Shown here piece after piece: positions 1 through 64,000 of a DNA stretch of 64,000 bases. The number at the start of each line of letters is the position of its first letter. The stretch's first letter is position 1. The DNA comes from Calothrix sp. NIES-4105. GTDB lineage: Bacteria; Cyanobacteriota; Cyanobacteriia; Cyanobacteriales; Nostocaceae. Location: positions 933,470-997,469 of the forward strand of contig NZ_AP018290.1 in the NCBI RefSeq assembly GCF_002368415.1, read 5' to 3'. Under the pieces are notes generated by a model. The model was not told the origin of the DNA. It saw only the letters and a program-made list of their open reading frames with translations, and searched no databases. The position numbers were made by a program, and so were the translations under genes.

Positions 1-476
1 CATCTGACCAAAGTATTTATCAGCCTGCTATATATGAAAATAAAGATTTATCGCTTGTGGCTTTAATTATTGCGCTTGCTGATATTAACTCGTTAGGTAT
101 GGAGGGAATAGATATTTATAATCAGGAGGGTAGTCTGCTTTTTCTGGAAGAGAATCCGGATGTTATAAGTTTAATTAAGAATCAAAGTATTAAGAATTTA
201 GCTGTGGATAATCGGTCGCTTGCTGAGAATATTCGGCAACGTCTTGTCAAGCGCGCGCGTTTCCAGGTGAATTTTGCGAAGTCACGGTTGATGCGTTTTC
301 GTAATGAAATTGCGAGATTCCCTTCAGAAGCTATTCCTGTTTTAGTTAATGAGACTTTTCGGTATTTAAATGCTGAGACTGTTCAAGAGGTTGAGTCTAG
401 TACCCCTACGGATGAGGATACTTCTTTGGAGGATTTGATGGCGTTTTTCCAGTTGGATAAATATGCGGCTGTGTAG
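1..476 (+). CDS. C-terminal part of an unidentified protein, cut by the window edge
   Basis: The reading frame is open from base 3 to the stop at 474-476, so the gene starts outside the window; the GTG at 57 is probably internal. The visible part is about 158 residues, mainly helical and charged (a basic stretch around RQRLVKRARFQ), ending in an acidic tail. I recognise no domain. It lies 65 bases upstream of a cheW gene on the same strand and could be the first member of the chemosensory operon or an unrelated upstream gene. The gap to cheW contains a short copy of the dispersed 'ccacag...cacagag' repeat. Confidence 0.6.
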   Translation, partial: SDQSIYQPAIYENKDLSLVALIIALADINSLGMEGIDIYNQEGSLLFLEENPDVISLIKNQSIKNLAVDNRSLAENIRQRLVKRARFQVNFAKSRLMRFRNEIARFPSEAIPVLVNETFRYLNAETVQEVESSTPTDEDTSLEDLMAFFQLDKYAAV

Positions 477-541
477 TTTTCACCACAGATGTGTAGAGGG
501 CACAGAGAGAGGGTCAGATAATCTTTACATGAAATAAATAT

Positions 542-1027
542 ATGTTAATGTTACTTTTCTATATTGGAAATAATTTGTATGCAATTGAGAGTTCGCGGGT
601 CGTGGAGGTCATTCCTAGAGTCTCTTATCGCGAAGTTCATCATGTACCGAATTATGTTGCTGGTTTGTTTAACTACCGTGGCGCCATTGTCCCTGTTATT
701 GATTTGTGTCATTTAGTTCGAGGGACACCGAGTCGAGCTAACCTCAGTACAAGGGTATTTATCGTGAGTTATCCTTGTCAGGAAGATAATACATTGCAAT
801 ACGTCGGTTTGATGGCAGAACGAGTCATCAAAACGGTGAAGAAGTCAGCCAGCGATTTTTTAACATCGGGTATTAAAACTAACGAGGCTTCCTACTTAGG
901 CGAAATGATTATGGATGAAAAAGGTATGATTCAACATATAAATTTAGAAGAACTATTTACTAATTTGCGAAAAATAAATCTTTTAAAATCTGGAGGGCTA
1001 ACCGCGCATGTCCCTAACAGCTATTGA
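542..1027 (+). CDS. CheW-like coupling protein (WspB-like)
   Basis: A 161-residue single-domain CheW protein, which links a receptor to the CheA kinase. The fold signature is clear: an N-terminal strand around LLFYIGNNLYAIE, then VVEVIPRV, then the diagnostic VAGLFNYRGAIVPVIDL near residues 40-57. ATG at 542 is the only sensible start. The end overlaps the next gene (cheR, ATG 1008) by 20 bases, which suggests translational coupling. By position and neighbours it corresponds to WspB of the Wsp pathway; that assignment is inferred from gene order as CheW sequences alone do not separate B from D. Confidence 0.9.
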   Translation: MLMLLFYIGNNLYAIESSRVVEVIPRVSYREVHHVPNYVAGLFNYRGAIVPVIDLCHLVRGTPSRANLSTRVFIVSYPCQEDNTLQYVGLMAERVIKTVKKSASDFLTSGIKTNEASYLGEMIMDEKGMIQHINLEELFTNLRKINLLKSGGLTAHVPNSY

Positions 1028-2210
1028 AAGTTTACTGAGCAAAAAAATTGGTGTTGATTTTAAGATTATTGGTGATAGTAAAATTACCAAAGCAGTAGAA
1101 AATCGACGCTTGATTTGTGGTATAACTGATTTAAAAGCTTATCTCCAGCTTTTACAAACTTCTCAAGAAGAATTTTCGGAACTAGTTGAACAAATTGTCG
1201 TTCCCGAAACCTATTTTTTTCGTGACCGCAAATCTTTTGATTTTCTGCAGATGGTTGCCAAAGAGTGGCTAGCTAAACCTAATCATGCTATACTTCGCTT
1301 GCTAAGTGTACCTTGTTCTACTGGTGAAGAGCCTTACTCAATTGCCATTGCTTTAATCGAAGCCGGATTAACTACTTCCCAGTTTGGTATTGATGCTATT
1401 GATATTAGTAAACAAGCAATTTCTAAAGCACAACGCGCAATTTATGGTAAAAATTCATTTCGAGGTCAAGAATTTGTTGACCGTCACCGCTATTTCCGGC
1501 AAATTAAGGAGGGATATGAAGTTTGTGACGAGGTGCGGAATTTAGTCAATTTTCGTCAAGGTAATCTTTTGGATACCTTTAAAACGGCGCCAGCCAAATA
1601 TGACATTATCTTTTGCCGCAATTTGTTAATTTATTTAGAACCTCCTGCCTGCACACAAGTGTTCAATATTCTTCATCGCTTGTTGCAGCCTTCTGGGTTA
1701 CTCTTTGTTGGCGCCGCCGAAACCGCAAAAACTCCTAGCAACCTTTTTACATCGGTTCGTCAATCTTCTACCTTTGCCTACCGAAAAAGCTCGGCAGTAA
1801 AATCACAGTCTCCTGAAGTGAAAACGGCGCCCACTTTCACAAAACCGCGTCAAAAGCCAGAAAAAATACTCTCTTCTCCTGTAACTGCTTCTAATAACGC
1901 ACCTAGTTTAATCGAACTAGCCAAACAATTAGCAGATGCCGGACATGTGGAAGCTGCAATTAACCATTGTAACGACTACTTGAAGCGTGAAACTTCTACC
2001 AACGCCGAAGCGCACACTTTACTAGGCACACTATACCAAGCAAAAGCCAACTATATTCAAGCCGAACAAAGTTTCCGCAAAGCCCTCTATTTAAATCCTA
2101 ATGACTACGAGGCACTAATGCACCTAGCATTATTGAAAGAACATTTTGGAGATATAGCAGGCGCCTCTATTCTCAAGCAAAGAATTCATAACTTAAAGGG
2201 CAACAATTAA
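1008..2210 (+). CDS. CheR-type receptor methyltransferase with C-terminal TPR (WspC-like)
   Basis: A 400-residue SAM-dependent glutamate methyltransferase of the CheR family. An N-terminal helical domain leads to PETYFFRD (about residues 65-72), then the SAM-binding loop CSTGEEPYS near residue 103, then FCRNLLIYL near 205. A low-complexity linker (about 250-300) joins a C-terminal TPR region (about 300-390; ANYIQAEQSFRKALYLNPND). CheR fused to TPR is the WspC architecture. GGAGG lies about 10 bases before the ATG, inside the cheW gene. It is expected to methylate the receptor encoded at 2247, opposed by CheB at 7619. Confidence 0.9.
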   Translation: MSLTAIESLLSKKIGVDFKIIGDSKITKAVENRRLICGITDLKAYLQLLQTSQEEFSELVEQIVVPETYFFRDRKSFDFLQMVAKEWLAKPNHAILRLLSVPCSTGEEPYSIAIALIEAGLTTSQFGIDAIDISKQAISKAQRAIYGKNSFRGQEFVDRHRYFRQIKEGYEVCDEVRNLVNFRQGNLLDTFKTAPAKYDIIFCRNLLIYLEPPACTQVFNILHRLLQPSGLLFVGAAETAKTPSNLFTSVRQSSTFAYRKSSAVKSQSPEVKTAPTFTKPRQKPEKILSSPVTASNNAPSLIELAKQLADAGHVEAAINHCNDYLKRETSTNAEAHTLLGTLYQAKANYIQAEQSFRKALYLNPNDYEALMHLALLKEHFGDIAGASILKQRIHNLKGNN

Positions 2211-2246
2211 ATATAAACTCAAACTTCCCTATTAAAGTAAACAATT

Positions 2247-3833
2247 ATGGTGACAAACGTATTTAAAGACCAAACCTTACAAGGTCGTATCATGAGCGCC
2301 TTCATGTCTATGGGAGTATTAGTTCTCATAGTATCACTAATCGGCTTAGGTACAACCTTCAGTTTGAGCGGAAACATTGACACATTAAGTAATAATAGTT
2401 TGCCAAGCTTAGTTGGCTTATGGAAAGTCAACGAAGGACAAACCCAAATAGAATCATCAGAAAGATTTCTATTAGTTCCAGGATTAACTCCACAAGAACG
2501 ACAAGCAGAATTAACTCGAATTAAAAATGCCTGGGAGCAAATTGACGAAGGTTTTAAGCAATACGAAACAACTCCCCGTACCCCCGAAGAAGATAGAATC
2601 TATAAAAAGCTCCAAGACAATTGGAACAAATGGAAAAACGACCACGAAGAATTTCTGAAGCTAAATCAACAATTTGATAGCTTAGAAATTCCAAACCCCT
2701 ACGCTCTTGAAGTACAACTTTTGCAACAAAACAAGGCAGCTTCTCCAGAAATGGCAACTGTGAAAAAAGCAGTTAATGCCTTAGACCAACTCCGCACTCG
2801 CGCTAAAAATAATCGTGTCACGTTTGAAGCAGCAACTAGCTCCATATTAGACAGTTTAAAAGTTAACGAAAACACTGCTACAGGTGCAGAAAAAGACGCA
2901 GAAAGAGATATTAACCAGTCAAGGTTTTGGTCGGTTGCGGCAATGCTAATTGGACCTGCGCTGGCAATTATCCTTGGACAGTTTATTAGCAAAGCTTTGA
3001 CTCGACGCATTCAAAAGTCTGTCGTTCAAATTACAACCTCTGCCACACAAATTGCAGCATCAGGTAAAGAACTAGAAGCTACCGTTGCCGAACAAGTTGC
3101 TTCCACCAATGAAGTAACAGCAACCGCTCTCGAAATTGCGGCAACTTCTAGAGACTTAGTAAAAACAATGGATGAAGTCGGCAGAATGGCAACTGCAACA
3201 GCGAATAAAGCAAACTATAGTCAGGATGAACTTGCCAAGATGGAAATTGTAATGCGGCAATTGACCGAAGCTACTACTTCTATTTCTTCCAAGTTGGGAG
3301 TAATGAATAATAAAGCTAACAATATTAATAACGTTGTGGTAACGATTACCAAAGTTGCAGACCAGACAAGTATTTTATCACTCAATGCCGCGATTGAAGC
3401 AGAAAAAGCAGGTGAGTATGGTGCAGGTTTTGCCGTTGTTGCTCGTGAAATTAGGCGCCTTGCCAATCAAACGGCTGTTGCAACACTAGAAATTGAACAA
3501 ATTGTCAAAGACATGCAATCTGCGGTTACAGTCGGTGTAATGGAAATGGATAAATTCAACAAATCTGTGAATGATAGTGTTGAGCGAGTCAGTAAAATTA
3601 GTTTCCAAGTTGGCGAAGTAATTAGTCAAGTACAGAGTTTACCTCCCCAGTTTGAGCAAGTCAGCCAAAGCATGGAAGAACAATCCGAAGGCGCCCAGCA
3701 CATTAGCGAAGCAATGGAACAATTAAGTCAAGCTTCCGAGCAAACCGTTGATGCATTGCGTGAAACAAATAACGCCTTAGAACAATTAGATGATGCCGCG
3801 CGAGGCTTACGCAAATCAATTTCTTCTAATTAA
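2247..3833 (+). CDS. Methyl-accepting receptor, WspA-like
   Basis: A 528-residue chemoreceptor. TM1 is at about residues 15-37, a roughly 190-residue helical sensor region follows (four-helix-bundle type), and TM2 is at about 226-247. The cytoplasmic MCP signalling domain has the hairpin tip QTSILSLNAAIEAEKAGEYG. The tip variant EAEKAGEYG and the following IRRLANQTAVAT match what I recall of Pseudomonas WspA better than classical MCPs, which have EAARAGE. No clear HAMP domain is visible between TM2 and the coiled coil. The gene sits between cheR and the second cheW, whereas wspA is first in Pseudomonas. The ligand or stimulus cannot be read from sequence; surface contact is the precedent. Confidence 0.88.
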   Translation: MVTNVFKDQTLQGRIMSAFMSMGVLVLIVSLIGLGTTFSLSGNIDTLSNNSLPSLVGLWKVNEGQTQIESSERFLLVPGLTPQERQAELTRIKNAWEQIDEGFKQYETTPRTPEEDRIYKKLQDNWNKWKNDHEEFLKLNQQFDSLEIPNPYALEVQLLQQNKAASPEMATVKKAVNALDQLRTRAKNNRVTFEAATSSILDSLKVNENTATGAEKDAERDINQSRFWSVAAMLIGPALAIILGQFISKALTRRIQKSVVQITTSATQIAASGKELEATVAEQVASTNEVTATALEIAATSRDLVKTMDEVGRMATATANKANYSQDELAKMEIVMRQLTEATTSISSKLGVMNNKANNINNVVVTITKVADQTSILSLNAAIEAEKAGEYGAGFAVVAREIRRLANQTAVATLEIEQIVKDMQSAVTVGVMEMDKFNKSVNDSVERVSKISFQVGEVISQVQSLPPQFEQVSQSMEEQSEGAQHISEAMEQLSQASEQTVDALRETNNALEQLDDAARGLRKSISSN

Positions 3834-3845
3834 CTATAAATATAT

Positions 3846-4580
3846 ATGTTAAGTGACTCGGCGATTTCAGATTCTATAATTGACCACCCCGTCTTAAATG
3901 ACTGCTGGAATAAAATTGGTGTCATGGGCGACCGCTCCTGTGGTGAACTAAAAACAGTCATTCATTGCCACGACTGTCCAGTTTTTGCTGCAGTTGGAGA
4001 CAGTTTGCTCGAACGTATACCACCGCATAATTACGTAGAAGAGTGGATTAATGTATTAGCAGAAACACCCGTTGACGAAGAAACGCAAAGCAATGAAGCC
4101 GTTATTAAAACAGCATCCGCTATTTCCGTAATGATTTTTCGTCTCGGCAATGAGCAGTTAGCTTTGAGTGCCAAAATATTGCAGGAAGTCACACACCCCT
4201 GTGTCATTCAACCCCTGCCTCACCGCAGTAATTCATTATTCTTGGGACTAGTAAATATTCGTGGAGAAACTTTGCTTTGCGCTTCGCTGCACCATCTGCT
4301 CAACTTAGAAGCAACTGAAGAAAAAGAGAATTCTTCAAACAAAGCTGTAAATGCACAACGAATGATGGTAGCAGGACACCAAGATGATAAATGGGTGTTT
4401 CCCGTTGATGAAGTCTATGGTATTTATCGTTTTCACCATCAGGAGTTACGAGATGTGCCTGTTGTCATTACTAAAGCTGCCGAAGCTTACACCCAAGGAA
4501 TTATCAACTGGCAAGATGCAAAAGTTAACTATTTAGACTCTGAGTTATTGTTTTACACCCTCAATCACAAAATTTTGTAG
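3846..4580 (+). CDS. CheW-like coupling protein with Cys-rich N-terminus (WspD-like)
   Basis: A 244-residue protein with two parts. The first ~55 residues carry the pattern DCWNKIGVMGDRSC and HCHDCPVF, a Cys/His-rich segment I associate with WspD-type CheW proteins. Residues about 95-240 are a CheW domain (MIFRLGNEQLALSA, then LGLVNIRGETLLCASL). The four clustered cysteines could bind metal or respond to redox; that is inference. It starts 12 bases after the receptor stop and is followed by a 234-base gap before cheA, the only long gap in the operon. Confidence 0.87.
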   Translation: MLSDSAISDSIIDHPVLNDCWNKIGVMGDRSCGELKTVIHCHDCPVFAAVGDSLLERIPPHNYVEEWINVLAETPVDEETQSNEAVIKTASAISVMIFRLGNEQLALSAKILQEVTHPCVIQPLPHRSNSLFLGLVNIRGETLLCASLHHLLNLEATEEKENSSNKAVNAQRMMVAGHQDDKWVFPVDEVYGIYRFHHQELRDVPVVITKAAEAYTQGIINWQDAKVNYLDSELLFYTLNHKIL

Positions 4581-4814
4581 GGTTTATATTTACCACAGAG
4601 ACACGACGGGCACCTTAGAAAATTTGGAGGGGTTTGGCGCCTTCTTAAAAGATGTTTGTAAAGTATAAAAATAGACATATAATAAAAAAAACCGCCGTGA
4701 ATTCCCTCTTTGTGTCCTTCGTGCCTTTGTGGTTCATCAAAGGAATAAACCACAAAGGTCACATAATCCGAAGGATTTCCCGCAGGGTAGGGCACAAAGG
4801 AAGAGGGGAAAGTT
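4581..4814. repeat. Intergenic copy of the dispersed 'ACCACAGAGACAC' repeat
   Basis: No gene is visible in these 234 bases. They hold a block beginning accacagagacacgac near 4591 and an inverted block (ctttgtgtccttcgtgcctt... / ...aaccacaaaggtcac...gggcacaaagg, about 4708-4800) that can fold back on itself. Related words recur at 480-515, 14775-14800, 26375-26455, 29845-29935 and 41231-41262. It separates wspD-like and cheA-like genes and might attenuate transcription between them. Confidence 0.6.
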
Positions 4815-7607
4815 ATGAATGATTACAACTTATTTGATTTATTTCATAAAGAGATGGAAACTCAGGTATCAATCCTGAAAGAATCTCTAACAGCACTTAA
4901 TAAACAACCATCCTCCATTACCCACCTAGAACGAGCAACTCAAGCAGTACATTCAATTTGGGGAAGCGCGCGACTAGTTGGCAGAGAAAAAGCTGCTGAC
5001 TTAGCACAAGTTATGAAGGAGTGTTTAATTGCGGCTCAAAACAAAACTGTGATACTGGGTGATGAACAGATTGATGTCTTGCTTCATGGCAGTGATTTGC
5101 TATTAAGTATGGGTACAACAGAACCAGAGTATGAGCGCTGGATGTCTGAACATTCTTGGGAACTGGGAACTACTCAAAAAGCGATTTCTATTATCGTTAC
5201 ATCAGAAACCAAGGCGCCTTCCCCAAATCAACCAGCACCTATTCAAGAAATTATATCAATAACTCCCGTAAGTAATCCTGTAAATAATCCTGTAAATAAT
5301 CCTGTAAATACCATCACTGCCGACAGTTCGATGGTGGATTTATTTCGCTTGGAAGTAGAAGCGCAAGTTCGTGTAATGAACGACAGCTTGCTGGCATTGG
5401 AAGGCAATCCACAATCGGTGCCTGCGTTGGAAAGCTTGATGCGGGCGGCTCATTCAATTAAAGGTTCTGCCAGAATTGTAACCCTTGATACAGTGGTTGG
5501 GTTAGCTCACGTGATGGAAGACTGCTTTGTTGCAGCACAACACAAAACCATAACATTAAGTTCTGCACAAGTTGATATACTCCTTCAAGGGATAGATTTA
5601 TTGCAAGGTATTAGTAGCACGAGTAACGAAGAATTACCTAACTGGTTGGCAGAAAATCATGCAGCATTTGCAGGAGTACAATCAGCAGTTGCAGCTATTT
5701 TAAATCCAAATTTACAGGCGCCTATAAGTGTAGAACCTAACCCCCCAGCCCCCTTCCCTACGAGGGAAGGGGGAGAAAAAGTGGAGCAATTAGGAGAAAA
5801 AGAATCAAAGCCTCTGTCTTCTCAGGAGAGAAGTTTGGAGAGAGGTCAACCAGAACAAACACCAGCACAAGACCGAGTTGTACGGGTAAGTGCAGAAAAT
5901 TTGAACCGTATCATGGGTTTGGCTGGGGAATCATTAATTGAGGCAAACTGGTTACAACCTCATGCGGACTCGATGATGTCTTTAAAATGGAACTTGGTTG
6001 ATTTATCGAGAACGTTAGAACAATTACAGGATGCTTTTGACCGAGGTAATAATACTCTTGATGTAAAACAATACTTAGAAGAAGCACGACACAAAGAACA
6101 AGCATGTGTTGATTTATTAAGTGACCGCTTAAACGAACTTGAACTTTATGCTCAACGAACTGCTAATTTATCCGACCGTCTGTATCGAGAAGTAATTACT
6201 TCTAACATGCGTCCGTTTGCTGATGGTGTTCAAGGTTTTCCTAGAATGATTCGCGATTTAGCACGGAAGTTAAATAAACAAGTCAAGTTAGATATTGTCG
6301 GTAAAGCAACATCGGTTGACCGAGATATTCTTAAAAAGTTGGAAGCTCCTTTAACCCACATATTGCGGAATGCTACCGACCACGGTATTGAAATGCCCTC
6401 GGAAAGAATAGAAAAAGGTAAACCTCCTGAAGGAACTATTCGCTTAGAAGCATTTCATCGTGGCGGGATGTTAGCTATTAGTATATCTGATGATGGGCGA
6501 GGCATGGACTTAGAGCAGCTGCGGCAAAAGGTAATTAATAAAAACCTGGCAACAAGAGAAATGGCGGCTCAACTTTCGGATGCAGAACTGATGGAGTTTA
6601 TATTTTTACCTGGGTTTTCAACTGCCAAACAGGTAACGGAAATTTCTGGACGTGGTGTGGGTTTAGATATTGCCAAAAGTATGGCACAAGAAGTTGGAGG
6701 AACGGTACGTGCGGTTTCTCAACCAGGTTCTGGAATGAGCTTTCATTTTCAACTGCCATTAACACTGTCGGTTGTGCGAACGCTGTTGGTAGAAATTTCT
6801 GGAAGACCTTATGCGGTACCTTTAGCCAGAATTGAGCAAATTATTACTGTCGATGAAGAGTCTATTTGTGATGTAGAGAATCGACAGTATTTTACCATGA
6901 ATCAACAAAATATCGGGTTAATTGCTGCCGAGCAGGTGTTAGAGTTACCCCAAACAGAGCCAAAAACTGGCCCTATGTCAGTAGTTGTAGTTAGTGACCA
7001 GTCTAATATATATGGATTAGTAGTAGATAAATTTCTTGGTGAACGCGATTTAGTTGTAAGACCCCTCGACCCTCGCTTGGGTAAAGTGCGTGATATTAGC
7101 GCTACATCTTTATTAGAAGATGGTTCACCTGTTTTGATTGTCGATGTCTCTGATATGGTGCGGACAATTGATGCTATTCTTAACGCTGGACGAATTTCTA
7201 AAGTTGGTTCAGAAGGTGTAGAAGAAGTAATTAATCAGCGTAAGAAAATTTTAGTTGTCGATGACTCAATAACGGTTCGGGAAATGGAGCGTAAGCTATT
7301 AGAAAATCGTGGTTACAGTGTAGATATTGCTGTCAATGGGATGGAAGGATGGAATGCAGTTCGTGCAAATCACTATAATTTGGTAATCAGCGATATTGAT
7401 ATGCCACGTATGAATGGCATTGAACTAGTTCAGCATATTAAGAGCCATTCCCGTTTACACTCGCTTCCTGTCATCATTATGTCCTACCGCGACCGCCAAG
7501 AAGACCGCATTCAAGGGTTAGAAGCAGGCGCCGATTATTACTTGACAAAAAGTAGTTTTCATGATGACACCCTAATAGAAGCTGTAGTTAATTTAATCGG
7601 TCGTTGA
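4815..7607 (+). CDS. Hybrid histidine kinase CheA-REC with two HPt domains (WspE-like)
   Basis: A 930-residue kinase. Order: HPt1 (about 1-105, His46 in HSIWGSAR), linker with a VNNP tandem repeat (three copies, 5271-5310), HPt2 (about 170-270, His213 in HSIKGSAR), a proline-rich linker containing an inserted dispersed repeat, the dimerisation/ATPase region (about 355-640; [23 protein letters not shown]), a CheW-like domain (about 645-790) and a C-terminal receiver (about 815-930, phospho-acceptor Asp860 in SDIDMP). WspE has one HPt; here it is duplicated, and in HPt1 the Lys after HSI is Trp. ATG 4815 follows gggg at about 4806. It should phosphorylate CheB and the cyclase regulator downstream. 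Confidence 0.93.
5738..5845. repeat. Dispersed palindromic repeat embedded in frame in cheA
   Basis: Inside the cheA linker there is an 11-base stem/3-base loop palindrome (CCCCCTTCCCT-ACG-AGGGAAGGGGG, 5749-5773) followed by a looser inverted pair (CCTCT...AGAGAGG, 5811-5844). It encodes the peptide [12 protein letters not shown]. The same palindrome with one loop change occurs between genes at about 39783-39806. It keeps the reading frame open, so it behaves as a tolerated insertion between folded domains. Confidence 0.75.
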
Positions 7608-7618
7608 GGTCAAAAAAA

Positions 7619-8608
7619 ATGAAAATCGCTATCGTTAACGACTTAACAATTGCAGTCACAGCACTACGACAGGTATTACAAACAGTACCAGAATATCAAG
7701 TAGTTTGGGTAGCGCGCGATGGAGCAGAAGCTGTTACAAAATGCGCGCAAAATACCCCCGACTTAATCTTAATGGATTTATTAATGCCCGTAATGGATGG
7801 GGTAGAAGCAACTCGCCAGATAATGCAAAACTCTCCCTGTGCAATTTTTGTAGTTACTGCCAGTACCGACAAAAACGTAACTAAAGTCTATGAAGCAATG
7901 GGATACGGCGCCCTGGATGCAGTAGATACCCCTGTTCTATTTGGTAAAGATGCTGCGATTACGGCAAATAAGCTCTTATCTAAAATATCTAGAATTAGTA
8001 AACTGCTAAAAAAGTCTCCAGGCACAAAAATAAAATTATCTACTCCAGCTTCTAACCAAGTACCTTTAATCGCAATTGGCTCATCAACGGGGGGACCCAA
8101 AGCATTAGCTGATATTTTATCAAAATTACCTGCAAATTTTAACGCCGCAATTGCCATTGTCCAGCATGTAGATGCTCAGTTTTCTAGTGGACTTGTTGAG
8201 TGGTTAAACCAGCAAAGTAAATTACCAATTAGATTAGCAGTTACAGGCGACTCATTACAAAAAGGAACCGTTTTAGTCGCTGGAACCAACGACCATTTAT
8301 ATTTAAAGCCAGATTTAACACTTAGTTACACCAAAGACCCGATTAAATATCCTTATCGTCCATCAGTTGACGTATTTTTTAAAAGTCTAGCTCAAAACTG
8401 GAAGCGTAAAGGAACAGCTATTTTACTTACAGGAATGGGTAAAGATGGAGCAGATGGACTAGGCGCCTTACGTAAGCAAGGTTGGCACACAATAACCCAA
8501 GATAAAGCAAGTTGCGTAGTATATGGAATGCCAAAAGCTGCTGTGGAGTTAAATGCTGCTATAGAAATATTGGCGCCAGATGATATTGCTTCTTCTTTAC
8601 TCAAATAA
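7619..8608 (+). CDS. CheB-type receptor methylesterase (WspF-like)
   Basis: About 329 residues: N-terminal receiver (Asp53 in LMDLLMP) and C-terminal methylesterase. The catalytic set is visible: Ser156 in SSTGG, His183 in QHVD, and the Asp in GMGKDGADG (about residue 277). It removes methyl groups from the receptor when phosphorylated by CheA. A TTG at 7604 would overlap the cheA stop, but ATG 7619 has a GAGGT ribosome site 8 bases upstream and fits the family, so I choose 7619. In the Wsp pathway WspF loss locks the output on; the equivalent here would act on cyclase activity. Confidence 0.92.
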
Positions 8609-8622
8609 TTATTTAACATTTT

Positions 8623-10134
8623 ATGACTGACCAAATAACCGTTTTATTAATCGACGACCAATCTATAATTGGTGAAGCTATTAGAGGAATGCTGGCGCCC
8701 GAACAAGATATAGTATTTCATTATTGCAGTGACCCCACACTTGCTTTGAAAACAGCGGTACAGTGCAAACCAACCATTATTTTACAAGACCTTGTAATGC
8801 CACAAATGGATGGATTGCTTTTAGTACAATATCTTCGTTCATTTGATTCCCCTACCTGTCATGTTCCTTTAATTGTTCTATCTAGTAAAGAAGAACCAGT
8901 TATTAAAGCTAAAGCATTTTCGCTTGGCGCCAATGATTACTTGGTAAAACTTCCAGATAAAATGGAACTAATCGCCCGTATCCGTTATCATTCCCAAGCT
9001 TATATTAATTTTTTAAAGCGACAAGAAGCAGAAGCTCTCTTCAAAGCTGAAATAATGCGACAAGCAGCATATATTGAACAGGTGGATAGGGTAACATCTG
9101 CTGCAACGGATGTTGAACGCGATGCTTTTCAACCAGATGCATTAGATGAGGTTGCCAAACGCAGCGATGAGTTAGGCAAACTCGCACGTGTTTTTACCAA
9201 TATGGTGAAAACGGTTAAAATTCGTGAAACAGAGTTGATAAGCGCGAATACTCAGCTAGAGTCTTTATTAAAAGCTTACGGACGATTTGTACCTCACGAA
9301 TACTTGCGTTTTTTACGTAAAGAGTCAATTACCGATGTAAACTTGGGCGACCATGTAAGCAAAGTCATGGCAGTAATGTTTAGTGACATTCGCTCGTTTA
9401 CTACAATCTCTGAAGGTATGACACCTCAAGATAATTTTAACTTTGTTAACGCATATCTCAAGCGCGTTAGTCCAGAAATACGCAGTAACTACGGTATCAT
9501 CGTCAAATTTTTAGGAGATGGGATGATGGCAGTATTTCCCGAAGGCGCCGATGATGCAATTGCTGCCGGGGTAGCAAAACAAAATCAAGTTCAAAAATAC
9601 AACATTTCTCGCAAACAACAAGGCTACTTACCACTCGAAGTAGGTATTGGAATTCACGTTGGACATATGATGTTAGGGATGGTGGGTGAAGAAAGTCGAA
9701 TGCAGGGAGATGCCTTTTCCGATAACGTTAACCTTACCGCGCGTTTAGAAGGGCTAACAAAATTTTATGGAGTATCACTGTTAATATCCGAACAAGCTCT
9801 ACAAAATATGAGTAATTCAAATAAATATCAAATTCGGTTTTTAGACAGAGTAATTGTCAAAGGACGAACTGAAGCCATTGCAGTTTACGAAGTACTTGAT
9901 GCAGAAGCTGAAGAAATCCGTCAACTCAAAATCAAAACCCAAACTGATTTTGAAGAAGCGCTAAAGTATTACAAATACGCCGACTTTGCTCAGGCACGTC
10001 ACAGCTTTGAAAACATGCTTTCTGTAAATCCCACAGATAAAACAGCTAAATTATATCTGCAACGTCTGGAAATTTTATCGCAGCGAGGAGTACCTGAAAA
10101 TTGGAATGGTGTATGGGCTTTGACTGAAAAGTAA
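8623..10134 (+). CDS. Response regulator with class III adenylate/guanylate cyclase output
   Basis: A 503-residue protein: receiver (about 1-125, Asp56 in QDLVMP), a helical linker ending in a HAMP-like segment (RSDELGKLARVFTNM, about 180-195), class III cyclase domain (about 245-425), and a C-terminal tail with TPR-like character. Both metal aspartates are present: Asp255 (FSDIRSFT) and Asp299 (FLGDGMM). Lys295 and Asp367 occupy the positions that select adenine, and Asn370/Arg374 fit the transition-state pair, so cAMP is the likely product. It takes the place that WspR (receiver-GGDEF) has in Wsp operons and is 14 bases after cheB, completing the operon. Confidence 0.92.
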   Translation: MTDQITVLLIDDQSIIGEAIRGMLAPEQDIVFHYCSDPTLALKTAVQCKPTIILQDLVMPQMDGLLLVQYLRSFDSPTCHVPLIVLSSKEEPVIKAKAFSLGANDYLVKLPDKMELIARIRYHSQAYINFLKRQEAEALFKAEIMRQAAYIEQVDRVTSAATDVERDAFQPDALDEVAKRSDELGKLARVFTNMVKTVKIRETELISANTQLESLLKAYGRFVPHEYLRFLRKESITDVNLGDHVSKVMAVMFSDIRSFTTISEGMTPQDNFNFVNAYLKRVSPEIRSNYGIIVKFLGDGMMAVFPEGADDAIAAGVAKQNQVQKYNISRKQQGYLPLEVGIGIHVGHMMLGMVGEESRMQGDAFSDNVNLTARLEGLTKFYGVSLLISEQALQNMSNSNKYQIRFLDRVIVKGRTEAIAVYEVLDAEAEEIRQLKIKTQTDFEEALKYYKYADFAQARHSFENMLSVNPTDKTAKLYLQRLEILSQRGVPENWNGVWALTEK

Positions 10135-10195
10135 GCGTTTTGCGCTCAAACGCATCCTCCCGACGTGCGGTCGAGAGTTGCCGGGAATCTTGTTT

Positions 10196-11535
10196 TTAAT
10201 TTACATTAAAAGACTTCCAAAAAATCAAATCACCTACTGGCAATAATATCAGCATTGTGAGCGTGCCGGAGTAATTGACATCGGTAGGTGTTAATTCTTT
10301 ATCTTTAAACTCAACAACATTTTGTAAGCGCTCGACCTTTGCCATTAGTGGTTCAATAGTTTTTTCGAGGTCTGAATTAACTACTTTCGCAGCTTGAGCG
10401 TTAAAAGTGTTACCCCAGTTGTTTGCACAGGCGCCTTCCAAGGCTTTTTCTAACTCAGCAACTCGTTGTTCTAATTTTTGGTTTTCGATTTGTAGCGCGC
10501 GGACTGATTGTAGTTCCTCTTCTTTAGCCGCGAGTTGCTCTATCAATGCTTGTTTTGCTTGTGCCATTTTTTGAGCATATTGTTCAGCTGCTATAAGTTC
10601 GCGTTTCGCTGCTTGTATTGCTGCAGAGCGAATTTCTATAAACCGCCCCTGCTCTTCAAGAGCTTTTTCTCTATCTCGTTGTGCTAAAGCAGAAGCTATT
10701 TTTTCTTCCACTTGTTCGAGCGTGAACAATTGCTTGGAAGCAATGGAATTATTAGTTTGTTTAGTTTCTGGCTGTAATTGGTTTTCTTTAAATAAATTTT
10801 TGACCTCCATCCCTTGAGCCACTGTGTTATCTAGTAACACCCTTTTAGGAATCAGACTGCTGGGACATGATAATGCCTCTATGACCAGCCCAAATTTTAT
10901 CGCACGTTACTATTACTCTTACTCCACGAGCAAGAGGAATGGAAGAGTGGGAGAGTGGAGGTGTGGGGGAATCTAGTTGACTTATAGCATTTTGTAGGCT
11001 CTGTTTCGCGATTACTCCCCCACTCTCCCTTTCTCCCTCTCCCCCACTCTTCTTTACTTGTTGTGCTGTTTTCTTACCTGTGCGTACTAATTCTTTGATC
11101 AAGTCGGTGCTGACTTTGGTTAATTGGCGAAGTGCTGATACGCTCCAATGCCCGAACATTCTGACGCACAAGACGTTGTATTTTTGGAGAGAGCTTTTCA
11201 AACCAAACCCATATTTCCATCGCTGAGGTTGCTATATAGCGGGAGCTTCCGAAATCGTCACTTTTAAGCCAAGAAGAAAATATTTTCTTCCCATCAGGGC
11301 ATTCACGCAAGCAGTCAAAATATAAGTCTTGCAATGCTCGTCCGACTTCTAGCAATCCGTCAAAGGTTTGACGGACAAAACCTAAAAAGGTACCGAGAGT
11401 AGATTTAGCTTTGCTTTGTAGGTCAGGAAGCGCAAATTGGCTGTAATCAAAGTTGTAGACAAGTGCTACGGGTAATATGCTGCCAGCTTCTGAGTTCGGA
11501 TGTACTGAAATATTACTCAGCTTATATGTCATCAT
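10196..11535 (-). pseudogene. Broken coiled-coil gene (plasmid-type cyanobacterial family), two frameshifts
   Basis: Three consecutive minus-strand frames read as one protein. Piece 1 (11535 to about 11155) runs to RQNVRA; piece 2 continues WSVSALRQL from about 11154 to 10845, past a low-complexity segment and VTCDKIWAGHRGIIMSQQ; piece 3 continues VLLDNTVAQGMEVKNLF and a long coiled coil (about 10800-10300). Both junctions need one base to be skipped in the same direction: near 11153 (gcattgg) and near 10840-10850. From memory such proteins are common on Nostocales plasmids; function unknown. Natural decay is likely, but assembly errors or programmed shifting remain possible. The far C-terminus also looks degraded. 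Confidence 0.65.
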
Positions 11536-11768
11536 AGTGTTGACCTTAATATTATTGGGTCTAGATTGAAGGCGAGCGCCCGTTCCGCCAAGAAGGATGC
11601 GCTCGCTTTCTATTTATATTTAAATTTTACTACGTCTCTTACAAATATTTTTAAATTTGTAAAAAATATTTATATATTTGTAATTGGATAAGATGTACTT
11701 GAGAGCGACATTTGTTTAAACAGGCAACTGCAAGTAAATTAAAAGGAGTTGATTCTATATGCTTTACA

Positions 11769-12119
11769 TTGATTAAGTGGCGACTGAAAGAAATTATGGC
11801 TAGGTACAACATTAAGGGCGTGAGCCTAGCCAGCAGATTAGACGTAGGTCCAAACGCTATTTCTGCTCTTAGAAACGCCAAAACGATGCCGCGCCTCGAT
11901 GGAGTGGCATTGAATTCGTTATGCAATGCTTTAAATGAGTTGGCACAAGATTTGGATAAGACAATAACGCCAACAGATTTACTAGATTATTCTCCAGACC
12001 CCGTGAATGCTGCCGAAGCTTTGGAACTTTTTAGCCTTAGAGGGCGCCATAACAAAAAACAAGGAAAAAATGGGACATCAGGGCAGCCAATAGACTCAGA
12101 TACTGCAAATGCTTCGTAA
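11769..12119 (+). CDS. Small XRE-type helix-turn-helix regulator
   Basis: From TTG 11769 the protein is about 116 residues beginning MIKWRLKEIMARYNIKG; residues about 5-70 form a Cro/cI-type HTH (SLASRLDVGPNAISALRN is the recognition region). The remaining tail is basic and low in complexity. The frame is open back to TTG 11712, but the MIKWRLK start fits the family. An AAGGAG at 11743-11748 instead sits 10 bases before an ATG (11759) that encodes only a five-residue peptide overlapping the start, so translation may be coupled. It is divergent from the broken coiled-coil gene, which it may regulate. Confidence 0.72.
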   Translation: MIKWRLKEIMARYNIKGVSLASRLDVGPNAISALRNAKTMPRLDGVALNSLCNALNELAQDLDKTITPTDLLDYSPDPVNAAEALELFSLRGRHNKKQGKNGTSGQPIDSDTANAS

Positions 12120-13561
12120 AGCAGTTAGGCATTTTTATCTAGCACAAGTAGAAAATAGTTTATTTATAACCTAAAACTCGTATCCTCTATCTTCAACCAA
12201 TGATAAGGCACGCACAAAAAGGGCGCCTTTCGTTATAAACGCGCCCGTGATAAAAGCACGTCGGCTCCGAAAACCTATCCCAATGATTGCATTGTAGTAT
12301 ATGTAATACAAAATGATGATAAATTTAAATGCTCGCGGCGCCGTGAGTAAAGGGGTTTTCGTAACCTTAGCTGATTGTGTATTTGAAGATGCGCTCTTCA
12401 GTGGGCAGATTCTCAAGGAAGACCAACTGATGCAGAAGCAGCTTTTTTGATTGAAACATCAGTCAGGCTTGCATTCGGAGCGTGGAGAGATAACCCCAAA
12501 ACATCAAGGAGAGAGTAAAAGTAAATGAATATTGTTTAAATATTGCGCTTAACGGCGCCTCGAAGTCTAAGATACGGAGGTGATTTTAGTTGCATTCCGG
12601 GTGGTTTATGCGTACTTATCGGTTGATTGTAAATATTCCGCATTGTTTGCAGCCTCCTACTCTATGACCAGACCCAAAAGTTGCCAGGGTCTGGAAGCGT
12701 AAGCTTGGACTTTAGTGCCTGAGAACCTTATTGCTACGTTAGTTATTTGCTAATAATTCCTAATAAGTCAGCATAATTTGTCCACAACTGCAAAATGGAA
12801 GCATCTAGCTGTCCGCAAGTTGTTGAATTTTATACTCTCTAACCCTGATAAAAACGTCGTCAACAAGAGTACTATTTTTGTAATTTCCTACTCCGCCAAG
12901 GTTTGAGAGTTTGAACCATAATTTGTCAGAAACGCGATTGGAAGCATATGGTGTCATTTTATGCCAAGTAATCGTTCCAGTCACATTAAGTCACATTATT
13001 CTCTGTTTGTGGAAGCATAAGCTTGCCGATGCCGATTGAAAGCATAAGTTTGCCGTTCCGGCAATATTATCCTTCCACTGGCAGACTAAACTAGACGGTT
13101 TAGTTTGCACTTCATGACAGCTTCGCTATATTTGCCCTGTTTTGGAGTAACATAATGTTTTCCGATGTTGTAAGCGCTTCTATAATGACGCAAACGTGTA
13201 TTTTTTCCTTGGATTCTAGAAATGAACGGGTGCGGCGCCTGTTAAATCGGGGATTAAAGTATATTTTGTATCACAGTAGAGCCAGTTGCTGTTGCTTTTG
13301 TGCCCAATGGTTACATACACCATGCGAGCAGAATTTGGCAACCGCAATAAAGATTGATATTTTTCGCGCGTCTTTTCCAAATGCGTAAATTTTACACATT
13401 TGAATATCACTGCTTCAAGTCAGAAACATAATTGCATATAAATTTGATTCAGCCTCAAAAAATACTCCGGCGGAGGCTTGAAAATTATTTTACATACAAA
13501 GACCATAATTTAAACAGTTGTCAATGTATAAATAATCTTAGTAATTTTCTTCGTTAAGCAT
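12120..13561. other. Gene-free 1.4 kb stretch
   Basis: I see no credible gene here. Short open frames exist on both strands (for example 12171-12416 minus and 13155-13388 plus) but have no ribosome site, domain or protein-like composition. The stretch includes five related short motifs at 12692-13054 (separate entry) and several GGCGCC sites. It may be an element end or the remains of deleted genes. Confidence 0.6.
12692..13054. repeat. Five spaced copies of a TGGAAGCATAAGCTTG-type motif
   Basis: Copies begin at 12692 (tggaagcgtaagcttg), 12796 (tggaagcatctagctgtcc), 12939 (tggaagcatatggtgtc), 13010 (tggaagcataagcttgcc) and 13037 (tgaaagcataagtttgcc). The last two are 27 bases apart, in the same orientation. 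Clustered direct copies of a ~17-base word in a gene-free area resemble transposase or initiator binding sites. No matching inverted end was found by eye. Confidence 0.55.
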
Positions 13562-14707
13562 ATGAATACAGTGTACGATGTTATCATTATAGGTGGCGGG
13601 ATAGCTGGTGCATCATTGGCATACCATCTTGTTTGCCAAGGAGTTAAAACGCTGTTGTTTGACCGACGGGATGAGGGTTTGGCTACACATGCTGGGGCAG
13701 GAATCGTCTCCCCTTTTACAGCCTCAAATGCTATTGGTTTTGGCAATGACAGTCTGTTTAACTTTGCGGTGGAAGCGTTAGAGTATTATCCCATACTCAT
13801 GAAGCAATTAGATAAACAATCTGATTCAAGTATTTTTGCTAATAATGGCTTAATCGTAGTGGCTGCTGAGTCTGATGATTTTCAAAAGTTTGAGGAACTA
13901 AAAAGTTGTATCTACCAAAGGTATCTTGCGCGCTCTTTATCCACAACAAACGAGGTACGTTCGCTGTCCAGTGATGAAGCTCAACAGATGTTTCCAGCTT
14001 TAGCTAAAACAAAAGGGGCTATTTACGTAAGTCGGGCTGCACAAGTGGATGGTAGCCTAATAACTCAAGCTCTCTATACTGCAGCAGAACAACATAATTT
14101 GACTGTTAAACCCGTTGGAGTTGAGCAGTTAATTATACAAAACCACGTGGTAAAGGGTGTGGTAGCTAATGGTGATACTTTTTTGGCGCAGAATGTAGCG
14201 ATTGCTGGTGGTGCGTGGTCAATAGAATTTGAGAAACAGTTGGGACTAAAAATTCCGATTACGCCACTGCGGGGGCAAATTATTCACCTAAATGTCACAA
14301 ACATAGATACAACTAACAAACCGATTATTAGTACGGTTGGTGATCGTTATATGATGTCTTGGCCTGATAACCGTGTTGTTGTGGGCGCCAGTAGAGAGAG
14401 TGTGGGATTTGATGTACACACTACTGTAGAAGGAGTTCACGAAGTACTAGGTGAAGCTTTACGGGTGACACCTAAACTCAAAGATGCATCACTGCGAGAA
14501 ATTCGAGTTGGCTTACGTCCTATATCCCAGGATCAATTACCTATTTTGGGAACTGTGCCTAATATTGACAACTTATACCTTGCTACCGGACTGGGTAATG
14601 CAGGTCTCTCCGCTGGTCCTTATATTGGTAAGGTGGTCGCTGAAACAATTCTTAATAAACACAGTCAAACCGATATTACTGCTTTCAATGTCCAACGATT
14701 TAACTAG
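13562..14707 (+). CDS. FAD-dependent amine/amino-acid oxidoreductase (DAO family)
   Basis: A 381-residue flavoprotein. The N-terminal Rossmann motif IIGGGIAGASLAYHL (about residues 9-23) binds FAD, and the C-terminal YLATGLGNAGLSAGP (about 339-353) is the second FAD-contact motif of the DAO fold. A mid-domain GGAWS and TPLRGQI are typical of glycine oxidase/D-amino-acid dehydrogenase-like members. The substrate cannot be told. It starts with ATG 13562. It looks intact, unlike most genes for 15 kb on either side, so it is either a survivor or cargo of a mobile region. Confidence 0.85.
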   Translation: MNTVYDVIIIGGGIAGASLAYHLVCQGVKTLLFDRRDEGLATHAGAGIVSPFTASNAIGFGNDSLFNFAVEALEYYPILMKQLDKQSDSSIFANNGLIVVAAESDDFQKFEELKSCIYQRYLARSLSTTNEVRSLSSDEAQQMFPALAKTKGAIYVSRAAQVDGSLITQALYTAAEQHNLTVKPVGVEQLIIQNHVVKGVVANGDTFLAQNVAIAGGAWSIEFEKQLGLKIPITPLRGQIIHLNVTNIDTTNKPIISTVGDRYMMSWPDNRVVVGASRESVGFDVHTTVEGVHEVLGEALRVTPKLKDASLREIRVGLRPISQDQLPILGTVPNIDNLYLATGLGNAGLSAGPYIGKVVAETILNKHSQTDITAFNVQRFN

Positions 14708-15181
14708 ACTCAGTAATCCTGGCACCCATCCATCTACAACCACTTGATCTAAATTCGTGACAGTTCGTTAAAAAATAACCGCAAAGACGCAAAGGACGTT
14801 AAGAAAAAGAAAAAAAGTAACATGAGCAAAACTTGTGTATACACGGTAGCCGCGTGTCAGGGGGGCAGGGGGGATCGATTCCGAGAAAATCTTTTAACCG
14901 AGCAGTATTGAGGCGCCTTCGATTTGGCCAAATTGCTCATGCTTTCCGGCATTGGGAATACAGCAATCTATCATGCCAATGATTATTACAGTATATACAA
15001 ATGCACTAATAATTATGATTGGTGAAAAGGCAGCAGATTTAATTAAAGGTGTGGCAAAGGCAGTAAATCTGGTAGACGACCAAGTGTACTACCCTGCTAT
15101 TTCACGATCGTTATTCATATTTAAAGGATGTTTTAAAACTATCTGCAATGTCATACTGAACCCTTCACTACGTTCGAGGGC
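14708..15181. other. Degenerate stretch, no intact gene
   Basis: A copy of the 'accgcaaagacgcaaaggacg' dispersed repeat lies at 14778-14798. An open frame at 14952-15251 includes a protein-like run (EKAADLIKGVAKAVNLVDDQ, about 15023-15082) and may be the eroded upstream part of the nSTAND gene described next, but I cannot assign it. A motif resembling the dispersed 'aggatgttttaaaa' repeat is at 15124. Confidence 0.4.
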
Positions 15182-15396
15182 AGGCTGCGTCCATCTGATA
15201 ATTTATTTGCTTCCTCAGACATTCAAGTTGCACCAATACAGCCGAGTTTAAAAAGTCAACTGGAACGTGCGCGCGATATTTTGGGACAAGCAAAGCTATA
15301 CGCATCATCTAATCTTTTGTTTGATGCTTTAAGAATTGTTTTGAAATATCCTAGCAATGAAACTCAACTCAAAGACTTTCGCTCATCCTTATATTA
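15182..15396 (+). pseudogene. Upstream fragment of the nSTAND gene, cut by IS982
   Basis: This frame encodes a protein-like segment (PSLKSQLERARDILGQAKLY ... LLFDALRIVLKYP ... QLKDFRSS) with no start of its own; it ends where IS982 begins. After the IS, the frame of the nSTAND1 gene is open from 16485 and reads NTDESVPSWSDLGGLSG before the annotated GTG. The two halves plausibly belonged to one gene, although joining them across one copy of the 5-base target duplication leaves a one-base frame difference, so there is additional damage. Confidence 0.5.
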
Positions 15397-16483
15397 ACCC
15401 AAGTTGCGGGTTATCCTCCTCCGCGTGCGAAGCACGCGGAGTCGGTACAGGCGCCCATAACAAATTGGGTGGATGTGAATAGCACAACCACAACTTAAAC
15501 TAACTCCTGCAACGTAAGTAAGCTCGTAGCCTTCAAGTCACATATGTGGCTTATTCTATAAAAGCTGATTTGAGAGAGAATGCAATAATAAACGCTTCGA
15601 GTTTAAGTATGAAACCCTTATAAGTTACTGCGTGAATTGACTTTGTAAATGCGTAAGTAATGGCGCTAAACACTGTTTCAATGTAATGTCTGGTAGACTG
15701 CTTTATATAATGATTCCAAGGCTCATCTTTGCGTTTGGAATTATGTTTTCGCATTACTTGTAATTCAATTTGACTTGACTCCTTAATATCGTCTTCACTC
15801 AAGTAATCTGTATACCCTGCGTCTGTGTATACCTGACTTCCAGGTGGCAAATTAAATGGTAAAGCAGAAGAGCGCGCGAACATCGGATGCACTGCCAGGT
15901 AAAAATACAAATTCAACTCTTACACCACTTTTTGTTGTTAATAACTGTACTCTCACTCCATAAAAATAACGCTTTTTAGATGCAATGTAACCTCTGTATT
16001 CTTCCGATTTGATTAACCTAACATTGAAGATACGAATATTATCACACATTGGAACTGGAAACGAGTCTAAAAGATACTCCGTACAATCACTACTTTCTTT
16101 AAGTATCATTCCTATTTGATGGAATAAATCGTTCATCAGCATTGATAGATTATGTAGGCGCCGATTAAATCGTGATTTTTCTAACATTTGTGGAACTAGA
16201 TTATGGTCTCTCATGTATCTACAAGCTTTGCTATGATTACCGTAGAAAAATATTGCTGCCACGAGAGCCGTTGTAATAATTTCTGCATCACTCATCTCTC
16301 TACGGATATCATCTTCATGCCCGATAGCTTTCACTCTTGTCATCGGTGATAGCATAGATAGCAATTATTTCCTAAACGCATATGCCCCTCCAAATTACTC
16401 TTCTGGAGGGGATTTTATTACGGTTGGGGTACCCTGCGATACGAGGGCGCCTTGCGCCCTCGTGAGTAACTAGCAACTTGGGT
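15397..16483 (-). mobile_element. IS982-family insertion sequence with 5-bp target duplication
   Basis: Inverted ends ACCCAAGTTGC (15397-15407) and GCAACTTGGGT (16473-16483) bracket a 1,087-base element, with TATTA flanking on both sides (15392-15396 and 16484-16488). The transposase runs on the minus strand. Hairpins lie just inside both ends: CTCCGCGTGC-GAA-GCACGCGGAG near 15418-15440 and CGAGGGCGCCTTGCGCCCTCG near 16442-16462, plus a terminator-like stem at 16384-16409. It splits the nSTAND-type gene. Confidence 0.82.
15551..16364 (-). pseudogene. IS982 transposase with a +1 frameshift
   Basis: The N-terminal frame (16364 to about 15880) gives DSFPVPMCDNIRI, KRYFYGVRVQLLTT and FVFLPGSASDVRAL, characteristic of IS982 DDE transposases. 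The continuation SALPFNLPPGSQVYTDAGY to KLEAFIIAFSLK is in another frame (about 15875 to 15551). One extra base in 'ctcttctgct' near 15873-15880 explains the shift. The rest of the protein is well preserved, so inactivation is recent or the shift is programmed. Confidence 0.8.
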
Positions 16484-16511
16484 TATTATCTGCCAAAATA
16501 CAGATGAATCG

Positions 16512-17795
16512 GTGCCGAGTTGGTCAGACTTAGGGGGACTATCTGGTAAATTACCTGAGTCTCCTTATCAAAGTTTATCTGCTTTTAAAGAAGAAGATAC
16601 AGATTTTTTCTTTGGTCGGGAACAGTTTGTTAATGAATTGTTAGCATCAGTACAAACTCAATCTTTCATTCCTATAGTTGGTGCTTCTGGAAGCGGGAAG
16701 TCTAGTATCGTTTTTGCAGGGTTAGTTCCTCGCTTACGCCAACTTGGTAATATTGAAATTATTTCTTTTCGTCCTGGTAACAATCCTCTAGGTAATTTAG
16801 CTGTAGCATTAAATCATGATTATTCACGTTTAACTCAGTTTACAAATAACAGAGATGACAATGCTAAACATTTAGTACTTATTGCTGACCAATTTGAAGA
16901 ACTTTATACTCTGGCGCCTCTAGAGTTACGTCAACCTTTTTTAGATGCTTTAATTTACGCAATCAACCATGCTCCTAAATTTACCTTGATTCTAACGTTA
17001 CGGTCAAATTTCTATGGTCATGCGTTATCTTACCGTCCTTTTAGCGATGCTTTACAGCAAAAAACTTATAATCTTGCTCCTTTGAATCGAGAAGAGTTGC
17101 GATGTGTAATTGAAAAACCAGCACAAAAAATGAAGGTTGAACTTGAGAAAGGTTTAACTGAAACTTTGATTAAAGATTTGGGTAATGAATTAGGACGTTT
17201 ACCTTTACTTGAATTGACTTTAACGAAGCTTTGGCAAAAACAGAAAAAATGGTTTCTCACTCACGAAGCTTATCAAAAAATTGGTGGTTTACAGACAGTT
17301 TTAGTTAATTACGCTGATACTGTGCTAGATAAGTTGAGTCAGTATGATAAAAAACGGGCAGAAAAAATATTTATACAGTTGGTGCGTCCAGGTGAAGATA
17401 CAGAAGACACACGACGTGTCGCTACAAAAAAAGATGTGGGAGAACGAAATTGGGATTTGGTGCAACAATTAGCTGACGCGCGCTTACTGGTAACTAATCG
17501 CGTTGAGACTTGTAAGGGTATCGAAGAGACGGTAGAAATAATTCACGAAGCATTGATTAAAGAATGGGGAACTTTGCATCAGTGGATACAAAACAACAGA
17601 CAGTTTCGGACTTGGCAAGAGCGACTGCGAGGAGCAATATGGCAATGGCAAGAAATGCAACAAGATAAAGAAGCATTGTTGCGCGGTGCGTTGTTATTAA
17701 AAGCAGAAGAAAAGCTCAAAGAACGCCCCGATGACCTAACTCAATATGAGCAAGACTACATTCAGCAAAGTATCGAACTGCGTAGGCGCCTATAA
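16512..17795 (+). CDS. nSTAND1-type NTPase, truncated
   Basis: 427 residues from GTG 16512 (the frame is open back to 16485, so the true N-terminus was upstream of the IS). PYQSLSAFKEEDTDFFFGRE at about residues 18-37 is the nSTAND1 entry motif, VGASGSGKSS (about 56-65) is Walker A and LIADQFEELY (about 123-132) is Walker B. Winged-helix-like helices follow to the stop. Full-length relatives usually continue into a membrane segment and WD40 repeats; this one stops just before, at RRRL. Such proteins act in signalling or immunity, usually with an N-terminal effector; here both flanks are lost. Probably non-functional or residual. Confidence 0.75.
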   Translation: MPSWSDLGGLSGKLPESPYQSLSAFKEEDTDFFFGREQFVNELLASVQTQSFIPIVGASGSGKSSIVFAGLVPRLRQLGNIEIISFRPGNNPLGNLAVALNHDYSRLTQFTNNRDDNAKHLVLIADQFEELYTLAPLELRQPFLDALIYAINHAPKFTLILTLRSNFYGHALSYRPFSDALQQKTYNLAPLNREELRCVIEKPAQKMKVELEKGLTETLIKDLGNELGRLPLLELTLTKLWQKQKKWFLTHEAYQKIGGLQTVLVNYADTVLDKLSQYDKKRAEKIFIQLVRPGEDTEDTRRVATKKDVGERNWDLVQQLADARLLVTNRVETCKGIEETVEIIHEALIKEWGTLHQWIQNNRQFRTWQERLRGAIWQWQEMQQDKEALLRGALLLKAEEKLKERPDDLTQYEQDYIQQSIELRRRL

Positions 17796-17802
17796 AACTT
17801 GT

Positions 17803-17836
17803 GTAGGTTAGGTTCCGGCTTTGCGTAACCCAACCT
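17803..17836. terminator. Inverted repeat after the nSTAND gene
   Basis: taggttaggtt...aacccaaccta forms an imperfect hairpin a few bases after the stop at 17795. The word family (taggttgg / ccaaccta) recurs after other genes in this window (37575, 50053, 53295), so it is a common terminator-like repeat of this genome. Confidence 0.55.
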
Positions 17837-18351
17837 AAATTCAGCTTTTCACATCATAAAAAATTTACAAATTACTCCTGCTGATGAGCTGACCTTAATA
17901 ATGCAACTCCCCCTACCACTATTGCATATCCTGCTTTACGGGGAACTGAACTTGGAAGAGGTCCAAAACGAATAAAAAGACCAATTACTACAGCCATTTT
18001 GATTTTGTTACGTTTATAGATGATATGCGTAACGAACTTTAATAAACCAGGAGTGCGAAAATAAAAGCTAATTATTCAAAAAGCTAAATTTAATGAAACT
18101 CATTTATAGTAATGATTATGAACGGGTAGATTGCTCTAAGTAACAAAATTTTGTTTTATAACAGTAACCCATCCGTTACATCCGTTCTATCCGTTGCCAA
18201 GACTACATCCATTTAGCTAAAAAGCCAAAAAGATAAATTTAGCCAGTGAATATGACCAACGCAAGCGAGTTGGTAAAATTAAACGGCTAATAACAATGTT
18301 AGGTAATTCTTACTCTAGATTTAGCATTTTTTACTTTTTACACCATCAACT
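17837..18351. other. Gene-free stretch
   Basis: No intact gene seen. On the minus strand 17872-17998 a 41-residue membrane-like peptide would be encoded if one C were removed from a run of five (near 17940-17944); as written it stops early, so it is at best a relic. Confidence 0.4.
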
Positions 18352-19170
18352 TTGCCTTTGGTTGTTGGCATAGGCTATGAAATGTGGGGCGAATTTGATG
18401 TTAAAAAAGAAAATTCAGATTCAGACATACCTGTGTGGGGCGAATTTAAGCCAGATAATTGCACTGGATATGGTTACAGGCAATTCTCATCTGTTCTATG
18501 GGAAATTAAAAAGGGGGAAAGTTGGGAGGAAGCTTGCAACAAAGCTCAAGCAGTCATTAAAGGGCAATGGTTTGATAGACCCACTCGAATTGTTAACAAG
18601 GGTTTAAACATTTGGGGCGAATTTGATGTTTTAGATGATACTTGTGAGTCTTTAGCTGACTTGGTAGCAAATATCAACACTATGATCCGCAAAGGAAATA
18701 AAAAAGTATCCCGTCGCGACCTGAACCTTGGAGAACAAAAGATACACCTTGATTTGGGAGGAGAAGGATACCACGAGGCACATGGCGTAGTTTCCGGTTT
18801 TAGAACAGCGATTAATCTTAATGCTCAAGAATATGATTCACAATACAAAGATTTGAAGATTCCTCATCTGGTTTTGGTTAATTATAGTGAGCCTTATCCT
18901 TTCGCTGATAACTTTGCTGATTACATTACCATGCAAGGTGCTCCACTTACCCCACACAATCTAGATGAAATTGTAAGGATGTTGCGTAAAGGAGGTAAAG
19001 TCGGACTTTGGATCGACCAAAATTTCTTCCAAAAACAAATAGATGATTTGGCATCTAAACTGGACTCAAAGCCCAAGAAAGTAAATAAATATGAAGATGA
19101 ATTTGGTGGGAGAGCGGGATATACAAAGATTTTAATTAAAGACGGTAGAATAACTCACGATGAATTTTGA
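18352..19170 (+). CDS. Protein with three WGEF motifs and a C-terminal methyltransferase-like domain
   Basis: 272 residues from TTG 18352 (ATG 18382 is an alternative; neither has a good ribosome site, so the N-terminus may be missing). The first half carries WGEF three times: MWGEFDV, VWGEFKP and IWGEFDV (about residues 11, 29 and 87), twice followed by a D/N-C pair. The second half has a degenerate SAM-binding pattern: HLDLGGEG (about 132-139), INLN, then PFADNFADYITMQGAPL and LRKGGKVGLWID, as in class I methyltransferases and methyltransferase-like toxin domains. Function unknown; a modification enzyme or toxin acting with a WGEF-binding partner is speculation. Confidence 0.6.
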   Translation: MPLVVGIGYEMWGEFDVKKENSDSDIPVWGEFKPDNCTGYGYRQFSSVLWEIKKGESWEEACNKAQAVIKGQWFDRPTRIVNKGLNIWGEFDVLDDTCESLADLVANINTMIRKGNKKVSRRDLNLGEQKIHLDLGGEGYHEAHGVVSGFRTAINLNAQEYDSQYKDLKIPHLVLVNYSEPYPFADNFADYITMQGAPLTPHNLDEIVRMLRKGGKVGLWIDQNFFQKQIDDLASKLDSKPKKVNKYEDEFGGRAGYTKILIKDGRITHDEF

Positions 19171-19222
19171 TTTCTGCCTTCATCAAGCCAGAGCAATAGA
19201 AGCGGTTAATTGCAGATGTTTA

Positions 19223-19450
19223 CTACATAGTACATAATTTTTTGCTTTCCTGATTAGGATTTGGAATAGACTTGAGTAACCCACATCCGCGTGCAAGCAA
19301 ATTATCTAAGTCAACCACATCTAAGTTCAAAAAAATTATTGTATTATCACTATCTATAGAAATAGCTATTGTTTTACCTTTGTGGGAAATTACGATTGGA
19401 ACTGAGTCTATATTTCCAGTAAAGGTTTTAATTTCTTGTAAAGTATTCAC
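19223..19450 (-). CDS. Small unknown protein, convergent with the WGEF gene
   Basis: 75 residues from GTG 19450, with a regular alternation of short strands and a helix (IVISHKGKTIAISI, LDVVDLDNLLARG). Composition is protein-like and better than the overlapping plus-strand frame. No domain recognised. It faces the WGEF gene across 52 bases. A partner or immunity role cannot be supported from orientation; it may also be a fragment. Confidence 0.4.
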   Translation of the reverse strand: MNTLQEIKTFTGNIDSVPIVISHKGKTIAISIDSDNTIIFLNLDVVDLDNLLARGCGLLKSIPNPNQESKKLCTM

Positions 19451-19592
19451 ATCCCGAAGTTTTTTTTAAATATGCATTTAGGCGCCTAATAAAGCCTAAA
19501 ATAGCAGGTTAAAAACTGCTGAAATGTCTACTAAATAGCCTTTTCAGCAGTTCAATCTGAATCTTTTGATACATTGTTAATTACGATAGTAT

Positions 19593-19890
19593 CTATTGAA
19601 ATTTTCGACGACAAAACTTGTGATAGGCAAAAGTGCCACGCACGGCATTGGTATAAGCGTAAAGAAGCGGGATTGAGATAAATTTTACACTAAGTGGGGC
19701 AGGCGCTATAATCAGAGTGAGTGTAACGATAATACTTAGGGTAAGTCCAATAATTGCTGCTGTACGAGACATTTTGTAAATACCCCACGCGATACCTCCA
19801 TTGACAATAATGTTAATAATAAATATTAATCTATCACCTACCGATAAAGCGATTATTCCTGCCAAGACAGCAGCAATAACAGAAATCCAA
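19593..19890 (-). pseudogene. Truncated small membrane protein
   Basis: The frame encodes at least three hydrophobic segments (VWISVIAAVLAGIIALSVG, IFIINIIVNGGIAWGIY, IIGLTLSIIVTLTLIIAP) and ends in a basic tail (YHKFCRRKF). A TTG at 19865 is the only start codon in the frame track, but the membrane segment continues upstream to about 19890 and then meets the oppositely oriented ATPase fragment, so the N-terminus has been lost at a rearrangement junction. Confidence 0.5.
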
Positions 19891-19895
19891 ACTGC

Positions 19896-20447
19896 GTGTA
19901 TTACGATATTATCAGCGATGGAACTCAGACTTTAATTCCAAATGTTACCTATCAAGACGCACAAAACCAACTTTGGGGCAGCAAAGCACTTAGAAATAAA
20001 GAGTTTAACTGGTTAACAAAAGTTAGTTATTGGGAAGGGTTATCGCATCCCAATTCCGATATATGGAATCACATTTACCGCCACTTGTATAATTTTTTAG
20101 GTCGCATTGCACCAACACCTGAAAATAATTATCAACTTGTAGTGGCGCCGCAAGCAGAAAATCATTCCCAAATTGCAAAAAACATTGAACGTGTATGTTT
20201 AACTGCTGGTTTTAAATCGGCTATCATAATTTCCACACCAATAGCAATATTATCCCGTTGGGTTGCAGAATATGCTATTTCCGAAATTCGTGAGAAAAAG
20301 ATTGTAGTAGTAGTGGCAGTTGGAGATGTTTCCACTACAGTAGGCGCCTACGAACTTTATCCTAATACACAACAGTCTTTTTCTCCTTTTTATCTCACTA
20401 ACGCTAGTTCCCAAATTCATATTTATAACACTGGTTTAGCCTACTGA
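19896..20447 (+). pseudogene. Fragment of an actin/Hsp70-fold (ASKHA) ATPase
   Basis: 183 residues from GTG 19896. The start resembles an interior strand of an Hsp70-like domain (ISDGTQTLIPNVTYQDAQNQ, then WGSKAL), followed by LVVAPQAENHSQIAKNIERVCLTAG (read in parts) and IVVVVAVGDVSTTVGAYEL, which fits the phosphate-2 strand. The first nucleotide-binding loop (DxGT) is absent, and the protein stops after about half the expected length. It lies upstream of an IS4 relic and a HerA-like relic and probably belonged to the same module. Assignment is by pattern only. Confidence 0.45.
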
Positions 20448-20554
20448 AACGCAAACATACTAAGTATATTCAGTCTGAAGGGGTGACAAGGCGCCTGAAA
20501 AGCTTTACAGGTAGAGTGTGTAACATTTCGTGGTAAAAAAAGATAGGTCTACAA

Positions 20555-21300
20555 TTGTCAACAAGACCAACAAACATGATAATATTGCCTACATTTTACC
20601 AAAAGCACCTGAAAAGTCAACTAAAACTAGCTGATTTTATCTTCCTACAGATTTTATTAATTCTTCTACAATATATCAAAAAAGTAAGTTTAGAAAAGCT
20701 AGCTAACGCTCTACCGATAGGAATTCAATTTGAAAGCAGAAGGAAAAGAATACAGCGATTCTTATCTTTACCTTATCTCACAATCGAAAAAGTTTGGTTT
20801 CCAATAGTGACGACTTTCTTAGAAACGTATTTTGAACACGAAAAAATCATTTATCTAGCCATTGACCGTACAAATTGGCAAAATCTTGCCACGGGGAGTA
20901 CTCCCTGTGGCAAAGTTTTGCGGGTCGGATTAATTTATTTGTAACTAGCATTATTTGGGATAAAAGAGCGTTTCCTATATATTTGGAATTATTGCCAAAA
21001 TTAGGAAGTAGTAATTTTGATGAACAGAAAGCTCATCTCTCTAAATCTATCCCGCTTTTTAAAAAATATAAAATTTGTGTATTAGGAGACAGAGAATTTT
21101 GCTCAGTCCACTTAGCAAAGTGGTTATCAGAGCAGTCTTTATATTTCTGCTTACGTCTTAAAAAGAATGAATTTATTGAGATAAAAAAAGATATTTGGGT
21201 TGAGCTAAATGATTTAGGCTTAGTACCCGGAACTTCAATGTTCATTCAAGGAACTAAAGTGACAAAAAACAAAGGTTTTATGAATTTTAATGTTGCATTA
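20555..21300 (+). pseudogene. IS4-type transposase relic, interrupted and 3'-truncated
   Basis: The first frame (20555 on) reads KKVSLEKLANALPIGIQFES and AIDRTNWQN, the second (to 21300) NLFVTSIIWDKRAFPIY, CVLGDREFCSVHLAKWL and CLRLKKNEFIEI: an IS4-superfamily DDE transposase. The two frames are separated by a ~44-base palindromic insertion at about 20885-20928. The 3' end is lost: after KNKGFMNFNVA the sequence passes directly into the HerA-like gene near 21295. No right inverted end remains. Confidence 0.75.
20885..20928. repeat. Small palindromic repeat inserted in the transposase
   Basis: Bases 20886-20913 form a near-perfect 28-base palindrome centred on GGGAGTACTCCC with arms TTGCCAC/GTGGCAA. 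Removing about 44 bases restores the conserved transposase run RTNWQN-I-NLFVTSIIW and the frame. It behaves as a mobile small dispersed repeat. Confidence 0.7.
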
Positions 21301-22180
21301 TCGTTATGTTTTAATGACTGTTGCTGAACCATTGGATCCGTCGGTTATTGACCAAACCCTCGATATTTGTCGGCGCCTTAAAAGCGAGGTACATAGTTAT
21401 ATTAAATCTACAAAATCGCGCAGCGAAGGTAGTTCTGAAAGTTACTCTAAAAGCGAACATGGTTGGAAATTTTATACATCTCAAAATAATTACCTCAGCC
21501 CTAGAGCCACCTTTAACGAACGCTGCGCTCTTACCCCATGTTTGCAAGACCTTTATGACAAAATAGAAACAGTATTAACTAACAAAAAATACGGTCAAGA
21601 AATCCACCAAAACATGGGTGCAGCAATACGTAGTAGATTGAGTAGTCTTATGGTTGGTAACAAAGGACTCATGCTCAATACTCGTCGCTCTGTACCTTTA
21701 GAAAACCTTTTCGCCAACCCCACTGTTATCGAACTGCAAAATTTAGGTGATGACGAAGAAAAAGCCTTTGTTATGGCGCTACTTTTAGTCCTACTTTATG
21801 AATATGCTGAAGTCCGACAACGTAATCTTCCCCCTAACTTTAGTGGTAAACTACAACACCTAACTTTAGTAGAAAAAGCTCATCGTCTATTACAAGCGGC
21901 GCCTGGTTTTAGCTCTCCTGAAGTTAGGAATCCCCGTGGTAAAGCTGTAGCTATGTTTACAGATATGCTTGCAGAAATGCGAGCCTATGGGGAAGGGTTT
22001 ATTATTGCCGACCAAATACCCAATAAGTTGGCGCCAGAAATTCTTAAAAACTCTAACATTAAAATTGTTCACCGTCTTGCAGCCCCTGATGACAGAGAAG
22101 TAACAGGTAGTTGTATTAATCTTAACTCTCGTCAAATTAGAAACCTGAATAACCTCGCTCCAGGCTTTGCCGTTATCCAT
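21290..22180 (+). pseudogene. HerA/VirB4-like ATPase, both ends lost
   Basis: The frame runs 21290-22336, but only up to about 22180 reads as the family: SSLMVGNKGLMLNTRRSVP, LENLFANPTVIELQNLGDDE, a Walker-B-like LTLVEKAHRLL (about residue 188), and IADQIPNKLAPEILKNSN with IKIVHRL, the typical end of HerA/VirB4-type ATPases. The N-terminal half with Walker A is gone, replaced by the IS4 relic. At about 22180 the frame leaves the family and the next protein takes over in another frame. Such ATPases work as hexameric DNA translocases in defence or conjugation modules. Confidence 0.6.
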
Positions 22181-22182
22181 TT

Positions 22183-23143
22183 TATTATCGATTCATCGAT
22201 GATGAAGATAAACGCTATCAGTATAACGAAGGTTACAAAAACTATCGGGGACGTGCTTCAGAGTATAAACTCGCAGAAAATTATAGAACTTCAGTCCCAG
22301 AACTTTTTGGCGCCATTAATGAACTGTTACAAATGAAGGTTGAAACTGGTCAACAGCAACAAGAGTTTGTTGAAAAGCTCGCTTATTTATTTGCTTCAGA
22401 TGGTATTTTATCTCGGAAGTTACAAATTAAGAGACAAAGAATTTTGCAGAGCGAAGGTTATCCTCAATACTTTGATGTTCAAAGATTTTTATATCGATAT
22501 GAGCTACGGCATAATAAAGAAAACCAAGTGTTGGTAGTTGAGTTTAATAAAGAGCCAACTAATAAAATTATTCCTCGACGAAAAACTCGACTTTCAATTT
22601 TATGAGTACCAAGAAAGCGAAGATATTAACTTGCCAACACCTTACGGAACTGACAACTTTGTTTATACTATAGGTGCCAGTAGCGTTGGTAAAACATACT
22701 TCTTTCATGCTATGGAAGATTGTAGTAATACGTCGGAATTAGCTTGCTCTCTCAAATACCTGGATATTAAAGCTTCTGAGGTAGATAAAAAACGGGATAC
22801 AAATATATGGAAAGCAGGAGAACAGTTAGAACCTAGAGAAAAGCACCTCCAGAGCAAAGTTCGTAAGTTGTGCCGTTTTACGTTCTATGAAATTGCAGAT
22901 ACCCAGATAACAGAGGATAGTATTACCAGATGGCAATCTTTGCAAGGGTATTTTGAGCGGCGTTTACCCGCTGCGATCATCCTGATATTCTCAGCCGAAG
23001 AACAGGATAATTTAAAATCTTACAATCTTTTAGTTAATTTACTCGATAAGCTGGCTCAAGAAGGCGCCTACCAACGCGCGCAGCAAGCTTATCCGACAAC
23101 TCCAAATGGTACTGATTCTTATTATCCTCATACGCTAAAATAA
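22183..23143 (+). pseudogene. P-loop GTPase-like protein, frameshifted
   Basis: From about 22183 the frame reads FIDDEDKRYQYNEGYKNYRG (no start codon of its own) through 22605; a one-base shift near 22590-22600 continues it as YEYQESEDINLPTPYGTDN and to 23143. VYTIGASSVGKTYFF is a Walker A loop typical of small GTPases, and FTFYEIADTQ with IILIFSAEEQDNLKSY fits the following strands. It may belong to GTPases known in conflict systems; that family name is inference. Its last ~110 bases overlap the integrase on the other strand. Confidence 0.5.
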
Positions 23144-23697
23144 CGCGCGGGTCAGCATGTCTACTAAGATGCTGTACCTTTCTATAATCCCCCTTCGCCA
23201 AATCAAGCGCTTCCGTAATACCGCTATGTCTAATCCTGTGTGGAGACATTCTTTTGCTAATCCCCGCACGCGCGCAAGTCATCCTCACAATTGCATACAA
23301 CCCATCCCCGCTTAACGGGCACCCAAAATTATGAAAATCCATCGCAATAAACAGCGGGTTAGTTGGCTTTACACTATCACGACAACACAACCAACTATGT
23401 ATAGCATCCGCAACATTCTTATTCAAATCCACCCTAACATCATCATTCCCTTTACCCTTACCATACACCCGCAGCACAGACTCCTGATAATTAAAATCAC
23501 TCACTTTCAACCTAGAAATCTCACACCGTCGCAACACATTCGACCAAAACAGTAAAAACAAAGCATAATCGCGCTTCCCTTTATCGGTACTTACATCAAT
23601 AACATCAAAAACCTTATTATACTCATCCATCCTCACTCCAGAAGTATCTCTGTACTTAGTGACACGCATCGACTCAATCCGGTCACTATCAAATCTA

Positions 23698-24716
23698 CAG
23701 CGAATTGCGGGTTTATGAGGTACAGTAACAACGATTTGTGAACCAATTTTTTAAATGTTTTGGATTAATCAAGTCTAAAGCCGTTGCAATAAGGTTATCA
23801 ACCAATGAGCGCTGTGCTTGGAGAGAATTGACGTAAAAAAGCGCGATTGTTGTGACCACCAAAGTTCAATCGGATTAAAGTCAGAAGAATATGGTGACAT
23901 ATAGAAAACACTGGCACCTTTTGATGCAATCAAAGGTTCAATCGTAGATACTTTATGAGACGGTACATTATCCATCACAACTACGGCACCAGGCCACAAT
24001 TGGGGAAGCAAACATTTTTCTATAAATACCTCAAATGCATTTCCATCCATTGAGTTATTCATTGTCATGACAGCTAATACTTTATTTAAGCTTATCGCTC
24101 CAATAACAGTAACTTTGGCGCCTCGATAGAATGGTTTTAAATCATACACTCTGTGTCCGTAAGGGTTTCGAGCATGAGTTCGCGTTAAACCGAGCAAAAC
24201 AGCCATTTCATCCAAGAAAACGCGCGTTCTCTGGGTCTATGGCTCTAACTTGTTCCCAGAATTCACATCTTAGCTTTTGTACTCTTTCCGTGGCGCCCTG
24301 GCTGCTGCGTAGCGTCTTTTTTTTTGTGTCAAATTTTGTCTTTGCAACGCACGACACATAGCACTAATACTTAGCCATACATCATAAGTTTGACCCCAAT
24401 ATTCACTTGGGTTCAGCTAGAGTTGCATCTGGATATTTTTGTACCATTTGAGCTAGTTCGATTTTGTTTTTATCCAACTCACTCTTGATTCCTCCGCCAA
24501 GATTCGTGGCTCTACGTGACCTTCATTTTTCTTCATCTCAAGTAATTTCTGCACAAAGCTTCTGCTTACATCGAATCTAGAAGCAACCCTTCTGACCGAA
24601 ATATTACCTTGCTTATAAGCTTTGACTATTTTTTCTCGCAAGTCGATAGAGTAAGCTTTCATTATTCCTATTGATGCACACTTTTTTATTGTACCTCATT
24701 TACCTGCAATCCGCTG
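23698..24716 (-). mobile_element. IS630-family element with TA target duplication
   Basis: The ends are long imperfect inverted repeats: on the plus strand CAGCGAATTGCGGG with TATGAGGTACAGTAA at the left, and the complement of CAGCGGATTGCAGG with AATGAGGTACAATAA at the right. TA flanks both sides (23696-23697 and 24717-24718), the signature of IS630/Tc1 elements. Total 1,019 bases. It lies inside the integrase gene and its transposase is broken. Confidence 0.82.
23775..24662 (-). pseudogene. IS630 transposase, frameshifted
   Basis: The N-terminal HTH (24662-24453: YSIDLREKIVKAYKQGN, VRRVASRFDVSRSFVQKLL) and the DDE domain (24215-23775: FLDEMAVLLGLTRTHARNPY, VVVMDNVPSHK, YSSDFNPIELWWS) are intact in motif, but the middle (about 24450-24215) needs several frame changes; it reads in pieces as LQRQNLTQKK and LRCEFWEQVRAIDPENARF. 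Inactive as written. Confidence 0.8.
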
Positions 24717-25076
24717 TATAATTACACCGCTTCAAATTCCTCCCTGCCTTGATCAAAAACTTAATTGCCGCAAGATACCGATTAACCGTCGCTGACTTCC
24801 TACCCTCAGCAACCAGATAATTCTTAAATCTCAAAATCAAAGTATTAGCAGACTCCTCATCCAAACCCCAAAACTCCTCAACATCCTCATGAGTAAGCAC
24901 CCGATGCAAAAAATAATGAAAAACACCTTAATATTCCCAGCATACCCCCGTTGCTTAGTCCCCGCCTTCTGCTGTAACTCCGTCAAAAAATCACTCCAAT
25001 ATCGCAACTCGTCAGCTATAGCACCAAGCTGACCAGACCTATAAATAACGATTTCTTGGGACTTCCCACCGCTCAT

Positions 25077-26476
25077 AAAAACACCTGAAGTTCATGACAA
25101 TGCATATTTTCATTAACGCCCAACCCTCCACACACTGACATCCGTTGAGCTACGCAAAACGTCTCCATTAATACACAAGCACCAGATCTCAGAAAAAATA
25201 TCACGAGTTTTATTGAAGAGGCGCCGCATCACCAGAGCATTGAACGCAGTAATAAGAACACTTGCCCAAAAAAACAACTCCACTCACGAGCGTCAAATGG
25301 GGAGCGCTTTTTATTACTTATTAAAACTTGTAGACTTACTATATGCAGTTAGTAAGCAGTACCACATCATAAATTTTTGGTACAAGCTCAAACTTACTTA
25401 TAATTAATAGCTTAATAATATCTCGTAAATCAGAAATAAAACTAACTAAAACTCCTTTCCGTACCGTGCCTGTACCAGGCAAAAAGCGGTTTTTGTACCT
25501 AAAAAACAACAATTTTTGTACCGAAAACAACTTTGAAACTGTCTATTGAAACAGTATTTTTAATTTTAGGCAGTCTCTGGAACTAAATTTTGTACCCTGT
25601 TACAATACCAAGAGCAACACAAAATTTTTTTTCTATGGATCAATATTATGTGCCCTAAAAAAAATATTTTTTGAAATTTTCTCTGTACCACACTCAAAAT
25701 TGGTACTATTTTTCTGTCCCCGTTAGTACTATTTTGGCACTCAGTACCTAAAAAACAGGTACAAAACAGGATAAAAAGAAGATACAAACAGGTTTTTTAT
25801 TACCACTTCTGTACCGTCAACGTACCTTTGTATTTATGAGCTAGTACCAATCATTTTTGAATTAGTAATTTATATATTTAAATAATACTTATATAGCATT
25901 AATAATGATTATTTTATTAAAAGTTTTATAAGAAACCAAAAAAATTAGTAATTTTAAAATTACAAATATTTTAATTAAGGTTAGTAATTACACTAAAAAG
26001 GGTGGTACTGCTGAGTTTTGACGTTGTGTGTTGAAGAAAACCCTAACCCTATTCTCCAAATAGAATGAAAGTACATTAGCTCTGTTTTGTGTTTAGGAGA
26101 GTGACTGAGAGAGGTTTTAAAGCACGCGGAAAAGCCAGGGTGATTTAGACTGTACCACCCTAGATATTGTGAGCGCTTTGATTGTGCGCGTTTTAAAATC
26201 TAGTAAATTGCTTTGTGCTGATGTTATTTGGTATGCACGTTCTAATTCGATGCCGTATTGCTTTGGGTTGAGTTATTTTGACTCGCGTAAATAACATCAA
26301 AGTCATGCGTATTTAGATAATCGTAAAGCCTTTAACTGTCCTACGATTTTTGTTTATAGGTGCCAAACTTCTCTGTGGACTTTGTATCTCTGTGGTAAAT
26401 ATTAGAACAACTCTTTCTTTGCGTACTTTGCGCCCTTTGCGGTTTATTACTCTAGCCCGCGTCTTGGTGAGCATAA
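25077..26476. other. Gene-free, AT-rich 1.4 kb stretch
   Basis: No credible gene. It contains the GTAC-motif array (separate entry), a poly-A/T-rich core at about 25850-25985, and at 26375-26455 a copy of the dispersed 'ctctgtgg...tttgcgccctttgcggttt' repeat. It sits between the integrase start and an IS701 element, so it may be the end of an integrated element. Confidence 0.6.
25359..25847. repeat. Array of 15 GTAC-core motifs (mostly TTGTACC / GGTAC)
   Basis: GTAC occurs at 25359, 25380, 25461, 25472, 25495, 25518, 25592, 25685, 25703, 25726, 25744, 25759, 25811, 25822 and 25844, with three more at 26005, 26071 and 26152. In this AT-rich stretch only one or two would be expected. Several spacings are 11, 22 or 23 bases, near one or two helical turns (25461/25472/25495/25518; 25703/25726; 25811/25822/25844). 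Two copies share a longer context, tttttgtacc followed by an A run. This looks like an iteron-type protein-binding array. Confidence 0.6.
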
Positions 26477-27868
26477 CAGGACTTACGCAACTGGCACAAT
26501 CAGTCTCGGCGCGGCGAAGCCGTGCCATCGATGTAAATCAGCGCCACCAAAAGGCGCCAGTTGCAGGCATCTCTCAGGACGGGGCTTCGCCGCGCTATCG
26601 ATGTGAGTCCAGTTACCATTGCTTAAAACGTACTCTTAAAACAGCGAATTTTACAATTCGTAAAAATAGATTTTTAATTACAGGCATCATAAGTGATAAA
26701 AATAGTATTTTTCTCCCTTAAGTGAGAAAATAATGAATATCTCTGAGATTTTAATAGATTATTCATTATGAAATTTACAAAACTAGATTATTGTCAGTAT
26801 TTACTGAGTAGTCAAATTAACTATACCATTACTAATTTAGCTGAACATCTAGAAAATACTAGTCATGATAAAATTAATAATTATTTAAAAAAAGAGAAGT
26901 TAACTCCTCGTATACTTTGGGATAATGTGAAAAATATAGTTGAAGGAGATGAAGATGCTTATATCATATTTGATGATACAGTTTTAGATAAAAGGTATTC
27001 TGAGGAAATAGAAATAGTCAGGAGACAGTATAGTGGTAACGAACATGGTGTTGTCAAAGGTATTGGTATAGTTAGCTGCATATACGTGAATCCAAAAACT
27101 CTGAATTTTTGGGTAATAGATTATCGCATTTTTAATCCTGAGAATGATGGTTGAACGAAGGTAGACCACGTTAAGAATATGCTGGAAAGCCTTGTATACC
27201 ACAAGCTTATACCGTTTGATACTGTTTTAATGGATACATGGTATGCTGTGAATAATTTAATGCTTTATATTGATAGTTTAGACAAAACTTATTATTGCCT
27301 TTTAAAAAATAATCGTTTAGTCGATGATACATTTGGTCAAGATAAATATAAAAATATTGAAGCTTTAGAATGGAGTAATGAAGATGCGCGAATGTGGTAA
27401 AATAATTAAAATTAAAGCGTTCCCTTTCAATAAAAAGGTGAAACTATTCCGGGTTACTATCTCTACTAATAGAACGGATTATATCGTAACTAACGATTTA
27501 TCTCAAAGTTTAACGGATGTTGTACTTCATGTGTGTAAAATTCGTTGGAAGATTGAGGAGTTTGCCTTCGGCATACTTCGTAAACATCGAGAAATCAAAC
27601 AGCTAACAGGTATTGAATCTTGTCAATGCCGTAAAGCTCGTCTTCAAAGGAACCATATTGCTTGTGCTATGTTAGTTTGGCTTAGACTCAAAAATTTAGC
27701 TTACAAAACAGGTCAAACTGTTTATCAAATCAAACACAATTTACTTTCTAATTATTTAATTCAGCAATTAAAACGTCCAGACGTTTATATGTGTTTAGCG
27801 TGATTTAAATTACCGCGCGGCGGGGGCGAAGCCCCCGCCAGCACTTTGTGCCAGTAGCGTAAGTCCTG
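26477..27868 (+). mobile_element. IS701-family element with 5-bp target duplication
   Basis: Inverted ends start CAGGACTTACGCAACTGGCA at 26477 and end with the complement (tgccagtagcgtaagtcctg) at 27868, about 23 bases each with one mismatch. CATAA flanks both sides (26472-26476 and 27869-27873). Length 1,392 bases. GC-rich hairpins (ggcgggggc-gaa-gcccccgcc near 27821-27841) lie inside the right end. The transposase is broken. Confidence 0.8.
26768..27803 (+). pseudogene. IS701-family transposase with stop, frameshift and small insertion
   Basis: IIFDDTVLDKRYSEEIEIVR and QYSGNEHGVVKGIG mark an IS701/DDE_5 transposase. Three lesions: an in-frame TGA at 27152-27154 (after NPENDG; the frame continues TKVDHVKNMLESLVYHKL), a one-base shift near 27390-27395 (DARM to CGKIIKIKAF), and a 21-base in-frame insert coding AFGILRK within the conserved IRWKIEEF/HREIKQLTG motif (about 27563-27583). 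It cannot be active. Confidence 0.82.
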
Positions 27869-28140
27869 CATAAGTACTACGAATTTATAAGGGTTTTAGC
27901 GCAACACTCACTAAAATTTGAAAGCAAAAAATGAAATTTGCGCTCAATTTTTTATTTCAGAGTTGGGGGTACAACGTAAAAATGAGGCTTCTAGCTAGTA
28001 CGCAAGTGGTACACCAAGACGCGGGCTAGGTTTATTACTCTTACCTCTCAAGGCAATGATATTTGTTGGGTTCCGTTCCTCCACCCAACCTATAAGGATA
28101 AGTAGGTGGGCGCCAAAATTTTCCGCTATGTAACAAAACC

Positions 28141-29168
28141 TTAACCTGATAGGTTCGAGTTAAATTTTACACGCCGTGTACTGTGATTACTTTTTTCCCC
28201 TCTAACTTGAACGCCATTGATTACGGCATAAGCAAGGTCTAGTTCATCATCAAATGCTTGTCCTGACAACTCATCTTTCTTTATATGTTGCCATTCCAAT
28301 TCAATTGGATTCATTTCTGAGCAATACTTTGGTAGAAAAAAGATGTATAAACCCTGACTCTCCCACTTCTTCCACAATTGTTGAACTTCTTGGCACCGAT
28401 GTATTGGTCCGTTGTCCTGCACAATAACCCTTGTACGTCCTGTTACGAGTGCTTCTTGGGCTTCTTGTTCCATCATTTCTATGTAAGATTTACGCTTAAC
28501 ACCACCAAGAACTAAACCGTAAACGAAACTTATTAACGGTTGAAGAAATCCTATGATGCTTAATCTACGACCACGACGTTTCGTTTGCTCTAAGCGTTTT
28601 TGCTCTCCTCTAAAGTAATAAGTGTAACCAGGCTCGCTCCACACACAAAACCCTGATTCATCCAGATACTTTAAATCGATTTCACCACTTGCACTTCTCC
28701 CATTCCAACATATCTAGGTCTGCTTGCTTGTTTGCTCGTGCTACCGGGTCTTGTTTTCCTTTATGGCAATTTCAAAGCACGCTTCCAATCGACCCCCTTT
28801 TTTTGAGTACCCGTCTTAACCTGTCGGGACTCAATTGCACGTTGCGTTCTGTTTTTAACTTGAGAGCTAACTGAGGGCTATTGTATGTGCGTGGCTCAAT
28901 TCTTAGACATTCTTCTAAAAATACTATGTCAACTTCAGTCCAAGTAGCGTTTTCCCCCTCGACTCTTGTATTCCCAAAGCCCCTCTAAACCAAGACTTTC
29001 CCATTGATGCAACACTTTTCTTACAGTTTTCTCATTCCAATAAAAGTGCGCTGCTATTTTCTCCACATACCAGCCATGTGCGTTTAACCTGATTACTTCC
29101 GCTCTGTCTTTAACTTTCTGGGGCACATCCTGCTTTCTCAGATGAGCGCAAAGTTTGGTCTTGCTCAT
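28141..29168 (-). pseudogene. Second IS630-type transposase, frameshifted
   Basis: N-terminal HTH part 29168-28935 (VPQKVKDRAEVIRLNAHGWY, EKIAAHFYWNEKTVRKVLHQ) and DDE part 28644-28141 (EPGYTYYFRGEQKRLEQTKR, VIVQDNGPIHR, FLPKYCSEMNPIELEWQHIK). The ~290 bases between them carry family-like sequence in other frames, so at least two shifts are present. It differs from the 23.7 kb IS630. I could not define the inverted ends. Confidence 0.75.
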
Positions 29169-30379
29169 TAGTCAGGAATACCCTTAAACGCGCGCCCATA
29201 CACAAACCACCTTGTAGATGCATTCTCAGTATTTGTATATCTTAACATAGCTGACTTTTTTGGCGCCTACTTACTTAGGTGCCTAATTCTATTGCGGAAT
29301 AAGCAGAAACTAAAAGTGTTATCGAATTATTAGCGCTGAAGTCGTAGCAAAATAAAATGTAACTCAAATATCTCTGCGTCTATCTCCTATTCCAAAGGTG
29401 TTTGATCAATATACTTAAGCAATTGAAAAATTAGAAACTGTCAAAAGATTATTCCCGCAGCATTCAGAAGTAGATAAGCTTATTCAAGAGAATCTCAATA
29501 AAAAATTGTTGCGGCTAAGTAAGAACGCAAGTAGAAGTGATTTATTTTATTTTATGCGATACATTTTGAGTTTAGACTTTGGCGCGGTTGCGACTATCTA
29601 AAAGAATACCTTGCCATTCGTGATAAAGAAAGGAGTTGTGTCCCGGTCAATGAAGGAGTTTGGATAAAGTTTGTATTTAAACTCAAATTAATTATATATG
29701 AAAGTCTAGCTGGCGCCATCCCTGTTTTGATTGCTTGCGGGCACCTAGACTTTGTTTCCTTAGAGGTTGTTTTAAAAGTCTAAAAATCACCTAGTCCTGT
29801 CAAGGTGAGTCATAAATCCTAGTATTATGGCGATAAAACTGTACCTTCTCTCTGCGTCCTTGAGTGTCTAATAAAGGTGAAATATGTATTTTTTTACCTG
29901 CCGCCGGCGCAGAGTCCACAGAGAGGCAGACAAAGCCAATTTTTACCGTTCGGAGAATGAAAACAAGATGCTATGTATAATGAAGTCAATTTATATACTA
30001 ATTATAAAAGTAAAAATTCGATTTTTCTCAATAAACACTTAAAATCAAATTATAAAGTAACTAAAATTACAATATAATAAGTACCTGGACAGAAATAATT
30101 ACACCTTGGTTTCTAGGGTGAACAAGGGATTAAAGTCAAATTTTGTGTAATTAATTTTGTCTGACTACTTATCAGTAATAGCTTTGATGGCGCCGACACC
30201 CCTATGCAAGAGTTAAGCCATATATGGAGGTAAACTGGCATATTTATTTCAGCTTACCTGACTACACAGATTTTAATCTGTGTAGTGAAGGAATACTATA
30301 AATTTGGATTTTAATTTGGTGCGACCGCTGATGATCGATTCGGTTGTCGCTTACTTAGTAGCATAAAAAATGCTACGCC
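29169..30379. other. Stretch without intact genes; relic and dispersed repeats
   Basis: It holds one possible gene relic (29419-29783), a copy of the 'agaggttgttttaaaagtc' repeat at 29762, and 'ctctctgcgtccttgag'/'gcagagtccacagagagg' repeat words at about 29848 and 29911. A small hairpin (tagcataaaaaatgcta) is at 30358-30374. Nothing else was recognised. Confidence 0.5.
29419..29783 (+). pseudogene. Unidentified gene relic in two frames
   Basis: Frame 1 (29419-29601) reads AIEKLETVKRLFPQHSEVDK and LIQENLNKKLLRLSKNASRS, then FYFMRYILSLDF; frame 2 (29580-29783) continues WRGCDYLKEYLAIRDKERSC and VPVNEGVWIKFVFKLKL. Both have protein-like composition and join near 29580 with a one-base shift. 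No family recognised and no start codon seen. Confidence 0.35.
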
Positions 30380-30721
30380 TTGGTTTCTCTCAGTTCAACT
30401 CCGTATATTCATTTATGTCAAGTTTTTCAGCCTGATGAATCTACCATTGACACATCGATACTTGAAAAATCTGTTCGCTTTCTCAAAAGTAAGATCAAAG
30501 GTAACGCTTTTTATGGCAAGTTGCTGAATGTTAATGCAACTCATATTCGTGCGACTTGCGTATCCAAGGCGGTGATTGACTGTGCCGAAAAAGACCATAG
30601 TGATGTAATTATACTGGGTGCTAGCCGCGAAGGACTGCTGCAACAAACAATTAAAGGCAATATTCCTGAAAACATTTCTCGTCTAAGCAATCGCAACGTA
30701 ATTTTAGTACGTAGTGCCTAA
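30380..30721 (+). pseudogene. C-terminal universal-stress-protein domain, N-terminally truncated
   Basis: 113 residues with the Usp nucleotide-binding end: DVIILGASREGLLQQTIKGN followed by IPENISRLSNRNVILVRS. The first residues (YIHLCQVFQPDESTIDTSIL) resemble the Usp domain attached to chloride channels or permeases in cyanobacteria; the transport part is missing. TTG 30380 has no ribosome site. It is probably a tail left after deletion, though a stand-alone half Usp is possible. Confidence 0.55.
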
Positions 30722-30826
30722 ACGTAGTAAAAAGTCTCTTAGCTACGCTTTTATTTAGTTAATCGACTACTTCTATCGAGGTAGCCCAACTATCTCTTTG
30801 GTAATATTGATAAAGTGTATTTAGAT

Positions 30827-30848
30827 TCTATCCTACTTTTCCACTATT
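30827..30848 (-). promoter_or_regulatory. Two-part GTGGAAAA motif, diverged copy
   Basis: On the plus strand tatcctacttttccactatt, a weaker match to the TTATCCAC-NAGT-TTTCCAC form seen at 50541. About 230 bases upstream of the PRC-barrel gene at 31077. Confidence 0.35.
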
Positions 30849-31076
30849 GAGACTTAGACTATAACATAAAGCTGTTTTAGAGTTTATGCTGGGTGTATCC
30901 AATGAATGGAAGAAGTGTAAATATTTGGTGCATAAACTGCACTATATCTCTTACCTAATAAAGTTATCTTTCATTCGTTGGATTCTCTCCTTCTTACCTC
31001 AGTTAAATGCTAAATGCGAAAATCTATTTTGATAAAATTAAATGCTTGAATAATTAAAGATGTTACTGGAGGAAAA

Positions 31077-31583
31077 ATGGCTTTGTACAAATTGGATAAA
31101 TATTATCCTAATTACTGTAACGAAACTTTGGCTTGTTTTGGTATTAAAGATTTTTATGTTTATGCCAAGGATGAGTTTATTGGTTCTGTTACCAATGTAT
31201 TAGTTGATGGAAATAATGGCCGTTTCCGTTATTTAGTTATTGATACAGGCTTTTGGGTGTTTAGTATCAAAGTATTACTACCAGTTGGGTTGGCTAGTGT
31301 AGACTATGACCATAAACGCCTGTCTGTTTCTGGATTAACCAAAGAGCATGTCAATAATTTACCTGAATATAAAGAAGATTTTGTAATTGATAATGATTAT
31401 GAAGAACGAGTTAGAAATGTTTATCGTTCGTTAGTGACAATTACAGATTTGAGTCGATTTTATCATGCTACTACCTATGATTATACATTGGAGCCTTACT
31501 TTTATGAAGTAAGCGACCCTAATCTCAAAATGTATGAAGAACAGTTAAGCATCTGGAAAAAGAGTTATCAAGTAATAAGATAG
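31077..31583 (+). CDS. PRC-barrel domain protein
   Basis: 168 residues; the PRC barrel spans about residues 25-95 (FYVYAKDEFIGSVTNVLVDG, RYLVIDTGFWVF, LLPVGLASVD). A short C-terminal helix-rich tail follows (NLKMYEEQLSIWKKSY). A good ribosome site (GGAGG, 7 bases before ATG 31077) supports the start. It shares order and wording with the larger PRC/DUF2382 protein at 36598, so they are paralogs. PRC barrels often act in stress responses or RNA handling; the exact role is unknown. Its tail has a duplicated relic at 32679. Confidence 0.85.
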   Translation: MALYKLDKYYPNYCNETLACFGIKDFYVYAKDEFIGSVTNVLVDGNNGRFRYLVIDTGFWVFSIKVLLPVGLASVDYDHKRLSVSGLTKEHVNNLPEYKEDFVIDNDYEERVRNVYRSLVTITDLSRFYHATTYDYTLEPYFYEVSDPNLKMYEEQLSIWKKSYQVIR

Positions 31584-31653
31584 TGCAGTGTAGACTTCGC
31601 CACAGTAGAACACCTCAACTCCTCCCTCTATTATGCGACGCCGTTTTTGTTAA

Positions 31654-32508
31654 CTACTGCGGCGTATTCTCTAATTTCTCCTGCTTTGGTTGAGATTGGG
31701 GTGTATTTGTTGTACTCGCAGTGTCTTCTCCTAGCTGACCGACAATAGCCCGACCCGCTACAGAGCCGACTATTTGACCTGTTGGTCCCATTACGATCCT
31801 TCCCAAGATACCCCCAAAGACCTGCCCCACAGTCTCGCCAATTTTTTCCGCCGCTCCTTTTTGTCTGATTTGGGTAACGTGCTGTGGTGTTAACCCAGCC
31901 TTTTCGGTACTAGCTGTCCGAGCGAGTTGCTCCTCCACATGATACACTGTTTCGGCGCCTACTTGGGTGCCGATCACACCGCCAACAAAAACCCCTATCT
32001 GTCCACCTAAAACAGCACCTGCTGGTCCCATCACCATAGCTCCTGCTGTGGCACCGACTGCTCCACCCACTACATCTCCGGCAGCTGCTCCAATTAATTC
32101 TCCACCAACTCTGTTTAAATGTGCTTGAGCAGCTTGGGGATTAAAAAGAATACCTTCTATATCATTATTATTGGACGATAAATCAACAAGTGTATCTTTT
32201 TTATCATTTAGCTTTAAGTTACTTACTTGCTCAATTGCATCTAATAAATCTATTGGTGGAACCGAGTCGGTTGGAAACATTAAAACGTCATAGTTAATTG
32301 TTAGACAGGATGCTGCGGAATTAACTACAACATTGGTAACGAACGACAAAGACTGGATTTGCTGTTCTAGTTTGCTGGTATAGGTAGCATCCCACCCTAA
32401 ACGAGGTACGCGCACTCGCAGTCGTCCTTTAGTTGCATGGACAATTAAACCCGTCGCCAGTTTTTGTGAAGTTTCTTGGCAGGTGTCTGCATCGTTGGGG
32501 AGCGACAT
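31654..32508 (-). CDS. HMA-like domain plus glycine-zipper membrane protein
   Basis: 284 residues. About 18-95 resemble the HMA_2 fold (GLIVHATKGRLRVRVPRLG, FVTNVVVNSAASCLTINYD) without the metal-binding CxxC. About 130-180 and 222-262 are Gly/Ala-rich zipper segments (AAGDVVGGAVGATAGAMVMG, GGQIGVFVGGVIGTQVGAE) that should insert in or coat a membrane. The tail is Gln/Thr-rich. It may act in envelope or compartment association under stress. Start ATG 32508 with a motif copy about 140 bases upstream. Convergent with the PRC gene. Confidence 0.8.
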   Translation of the reverse strand: MSLPNDADTCQETSQKLATGLIVHATKGRLRVRVPRLGWDATYTSKLEQQIQSLSFVTNVVVNSAASCLTINYDVLMFPTDSVPPIDLLDAIEQVSNLKLNDKKDTLVDLSSNNNDIEGILFNPQAAQAHLNRVGGELIGAAAGDVVGGAVGATAGAMVMGPAGAVLGGQIGVFVGGVIGTQVGAETVYHVEEQLARTASTEKAGLTPQHVTQIRQKGAAEKIGETVGQVFGGILGRIVMGPTGQIVGSVAGRAIVGQLGEDTASTTNTPQSQPKQEKLENTPQ

Positions 32509-32647
32509 AATTTTTATATTCCTTTAGTTCAGATAGGTAATTGTATATTAGCAGCATGATGGTATGTAAATTATTTATTTTTTCTTCATTAATGAAAACT
32601 TCGCCGGAGTTGCAATTTCAGTGTCTAACTAAAATTTAAATACAAAT

Positions 32648-32669
32648 TGTGGAAAACTCGTGGAGAAAT
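32648..32669 (+). promoter_or_regulatory. Two-part GTGGAAAACT/GTGGA motif
   Basis: tgtggaaaactcgtggagaa: a perfect TTTTCCACA (complement) plus a second GTGGA half. It lies between the divergent HMA-like gene (start 32508) and the DUF1206 gene (start 32867). Confidence 0.55.
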
Positions 32670-32678
32670 CAAATATGA

Positions 32679-32834
32679 ATTACAGATTTGAGTCGATTTA
32701 ATCACGCTACTACTTATAATTATATATTGGCGCCTTACTTTTATGAATTAAGCGACGCTAATCTCAAAATCTATGAAGAACAGTTGATGAGTAGGAAAAA
32801 TAGTCCTTGGCGGAATATGAAAGTTGTAAGATAG
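32679..32834 (+). pseudogene. Duplicated tail of the PRC-barrel gene
   Basis: 52 codons reading ITDLSRFNHATTYNYILAPY then FYELSDANLKIYEEQL, nearly the same as residues about 121-163 of the PRC-barrel protein at 31077. There is no start. It is the scar of a local duplication with loss of the rest. Confidence 0.75.
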
Positions 32835-32866
32835 TAGAACAGACCTCCAACTTGGTTCTAGACAAT

Positions 32867-33718
32867 ATGACAAAACCAAATTCACCTATGGAGCCAATTA
32901 AACAACCAATCAAGCGGGTTATTTCTCATCCTTGGTTTGAGCGATTGGCACGGTTAGGGTATGCAGCAAAAGGCTTAGTCTATTTTGTTGTCGGTTTACT
33001 TGCAATGCAAGCAGCGATTGGTTCTGGTGGTAGGACTACGGATACTAGTGGCGCCTTGCAAGCAATTGTCACTCAGCCCTTTGGAAAATTTCTATTAAGT
33101 ATTGTTACCCTTGGAATTATTGGATATGTACTTTGGCGCCTAGTTCAAGCGTTTTTTGACCCCGAAAATCATCAGCAATCAATTAATGCCAAGCGAATTA
33201 CACGGCGCATTGGCTATGCTTGTAGTGCTATAGGTTATATAGGTTTAGCATTAACGGCAGTAAAACTGATTATGGGTTCGGGAGGTGGTGACTCAGAAAC
33301 TATCGAAGATTGGACGATATACTTTTTAGCTCAACCCTTTGGCAGATGGCTAGTTGCACTGGGAGGAGTAGTGGTAATTGGTGTAGGAATTTCTTTTTTG
33401 TTTCAAGCATACAAAGCAAAATTTCGTCGCGAGTTAAAACTTCACGAAATGACTCACAATGAACGAACCTGGGCATTACGTTTAGGCAGATTTGGAATTG
33501 CTGCTCGTGGCTTTGTTTTTGGCATTATCGGCATTTTTTTAATTTTAGCAGCAATTCAAATTGATGGTAGTGAAGCTAGAGGTTTAGGTGGTGCATTGAC
33601 TGTCCTAGCACAACAACCTTTCGGTTCTTGGATTTTAGGTACAGTAGCACTGGGTTTAATTGCTTATGGTATCTACTCAGTAATACAGGCTCGTTATCGA
33701 CGGATTGCTAATTTATAG
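32867..33718 (+). CDS. DUF1206 membrane protein (three repeats)
   Basis: About 283 residues from ATG 32867; the frame is open back to 32807, but that part overlaps the PRC relic and is not protein-like for this family. Three DUF1206 units (WFERLARLGYAAKGLVYFVV; RRIGYACSAIGYIGLALTAV; WALRLGRFGIAARGFVFGII), each with two membrane helices, give six TM segments. Inner-membrane protein of unknown function, common near stress genes. Confidence 0.88.
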   Translation: MTKPNSPMEPIKQPIKRVISHPWFERLARLGYAAKGLVYFVVGLLAMQAAIGSGGRTTDTSGALQAIVTQPFGKFLLSIVTLGIIGYVLWRLVQAFFDPENHQQSINAKRITRRIGYACSAIGYIGLALTAVKLIMGSGGGDSETIEDWTIYFLAQPFGRWLVALGGVVVIGVGISFLFQAYKAKFRRELKLHEMTHNERTWALRLGRFGIAARGFVFGIIGIFLILAAIQIDGSEARGLGGALTVLAQQPFGSWILGTVALGLIAYGIYSVIQARYRRIANL

Positions 33719-33799
33719 TTAGTTAAGCTTGGATTACCTGATTAAATAATATTAATTAACAAAAACTGATTACTATACTACTACACGAAGGAGTGTTGT

Positions 33800-36106
33800 T
33801 TGATTTTATTTCGCAAGTTTTATAGGCAAACTGCACTAAAAGGACGACGGTCGCATCTAAACAATCGTCTCTATTCTGCTAGTATATTAGTATTTGTTAT
33901 ATTGTCGCTTTCTAGCGGACTGGGCTACCGCTTTTATAACCAACCAAAACTCGATGTGGATAAGATAGCCCCCCAAACTCTTACTGCACCTAGTTCAGCC
34001 AATGTTGAAGATGTAAAAACTACTGAGGAAAGACGCAGGAAAGCTCGTAGCGGTGCTTTAGCAGTATGGATTGTCGATCCAGAAGCGAATGAGCAAATTC
34101 ACCAAAATCTCCAGAAATTGTTGTCAAAAGGCAATCAAATCCGCAAAGATTTGGGCAGTTTTCCTTTTGTCAAGACTTCGGTATTGTCCACTGCTACGCA
34201 AACTTACCTACGACAAGTACCAGAAACCCAATGGCAGGTAGTATCCCAAACCTTGGATAAAAATAGCAGTCCTGCTCGCTTAGAATTAGCCCAGCAGATT
34301 GCCCTGAAAGAACTGCGAATTTACCGTGAGTCTACCTCTTCCCAAGCTTTCTCTCAATTATTAAAAACGATTGTAAGAGCTCGTCAACGCTATACTACCA
34401 CCCTAACTACTCTAAAAAAAAGTCCGAGCAATCAATCCGAGACTCTTTACAATGTAACTTTCTTGAACCTTTCTGATACAGATTGGCAGCAAACTCAAAT
34501 CCAAGTGCGCCAAACTTTAGACAGAATGTTAACACAAGGGATTTATCCAGGAATATCTGAAGATAACATAAAATATGCGATTCAGAAGCAGGTGAGTGTT
34601 TCTGTTCCGATAACAGCCCAACCTTTAGCAAGGCAATTGCTATCAGCAGTTATAGTTCCTAATTTGATTCAAGACATCAAACAAACCAAGCTGATCGCCG
34701 AACAAGCAGCGCAAGCTGTAGAGCCGACGATAGTTAGTATTCAAAAAGGTGAAGTTATTGTCAATGCTGGAGAAAAAATTACTCAGATAGATTTTGTGTT
34801 ATTAGACCATTTTCATTTGAGTCAACGCGGAATTGATTGGCTACATCTGATTGGTTTTAGTGTGATGGTGGCATTAGCAGTGGCTGTTTTCCGCTTGGTA
34901 GAACGGCGAATTTATCCGAAATTAGCACAAAGCGATTATATATTGATTTTGCTCCTTACCCTCTGTGCGCCTTTGTTGATAGCATTGACCAAATCTTTCA
35001 CAGGCTTACCCGCTATTGGTTTGCTCCTTGGTAGCTTCTATGGTACTTCAATTGGGGGCACTGTCATGGTGTTGATAACAATATTGATCTCAATCGGAAC
35101 TGAACTGAACTGGCATTATTTAGTCCCTAGTGCAACTGGAGGAATTCTTGGTGGTTTAATAGCGGGACAATGGCGATTTCCTGATCGGGAAGCACCGCGA
35201 ACGCGAGAAGAATTAGCTAGCTTAGGAATTTTAATTGGGTTGACGCAGGGGGTAGTTTATTTGTTGGCAAATACAACTGTCGCTCCCCTCTGGTATACTG
35301 TTTTGGGTAGCGCAGCCCTCAACGGTTTGGCAGGCTTACTTTGGAGTATTTTAGCACTAGGTTTAAGCCCTTACCTAGAAGCTTTATTTGATCTAGTTAC
35401 ACCAATTCGTCTGGCTGAATTGTCCAATCCCAACCGACCTTTATTAAAACGTCTAGCTCATGAGGCTCCTGGAACTTTCCAGCATACTCTTTTTGTCGCA
35501 ACTCTGGCAGAAACTGCGGCACGGGCATTAAATTGTAACGTGGAACTTGTACGGGCTGGGGTTCTCTATCATGACATTGGAAAAATGCATGACCCGCTGG
35601 CATTTATTGAAAATCAAATGGGCAGTCCTAATAAACATGATGCCATTAATGACCCTTGGGTAAGTGCCGAAATTATTAAAAAGCATGTCAGCGAAGGGTT
35701 ATTAATTGCTCGGCAGTACAAATTACCTAGTGCTGTCCAAGCATTTATTCCAGAACATCAGGGAACTATCTTAATTGCGTATTTTTACCAGGAAGCACAG
35801 CAGCGAAAAGAACAATATTCTGAAAAAGTTTTGTACGAATCAGATTTTCGCTATGATGGGCCTATTCCCGAATCCAAAGAAACAGGAATTGTTATGCTAG
35901 CTGATGCCTGTGAAGCGGCATTGCGCTCACTAAAAGATGCAACCCCAGAAGCCGCGCTAGGAATGGTAAATAAAATTCTGAAAGCACGTTGGCAGGACAA
36001 TCAATTAGTAGATTCAAGGCTAACACGGGAAGAAATGTCTCAAATTGCTCATATTTTTGTCCAAGTTTGGCAGCAATTTCATCACAAGCGGATCGCTTAT
36101 CGTTAA
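33800..36106 (+). CDS. 7TM-HD phosphohydrolase, PgpH-like c-di-AMP phosphodiesterase
   Basis: 768 residues. One N-terminal TM (about 25-45), a 290-residue extracytoplasmic 7TMR-HDED region, a run of TM helices (about 350-540) and a C-terminal HD domain: His in HEAPGTFQHTLFVATLAE, His591-Asp592 in YHDIGKMHD, further His in KHVSEGL and PEHQGT, and Asp in MLADACEAA. This is the PgpH architecture; PgpH hydrolyses c-di-AMP, which controls potassium and osmotic balance. TTG 33800 has AAGGAG 6 bases upstream. No GGCGCC occurs from 33140 to 37033, covering this gene. Confidence 0.9.
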   Translation: MILFRKFYRQTALKGRRSHLNNRLYSASILVFVILSLSSGLGYRFYNQPKLDVDKIAPQTLTAPSSANVEDVKTTEERRRKARSGALAVWIVDPEANEQIHQNLQKLLSKGNQIRKDLGSFPFVKTSVLSTATQTYLRQVPETQWQVVSQTLDKNSSPARLELAQQIALKELRIYRESTSSQAFSQLLKTIVRARQRYTTTLTTLKKSPSNQSETLYNVTFLNLSDTDWQQTQIQVRQTLDRMLTQGIYPGISEDNIKYAIQKQVSVSVPITAQPLARQLLSAVIVPNLIQDIKQTKLIAEQAAQAVEPTIVSIQKGEVIVNAGEKITQIDFVLLDHFHLSQRGIDWLHLIGFSVMVALAVAVFRLVERRIYPKLAQSDYILILLLTLCAPLLIALTKSFTGLPAIGLLLGSFYGTSIGGTVMVLITILISIGTELNWHYLVPSATGGILGGLIAGQWRFPDREAPRTREELASLGILIGLTQGVVYLLANTTVAPLWYTVLGSAALNGLAGLLWSILALGLSPYLEALFDLVTPIRLAELSNPNRPLLKRLAHEAPGTFQHTLFVATLAETAARALNCNVELVRAGVLYHDIGKMHDPLAFIENQMGSPNKHDAINDPWVSAEIIKKHVSEGLLIARQYKLPSAVQAFIPEHQGTILIAYFYQEAQQRKEQYSEKVLYESDFRYDGPIPESKETGIVMLADACEAALRSLKDATPEAALGMVNKILKARWQDNQLVDSRLTREEMSQIAHIFVQVWQQFHHKRIAYR

Positions 36107-36597
36107 CAACCTACACAGCCTGAGTACAGGTAAGTTTAGACTATGATAAACCTTTCCTTGCCCAGAGCTAGTTTAAAATGCGTTTGCCCTGGCCACTACC
36201 TATGATTTTACCTAACTAAACTAAATTATCCGGGGCAAATATTTCATAATTGTTAGTAAACTGTTTTAATATTACTCAATGATAGTAGGTTGGATGTAAC
36301 GATAGCCTAACCCCAAAAAAAGCGTGATATTGCGTCCACATTTTTACACGCTTATTTGAATCATAAGATTCTATGTATTGTTTCAGTTTACTTTCTTCTT
36401 ACTTGCGGCTTAATTTTAATAATGAGAAATTTTCTGTCTTTTGGTAGAAGAGAAAAATACGCATTAGTATTATGCAAACAATGCGATAATTTAAACTTCA
36501 TTGCTCCACGAGTTTTCCACTTTTTAATTATAACCTTTAAATAGAATTATTTACAAAGTCTTTGATAATTCATTATTGGAAATAGGAGTAAAGCAAT
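36107..36597. other. Intergenic region with a two-part motif
   Basis: No gene supported (an open frame at 36356-36544 lacks start signals and resembles nothing). A GTAGGTTGG word near 36285 is of the terminator repeat type. The two-part motif is at 36505-36520. Confidence 0.5.
36505..36520 (-). promoter_or_regulatory. Two-part motif upstream of PRC/DUF2382 gene
   Basis: tccacgagttttccac on the plus strand, the complement of GTGGAAAACTCGTGGA. It is 77 bases before the ATG at 36598, a plausible promoter distance. Confidence 0.55.
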
Positions 36598-37566
36598 ATG
36601 GTTCTTTTTAGACTAACTGATTTCAAAAAAAATATTCATCAAAATATTGGTGAACATGACATCAAGAATTATGATGTTTATTCAGATATTGGAGACAATA
36701 AAGTTGGCAGTATCAAAGACGTTTTAGTAGATGAGTCAGGCAATTTTCGCTATTTAGTTGTAGATACAGGCTTTTGGGTGACTGGCAAGGACGTACTACT
36801 TCCTATCGGCTGCTGTCGTGTAGAAGATAGCAACCGTCGTATCTACGCTCTTAGGTTGACAAAAGAAAAGGTAGAGCATTTACCTAAGTTCCATGAGCTT
36901 GAGCAGGTAAATTATGATTATGAGGAACAAGTACGTCAAGTTTACCGCATTTCAACAGTAGAAGCACCTTTAAATACTATAGTGCCATTAGAAACACAAA
37001 TACCTTTGGAAACACAAATACCTTTAGAATTATCGGCGCCTTTAGAACTTTCTCCTCTGGGCGCTCAAATGCAACGACAAAGAACTATACATCGGGAAAT
37101 ACCTGCTTATGTAGAACCATTAGAGCAACCTGTCTACAACCGTGATACTTACACTTACCAGCAAGAGCCAGATTTGTATCAAATGAATGACCAAGAACAT
37201 AAAACTCTCAAACTGTATGAAGAGCAGCTTATCGCAAATAAACATCGTGTCAAAACAGGAGAGGTGACAATTGGTAAACATGTTGAAACAGAGACTGCAC
37301 ACATTGCTGTACCAGTTGAAAAAGAGCGAGTAATTGTTGAGCGTACTACACCCACACAGATTGGTAAACCAGTTTCTCCGAATCAAGCAGCTTTCAGTAA
37401 TCAAGAAGTTCTACGAATGGACATTTATGAAGAAATACCTGATATTCAAAAGCAAGCTGTAGTTCGAGAAGAAGTCCGAGTTAGGAAGGTTGTAGAGCAA
37501 GATACAGTTGAGGCTACTGAAAAAGTTCGCAAAGAAGAGTTAGATATTGACACCGCTAGCAGATAA
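36598..37566 (+). CDS. PRC-barrel plus DUF2382 protein
   Basis: 322 residues: PRC barrel (about 25-100; VYSDIGDNKVGSIKDVLVDE, RYLVVDTGFWVTGKDVLLP), a linker with tandem PLETQI repeats (about 127-150), and a C-terminal DUF2382 domain (about 205-320; EQLIANKHRVKTGEVTIGKH, HIAVPVEKERVIVERT, REEVRVRKVVEQDTVEATEK). GGAG lies 10 bases before the ATG. Such proteins are stress-linked in cyanobacteria. A relic of the DUF2382 end occurs at 50577. A rho-independent hairpin follows. Confidence 0.88.
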   Translation: MVLFRLTDFKKNIHQNIGEHDIKNYDVYSDIGDNKVGSIKDVLVDESGNFRYLVVDTGFWVTGKDVLLPIGCCRVEDSNRRIYALRLTKEKVEHLPKFHELEQVNYDYEEQVRQVYRISTVEAPLNTIVPLETQIPLETQIPLELSAPLELSPLGAQMQRQRTIHREIPAYVEPLEQPVYNRDTYTYQQEPDLYQMNDQEHKTLKLYEEQLIANKHRVKTGEVTIGKHVETETAHIAVPVEKERVIVERTTPTQIGKPVSPNQAAFSNQEVLRMDIYEEIPDIQKQAVVREEVRVRKVVEQDTVEATEKVRKEELDIDTASR

Positions 37567-37574
37567 AAAAAACA

Positions 37575-37614
37575 TAGGTTGGGAAACCCCGCATAAAGGT
37601 GGCTCCCCAACCTA
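37575..37614. terminator. Hairpin between convergent genes
   Basis: taggttggg (37575-37583) pairs with cccaaccta (37606-37614), just after the PRC/DUF2382 stop and 13 bases before the convergent gene end at 37628. It may serve both. Confidence 0.65.
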
Positions 37615-37627
37615 CAATCTAAGGATA

Positions 37628-38464
37628 TTAAGGATATACGCTATCAGCAACTAATACTGGAGTGTTTTTATATTCCGCCTCAAGTTTTTTTCTTAAGTTC
37701 CAGCCCCAATTCAGATTTAAATTATAATTTCGTTCAATATCAGCAATTACAAATGGACGAACTTCTCCTATAATTGCAACAGTCTGACCTTCGTTAATTG
37801 CAACTCTTGACGGGTGTTTTAATAGAACAAGTAAATCTGAACCACCAATTAACTTATCCTCATCTAGCTTTAGTAAACTTGGACTTTGAATATCTTTGAC
37901 TTCACCTATAATAGCAACTCTTCTACCATAATACTGTTGGGGTTGTGCAGTGACTTGAGCGGGTTTGGGAGCAAGTGCAATATAGTGCGCGATAATTGCA
38001 GGTTGATTAATGTAATCTTTGTAATATTCGTCTTGTATTTTCAGTTTAAACTTGCGCTCGATTTCTGGAATATTTAAATTACGGACTTGACCTGTCACCT
38101 GAACTTCTATATTTCGGTCTTCTGGTAAATTGAAGGGTACACCTGAAGCATTAATAACTACGATAGGTTTGCCGCCAAATAATCGTCTATCATTAACAGC
38201 AAAAGAACGTAAACCAATACGTTGTACAGGTTTACTTCTAATTGCTACGCTTTTACCAATAAAATCATCGGTTTCACGTTTAATTTCATTTGTATTAGTA
38301 ATTTGTGAGGTTATATTTTGTGGCTCGGAAACAAAAAAATTGCAACCTCTGGTTAGCATAGCTAATACAATAAGTAGGAGCAAAACTCCTACGTTTGTAA
38401 AGCATCCAGATGTATCACCGTCTTTAGAATCATTGTCAACTTTATTGCCTGGAAGTTGATTCAT
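37628..38464 (-). CDS. Membrane-anchored protein with two related beta domains
   Basis: 278 residues, ATG 38464. One TM helix at about 25-40 (VGVLLLLIVLAMLTRGC) puts the rest outside. Two related units follow: about 70-165 (GKSVAIRSKPVQRIGLRSFA, VQVTGQVRNLNIPEIERKF) and about 178-278 (GRRVAIIGEVKDIQSPSLLK, VAIIGEVRPFVIADIERNY). The repeated strand pattern with G-x-V suggests OB- or barrel-like folds. I do not recognise the family. Confidence 0.75.
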   Translation of the reverse strand: MNQLPGNKVDNDSKDGDTSGCFTNVGVLLLLIVLAMLTRGCNFFVSEPQNITSQITNTNEIKRETDDFIGKSVAIRSKPVQRIGLRSFAVNDRRLFGGKPIVVINASGVPFNLPEDRNIEVQVTGQVRNLNIPEIERKFKLKIQDEYYKDYINQPAIIAHYIALAPKPAQVTAQPQQYYGRRVAIIGEVKDIQSPSLLKLDEDKLIGGSDLLVLLKHPSRVAINEGQTVAIIGEVRPFVIADIERNYNLNLNWGWNLRKKLEAEYKNTPVLVADSVYP

Positions 38465-38664
38465 GGCTTAAACAACCTTATATAAATTTATAATTCATGA
38501 TGTAACCAAATAAACAAACCAGAAAAGGCGCCTGTACCAACTTTAATGGCTGCGTAAGTAACTCAATCATGATATAGAAACACTGGCTGTCGCTATTAAA
38601 AGTGACAACCAGTATTCACAATTTCTCATGGACAAATTCAGGTAAGCGGCGCCGTAACCTTGTG

Positions 38665-39297
38665 TTAGTTTAAAAAGACCTGACCATCTTTTTGAATTCT
38701 CAAAACTCCTTGGTTGTCATCAAAGTTTGTCGTTTCATCCAATGAAACTGCTAACATTCCTTCAGAAGATGTAGGTACAACACGCAGCAACCCACCATCA
38801 GAACGTACTACCGTGATCGTGACAGGTGTTGGTAGATTTTGTAGCAGATACTCTTCCCTACCCGAAAGAGTTCTAGGTTTGGTGTGTCCAATTGCTTGAT
38901 ACGTGATAGAAGCATTAGTATTGTTTTTTAATCTCACATTTACTGTCCCTGCTGGTGCAACAACAGCAATTGGGTTTTGCCGACTTTCTGGATAAGGTAT
39001 TGGTTGGCGGTTAACAGGTAAACCTTGCGGTTGAACTAAAATCCTTGGTTGTACAACGACTGATCCCCCTTGCCCTACTTGTCTTCGAGTAAAAGCATTT
39101 GGTGTACATCCAGTAGGAACCAAAACTTGATTATTATGTGGCTCCTCGTAGAAAATACTGGGACAGGGGTTTATTTTGGAAGTTCTTTGTTGTGCTTGTA
39201 CGGTTTGGGTGTGTGCAATTACGCTCACAAGCAAACTGCCACAAATCATTGTGAATATCCTAATCTTTTTTGAGGGAGTTGTGTTCATTTTATACAT
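38665..39297 (-). CDS. Secreted protein of unknown function
   Basis: 210 residues with a signal peptide (KKIRIFTMICGSLLVSVIAH, cleavage after VQA). Mature part: a Gln/Pro-rich linker, then a beta domain (TVNVRLKNNTNASITYQAIG, LLQNLPTPVTITVVRSDGG). ATG at 39297 or three codons later (MNTTP). The second half resembles small extracytoplasmic beta proteins found near PRC-barrel genes. A two-part motif lies about 210 bases upstream (39505). Confidence 0.75.
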   Translation of the reverse strand: MYKMNTTPSKKIRIFTMICGSLLVSVIAHTQTVQAQQRTSKINPCPSIFYEEPHNNQVLVPTGCTPNAFTRRQVGQGGSVVVQPRILVQPQGLPVNRQPIPYPESRQNPIAVVAPAGTVNVRLKNNTNASITYQAIGHTKPRTLSGREEYLLQNLPTPVTITVVRSDGGLLRVVPTSSEGMLAVSLDETTNFDDNQGVLRIQKDGQVFLN

Positions 39298-39504
39298 AAA
39301 TACTACCTATGACTACAAATTTGTCAGTATTTATACAAGCCAATTATTTAATTATTTGCGTGTTAAATTTTGACTTGATGTTTAGTTTTCGCGCATCTTC
39401 GAGCGTGTAAACGTTCATCTAGTAAGATAATTGAGCGCTCAATTAATAAATAGAGGAGTTATGAAAACTACAGACTGTCGTTTCAACTTAGATTAAATTT
39501 TAAT

Positions 39505-39526
39505 AGTGGAAAACTAGTGGAGAATT
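39505..39526 (+). promoter_or_regulatory. Two-part motif
   Basis: agtggaaaactagtggagaa, one mismatch from the copy at 32648. Shared divergent upstream space. Confidence 0.5.
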
Positions 39527-39667
39527 TTGGTAATTTTCAAAAATACTACTAAAGAAGTAGATTTGGTCTAATTCAATCAATTATTAGGGCGCCAATCAGC
39601 ACAAATAAATTTAAATCAAAAGTATTTGATTTTGTTCATGGTAAAATCCACAGATATAAAATTACTC

Positions 39668-39860
39668 TAAGAGATTGTTTGAAAAGTCTAAATAATATAC
39701 ATCAAACCCCTCTCCAAACCTCTCCCCGTTCACGTAGTGTGCCGCTTCGGCAAGCGGGGAGAGGCTTTAAAAACTTTATTCTATTGTTCCCCTTCCCTAC
39801 AAGGGAAGGGGTTAGGGGTTAGGTTTTTAGTTAATATTGATATTTTTCAAACATCCTCTA
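39668..39860. repeat. Composite dispersed repeat
   Basis: It begins with agagattgtttgaaaagtct, passes through a cctctcc/ggagagg stem (39713-39765) and the palindrome CCCCTTCCCT-ACA-AGGGAAGGGG (39784-39806), and ends with atttttcaaacatcctctaa, an inverted copy of its beginning. The flanking inverted words suggest a nonautonomous element about 190 bases long. The inner palindrome is the one inserted in cheA at 5749. Confidence 0.65.
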
Positions 39861-39913
39861 AATCATTATCTAAAGGTGCCCATATTCAAATAACTTTAAA
39901 TAATATCTTAAAA

Positions 39914-39937
39914 TAGTGGATAACTGGTGGAAAACTT
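39914..39937 (+). promoter_or_regulatory. Two-part motif, variant order
   Basis: agtggataactggtggaaaa: the halves GTGGATAA and GTGGAAAA appear in the opposite order from the 49312 copy. Confidence 0.45.
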
Positions 39938-40265
39938 TTAATTCGATTTCAAAAATCAGCCTTTGAGTTTATATTGTGATGTTTATTAATATTTATACTT
40001 ATATAAATATGACCACAGTTGTAAAAATATAATTAGGAAATATAACTTTTGATTCATGTTTGAGTTAAAGAATTAAATTAATATATAGTTTATAGACTCA
40101 AAGCTAAAAAATTTCAAATAAAATTTGCATTTACCAAGGTTAATTAATCAGGTTATCCTTAAATCTAGGATTATGTGCATAGTTGATAAGCTTTGAACAA
40201 GAGATAGTTGATATCCATGTCTAATCAAGAATTAGCCAATTTTGTATTTATCGTATGAGGAATTT

Positions 40266-40916
40266 ATGAACTGTAAATTTACTAAGTCTATTATCAAGTT
40301 AATTGGACTCGTTTCTGCGGTTTCTTTAGCTACTCTGTCCTTGGAGAATAAATCTGCCGTAGCACAAACTCCTTCAATTATAGCTGTTGACGGTAATCTC
40401 AATGAATATTCACCTTCTACAGCGCCACTGTTAAGGCGCGGTATTAGATCATCAACGGTTCAAGATGTTCAACTTTTATTGCAACGACTTGGATTTTACT
40501 ATGGACGGATTGATGGTATTTACGGCGCCCAAACTGCTTCCGGAGTTATTACCTTTCAACGTTCTAGAAACTTAATTGCGAATGGTGCAGTTGACTCACG
40601 AACTTGGCAAGCGTTAATTAATGCTAGTAATCGCATATCTCCAACACCTGTGAGTAACCTTAATCAATATTCACCGCAAACGGCGCCAGTATTACGTATT
40701 GGTAGTAGGGGACAAGTTGTGCGAGATATCCAAGGCTTTTTGAAACAGAAAGGATTTTACACTGGTGCTGTTGATGGTATTTATGGTAATGCCACAGCCA
40801 CAGCAGTTGAGGCATTCCAACGACGTGATGCGCGCGTTAGAAATGATGGAATCGTTGGACAAAGCACGTGGGCTGCCATGATTAACGCTGCTAGCAATCC
40901 TCTTGCTATTAACTAA
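40266..40916 (+). CDS. Secreted protein with two peptidoglycan-binding domains
   Basis: About 216 residues from ATG 40266, which has TGAGG 5 bases upstream; the frame extends to TTG 40242 but less well supported. Signal peptide (IIKLIGLVSAVSLATLSL, cleavage after AVA). Two PG_binding_1 repeats: VQDVQLLLQRLGFYYGRIDG and VRDIQGFLKQKGFYTGAVDG, each ending in DGIYG...T...F-Q-R. Predicted periplasmic cell-wall binding protein without a visible catalytic domain. Confidence 0.87.
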   Translation: MNCKFTKSIIKLIGLVSAVSLATLSLENKSAVAQTPSIIAVDGNLNEYSPSTAPLLRRGIRSSTVQDVQLLLQRLGFYYGRIDGIYGAQTASGVITFQRSRNLIANGAVDSRTWQALINASNRISPTPVSNLNQYSPQTAPVLRIGSRGQVVRDIQGFLKQKGFYTGAVDGIYGNATATAVEAFQRRDARVRNDGIVGQSTWAAMINAASNPLAIN

Positions 40917-41431
40917 TAAGCAATCAAGCCATAAAAAAGTGTATTTACCTAACAGCTTGATAATACAAGAGTAAAAATTTGTCATCATTGTGAAAAAACG
41001 AAAGTAGGTAAAGGGGTGTAGCAAAATAACCCCTTGTCTGCTTGATAGGAAAATAGCAAGCACATGCAGTTAATATAGACGGATAGATAGTTTCCAAAAG
41101 CTAAACAAGATTCACCTGAATGGGTGAACCGATTGTAGGAGGACAATTACGAATTGAGAAGGAGATGATAATTAAATATAATTATATATAGCAATCCTAA
41201 ATGATTCATAAAAAATCAACGTTTAAAATTTACCACAGAGACACAGAGTACACAGAGTTAGAGGTTAGAGAGGTTTTTTCCAAATGATTTAGGACTGCTA
41301 TAATTTTAATATTAAATGATAAAAATATTTTTTTAAATATAATTTTTTTCAGCTATAAATTGACGTTATCAGTGAGTATAAAAACTCTTCAAGTAAAAAA
41401 TACAACAATAACAAATCGGTTATTATAGCCT
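40917..41431. other. Intergenic region with a small inverted-repeat element
   Basis: No gene. The MITE-like element at 41187-41302 occupies the middle; the remainder is AT-rich. Confidence 0.5.
41187..41302. repeat. MITE-like element, 116 bp
   Basis: tatagcaatcctaaatgatt (41187-41206) and aatgatttaggactgctata (41283-41302) are inverted copies (two mismatches). Between them lies an 'accacagagacacagag' repeat. No coding capacity. Terminal inverted repeats of about 20 bases make it look like a nonautonomous transposon. Confidence 0.65.
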
Positions 41432-42079
41432 ATGCTTTCGGAACAGAACATCAAACAACAATGTCTTACTTTCACTTTACTTGTTACTGCATTTGTCATC
41501 TTACCTTTAGTAGTAACTGCATTTAACATCTATTTTTACAATACTAAAAATAAACTTAAAAGTGCTGATGCGGCAATTGTATTAGGAGCAGAAGTTTGGC
41601 AAGAAGAACCATCTCCTGTTTTTAGAGAACGGATTAATCATGCAATCAATCTGTATAAAAAAGGTAAGGTTAGCAGTATCATTTTTACTGGTGGAATTGG
41701 CGAAGATAAAGACATAGCTGAAGCTACCGTTGGCAAGCGTTATGCGATAGCGCGCGGAGTCCAAGAATCAGATATATTAATTGAAACTAAATCACGAACA
41801 ACCCTCCAAAACCTCAAAAATGCCAAAAAAGTTGCGTCAAAGCAGGAGCTATCTAAATTTATCATTGTTAGCGACCCCTTACATTTAAAACGAGCCACAT
41901 TAATGGCACGAGATTTAGATATGAATGCATATCCATCTGCTACACCTACTACCCGTTATCAAAGTACTAAGAGCAAGTTGAAGTTTTTGATGCGAGAAAC
42001 CGGAGCCTACTTTTTTTACTTGGTGTCCACAAATTTTTCATTATTTAAAAACTCCGACCAGAGTACAGACGTAGGGTGA
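41432..42079 (+). CDS. YdcF-like (DUF218) membrane protein
   Basis: 215 residues. One N-terminal TM (about 13-33), then the DUF218 domain: ADAAIVLGAEVWQEEPSPVF, INLYKKGKVSSIIFTGGIGE, SRTTLQNLKNAKKV and IVSDPLHLKRATLMARDL. The family includes the E. coli YdcF/SanA group linked to envelope integrity. It ends 9 bases before the convergent MscS gene. Confidence 0.88.
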   Translation: MLSEQNIKQQCLTFTLLVTAFVILPLVVTAFNIYFYNTKNKLKSADAAIVLGAEVWQEEPSPVFRERINHAINLYKKGKVSSIIFTGGIGEDKDIAEATVGKRYAIARGVQESDILIETKSRTTLQNLKNAKKVASKQELSKFIIVSDPLHLKRATLMARDLDMNAYPSATPTTRYQSTKSKLKFLMRETGAYFFYLVSTNFSLFKNSDQSTDVG

Positions 42080-42088
42080 CATTGTTTT

Positions 42089-43756
42089 TTAATTGGAGGT
42101 GTTATTTTCTTTAGTCTTATTATTTGATGAATTAGTAGAACCGTTCAAATTATCAATCATTACTTGATTTTTCAACCAAATAGCTAACATGGCAGAAAGT
42201 TGAGATAAAGAATCTTCTAACTTGGGAGACAATTCCACAGGTAAACTTCCCGAACGTATATGCAGGGAACGTTGAGGAAGGGGAATCTGAATATTCTGGT
42301 TTCGTAAATTTTCGTCGATTTGAAAGTAGAGGTCGCTTTTAATTTGAAATTGCCTTCGAGGTTTAGATATCCAAACTAACAATTGAAAATCTAAATAATC
42401 TTCACCGAATCCTTTAACCCAGACTTTTGGCGCCGGTTTATGTAAAACTTCTGAATTCTTTTTTGCTGCTTCTAGTAATGCCGAACGGATTTGAGGCATG
42501 TTTGAATTATAACCTACACGAATCGGTAATACTAACCGAGATGCTTGATTATGATGGCTCCAGTTTTTAACTTCTTTTTCTAACAGTCGAGAATTTGGGA
42601 CAATTACTAAAATGTCATCTAGGGTGCGGATATGAGTACTGCGAGCATTTAAACGCTCTACTGTTCCCATATGTTCCCCTATTTCTATAAAATCTCCAAC
42701 TTGAATTGAGCGTTCAAAAGTAACTACCAAACCACTTACTAATTCTCTGGCAACTCCCTGTAAGCCAAAACCAATTGCAACACCCAAAATACTGGCGAAA
42801 ATAGCTAAAGAACTGATATCCAAGCCCCAAATTTGCAACAGGACAACAGTACCAATAAATAAAAGACTATAGTTGAAAATAACAGCAATAGATTCTTGAA
42901 CACCTCGACTTATGCTCGTAATTCGTAGGATACGCGAGCGCAGTAAGTTGGTAACAGCTCCTGCAACAGCCAGTAATCCAAAAAATAAGCCAATTAAAAT
43001 AAGTATATTGATGACTGAGTAAGATTTGGCGCCTAAAGAAACTACGGGGGATGTTAAACTCATCGAGAGAATGCTTGTAATGCGCTGACTCCACTCCCGC
43101 GTTAATGGAAATAAGTCTGTAATATAAATGATTATTCCCACCCACAACCCTGTACGAATTAAGAAAAGTGTCAAGTACAAAAGTAATTCTAGACCCTTTG
43201 GTTGCGCTCCTGTTTCGGGGTCGTTAGCAGCCCTTGGCACTAGCCTTCGTAACCAATATTGCCAAACCCAGCCTAAAAGTTTATGTATAAATAATGCACC
43301 TATTACTGAAACAAAAGCAACTAATATCGTCTGAGTTATGTAACTAGCCTTTCGTTCTTGTTGACCTTGCTGTATTGCCTCAGTAATTATTTGTGCCCAA
43401 ATTTTCGCTTGTTCTTCTTTTGTTCTACCAGTTGGTATATCTTGTGAGGTGACAGTTAATAAGTGGCGCCCTTGAACTCGAATAACTGGTAATTGGTTAT
43501 TTTCTATAATCTCAACTTTTACAGGTTCGCTGGAACGAACTGCCTGCTTTAAAATCAAATTGGCATCAGTCGCGCGGTTTTCTGCACTAACTTGACCTGT
43601 ATCACTAACTTTAAATAGCTGGTGCCCATCAAGTGTAATAGAAGAATTCTGTCTAGTTTGCGCTTGTACAGGTGTCACTAACAGCAAGCATCCTAATATT
43701 ACTACCAAAGCAATAGACCTAATAATAGAATGAATCTGAAAGTGATTACGACGCAT
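42089..43756 (-). CDS. MscS-family mechanosensitive channel with long N-terminus
   Basis: About 555 residues from ATG 43756 (frame open back to a TTG at 43795). Signal peptide (IIRSIALVVILGCLLLVTPV, cleavage after QA), a ~110-residue periplasmic part, several TM helices, and the MscS core: pore helix GVAIGFGLQGVARELVSGLV, then beta domain VGDFIEIGEHMGTVERLNAR and the C-terminal alpha/beta domain. Releases solutes at osmotic downshift. A second, smaller MscS is at 61689. Confidence 0.88.
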   Translation of the reverse strand: MRRNHFQIHSIIRSIALVVILGCLLLVTPVQAQTRQNSSITLDGHQLFKVSDTGQVSAENRATDANLILKQAVRSSEPVKVEIIENNQLPVIRVQGRHLLTVTSQDIPTGRTKEEQAKIWAQIITEAIQQGQQERKASYITQTILVAFVSVIGALFIHKLLGWVWQYWLRRLVPRAANDPETGAQPKGLELLLYLTLFLIRTGLWVGIIIYITDLFPLTREWSQRITSILSMSLTSPVVSLGAKSYSVINILILIGLFFGLLAVAGAVTNLLRSRILRITSISRGVQESIAVIFNYSLLFIGTVVLLQIWGLDISSLAIFASILGVAIGFGLQGVARELVSGLVVTFERSIQVGDFIEIGEHMGTVERLNARSTHIRTLDDILVIVPNSRLLEKEVKNWSHHNQASRLVLPIRVGYNSNMPQIRSALLEAAKKNSEVLHKPAPKVWVKGFGEDYLDFQLLVWISKPRRQFQIKSDLYFQIDENLRNQNIQIPLPQRSLHIRSGSLPVELSPKLEDSLSQLSAMLAIWLKNQVMIDNLNGSTNSSNNKTKENNTSN

Positions 43757-43863
43757 ATCGAACCGCTGTTTACTTAAAAAATATGATTTCAACAATAACG
43801 GAAGGTAGAGCTTTATATATCTGCCAAACAGAGTAATTTTGATGTTTGATTAACGCTCTTTAG

Positions 43864-44253
43864 TTATAAATTTCCACACTTAGTGGCTAACGCTGCTGCT
43901 ACTTGAGACGCTAGTTTCTGAGAGTTAAAAGGTTTACTAATTATGCCTAATACAGGTAGTTCAGCAAATAAATCTCGGTCAGTAGTGCGTCCTCTAGCCG
44001 TTAGTAAAATTACAGGAATATGCTTAGTTAGCGGATTTGCTTGTAATTGTTGAAATGTCACTGTTCCGTCCATCTCAGGCATCATTACATCTAAGAGGAT
44101 GGCATCGGGTTGAGTAGATTGAGCCAAAATAAGTCCTTCACTACCACTATGCGCGGTCAGAACTTGCCAACCCCCCATTATCTCCAAACAGGTTTGGATT
44201 AATTTACGGATATCCGAATCATCATCAATAACTAAGATTTTCTTGGCTGTCAT
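43864..44253 (-). CDS. Single-domain response regulator
   Basis: 129 residues, receiver only: acidic pocket VIDDDSD, phospho-acceptor Asp in LLDVMMPEMDG (about residue 54), Thr in LLTARG, Lys in SKPFNS. No output domain, so it is a CheY-like relay or a phosphate sink. It is divergent from the hybrid kinase at 44627 and may be its partner. Confidence 0.88.
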   Translation of the reverse strand: MTAKKILVIDDDSDIRKLIQTCLEIMGGWQVLTAHSGSEGLILAQSTQPDAILLDVMMPEMDGTVTFQQLQANPLTKHIPVILLTARGRTTDRDLFAELPVLGIISKPFNSQKLASQVAAALATKCGNL

Positions 44254-44418
44254 AGTTCAAAGTTCAATGATTTTCCTGTTGCTTATATATATTCATAAAA
44301 TTTTACTTTATATTCTAAGCTTTACGAGTGTGAATTTTTACTATTTTTACTATTTTTCAATGATGTTGAGTCCAGAGCCGCCTTTACCCAACCTAGATGA
44401 TTAATTTTATCTATAAAA

Positions 44419-44441
44419 AGTGGAAAAGTCGTGTAGAAAAT
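44419..44441 (+). promoter_or_regulatory. Two-part motif, diverged, upstream of hybrid kinase
   Basis: agtggaaaagtcgtgtagaa: the first half is intact, the second has one substitution. About 190 bases before the kinase ATG. Confidence 0.4.
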
Positions 44442-44626
44442 GATTTTTTATTGAATTGGCAATGCAGAACTTTAGGGTTATCGGAGTCAACAATTTTTGT
44501 ACGAAGACAAAATAATCATACGAGCGGTAGGGTACGTAAAAGTTATTACAATCTACAATCAAATGAAATATTACACTGTTTTCACGTACCCGGATTACAG
44601 CTATACCCGGAAGCACTAAAAAAAAG

Positions 44627-46645
44627 ATGCAAAAATTAACGCGCGCTCTGCGAAACAGTTATAACGTTGCTGTAATAGCGGTTGTATTGGCTCTACTGCT
44701 TACACAGATACTATGGCAGGTGCATAAATTGACTATTTACCCATTATTTTTGGCTGCTGTCATGGTGAGTTCGTGGTACGGTGGCTTTAAACCAGGGTTG
44801 CTGGCTACTGTTTTGTCAACCTTTATCTGCACTTATTTCTTTTTACCTCCTATTTCTTCTCTGGCTATTAATGCTAACACTTTAGTGGGTTTAGTTCAGT
44901 TTTTGCTAGTCTCGCTGCTGATTTGCGTTCTCAACTCAATGCTGCGTAGTGCCCAAAATCAAGCCCAAATCAACGCGCTACAAGCACAGCAAAATTACGA
45001 GCGATTGCGTACTAGCCAAGAAAATTTACGCGCCTCTGAAGAACGCTACCGTTTTTTTATAGAAGGAGTAAGGGAATACGCTATTTTTATGGTGGATGTA
45101 AACGGTTGTGTTACTGACTGGAATAAAGGAGCAGAAAGGATATTAGGGTATCAAGAAGCGGAAATCATTGGACAGCATTTTTCGTGTATTTTTATACCGG
45201 AAGATATTGAGCGAGGTAGACCCGAATCAGCATTAAATACTGCTGCAACCAATGGTATGTCTAAAGACAATCGTTGGCACCTTCGATCTGATGGCACTAG
45301 ATTTTGGGCGAATGGTGTTATTATCCCTTTAAAAGATGAAACTCAAAATGGGAGGCTACACGGTTTTGCCAAAATTTTGCAAGATTTAACCGAACGCAAG
45401 CGGGCAGAAGAAGAACGCGAGCAACTATTATTACGTGAACAAGCCGCGCGCGCCTCTGCAGAAGCAGCAAATCGTTCTAAAGATGATTTTTTAGCTATAG
45501 TTTCTCATGAATTACGCACGCCAATGACCTCAATAGTTGGATGGGCTGGGATGTTGCAAACAGGTATGCTCGATGAAGAGAGGACTACTGAGGCGCTTGA
45601 GGCGTTAGAACGTAATGCTAACTTACAATTGCAACTAATCGAAGACCTTTTAGATATTTCGCGTATTGTAAGGGGAGAAATCTCGCTATCAAAAGAAAAC
45701 GTTGATTTGGTTGCCGTTATTAATGGAGCTATTCAAACTGTACAGCCAGTAATAGATGCTAAATCTATCCAACTTGAATTTGTATTAGACACTTCACAGT
45801 CAGATATTTGGGGTGACTTTGAGCGCTTGCAACAAGTGGTGTGTAATTTACTTTCCAACGCAATTAAATTTACACCCAATAATGGACGGGTTGAAATACG
45901 CTTATCAAATACAACCACTCACTCCCAAATTCAAGTCAGCGACACTGGTATTGGTATAAGTCCTGAGTTTCTACCGTATATTTTTGAACGTTTCCGCCAA
46001 GCAGATAATACAAGTACAAGGTCAAACAGAGGGTTAGGTTTAGGGTTGGCAATCGCGCGGCATATAGTAGAACTACATGGTGGTATCATAGAAGCTCTTA
46101 GTCTTGGAATAGGCCGAGGAGCAACATTTACAATCAAATTGCCATTTAAAACAGACTCGGAAACAAAAGATACTCAAAGCAATGCTTCTCGAATACAACC
46201 AGCGATGCCAGTTGAAGACGCATTACCAACAGATAATTCTTTAAGACTAGATGGGTTAAGCGTGTTAGTGGTAGATGATGAAGCGGATACACGGCAATGG
46301 ATTAGTGTGGTACTTACTCAATGTGGAGCATCCGTTTTTACTGTTGGCGAAACTCGCAAAGCATTAGAAGCTCTCGAAGAAATTAGACCTGATGTGTTGA
46401 TAAGCGATATCGGGATGCCAGGTGAAGATGGTTACGCCCTAATGCGTAAAATCAGAGAACTTGAACCTGATATGGGTGGACGTATTCCTGCTGTAGCGCT
46501 AACGGGCTATGCAAGAGTTGAGGATTATAAAGAGGCAATGGATGCAGGTTTCCAGTTACATGTTGCTAAACCTATTAGAGCAACGGAGTTAATAGCAGTT
46601 GTCGCTAGCTTGGGACAACTGTCTGGGAAGTTGTTGGGTGTGTGA
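44627..46645 (+). CDS. Hybrid sensor kinase DUF4118-PAS-HisKA-HATPase-REC
   Basis: 672 residues. N-terminal DUF4118 membrane domain (about 15-110, KdpD-like helices), coiled coil, PAS (about 135-255; GVREYAIFMVDVNGCVTDWN), HisKA (His294 in SHELRTPM), HATPase (NAIKF, DTGIGI, RGLGLGLAI) and a receiver (about 545-665, Asp594 in SDIGMP). The receiver suggests a phosphorelay through an HPt, and the next gene carries one (His290). ATG 44627 has only a weak ribosome site. Confidence 0.92.
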   Translation: MQKLTRALRNSYNVAVIAVVLALLLTQILWQVHKLTIYPLFLAAVMVSSWYGGFKPGLLATVLSTFICTYFFLPPISSLAINANTLVGLVQFLLVSLLICVLNSMLRSAQNQAQINALQAQQNYERLRTSQENLRASEERYRFFIEGVREYAIFMVDVNGCVTDWNKGAERILGYQEAEIIGQHFSCIFIPEDIERGRPESALNTAATNGMSKDNRWHLRSDGTRFWANGVIIPLKDETQNGRLHGFAKILQDLTERKRAEEEREQLLLREQAARASAEAANRSKDDFLAIVSHELRTPMTSIVGWAGMLQTGMLDEERTTEALEALERNANLQLQLIEDLLDISRIVRGEISLSKENVDLVAVINGAIQTVQPVIDAKSIQLEFVLDTSQSDIWGDFERLQQVVCNLLSNAIKFTPNNGRVEIRLSNTTTHSQIQVSDTGIGISPEFLPYIFERFRQADNTSTRSNRGLGLGLAIARHIVELHGGIIEALSLGIGRGATFTIKLPFKTDSETKDTQSNASRIQPAMPVEDALPTDNSLRLDGLSVLVVDDEADTRQWISVVLTQCGASVFTVGETRKALEALEEIRPDVLISDIGMPGEDGYALMRKIRELEPDMGGRIPAVALTGYARVEDYKEAMDAGFQLHVAKPIRATELIAVVASLGQLSGKLLGV

Positions 46646-46779
46646 AAGCAACACCCTACTTTAGGCATATGCACTTCTCCTTACGTTGATAGATGCAGAG
46701 TCAATACAAAAAATAAGACTAATAGGAAGGGTAAAGTCTTGATTTAGCGTGAGGATGCTTTCAAAAGCAAATACTTTGT

Positions 46780-48594
46780 ATGAGAATTTTGGTAGTCGAA
46801 GATGATAATTCAATTGCTACTGCCGTTGCAGGAGTTCTCACGAAGTTACGGTATGTAGTGGATATTGCTAACGATGGTCAAGATGGTTGGGAGTTAGCGA
46901 TAGCCTGTAACTATGACTTAATTTTGCTAGATGTTTTACTACCTAGATTTGATGGTATCAGCATTTGTAGGCAATTACGTCAAGAGGGTTATCAAATGCC
47001 TATTATGCTTTTAACTGCTCTTGATGCCAAAAGTGACAAAGTAATTGGTTTAGATGCAGGAGCAGATGATTATCTTGTTAAACCTTTCGATTTTCAAGAG
47101 TTAACAGCGCGCGTTCGTGCTTTAGGGCGCCGAGCAAATTCTTCTTTACCTCCTGTTTTAGAATGGGGAAGTTTGCAGCTTGACCCTAGTAGTTGTGAGG
47201 TAACTTACGCAAATCAAGAATTACATTTAACAGCAAAAGAGTTTAGTATTTTAGAACTTTTTTTACGTAACAACCAGCGCATCTTTAACCGAGGTGCAAT
47301 TATAGATAACCTTTGGGGCGCCCATTCCGACCCACCAGAAGAAAATACTATTAAATCTCATATTAAAAGTTTGCGGCAAAAACTTTCCAAAGCTGGCGCC
47401 GATTATGATCTGATTGAAACGGTTTACGGAATGGGTTATCGCCTGAAGCCTTTATCTGATGATAAAATTAGTCAAACCAAGCCTGAGTCAGCACTTACTC
47501 AAACTTTATTAGCAGAAATTGCACTGCAACAAAAAGCTTTTAAAGCCAAAGTTGGAGAGCGCGTTGCTGCGTTAAAGCAATTAATTAATACCCTGAGTGA
47601 AGGATATCTGGACTCTCAAATATGGCAAGAGGCAAAATATGAAGCTCATAAGCTAGTCGGTTCATTGGGAAGTTTTGGTTTCGTGAACGCTTCCCAAATC
47701 GCCGACAAGATAGATAATATATTTCAAGATGGGGCGCCTCAGAACCAAGCACAGTTATTACATTTGTGCAAACTCGTGGTGGACTTGCAACATGAGTTAG
47801 AGCAACCTGATATTCAAGCAAGTGATGAAATTAACTCGAACAAGCTAACTCAAGACGTACTTTTGGTAGTAAGTGATGATGAGAAAATAGCCCAGCAGTT
47901 GGTAGATGCAACAGGAATTATAGTGCATACTGCGACTTTTAGCTCTATCATTAAAAATGGAGTAATATCTATAAATGCTTCGATAGTGCTAATAGACCTT
48001 GATTCAGACTCTGGTATAAGAGACAGCCTGAAGCTAGTAGAAGAATTTTCCAATCGAACACCACCAGTACCTACACTAGTTTTGACTCAAAGAAATAGTT
48101 TTAATGACCGTTTAGAAGTAGCCAAGGCAGGTGGAAGGGGTTTCTTGCATAAGTCAATGTCGAGTGAACAAATATTGCATTATGTTACCCAAGTATTGCA
48201 AAGTGTTCATCTGTCACAAGCTAAAGTTATGATTGTAAACAATGACTCAAGCGTACTAAATACAATTCAAAACTTATTAATACCTTGGGCAATTAAGGTA
48301 AAAACTCTTCAAGACCCTCGCCAGTTTTGGGATACTTTTACAGAATTTTTACCTGATGTACTCATCTTAGGTGTCGAAATGCCTTATATAAATGGGACTG
48401 AACTTTGCTCTGTAGTGCGTAATGACCCTGATTTTTACTCACTACCTGTAATGTTTATTACTGATGATGCACAAGCGGATATTTCTATGCGAGTGTTTGA
48501 GAAAGGCGCCGACGATTGTATTATTCTACCTATTAAAGAAACAGAATTAATTACCCGCATTTTCAACCGCTTAAAGCGAGCCTATTTATATTAA
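46780..48594 (+). CDS. Multi-domain OmpR-type regulator: REC-wHTH-HPt-REC-REC
   Basis: 604 residues. REC1 (1-120, Asp51 in LLDVLLP), OmpR winged helix (about 125-225; VYGMGYRL), HPt (about 240-340, His290 in EAHKLVGSLGSFGF), a degenerate receiver (about 360-475) and REC3 (about 485-600). REC3 reads LILGVEMP: Gly531 replaces the phospho-acceptor Asp, so it cannot be phosphorylated normally. The HPt fits a relay from the hybrid kinase upstream (135-base gap). A copy of the REC3 end lies at 51562. Confidence 0.9.
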   Translation: MRILVVEDDNSIATAVAGVLTKLRYVVDIANDGQDGWELAIACNYDLILLDVLLPRFDGISICRQLRQEGYQMPIMLLTALDAKSDKVIGLDAGADDYLVKPFDFQELTARVRALGRRANSSLPPVLEWGSLQLDPSSCEVTYANQELHLTAKEFSILELFLRNNQRIFNRGAIIDNLWGAHSDPPEENTIKSHIKSLRQKLSKAGADYDLIETVYGMGYRLKPLSDDKISQTKPESALTQTLLAEIALQQKAFKAKVGERVAALKQLINTLSEGYLDSQIWQEAKYEAHKLVGSLGSFGFVNASQIADKIDNIFQDGAPQNQAQLLHLCKLVVDLQHELEQPDIQASDEINSNKLTQDVLLVVSDDEKIAQQLVDATGIIVHTATFSSIIKNGVISINASIVLIDLDSDSGIRDSLKLVEEFSNRTPPVPTLVLTQRNSFNDRLEVAKAGGRGFLHKSMSSEQILHYVTQVLQSVHLSQAKVMIVNNDSSVLNTIQNLLIPWAIKVKTLQDPRQFWDTFTEFLPDVLILGVEMPYINGTELCSVVRNDPDFYSLPVMFITDDAQADISMRVFEKGADDCIILPIKETELITRIFNRLKRAYLY

Positions 48595-48599
48595 GAAAT

Positions 48600-49172
48600 T
48601 TATGCTCTTTGATTTCCCCAACTACGTAGTCGAAAGGCAAGGATTAACAGAAGGATACCAAAGAAAATTGCGTAGATGCCAATAACCCAAAGAATTGCCA
48701 ATGCCCCAGCTCCAGGCCAAATTGCCAACGATACGCCAAAAATCACCGACCCAATTCCAACCAAGAACAGCAACCATTCATTCTCTATTTCTTTTCTCAT
48801 TCCAATCGCAGCAATGACCTCTAAGATACCAATCATGATTGCCCAAGCTGCAATGAAGTGAAGTAACACTAAAGCAGTGATGGCTGGAAAGGCGAAAACA
48901 AGTACTCCTAATATGATACTAATCGCTCCTTCAATTAATAGTAGCCATCCGTGAGCATTGTTCAGACGGTCTTTAAACGCTGTCATCACTAGTAAAATTC
49001 CACTTCCCAATACAAACGCACCAAACAAAAATACTAGTGTAGACAAGGTAATCCTTGGCAAAAACAATGCAGCCAAACCAAAAAGAATGGCAATTGCTCC
49101 TCGCAGTGCAACTACCCACCAATTTCGTGCTAATCGAGTTCCTATTTTTATTGGGTCAAGATTTGGTGTCAT
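48600..49172 (-). CDS. HdeD-family (DUF308) membrane protein
   Basis: 190 residues with six hydrophobic segments in two DUF308 repeats (RGAIAILFGLAALFLPRITL; EGAISIILGVLVFAFPAIT; GIGSVIFGVSLAIWPGAGAL). Related to E. coli HdeD, an acid-resistance membrane protein; here probably a general stress protein. It ends 5 bases from the convergent regulator. Confidence 0.87.
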   Translation of the reverse strand: MTPNLDPIKIGTRLARNWWVVALRGAIAILFGLAALFLPRITLSTLVFLFGAFVLGSGILLVMTAFKDRLNNAHGWLLLIEGAISIILGVLVFAFPAITALVLLHFIAAWAIMIGILEVIAAIGMRKEIENEWLLFLVGIGSVIFGVSLAIWPGAGALAILWVIGIYAIFFGILLLILAFRLRSWGNQRA

Positions 49173-49311
49173 AACTTTAGTGTTAGTTGAAACAGCTTTC
49201 TTTTTCTGGATTTAAACTTTTTACTTTTGTACTGATACCTTTTGAAGAAATATAAATTTTAGTTAAGTTAAAAACCAAACTATCTTTAATTACAAAATTT
49301 TAAACATAAAT

Positions 49312-49333
49312 TGTGGAAAACTCGTGGATAAAT
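49312..49333 (+). promoter_or_regulatory. Two-part motif, best copy
   Basis: tgtggaaaactcgtggataa, including a perfect TTTTCCACA and a one-mismatch TTATCCACA (complement). Between the divergent hdeD-like gene (49172) and the FMN reductase (49452). Confidence 0.6.
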
Positions 49334-49451
49334 TAAAAATTTTGCTAATAAAAGAGTATATTTGATAAGTTATATCTTTTGGCACAGAACTTTTTAACCT
49401 TGTAGCGTTTAAATTTGCTTCAGTAAATAATGCAGTATAAAAGTTAAAGAC

Positions 49452-50018
49452 ATGACAAACACCCCTTTATTTATTCCCGTGATTTTGGGTACTCCCCGGC
49501 AAGGTCGTCAAAGCGAGCATGTTGCCAAATTCATCGTTGAGCAAATTGCTACACGAGATGATGTGGAAACTGAACTTATTGATGTTAGGACAATTGCTAT
49601 TCCTACTAACGATGCTGGTGAATCTATCAAAGATCCTCAATTTTCAGCAACTGTTGAGCGGGCAGATGGATTAATTATTATTGCGCCTGAGTATAATCAC
49701 GGTTATCCAGGTTTGCTTAAGCATTTACTTGACACCTGTCTCAAAGAATACATCCACAAAGCTGTTGGATTGTGTGGTGTTTCTGCTGGCGCCTTTGGTG
49801 GTACAAGGGTTATCGAAAACTTACTACCTGTGATGCGTGAGTTAGGGCTAGTAACAATTTTTTACGACCTTAACTTTACCAATGTTCAAGACTTGTTTGA
49901 TGAATCCGGTAATTTAATTGATAAACAGACATACATTCGTCGTCTTGATAAATTTATGAACGAGTTGGTTTGGATGTCAACCGTGTTAAGGTATGGGCGC
50001 CAAAAAGTCAACCAATAA
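49452..50018 (+). CDS. NADPH-dependent FMN reductase family protein
   Basis: 188 residues with a flavodoxin-like fold: PVILGTPRQGRQSEHVAKFI at the N-terminus (FMN phosphate loop) and IIIAPEYNHGYPGLLKHLLD (about 76-95), the diagnostic motif. It reduces quinones, chromate or azo compounds using NAD(P)H. The gene tail and the following terminator are duplicated at 53230-53377. Confidence 0.9.
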   Translation: MTNTPLFIPVILGTPRQGRQSEHVAKFIVEQIATRDDVETELIDVRTIAIPTNDAGESIKDPQFSATVERADGLIIIAPEYNHGYPGLLKHLLDTCLKEYIHKAVGLCGVSAGAFGGTRVIENLLPVMRELGLVTIFYDLNFTNVQDLFDESGNLIDKQTYIRRLDKFMNELVWMSTVLRYGRQKVNQ

Positions 50019-50133
50019 GAGTATTAATTATTAGTTGGAGAAGCAGTGGTTAAGGTTGGACTGTAAAATCCAACCTACAAGTTTATCTAGTATCACTGCT
50101 ACTAATCGCGCGTAATAGAGTTGCAATATGGTC
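49990..50133 (+). repeat. Copy A of a 140-bp direct repeat
   Basis: It covers the last codons of the FMN reductase (GRQKVNQ), a terminator, and a remnant of the M48 protease C-terminus on the minus strand. It is about 85-90% identical by eye to 53230-53377. Confidence 0.8.
50053..50076. terminator. Terminator after FMN reductase
   Basis: aggttgga (50053-50060) and tccaacct (50069-50076) form an 8-base stem, in the duplicated segment. Confidence 0.65.
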
Positions 50134-50540
50134 ATTTCATTTTTATCTCATATTTTGTCATCATAAATTAAAGCGCTCAGAATTGAGCGTTTAGGTAAAG
50201 ACTTTACAGTAGAAAGTAAAACTGAAAATGCAAGTAGTACTGAAGTCAGTTTCATCGCCTAACTCCGCTGATTATTTTTTATACTTTGGGCATGATTTGA
50301 TACTGCTACTAAACATACCCCTATCAAGAATATGCCCATTATTTGTGGTAGCGGCTTTCAAGACTTTGCTTTTTAACGCTTTATTGTTCATATTAAAAAT
50401 TAATGTCATCTCTTCCCTCTAACTGATGACGTATAATATTAGCCTTATCCTTATACCTATTGAATGAGTTAATGTCAATTAATACTGCAAATTAATTTTA
50501 ATTAGTCTATCTCTGGTAAGAATTTGTCAAAAAATAACTC

Positions 50541-50560
50541 TTATCCACTAGTTTTCCACT
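50541..50560 (-). promoter_or_regulatory. Two-part motif
   Basis: ttatccactagttttccact on the plus strand, with a full DnaA-box-like TTATCCAC. It directly precedes a DUF2382 relic and is about 180 bases before the membrane protein at 50737. Confidence 0.5.
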
Positions 50561-50576
50561 ATTAAAGTTTATTCTA

Positions 50577-50660
50577 ACAGTTGAAGCACAAGAGAAAGTT
50601 CGACGCGAAGAACTCGATATTGATACTTCGGGGCACCCAATAGAAGACAAACTATTTTAA
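50577..50660 (+). pseudogene. Relic of a PRC/DUF2382 gene end
   Basis: 28 codons: TVEAQEKVRREELDIDTSGH then PIEDKLF and stop. This matches the end of the DUF2382 protein at 36598 (TVEATEKVRKEELDIDT). A further family member was once here. Confidence 0.75.
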
Positions 50661-50736
50661 TATGAATTTGGTTTACAGATGAAGTAAATATTTTCCTCTG
50701 TAAACCATCGATATTATTAAACTATACAAAATAAAA

Positions 50737-51486
50737 ATGTTTGCACCTGCCTTTACTAATCTTCCATTGTCAGGATTAATTGCAATTTCTCTAGCACTTA
50801 CACACCTATTTTCATGCAAATTAAGATTTATAGATATTCCTCGCAGTAATTGGCTTTCCGCAGCAGGAGGTGTTTCTGTTGCTTACGTTTTTGTGCATAT
50901 CTTACCCGAATTAAGCAAACACCAAGTCGTGTTAAAGGAAGTAGGGGAAGGAATTATTCCATTTGTAGAACACCATGTTTACTTGGTTGCATTGTTAGGA
51001 TTAACTGTGTTTTATGGACTTGAACGAATGGCGAAATTATCTCGCTTGTATCGTAAACAAGTTGGTAAGGGTGATGCAACAAGTCAAAACGTCTTTTGGC
51101 TGCATATGTTTTCGTTTGGGCTTTACAATGCTTTGATTGGTTATTTATTACTTCATCGAGAAGAACCCGGCATTATTAGTTTACTAGTATTTAGTTTAGC
51201 AATGGCGGCGCATTTTGTTGTTAATGATTTTGGCTTGCGTGAACACCATCAAAATATATATGACCGATTTGGTCGTTGGATACTAGCAGCATCAATTATT
51301 TTTGGTTGGGTAATTGGTACTAGTACTCAACTAAATCAGGCAGCAATTGCTGTTTTATTTTCTTTTTTAGCAGGGGGAATTGTCTTGAATGTATTAAAAG
51401 AAGAATTACCTCAAGAGAGAAAAAGCCGTTTTTGGGCTTTTGCTTTAGGTACTGGAGCTTATGCAATGCTTCTATTAGTTATTTAA
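50737..51486 (+). CDS. Polytopic membrane protein, ZIP-like pattern
   Basis: 249 residues with about seven TM helices. Histidines lie in or near membrane segments (ALTHLF, YVFVHILPELSKH, MAAHFVVNDF), recalling ZIP-type transporters, but I see no clear ZIP signature. ATG 50737. Lies between two tail relics, so this segment has been rearranged; the gene itself looks intact. Confidence 0.7.
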   Translation: MFAPAFTNLPLSGLIAISLALTHLFSCKLRFIDIPRSNWLSAAGGVSVAYVFVHILPELSKHQVVLKEVGEGIIPFVEHHVYLVALLGLTVFYGLERMAKLSRLYRKQVGKGDATSQNVFWLHMFSFGLYNALIGYLLLHREEPGIISLLVFSLAMAAHFVVNDFGLREHHQNIYDRFGRWILAASIIFGWVIGTSTQLNQAAIAVLFSFLAGGIVLNVLKEELPQERKSRFWAFALGTGAYAMLLLVI

Positions 51487-51561
51487 TATTTCACGTTTGT
51501 TTGTATACGAGAAAGGTAGCGTGTAATATCATGTCCGGTTGATTGCCCATAATTACCACGC

Positions 51562-51762
51562 CAGGTAGTGCGTAATGACCCTGGCTTTTACTCACTACCT
51601 GTCATTTTTATTAGTGATGACCCACAAGCAGATATTTCGACGCGAGTGTTTGAGAAAGGCGCCGAAGATTGTATTATTCAACCTATTAAAGAAACAGAAT
51701 TAATTACTCGGATTTTCAACCGCTTCCGCACAAATTCCTGTCATACATTTAGAAGGTCGTAA
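51562..51762 (+). pseudogene. Tail copy of the multi-domain regulator
   Basis: VVRNDPGFYSLPVIFISDDP then QADISTRVFEKGAEDCIIQP, matching about residues 545-600 of the regulator at 46780 with few changes, then diverging after FNRF. No start or receiver N-terminus. Confidence 0.8.
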
Positions 51763-51840
51763 TTTTATGTGGCAACTTTTGCGTGTTTTTACGCGCTGAT
51801 ACACGAGCTTTAGGACTGCAAAATTGAATGAATATGAGGA

Positions 51841-53055
51841 TTAAGGATTTTTGTTTTCACCTGTGGATGGAAGTGGTTCAGGTTGGACTGTAAATTCTAG
51901 ATTTTGCCCGTTGCGTACTACTTGGATTTGCAAGTTGTTATTTAACCCATTCTTTTCTACTACTTGCTGAACTTCTTCCGCATTCTTAACGGGTTGATTA
52001 TTAATTTGCTGAATCACATCTCCCGCGCGTATTCCAACTCTTGCAGCAGGAGAACCAGGAACAACGCGAACAACAAGAATCCCTTGGTCTGCGACGATGC
52101 GAATATTACTATTGGGATAATTATTTATTTTTTCCTTCACTACATCGGTTAAGGTAAGTGTTTGAACACCTAAGTAAGGGTATTCAACTTTACCCTTTGT
52201 AATTAGTTGTTGGGCTATACGTTGTGCTGTATCTATGGGAATTGCAAAACCTAGACCTTGGGCACCTTGAATAATAGCAGTATTTACACCTATGACTCTC
52301 CCTTGAGCATTTAGGAGCGGCCCACCCGAATTTCCTGGGTTAATTGCCGCATCAGTTTGAACATAGTTACTAGGCCGAGTCGAAAGATTTAAAGAGCGTT
52401 CAATTGCACTAATAACGCCTACTGTTACTGTTTGCTGCAAACCCAAAGGATTGCCAATCGCAACTGCCCATTGTCCTGGTTTGATAGAATTGGAGTCTGC
52501 TATTTCCACTGCCGGAAAGTTATTGCCTTCTATCTGTACAACTGCGACATCACTTACAGGGTCTTTCCCCAAAACCTTTCCCTCAAAAGTACGACCATTA
52601 GAAAATGTTACCGTTACTCTATCGGCATTGTTAACTACGTGAGCGTTAGTCAATATTTGACCATTAGGATTGATCACAAAACCAGAACCAAGACCCCGTA
52701 CAACTCGTTCTTGGGGTTCTGTTGGTACTGCTTCACCAAAATATCGCCGAAAGAATGGGTCATCAAACGCTTCAGGTAACTGAGGCGCCTCAGTCCTAAC
52801 GGTTCTTTGAGTGTTAATTTGAACAACAGATGGTTCCACCTTTTCGACGACTTTTACTACAAAGTTATTATCTTCGGAAGTTGGTGTCAGAGGGCGATTA
52901 GCTTGATTCTGCTGCTCTATAACTGTTGGTGTTGAAGTTGGAGAAGCAGTGGATGAAAAAGTTTCCCTAGATAATTCTCTTGAACAGCTACTCAAAAATC
53001 CTACAGTTAGGGAAATCAGAGGTAATGTTAAGTAAGCTGTAAATTTTTTTCTCAT
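51841..53055 (-). CDS. HtrA/DegQ-type serine protease, probable lipoprotein
   Basis: 404 residues, ATG 53055. The signal peptide ends in a lipobox-like LSSC (Cys24). Trypsin-like domain with triad His139 (TNAHVV), Asp169 (SDVAVVQI) and Ser243 (GNSGGPLL), then one PDZ domain (about 300-390; VVRVVPGSPAARVGIRAGDV). Periplasmic quality-control protease. Followed by no close downstream partner; M48 and TamB genes lie upstream on the same strand. Confidence 0.93.
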   Translation of the reverse strand: MRKKFTAYLTLPLISLTVGFLSSCSRELSRETFSSTASPTSTPTVIEQQNQANRPLTPTSEDNNFVVKVVEKVEPSVVQINTQRTVRTEAPQLPEAFDDPFFRRYFGEAVPTEPQERVVRGLGSGFVINPNGQILTNAHVVNNADRVTVTFSNGRTFEGKVLGKDPVSDVAVVQIEGNNFPAVEIADSNSIKPGQWAVAIGNPLGLQQTVTVGVISAIERSLNLSTRPSNYVQTDAAINPGNSGGPLLNAQGRVIGVNTAIIQGAQGLGFAIPIDTAQRIAQQLITKGKVEYPYLGVQTLTLTDVVKEKINNYPNSNIRIVADQGILVVRVVPGSPAARVGIRAGDVIQQINNQPVKNAEEVQQVVEKNGLNNNLQIQVVRNGQNLEFTVQPEPLPSTGENKNP

Positions 53056-53229
53056 AAAATTATGTGCTGATTTACTTTTTTGAGTGAAAATATCTTATTT
53101 GTATTAAGAAATTTATGTTGATAAAGGCACCGAGATTAAACCTTCTCTATATCCTAAAATCTTCTATAACTTATAGAAATCTTTACAGATTCAAAAAATC
53201 ATAGTGCTTAATCGCTTCCAAAATGCCCC

Positions 53230-53377
53230 AGGCGTGGGCGCCAAAAAGTCAATCAATAGGAGTATTAATTATTAGTTGGAGATGGCAGTGGTTGAGGTTG
53301 GATTTTACAGTCCAACCTACAAGTTTATCTAGTATTGTTGCTACTAATCGCACGTAATAAAGCTGCAATACGGTCAT
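53230..53377 (+). repeat. Copy B of the 140-bp direct repeat
   Basis: It carries a tail relic of the FMN reductase (GRQKVNQ-like: gtgggcgccaaaaagtcaat), the same terminator, and the true C-terminus of the M48 protease. Confidence 0.8.
53295..53318. terminator. Terminator after the M48 gene
   Basis: aggttgga (53295-53302) pairs with tccaacct (53311-53318), 7 bases beyond the M48 protease stop (minus strand). Confidence 0.65.
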
Positions 53378-54116
53378 CAGGTGCAGGGTGCGTACTTAAA
53401 AATGTTGGGGGAGTAGGTTGATTGCGTAACTTTTGTAAAAATGCAATCATCGCTCTTTGGTCGTAACCCGCGCGTGCTAGAGTTTCAATTCCCCTGCGGT
53501 CTGCTTCATATTCATCTTCACGACTTCTGGGACGTTGCAGTGCTAATTCTACTCCTAACTGTACTGCAGTACTCCTATCTAAACCTGCTGCACTGGCAAG
53601 ACCGCGAGTAATAGCTGTTTGTCGCATTTGTTCAATCGAATGTCGGCTAGCAATATGACCAATTTCGTGAGCTAATACAGCAGCTAATTGAGCTTCATTA
53701 TCCACTGCTCTTAATAAACCAGTAGTTACATAAACATAGCCTCCAGCAGTTGCAAAGGCATTGATACTGTTATCTTGAACTACTTGGAATGTATAGGGAA
53801 TATTCGGACGGGTACTATTTGCAGCCAAGCGTTGACCAATTTGATTCACATAACGATTAGCTTCTTGATTGCGGTAAAGTTGTATTTGACCGCTACTAAT
53901 TAATTGTTCATTAATTTGTCTACCAAGTTGAATTTCTTCTTCATCTGAAATACTGTACAATTGAACAACTTGCGCTCCTCGCAGCAGTAATTCTAGCCAG
54001 GGAATTGCTAGGGATGCTTCGGGTGAACCGATTACGATGCCAAATGTCATCAAGAACGATAACAAAGGGTAAGAAAAACGGCGGTATAATTTCAGTTTCC
54101 CCAGTGAATTTAACAT
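53325..54116 (-). CDS. M48-family metalloprotease (BepA/YfgC-like)
   Basis: 263 residues, ATG 54116, with a hydrophobic N-terminus acting as signal. Zinc site His150-Glu151-His154 in LAHEIGHIASRH and third ligand in EDEYEADRRG (about residue 205). Short M48 proteases of this kind handle outer-membrane protein assembly. It begins 3 bases after the tamB-like stop, so they are one operon, which supports an outer-membrane biogenesis role. Confidence 0.9.
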   Translation of the reverse strand: MLNSLGKLKLYRRFSYPLLSFLMTFGIVIGSPEASLAIPWLELLLRGAQVVQLYSISDEEEIQLGRQINEQLISSGQIQLYRNQEANRYVNQIGQRLAANSTRPNIPYTFQVVQDNSINAFATAGGYVYVTTGLLRAVDNEAQLAAVLAHEIGHIASRHSIEQMRQTAITRGLASAAGLDRSTAVQLGVELALQRPRSREDEYEADRRGIETLARAGYDQRAMIAFLQKLRNQPTPPTFLSTHPAPDDRIAALLRAISSNNTR

Positions 54117-54119
54117 AAT

Positions 54120-57100
54120 TTAAAACCTCGATTCATATTCAATTAGCGCTCTACTTTCATCATCAAGATTAGTCGAACCTCGCAAAATAATTTGGTCATT
54201 AATACGGTAAATAGCGTTATATCTAAAAAATTCATTTGTTGCAAAAATCCGTGATAAAGAAACAGAAAAATCTTCAGAAATATCAAACACTGCCTCTGCT
54301 GCCAAACCAAGAACTGAAGTATCCCTGGTGGCATCCGTCACCAAAGTTGGATATACCCGTAATTCACTCAATCCTAAAGTTTGACCAATATTGCTAATAG
54401 CAGCTTGTAAGTCTGATAAAACAGTAGAACCTGCTAAGTTAACAAGCCCCAACACTGCATTTTCTTGACCGAATGCATTGATAAAAGAACCTCCAATTAA
54501 AGCTACAATTTCTGCTTCACTACGCGCGGGTTCGCTGGTTAATTCCAAATTTTCATTTAGTGTACTAGCAAGACCAGTTACTCTTGCTTGTACGCGAACT
54601 GTGTTTAAAGTGCCAAAGTTAATGGTAGAAACATCTTCTATTTCACTAGATAAAGGTGAAGTTGGTATGCGACTACCGCTAACTTCGGGGATAAGGGCAA
54701 ACAGACGAACATCTAAGATTGGGTCAAACCCTTGACTGGGAATAAATCGTGCAGTCTGTTCATAACCGCGTGCTAATGTAAACTGCGTAGTAAATAAATT
54801 AACCTGTCCACTTTCAAGATTAATTACTCCTTGAGGACGAGGATTTGCTAGAGTTCCATTGAGTGTAATATCACCTTGGCCAACAAAACTTAGTAACGGT
54901 TCGCGAGTTATACGCACATCGTCATCTAAAATAAACTGTAAATTTCCAAATCTAACAGGTGAGTTAATTAGTGCTTGTCCTGTCTGTGCAGCACTATTAG
55001 TAGATGAAGAATTAGTAGAAGTTGATTGTAGTAGCGATATCTCGCCATCTGACAATCGAATTATTCCTCCAAGTATAGGATTTAGTGCAGTTCCTCCAAT
55101 TACTATATTACCGTTAATTTCACCCCGATACAATTCTTGAAGATTTAATCTCAAATTATCTAGTGAAACCGTTAGAGGATTAGTAGCAGCTTGTTGCTGG
55201 GCATTTTCGCCTGCAAAAATTGCTAAAATACCATTGGCTGTAACTTGTCCGTTACTATATCCACCTTGCAAGTTTTCTGCAATTAATGTGTTACCTTCAA
55301 ATCGAATTGTTCCCGCTACATCGGTTAGGGGTTCGGTAAGTGCTTGTGCGTTAATGGTCGCATTCTTAATGCTGGCAATTCCATTAGTAATCGGTTGGTC
55401 TAACGTACCCTGTACTGTTAAATTTAATTGCCCCTGACCTGAAACCCAATTGACTTGATTAGTAAACAGGTTTAAAATAGCCAATCCTTCATTTTGAGCA
55501 TTTGCTTGGATACTAATTTGGCTACTATCGGGTTGAACTGAAGCAAAGGGTAATTTAAATGGTACGCTACCTGTAATTTGTAATGGTTCTGTACCCGCTG
55601 CTAAAACATTACTGCCAAAATTCAAACGCGCGTTATTATAGCTGAAGCTAACTTCTGCCGTTTTCAGAGGTTGATTATTTAAACTACCGTCAACTAAAGC
55701 TACCTCACCAATTGCCCTAGGATTATTCAAACTTCCTGCTAGAGTAACAAGCGCATTTAAATCACCCGTAATTTCTACAGGTAAGTTGGGTATAAAGGGT
55801 TGAATTAAATCTACTGGTACTTCTGTCGCGCGTACTTGTGCGGATAGTTCATTTTGACCTAATTGTCCGTTAAATGCTAAAAGCCCCTCACCTAAATCAA
55901 CTCGTAATGGTAATAATGTTAAAACACCATTTTCAAAGTTTCCTTGGGCAACTACTTCATCAATATTATATTTACCCCATATCAAGTCATCACTTCTTAA
56001 ATCAAAGTCGGCATTTATACCAGATTGTAATGAACCTGTTACTGCTACCCTACCACTAACAGTTCCTATTAATTCTTGCAAAGTAGGAATTCGAGATGTT
56101 TCTTGGCGCCGAATACGTTGTTGTGCAACTAACGCTTCAATTTCTGAAAATCTACGTAATTGTGTGATTAAATTTGCATTCGGTAATCCTACAGGTGTTG
56201 TTTGTAAACTTTCTGCACCTGCAAATTCTGGTACTTTCAACCCAGTAGTAACATCTTGAAAATCAAATATTCTTAAAGATTGTAATACATTTTGAATTCT
56301 AGCTTGGTCGAAACTAAGTTGGAATTGTAATGGTTGATTTCCAGCGGTGGGTAAATTACCGCTAAGTGCAAAACGATTTTCACCTTGTCGTAATTCACCA
56401 TCAGTTAAAGTAAAATTCCCATCTGCAAAACTAATACGTCCAATAAACTCATCGCCCGTAATTCTACCAAGTCTCGGTTGAGCAATGGCGACATCGCCAA
56501 CAGCTGTAGATTGATCTAAATTAATTGCTAAGTCCAGTGATATGTCTCCAGTAATAGGTTCTAAATTGGCGCCTACACCAGGAACAAGATTTCTTAACAC
56601 AGCAACAGGAAAGTCTTGGACGTTAAGCAGTAAATTCTCGCCCTGAGTTCTAAGAGTCGCAATACCTCCATTTTGGCGTATAGCAAACGCAGTTGGGCGA
56701 TTATTTGCACCAAGTGTTAAAGCAATTTGGTCTTGCTGACCATTTAAATTTAACTGTGTTCCTTGCCCTTGTTGAAAATTTACGCTTCCCGTTAACACTG
56801 GCTCAAACTCTAGGTCATTAACTGCAAAATTTCTGAGACTAATATTTCCATCTGCATTAATAGAAGATGGGGCGCCTGTCACTTTTCCGTTGAAGTTCGC
56901 AGTACCAGCAAGTGCGATATTGCCTGGAAGGTTGAGCGGTAGGGAAAGCAAATTGTAATCTTGTGCTTGTACATTCAGGTTCAAAGCTGTAATTTGCGGT
57001 GTTGGTTGTAATTGTACGCCGATAGTACCCGTAGCACTTAAACCAGACGTTGTTGCCTGTAAAATTTGCACAATTTCCCCATTCCACCGAAATTGTGCGG

Positions 57101-59264
57101 TTAGGGGTTGCTGAATCTGCGCTATTTGGTTCAAACGTACTTGCCCAGCGGCTCTAATATCTGATAATTGGAAGGATTGTGTCATTCCTGCTAATTGTAC
57201 TTGTCCGTTTAGGCGCCCGCGTAATTCTTCGGATAATTGGTTAAGTTGGACTTGAGAAATGTTCGCACTGGTTTGCCAATTTCCATTATTAAGGCGAATA
57301 TCTTGTAAATTAACCTTACCTCCTGCTAAGTTTAAATTAGCTTGCCCTGTTGCTTGAATAGCACTTGGTTGGAAAGATTGAATTGTTCCTGAAACATTCA
57401 AATTTGTACTAGCAATTTGTCCTGCTGGTAAATTTTCTGCTATTTGATTTAGAGGAATTTGAGATGCATTTGCTATTAACTGCCAGCGACCATTATCTAA
57501 ACTAATATTTTTAAGATTAACTGTACCTTCGGCTAAGTTCAGGTTGGCTGTTCCCGTTGCCTGAATGGCACTTGGTTGAAAAGATGCTGTAGTACCAGAT
57601 AAATTAAACTTGCTATTAACAAGTCCTTGGAACTGCTGCGGAACTTGGGCAAAACGGGACAGTGGTATTTGTTGAGCATTAACTGTTGTTTGCCAATTAC
57701 CTTGTGCAAGCTTTCCGGTAGCTGCAACTGTACCACCTGCAATTTTAAATAAAGCATCTTGAAGCAAGATAGTACCTTGATTATTTATTGCAACTTTAAC
57801 CTCACCTGGGTAAGTAGCTGTAGGCACCTGCACTTGTGCTAATGTTTGTAAGTTGCCTAGAGTACCAAAAATTTTGGCAGTTGCTGAGACATTGTTAATA
57901 TTTATATTGTTAGGTAAAGAAAAGTTGTAGGTTTTTGCTAAAGCATCCCCTGGTATATTTTCGGCTTGGAAGTTTAAACTAATCTGTCTTTGATTTCCTA
58001 ACCCAATTCGACCATTACCTATAACTTGCCCACCAATAATAGGAACTGCTTGTATTTGCGTTAAGGTAACTTGTTGAGGAGTAATTTGGAAGCGACTGCT
58101 AATATTTTTAAAATTAACGCGGTCAATTTTAGCAGTGTTTATTGTGCTAACGTTTCCGGTTAAAAGTGGTTTTTGTAGCGCTCCCTTGACTTGTAAATTT
58201 GCTTGTAATTCTCCAGAAGTTGTAAACGGCAAGTTTACATTTAATGTATTTAATAAGTTTTTTGCACTAACAGCATTTATTTGAGCAGAAAGGTTGTAAC
58301 CTGTTTGCGTATTAATTGTACCTTTCGCTAGGACTGGAATATTACCGTAGCGTCCGATTACATTTTCAAATAGAATATCATTTCCTTGGAATTTTAGTTG
58401 ACCTGTAGTGTTAATAAATTTTCTTGGTAGGTTGGCGACTTGGGCGGTAACTTGATTTGCTGTAACTGTTCCTGCAAAAGTAGTTTTCGGCGCCATTTGT
58501 TGCAAATTCACAATTAAACTACCATCCACTCGACCTGCTTGGAGGTCAACGGGTAATTCGACTACACGAGAAATATCTGCCGCTAGTAAATTTTCCGCCT
58601 GAATTTTGAGGTTTGTTTGTTGTGTTTTGAACTGCGTTTCTCCAGCAATTTGTAAATTTCCACCACTTACAGGCTGAGTATTTATATTATAACTAATTCT
58701 CTGGTCTAGGGGGCGAGCAATACCATTTACCTGCTTAAACCCTACTAAATCTTGAGCTTTGCCAGGTTGAGGGAATGGCGCCAAAATTACATCCGCGTTG
58801 GTAACTTTAATTGTTTCCAATTCGGTTTTGAACAAACCTACTCCTTGCGGTCTGTCTTGAATTGTTGTATTTACCCAACGTCCATTTTTATCTTGTTCAA
58901 TGTAAACATTTGGCTGGACTAAGGTAACATTAAGTTCCAAAGTCCGATTGAAAAGTAATTCCAACGGGTCAAAATCTACTTCTACTGCTTTTGCTGCTAA
59001 ACGGTCTGAGTCAGTTGGCGTTGCAGGAATGCTCGAGGCGCCGAAGCGTAAGCTATTGAGAGAAAAACTTTCAACTTCTCCTAGCGAAACTCGGCGCCCC
59101 AACAACTGTTGAAGATTTGTTTCAACTAACGGAGTTAATCGCTGATGGATAAAAACCCAAACCCACCAACTACCTCCAAGAATTCCCACTAGTAAAATCG
59201 CACCTAATACAAGACTAGTACGATTGAACAATAGCCAAAAATGTCGATTGGGAACGCGGCTCAT
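54120..59264 (-). CDS. TamB/YtfN-like translocation and assembly (DUF490) protein
   Basis: 1,714 residues, ATG 59264. An N-terminal anchor helix (about 12-35; LVLGAILLVGILGGSWWVWV) precedes an AsmA-like start (VETNLQQLLGRRVSLGEVES) and a very long beta-taco of repeated strands with internal repeats (SFQPSAIQATG units around residues 560-690, e.g. AIQATGTANLNLAEG). The C-terminal DUF490 domain (about 1400-1714) ends in a beta-signal-like aromatic residue (YESRF). TamB proteins bridge inner and outer membranes for lipid or protein transport. Its partner M48 gene follows directly. Confidence 0.93.
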   Translation of the reverse strand: MSRVPNRHFWLLFNRTSLVLGAILLVGILGGSWWVWVFIHQRLTPLVETNLQQLLGRRVSLGEVESFSLNSLRFGASSIPATPTDSDRLAAKAVEVDFDPLELLFNRTLELNVTLVQPNVYIEQDKNGRWVNTTIQDRPQGVGLFKTELETIKVTNADVILAPFPQPGKAQDLVGFKQVNGIARPLDQRISYNINTQPVSGGNLQIAGETQFKTQQTNLKIQAENLLAADISRVVELPVDLQAGRVDGSLIVNLQQMAPKTTFAGTVTANQVTAQVANLPRKFINTTGQLKFQGNDILFENVIGRYGNIPVLAKGTINTQTGYNLSAQINAVSAKNLLNTLNVNLPFTTSGELQANLQVKGALQKPLLTGNVSTINTAKIDRVNFKNISSRFQITPQQVTLTQIQAVPIIGGQVIGNGRIGLGNQRQISLNFQAENIPGDALAKTYNFSLPNNININNVSATAKIFGTLGNLQTLAQVQVPTATYPGEVKVAINNQGTILLQDALFKIAGGTVAATGKLAQGNWQTTVNAQQIPLSRFAQVPQQFQGLVNSKFNLSGTTASFQPSAIQATGTANLNLAEGTVNLKNISLDNGRWQLIANASQIPLNQIAENLPAGQIASTNLNVSGTIQSFQPSAIQATGQANLNLAGGKVNLQDIRLNNGNWQTSANISQVQLNQLSEELRGRLNGQVQLAGMTQSFQLSDIRAAGQVRLNQIAQIQQPLTAQFRWNGEIVQILQATTSGLSATGTIGVQLQPTPQITALNLNVQAQDYNLLSLPLNLPGNIALAGTANFNGKVTGAPSSINADGNISLRNFAVNDLEFEPVLTGSVNFQQGQGTQLNLNGQQDQIALTLGANNRPTAFAIRQNGGIATLRTQGENLLLNVQDFPVAVLRNLVPGVGANLEPITGDISLDLAINLDQSTAVGDVAIAQPRLGRITGDEFIGRISFADGNFTLTDGELRQGENRFALSGNLPTAGNQPLQFQLSFDQARIQNVLQSLRIFDFQDVTTGLKVPEFAGAESLQTTPVGLPNANLITQLRRFSEIEALVAQQRIRRQETSRIPTLQELIGTVSGRVAVTGSLQSGINADFDLRSDDLIWGKYNIDEVVAQGNFENGVLTLLPLRVDLGEGLLAFNGQLGQNELSAQVRATEVPVDLIQPFIPNLPVEITGDLNALVTLAGSLNNPRAIGEVALVDGSLNNQPLKTAEVSFSYNNARLNFGSNVLAAGTEPLQITGSVPFKLPFASVQPDSSQISIQANAQNEGLAILNLFTNQVNWVSGQGQLNLTVQGTLDQPITNGIASIKNATINAQALTEPLTDVAGTIRFEGNTLIAENLQGGYSNGQVTANGILAIFAGENAQQQAATNPLTVSLDNLRLNLQELYRGEINGNIVIGGTALNPILGGIIRLSDGEISLLQSTSTNSSSTNSAAQTGQALINSPVRFGNLQFILDDDVRITREPLLSFVGQGDITLNGTLANPRPQGVINLESGQVNLFTTQFTLARGYEQTARFIPSQGFDPILDVRLFALIPEVSGSRIPTSPLSSEIEDVSTINFGTLNTVRVQARVTGLASTLNENLELTSEPARSEAEIVALIGGSFINAFGQENAVLGLVNLAGSTVLSDLQAAISNIGQTLGLSELRVYPTLVTDATRDTSVLGLAAEAVFDISEDFSVSLSRIFATNEFFRYNAIYRINDQIILRGSTNLDDESRALIEYESRF

Positions 59265-59307
59265 TTTTTTGGTCTTTGTGCAGAAAATGGAAGTAAAAAA
59301 GAATTAT

Positions 59308-60528
59308 TTAGAAGTTTGGTTGCTGGCTTTGGGTAAGATTTGGTGGTATCAGCACTGTGTTAATTGCGTGAATAACACCATTACTCGCTTGAATATTCGG
59401 TTGAACAACTTGAGCATTATTGACACTAATTTGATTGGCGCCTGTATTAACTTGAACATTCACAGGGTTGTCACCAAGCGTTTTGAATTCACCTTCGGAA
59501 AGTTCATTTGCAGTTAATTGTCTCGGAACTACGTGATATCTCAAAATCCGAATCAACGTTTCTCGGTTTTCTGGTAGCTGCAACTGTCGTAAAGTCTCCA
59601 CTGGTAATGCAGCAAAAGCTTGGTCTGTAGGAGCAAAGATTGTAAACGAGCCAGGAGTTTGTAAAATACCTGCAAGACCAGAGGTTTTTAATAATGAACT
59701 AAAAGTTGTGAACGAACTATTCGACGCGGCAATGGAAAAAACGTCATTTTCTGCTTGAGTACCACCAATTGCTCTACCAACAATATAATTCGTTGCTGAA
59801 ACATTGCTCGCTAAGGGCTGTAATTTTCCCTGTCTAACTAGCGCTTGATACAAATGTGCTGCTGCTTCTGCACGAGTTAGAGGTTTTAAAGGATTCAGTT
59901 GTCGCACTTCTGGGTAGTTAACAATTAGATTTGCTCTAGTTGCAGCTGCGACTTCATCCGCCGCATAGTTAGGAATGGCGTTCACATCAGTATAGTAGCT
60001 AGCAAGACTTGCAGTATCATCTGGAGTCAAACCTAAACCATTAGTTAGTGCCACAATAGCTTGAACTTTAGGGATTTGCTGATTGGGAAAAAAGAAATTC
60101 CCAGGATACCCAGACATAAATCTTGTTTCATAAGCTTCTTGAATAGCAGAAATAGCCCAGTAGTCGGCAGGTACATCTCTAAATCCTCCTGTATTTAGCT
60201 GCCGTACAGGATTTTGATTAAAAGCTTTTTGAATCATTGCCGCAAATTCAGCACGACTTACTGGTTGTTCGGGTTTAAAAGTGCCATCAGGAAAACCTGT
60301 AATTATATTTCTCTCGCTTAAAGCTGAAATAAACGGACGTGCCCAATAACCTGCTCTAACGTCAGAGTAATAACGCGCGGTAGCTATATTTTGACTTCGA
60401 CTCGTAGTTGGGGCAGTTATTTGAGCTGTAGCTGGTTGAGTAATAACTGTTGACACAAAACTAGTTGTCACCACTCCAAAAGCTAGCAATGTAGATTTGA
60501 GAAAAGACAAATTCAATGGACTACGCAT
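59308..60528 (-). CDS. SLH-domain plus fasciclin (FAS1) protein
   Basis: 406 residues, ATG 60528. Signal peptide (LKSTLLAFGVVTTSFVSTVI), three SLH units (about 55-95 RAGYWARPFISALSERNIIT; 110-160; 170-225 TRAEAAAHLYQALVRQG), and a FAS1 domain (about 265-395; FTIFAPTDQAFAALP, RILRYHVVPRQLT). SLH anchors to the periplasmic cell wall polymer; FAS1 mediates adhesion. It lies 43 bases upstream of the tamB-like gene on the same strand. Confidence 0.92.
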   Translation of the reverse strand: MRSPLNLSFLKSTLLAFGVVTTSFVSTVITQPATAQITAPTTSRSQNIATARYYSDVRAGYWARPFISALSERNIITGFPDGTFKPEQPVSRAEFAAMIQKAFNQNPVRQLNTGGFRDVPADYWAISAIQEAYETRFMSGYPGNFFFPNQQIPKVQAIVALTNGLGLTPDDTASLASYYTDVNAIPNYAADEVAAATRANLIVNYPEVRQLNPLKPLTRAEAAAHLYQALVRQGKLQPLASNVSATNYIVGRAIGGTQAENDVFSIAASNSSFTTFSSLLKTSGLAGILQTPGSFTIFAPTDQAFAALPVETLRQLQLPENRETLIRILRYHVVPRQLTANELSEGEFKTLGDNPVNVQVNTGANQISVNNAQVVQPNIQASNGVIHAINTVLIPPNLTQSQQPNF

Positions 60529-60733
60529 GGTAAATTCCTTCTAAAGAACTTCAATAGTTAAATCACACACAACGAAAACATTTCAAGCATGTAAAAAATT
60601 ATGTTTATTTTGGGAAATAGTTAGGTAAGGTGGGTATTACCCACCAGATCAAGGTCTTGCTAGTCCATATCTAGCTTACACAGACCTAGATTTTTTAGTA
60701 TCCCTTATGTCTAGCTACAGTTTAAATATAAAT

Positions 60734-60755
60734 TGTGGAAAACTGGTGGATAAAT
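60734..60755 (+). promoter_or_regulatory. Two-part motif upstream of SLH-FAS1 gene
   Basis: tgtggaaaactggtggataa, a one-base variant of the 49312 copy. It is about 205 bases upstream of the SLH-FAS1 ATG (minus strand). Confidence 0.55.
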
Positions 60756-60870
60756 CCAATATTTTAGTTATTGATGATAGTTTTTATAAGTTATCTGTTT
60801 TGATAGAAAGCGATTTTAACCTGAGAAGGATGCAGTTAGTATTGGATGTATTATTTATAAAATAAATGCG

Positions 60871-60900
60871 TGTAGAGACGTGATATATCACGTCTCTACA
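60871..60900. terminator. Perfect 30-base palindrome after the BON gene
   Basis: TGTAGAGACGTGATA followed by its exact complement (60871-60900), 20 bases past the BON gene end (minus strand). Terminator-like, and the sequence is a common dispersed palindrome type. Confidence 0.7.
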
Positions 60901-60920
60901 TTGAAGATTAATTAAGATTA

Positions 60921-61328
60921 TCAATTGGCTTCAATATTTACTTGGGAAGTATCTACAGCTTTTGTTCCATCTACCTTGCTTGCCACATTTATCATTTGCT
61001 CAAGGATCGACTGATTGGGTAGTGAGCCTTTTAAAATTATTGTACCGCCATCTTGGAAGATTTCTAAAGTTTGAACATCTTTGATATCTGGGTTTTCGTC
61101 AAAAGCAACTGCTACTCGCTTGGCTAAACCTTCGGTATCATATTCACCGTCAAGTCCCATATTTTCTGGAAGGACTGGAGGTTGACGCATTCCTGCTTTT
61201 TCACGTAATTCCCAGTCATATTCACCCGTTAGTCCGGGACTCATAGATTGTTCAATAGTGCTTTTAGTTACAGTGCTTTTTTCAAGAGTTTCTTCTGAAT
61301 TTCCAAATTGTCTTTTTAACCAACTCAT
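60921..61328 (-). CDS. BON-domain protein
   Basis: 135 residues, ATG 61328 with AGGAGG at about 61337-61342 (complement). The N-terminal 55 residues are polar; the BON domain is at about 68-133 (LAKRVAVAFDENPDIKDVQT, GGTIILKGSLPNQSILEQMI). No signal peptide, so it is probably cytoplasmic or membrane-associated. BON proteins like OsmY and Kbp respond to osmotic and potassium stress, which fits the PgpH and MscS neighbours. Confidence 0.87.
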   Translation of the reverse strand: MSWLKRQFGNSEETLEKSTVTKSTIEQSMSPGLTGEYDWELREKAGMRQPPVLPENMGLDGEYDTEGLAKRVAVAFDENPDIKDVQTLEIFQDGGTIILKGSLPNQSILEQMINVASKVDGTKAVDTSQVNIEAN

Positions 61329-61384
61329 TTATCTTTCCTCCTAATATTTGCAAGAATGTTTTAAAAGCTCGCAAAATGCCTATC

Positions 61385-61444
61385 GGTGCGTAACGCTACA
61401 AGTTGTATCGCTTGTAGTGAAATTTTCCGAGCGCGTTACGCACC
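61385..61444. repeat. Nested hairpin repeat
   Basis: ggtgcgtaacg (61385-61395) pairs with cgttacgcacc (61434-61444), and ctacaag with cttgtag inside. A dispersed cyanobacterial palindrome type, located upstream of the BON gene and between divergent genes. Confidence 0.6.
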
Positions 61445-61688
61445 CTACGTTTTTTATCTGCCAATTATGTGAGTCTTAAAATCAAGCTGTACTTTTGGCT
61501 GTTATTGTCTAATTTTATTTACTTGATGTTTAATTTGACATCTATCATAGGAGAGAGGCAGAGGTGATAAGTCGTTTGCAAGAATCAGTTTTTGAGATGG
61601 TATTTCGACGAATACCTTGGAAGATAGATTTAAATCTCGCTGTTTTGAGATAGTATCACCATTGCTAGTAATTCAGTAAATAAATAAC

Positions 61689-62699
61689 ATGAATGCAGAA
61701 ATATCAGCAGTTTGGGACAAAATGCAGAGCATGATTAACGGATTTATTGTCCTGCTGCCCAATATTGTGCTAGCGTTGATTGTTTTTGTCATTTTCTTTT
61801 TTGTTGCTAGGGCAATTAAGCGGTTAGTTAAACGTTTAACTCGTAACCGTCGGCAAGCGAGGAATTTGGGATTAGTGCTGGGACGCTTGGCACAGGGTGT
61901 AACAATTTTAGTCGGTCTATTTGTCGCTCTATCGATAGTCATACCTACATTCCGTGCAGGTGATTTAGTGCAACTGTTGGGAATAAGTGGGGTAGCAATA
62001 GGTTTTGCTTTTCGCGATATCCTACAAAATTTCTTATCTGGTATCTTAATTCTTTTAACTGAACCGTTCCAAATTGATGACCAAATCGTGTTTAATAATT
62101 TTGAAGGAACGGTAGAAAATATTGAAACCAGGGCAACGACAATCAGAACTTACGATGGGCGCCGCATAGTAATTCCAAATTCTCAATTATTTACCAATTC
62201 TGTTACCGTTAATACCGCTTTCGATAGCCGTCGCATTGAATACGATGTTGGCATTGGTTACGGTGATGACATCGACTGGGCAAAGGAGTTAATGCTCGAA
62301 GCTATACATAGTGTAGACGAGGTATTGAAAGACCCGGCGCCTGATGTGTTGGTGATGGAACTAGCTGAAAGTACTGTCAATATCCGCGCGCGTTGGTGGA
62401 TTAAACCACCACGACGAATAGATACTCTCAGATCAAGGGATAAAGTGATTTCTGCAATCAAGAAGAAGTTAAGTGAAAATGGTATTGATTTGCCTTTTCC
62501 AACCAGACAAATTTTATTCCACGACCAAACCGAACAGACGGATGGAGATCGCTCTCAACAGCGTGAAGGTTGGCCTGCAGGTCACAAAGATGTACCAAAA
62601 CCTCGCCGCATTGCTGATTCACTGCGGTTACTCGCCCAAACACGCTCGTCAAACAACAATAACGGCAAAGTAGATCAAACTACGAACGACGAAAAATGA
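61689..62699 (+). CDS. MscS-family mechanosensitive channel (short form)
   Basis: 336 residues, ATG 61689. Three TM helices with the pore segment ISGVAIGFAFRDILQNFLSG (about 100-119), beta domain QIDDQIVFNNFEGTVENIET, then the cytoplasmic domain ending in NGIDLPFPTRQILFHDQTE. A polar tail follows. The stop overlaps the next start by four bases (ATGA), so the DUF2254 gene is translationally coupled. Confidence 0.92.
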   Translation: MNAEISAVWDKMQSMINGFIVLLPNIVLALIVFVIFFFVARAIKRLVKRLTRNRRQARNLGLVLGRLAQGVTILVGLFVALSIVIPTFRAGDLVQLLGISGVAIGFAFRDILQNFLSGILILLTEPFQIDDQIVFNNFEGTVENIETRATTIRTYDGRRIVIPNSQLFTNSVTVNTAFDSRRIEYDVGIGYGDDIDWAKELMLEAIHSVDEVLKDPAPDVLVMELAESTVNIRARWWIKPPRRIDTLRSRDKVISAIKKKLSENGIDLPFPTRQILFHDQTEQTDGDRSQQREGWPAGHKDVPKPRRIADSLRLLAQTRSSNNNNGKVDQTTNDEK

Positions 62700-64000
62700 A
62701 AAACGCACGCCTTAGTAAGCTCTGGGATACGCTCCACTCAAGCTATTGGTTTATACCATCAGTCATGGCTGTGTTGGCTACGATTCTGGCATTTACAATG
62801 CTAATGCTTGACCGCACAGGTAAGAGCATTGATTATTGGTGGATATATACTGGTGGAGCTTCAGGCGCCCGTTCTTTACTTGAAGCTGTTGCAGGTTCGA
62901 TGGTGAGTGTCACTGCTACAGCATTTTCAATTACAATTGTGGCGCTTCAGCTTGCTGCTTCTAATTTTGGACCTAGACTCCTGCGTAATTTTATGCAGGA
63001 TACGGGTAATCAATTTGTTCTTGGTACCTTTATTGGTACGTTTATTTATTGCTTGTTTGTACTGCGAACGATTCGTGGAGAGGGGGATGGATACGAGCGT
63101 TTTGTGCCGCAATTGTCGATTACAATGGGAATTCTGCTAGCAATTATTAGCGTCGGCGTGTTAATTTATTTTATTGATCACGCTTCGACAATAATTCAAG
63201 CATCGCACATAATAGAAAATGTCAGTGATGATTTACACAAAGCAATAGACAGATTATTTCCACAAAGAATTGGACATGGTGTATCAGACAATCAAAAACA
63301 AGGCGAAGAAGTACCAAAAGATTTTGACCAAGAATCGCGACCGATTAGAGCTAATAGTACAGGTTATTTACAAGTCATCGATAATGATGAATTGATGAAA
63401 CTTGCTAAAGAGCATAATTTGTTATTGCGTATCGAATCTCGACCGGGTAAATATATTACTAATGGCTCTAGTTTGGTAATGGTATTTCCAAGTGAAAAGG
63501 TAAACAAAAAACTTGCTAAACAAATCAATTCTGCATTTATTCTAGGTAGAGAACGCACAGAGCAACAAGATATAGGATTCCCCATCAATCAGTTAGTAGA
63601 AATTGCCTTACGTGCAATTTCTCCTGGGATCAATGACCCATTTACCGCAATCCGCTGCATTGATAGACTTGCTGCTGGACTATCTCATCTCGTTCAACGT
63701 GATTTTCCCTCACCCTATCGTTACGACAAAAACAATAAACTACGGGTAATAATTGCTGAACCAATTTTATTTGAGGAATTGGCGTATAATGCTTTTAACC
63801 AGATTCGTCAATATGGAAAGTCAGATACAGCAGTAACTATTAGATTATTAGAAGCAATAATTATAATAAGCACTTACACTGACAATCCTAAATATCAACA
63901 GGTTTTGCGTCACCATGCTGACATGATTTTGCATTCTTGTAGCGGTGAACTGTCTCAACAGGACTGTAAAGATGTACAAAAATGCTACGATGCAGTAATT
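62696..64000 (+). CDS. DUF2254 membrane protein, runs off the window
   Basis: From ATG 62696 the frame is open for 435 codons to the window edge. Four N-terminal TM helices (about 17-37, 65-90, 110-130, 143-163) with TATAFSITIVALQLAASNFG and PRLLRNFMQDTGNQFVLGTF, then a soluble part (FPINQLVEIALRAISPGIND), as in DUF2254 proteins. The role is unknown; the coupling to a small MscS channel suggests joint action in membrane or ion homeostasis. Confidence 0.88.
   Translation, partial: MKNARLSKLWDTLHSSYWFIPSVMAVLATILAFTMLMLDRTGKSIDYWWIYTGGASGARSLLEAVAGSMVSVTATAFSITIVALQLAASNFGPRLLRNFMQDTGNQFVLGTFIGTFIYCLFVLRTIRGEGDGYERFVPQLSITMGILLAIISVGVLIYFIDHASTIIQASHIIENVSDDLHKAIDRLFPQRIGHGVSDNQKQGEEVPKDFDQESRPIRANSTGYLQVIDNDELMKLAKEHNLLLRIESRPGKYITNGSSLVMVFPSEKVNKKLAKQINSAFILGRERTEQQDIGFPINQLVEIALRAISPGINDPFTAIRCIDRLAAGLSHLVQRDFPSPYRYDKNNKLRVIIAEPILFEELAYNAFNQIRQYGKSDTAVTIRLLEAIIIISTYTDNPKYQQVLRHHADMILHSCSGELSQQDCKDVQKCYDAVI

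Follow-up and report, generated by a model that had tools for sequence, protein, structure and literature searches.

A Wsp-type chemosensory operon of Calothrix sp. NIES-4105 with a predicted adenylate cyclase as output and a candidate phosphodiesterase gene upstream

Wsp systems are the textbook link of surface contact to cyclic di-GMP. The window, which is the whole 64,000-nucleotide stretch of Calothrix sp. NIES-4105 DNA analysed here, contains a set of Wsp-like genes whose last member carries a class III cyclase domain. The locus raises the question of whether a Wsp complex has been coupled to a different messenger, and which proteins surround such a pathway. The relevant features, all on the + strand, are as follows.

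1 to 476, +: HD-type protein, C-terminal part; candidate cyclic-nucleotide phosphodiesterase (position, invariant residues, model fold)
542 to 1027, +: CheW, WspB-like (open reading frame, domain match)
1008 to 2210, +: CheR-TPR, WspC-like (open reading frame, domain match, motif)
2247 to 3833, +: 4HB chemoreceptor, WspA-like, with 4HB and MCP signalling domains (domain match)
3846 to 4580, +: CheW with N-terminal Cys motif, WspD-like (domain match, motif alignment)
4815 to 7607, +: CheA, WspE-like, with two Hpt, HATPase, CheW and REC domains (domains, trees, motifs)
7604 to 8608, +: CheB, WspF-like, with REC and CheB domains (start at TTG 7604 or ATG 7622)
8623 to 10134, +: output protein of 503 amino acids, comprising a WspR-type receiver, linker, class III cyclase and C-terminal tail (domains, alignment)
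8641 to 8985, +: output receiver domain, residues 7-121, phospho-acceptor D56 (domain match, motif)
9028 to 9342, +: output linker, HAMP-like by eye (DELGxLARVF), with no Pfam HAMP match
9367 to 9879, +: cyclase domain, residues 249-419, with D255, K295, D299, D367, N370 and R374 (domain match, alignment)

The seven same-strand open reading frames at 542 to 10134 retain intact catalytic motifs, and motifs for phosphotransfer, methylation and demethylation are all present in their products. Open reading frames and domain matches thus agree with the sequence-only reading, an earlier annotation that had listed seven co-directional genes with these domains. Its spacing of 3 to 50 bases with one exception is roughly right, except that the last 20 bases of the first cheW are shared with cheR; the remaining spacings are 36, 12, 234, -4 or +14 (for a CheB start at TTG 7604 or ATG 7622) and 14. 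The gene order, B-C-A-D-E-F-output, differs from the A-B-C-D-E-F-R of proteobacterial loci, as that reading had said of Pseudomonas. Pfam HAMP does not match the window's chemoreceptor, and does match those of several relatives. The Cys-rich N terminus of the second CheW was considered as a possible peculiarity of this operon and rejected: all 17 of the WspD-type proteins of the Wsp clade that were aligned have its four Cys residues, and 16 of the 17 have its His. The host genome comprises 12.0 Mb in 8 contigs and has six class III cyclase profile matches.

The operon chassis is Wsp by descent, with a different effector, as judged from the CheA trees, the WspR-like receiver and the shared WspD Cys motif. 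A FastTree phylogeny of 91 CheA rows contains one fully supported Wsp clade of 81 rows, which unites the window and 39 other cyanobacterial rows with proteobacterial Wsp CheAs. The latter include those of Pseudomonas sp. G34, L198 and the plasmid loci L105-L110, which each have a receiver-GGDEF output. Ten rows fall outside: four other CheAs of the host genome, those of E. coli and Bacillus, and four more. A mixture-model tree of 38 rows has a 28-row Wsp clade at 100/100; the cyanobacterial group within it is at 93/87, unstarred, with L138 apart, and in both trees open forks remain among the cyanobacterial outputs. The output receiver scores 157.7 bits against 3i5a and 153.6 bits against 3bre, which we take to be structures of WspR, and 56.5 bits against the next solved receiver. 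Its identity with the corresponding domain of the Pseudomonas sp. G34 output is 55%. The placement of CheA had been chosen beforehand as the test of the Wsp assignment, and it bears that assignment out. Every chassis component of Pseudomonas Wsp is present (two CheW, CheR-TPR, CheA-REC, CheB and a receptor, the last compared with relatives by identity and Pfam), as is the receiver. In contrast to Pseudomonas, the receptor gene is third, and a PF00211 cyclase of class III type takes the place of GGDEF. Because the output lacks GGDEF, the name Wsp is applied here to the chassis and not to the cyclic di-GMP pathway.

In class III cyclases, a Lys/Asp selecting pair corresponds to ATP. Residues D255, K295, D299, D367, N370 and R374 are invariant in an alignment of 41 rows (window included), two of which lack the receiver, and they supply the two metal Asp, the Lys/Asp pair and the Asn/Arg of a class III adenylate cyclase. 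Both metal Asp and the selecting pair had been noted previously, and the assignment of an ATP-type enzyme finds its support in residues K295 and D367. Thus, the output enzyme is predicted to make cAMP from ATP. In the receiver, D56 and K109 are present and are kept in at least 90% of the 41 rows. Full-length receiver-cyclases occur in 6 of 292 sampled genomes of the phylum and, within the order, in 27 of 388 genomes and 17 of 149 genera; the loci of two of these 27 genomes (G420 and G466) were left out. In a database of 5.8 billion proteins, 1734 of 8000 scored candidates reach E 1e-60, and query coverage is 99-100% in 112 of the 120 matches listed. One Wsp-type receiver-cyclase lies outside cyanobacteria, in a metagenome-assembled genome titled Deltaproteobacteria (L137:5326-6783). 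It has Glu and Arg at the selecting positions, and its product is perhaps cGMP or another compound.

A search for the same gene order elsewhere, as the sequence-only reading had proposed, found this type of operon in other cyanobacteria. A related cluster was described in 2016 for Phormidesmis priestleyi BC1401, with wspB-C-A-D-E-F followed by a class 3 adenylate cyclase that replaces WspR (PMC4971617). Its gene order and cyclase output are those of the window, so the Wsp-to-cAMP arrangement is already in print for a relative, and sequence supports it well here. The upstream gene differs: it is HD-type in the window, whereas a cyclic-nucleotide-binding gene precedes wspB in P. priestleyi. The accessible part of that article holds neither a clade test nor any report of exchanged outputs or of a gene resembling a phosphodiesterase. 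A 2012 survey of ACF clusters with CheR-TPR reports multidomain response regulators and lists a mononucleotidyl cyclase among the outputs (PMC3447774); it shares with the window the combination of CheR-TPR and cyclase outputs, and its accessible part does not describe the window's operon. The present analysis adds the clade test, the evidence for an exchangeable output, a candidate phosphodiesterase gene that is probably first in the operon, and a channel gene adjoining the operon in some relatives.

Sequence comparison indicates that the output gene of this operon type is exchangeable among cyanobacterial relatives, at least 80 of whose loci were collected (a collection and not a census). In related operons the WspR-type receiver is joined to a SpoIIE-type phosphatase, a histidine kinase, a PAS-kinase-REC-Hpt arrangement or a second type of cyclase, which is only 27-28% like the first and shares its Lys/Asp selecting pair. 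With 72 rows of the 91-row CheA tree labelled by output, at least 10 output changes are counted, in which gain and loss are indistinguishable. In the clearest case, the CheAs of Cuspidothrix CHARLIE-1 (L124) and Nostoc FACHB-973 (L125) are sisters at 100/100; the output of the former is a receiver-SpoIIE protein and that of the latter a receiver-cyclase. Because the CHARLIE-1 receiver is closer to that of another receiver-SpoIIE protein (L090) than to the FACHB-973 receiver, the entire output gene, and not the effector half alone, was probably exchanged. The linker-cyclase-tail block of the window is also found without a receiver in two loci (L100 and L101), a hint that these parts were at some time captured together. 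In the window, a Wsp-type input and receiver would be coupled to a different messenger, and close relatives with phosphatases or kinases as output provide natural material for comparing different outputs of a single input.

Some loci are incomplete. In 3 of 30 receiver-cyclase loci (G562, G346 and G292) no chassis gene adjoins the cyclase. The first of these, from the window's own genus, shows no chemosensory gene in the 19.9 kb analysed (L213), and its genome has no Wsp-type CheA (best CheA, 33% identity); a genome can therefore have the enzyme and lack the chassis. In G213, which was counted as one operon, the chassis with CheA and the cheB-cyclase pair lie on two contigs. In G380, three chassis genes are on the other side of the cyclase and reversed. 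A broken Wsp operon in G278 (L211) has a short HD-type gene fragment upstream.

The HD-type gene encodes 315 amino acids (L102:11999-12946). It starts 472 bases before the window, and 65 bases separate its end from cheW, which has the same orientation; its C-terminal part appears in the window as the open reading frame 57-476. The operon therefore probably starts outside the window, with this gene. Its family (43 rows) has invariant H43, H47, H85, D86, Q89, D185 and Q246, and we take the metal-site residues to be equivalent, position by position, to the site of class I phosphodiesterases. In the protein model (pLDDT 94.5), a class I phosphodiesterase fold is combined with these residues. All 50 of the fold matches listed are cyclic-nucleotide phosphodiesterases, which align structurally at 10-14% identity. 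Sequence searches detect no relation to class I enzymes (PDE1, 4, 7 and 9). At E up to 10, the PDEase_I profile gives no match to the family in any of the 6 genomes searched, the family has no match by sequence among PDB chains, and Pfam HD matches 4 of the 43 members (E up to 0.01). Given the lack of a PDEase_I match, the family is not filed as a class I phosphodiesterase and possibly works like one. The gene is accordingly best described as a candidate for a dedicated cyclic-nucleotide phosphodiesterase.

The association of this gene with the cyclase is consistent with such a role. It is near the receiver-cyclase in 10 of 30 loci and near none of 28 loci with another output or none; these loci were counted by hand and are not independent, and a single genome (G131) contributes three of the 28. 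The gene was not found in the other 20 receiver-cyclase loci, and contig ends cut some loci. Among HD homologues on contigs of 10-110 kb, 16 of 36 have exactly the contig size of a listed receiver-cyclase, where 0.045 would be expected. The gene adjoins a GAF-PAS-cyclase in G211, and no recognised cyclase is found within 19 kb of it in G070. In G310 and G338 this gene and a channel gene are found on the opposite strand, downstream of the cyclase; in G292 both are on the opposite strand, upstream of the lone cyclase. Among the open-access papers that a literature search listed, none names a phosphodiesterase-like gene tied to such an operon. The linked family would be an unannotated partner of cyanobacterial cAMP signalling. 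Large genes are also near the HD-type gene in the window's genome (L102:4965-10857) and in G064 (L212:9483-17120), and by eye these resemble peptidase-type ABC exporters.

The channel genes encode MscS proteins with a C-terminal cNMP-binding domain. In Chlorogloea CCALA 695 (L128), Phormidium tanganyikae (L132) and FACHB-63 (L136) they precede the first cheW by 9-74 bases, in the same orientation. Such channels occur in 6 of 30 receiver-cyclase loci versus 0 of 28 others. Their coincidence with the cyclase in contig size (4 of 52, with 0.074 expected) is much weaker than that of the HD-type gene. P. tanganyikae and, by profile, Chlorogloea have a further neighbouring cNMP-binding gene, which in P. 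tanganyikae encodes a SulP-STAS transporter; some operons with a different output (L090, L124 and L134) also have nearby MscS-like genes, which lack the binding domain. Because P. priestleyi ULC007 has a 66% relative of the channel, the cyclic-nucleotide-binding gene noted in strain BC1401 is plausibly an MscS-type channel gene. For the window's operon, a neighbouring cNMP-binding gene was sought with a profile of five neighbours (four seed stretches), and neither the window nor 13 kb of upstream sequence yielded one. The host genome has 32 matches for cNMP binding above the cut-off, all away from the operon. The channel query finds only two MscS parts in this genome (E up to 1e-20), both without the binding domain; they happen to lie in the window, at 42287-43075 (-) and 61809-62489 (+).

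These data favour a Wsp-clade complex that drives cAMP synthesis by phosphorylation, accompanied by a candidate dedicated phosphodiesterase, and we assign this reading a probability of about 0.72. A periplasmic cue on the 4HB receptor would change CheA activity, and CheR-TPR and CheB would tune the receptor through methylation. CheA would phosphorylate D56 of the output receiver, and the linker would relay this event to a cyclase homodimer that converts ATP to cAMP. With less certainty, the HD-type gene product might serve as the corresponding phosphodiesterase and terminate the signal, and proteins with cyclic-nucleotide-binding domains might be the effectors. The nearest effector candidates, in some relatives, are the MscS-type channel and the SulP-type transporter with such a domain.

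The HD-type protein might instead hydrolyse another substrate, whether a nucleotide, a ppGpp-like compound or something else, and only travel with the cyclase. HD proteins act on many substrates, helical folds score high, and a fold is no proof of substrate; the sequence searches and the G070 locus fit this explanation as well. However, its repeated linkage to class III cyclases and the uniform identity of the listed fold matches argue for a phosphodiesterase, and we give the alternative somewhat less than an even chance. Perhaps the complex drives a cyclase that makes cGMP or both nucleotides. The selecting pair can switch the substrate of class III cyclases, and the Glu and Arg of L137 show that Wsp-type outputs vary there, but K295 and D367 are invariant in all 41 rows and form the pair for ATP, which makes this quite improbable.

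The sequence-only reading had envisaged a surface-contact signal that controls pili and motility by way of a CRP-type receptor. The window's receptor shares its 4HB and signalling domains with that of Pseudomonas sp. G34, and the many cNMP-binding matches in the genome leave room for such a receptor. Against this, the adjacent cNMP-binding genes of relatives encode a channel, a transporter and a two-domain cNMP-binding protein, none identified as CRP, and relatives often have several receptors per operon with differing sensor parts; this version is unlikely. Least probable of all is a relic output, or one that this CheA does not control. The chassis-free cyclases and the broken operon of G278 would fit a relic, but the components in the window are all intact and side by side, and D56 and K109 are widely kept. 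Phosphorylation-driven cAMP synthesis thus remains the preferred reading. A more tentative extension, which we consider possible though doubtful, is a self-contained cAMP cassette of Wsp complex, own cyclase and phosphodiesterase that in part of the group feeds the adjacent cNMP-binding MscS-type channel. If true, an envelope cue would be converted through cAMP to ion flux, and a bacterial phosphodiesterase folded like the class I enzymes of eukaryotes would belong to the same operon.

A few related operons contain additional genes. An extra receptor gene lies between CheB and the cyclase in two loci (L069:11794-14238, 814 amino acids; L227:4503-6944, 813 amino acids), the former with Cache-like and HAMP domains. 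An unrelated open reading frame of 547 amino acids (L087:16850-18493), by its look a transposase, is located between CheA and a split CheB.
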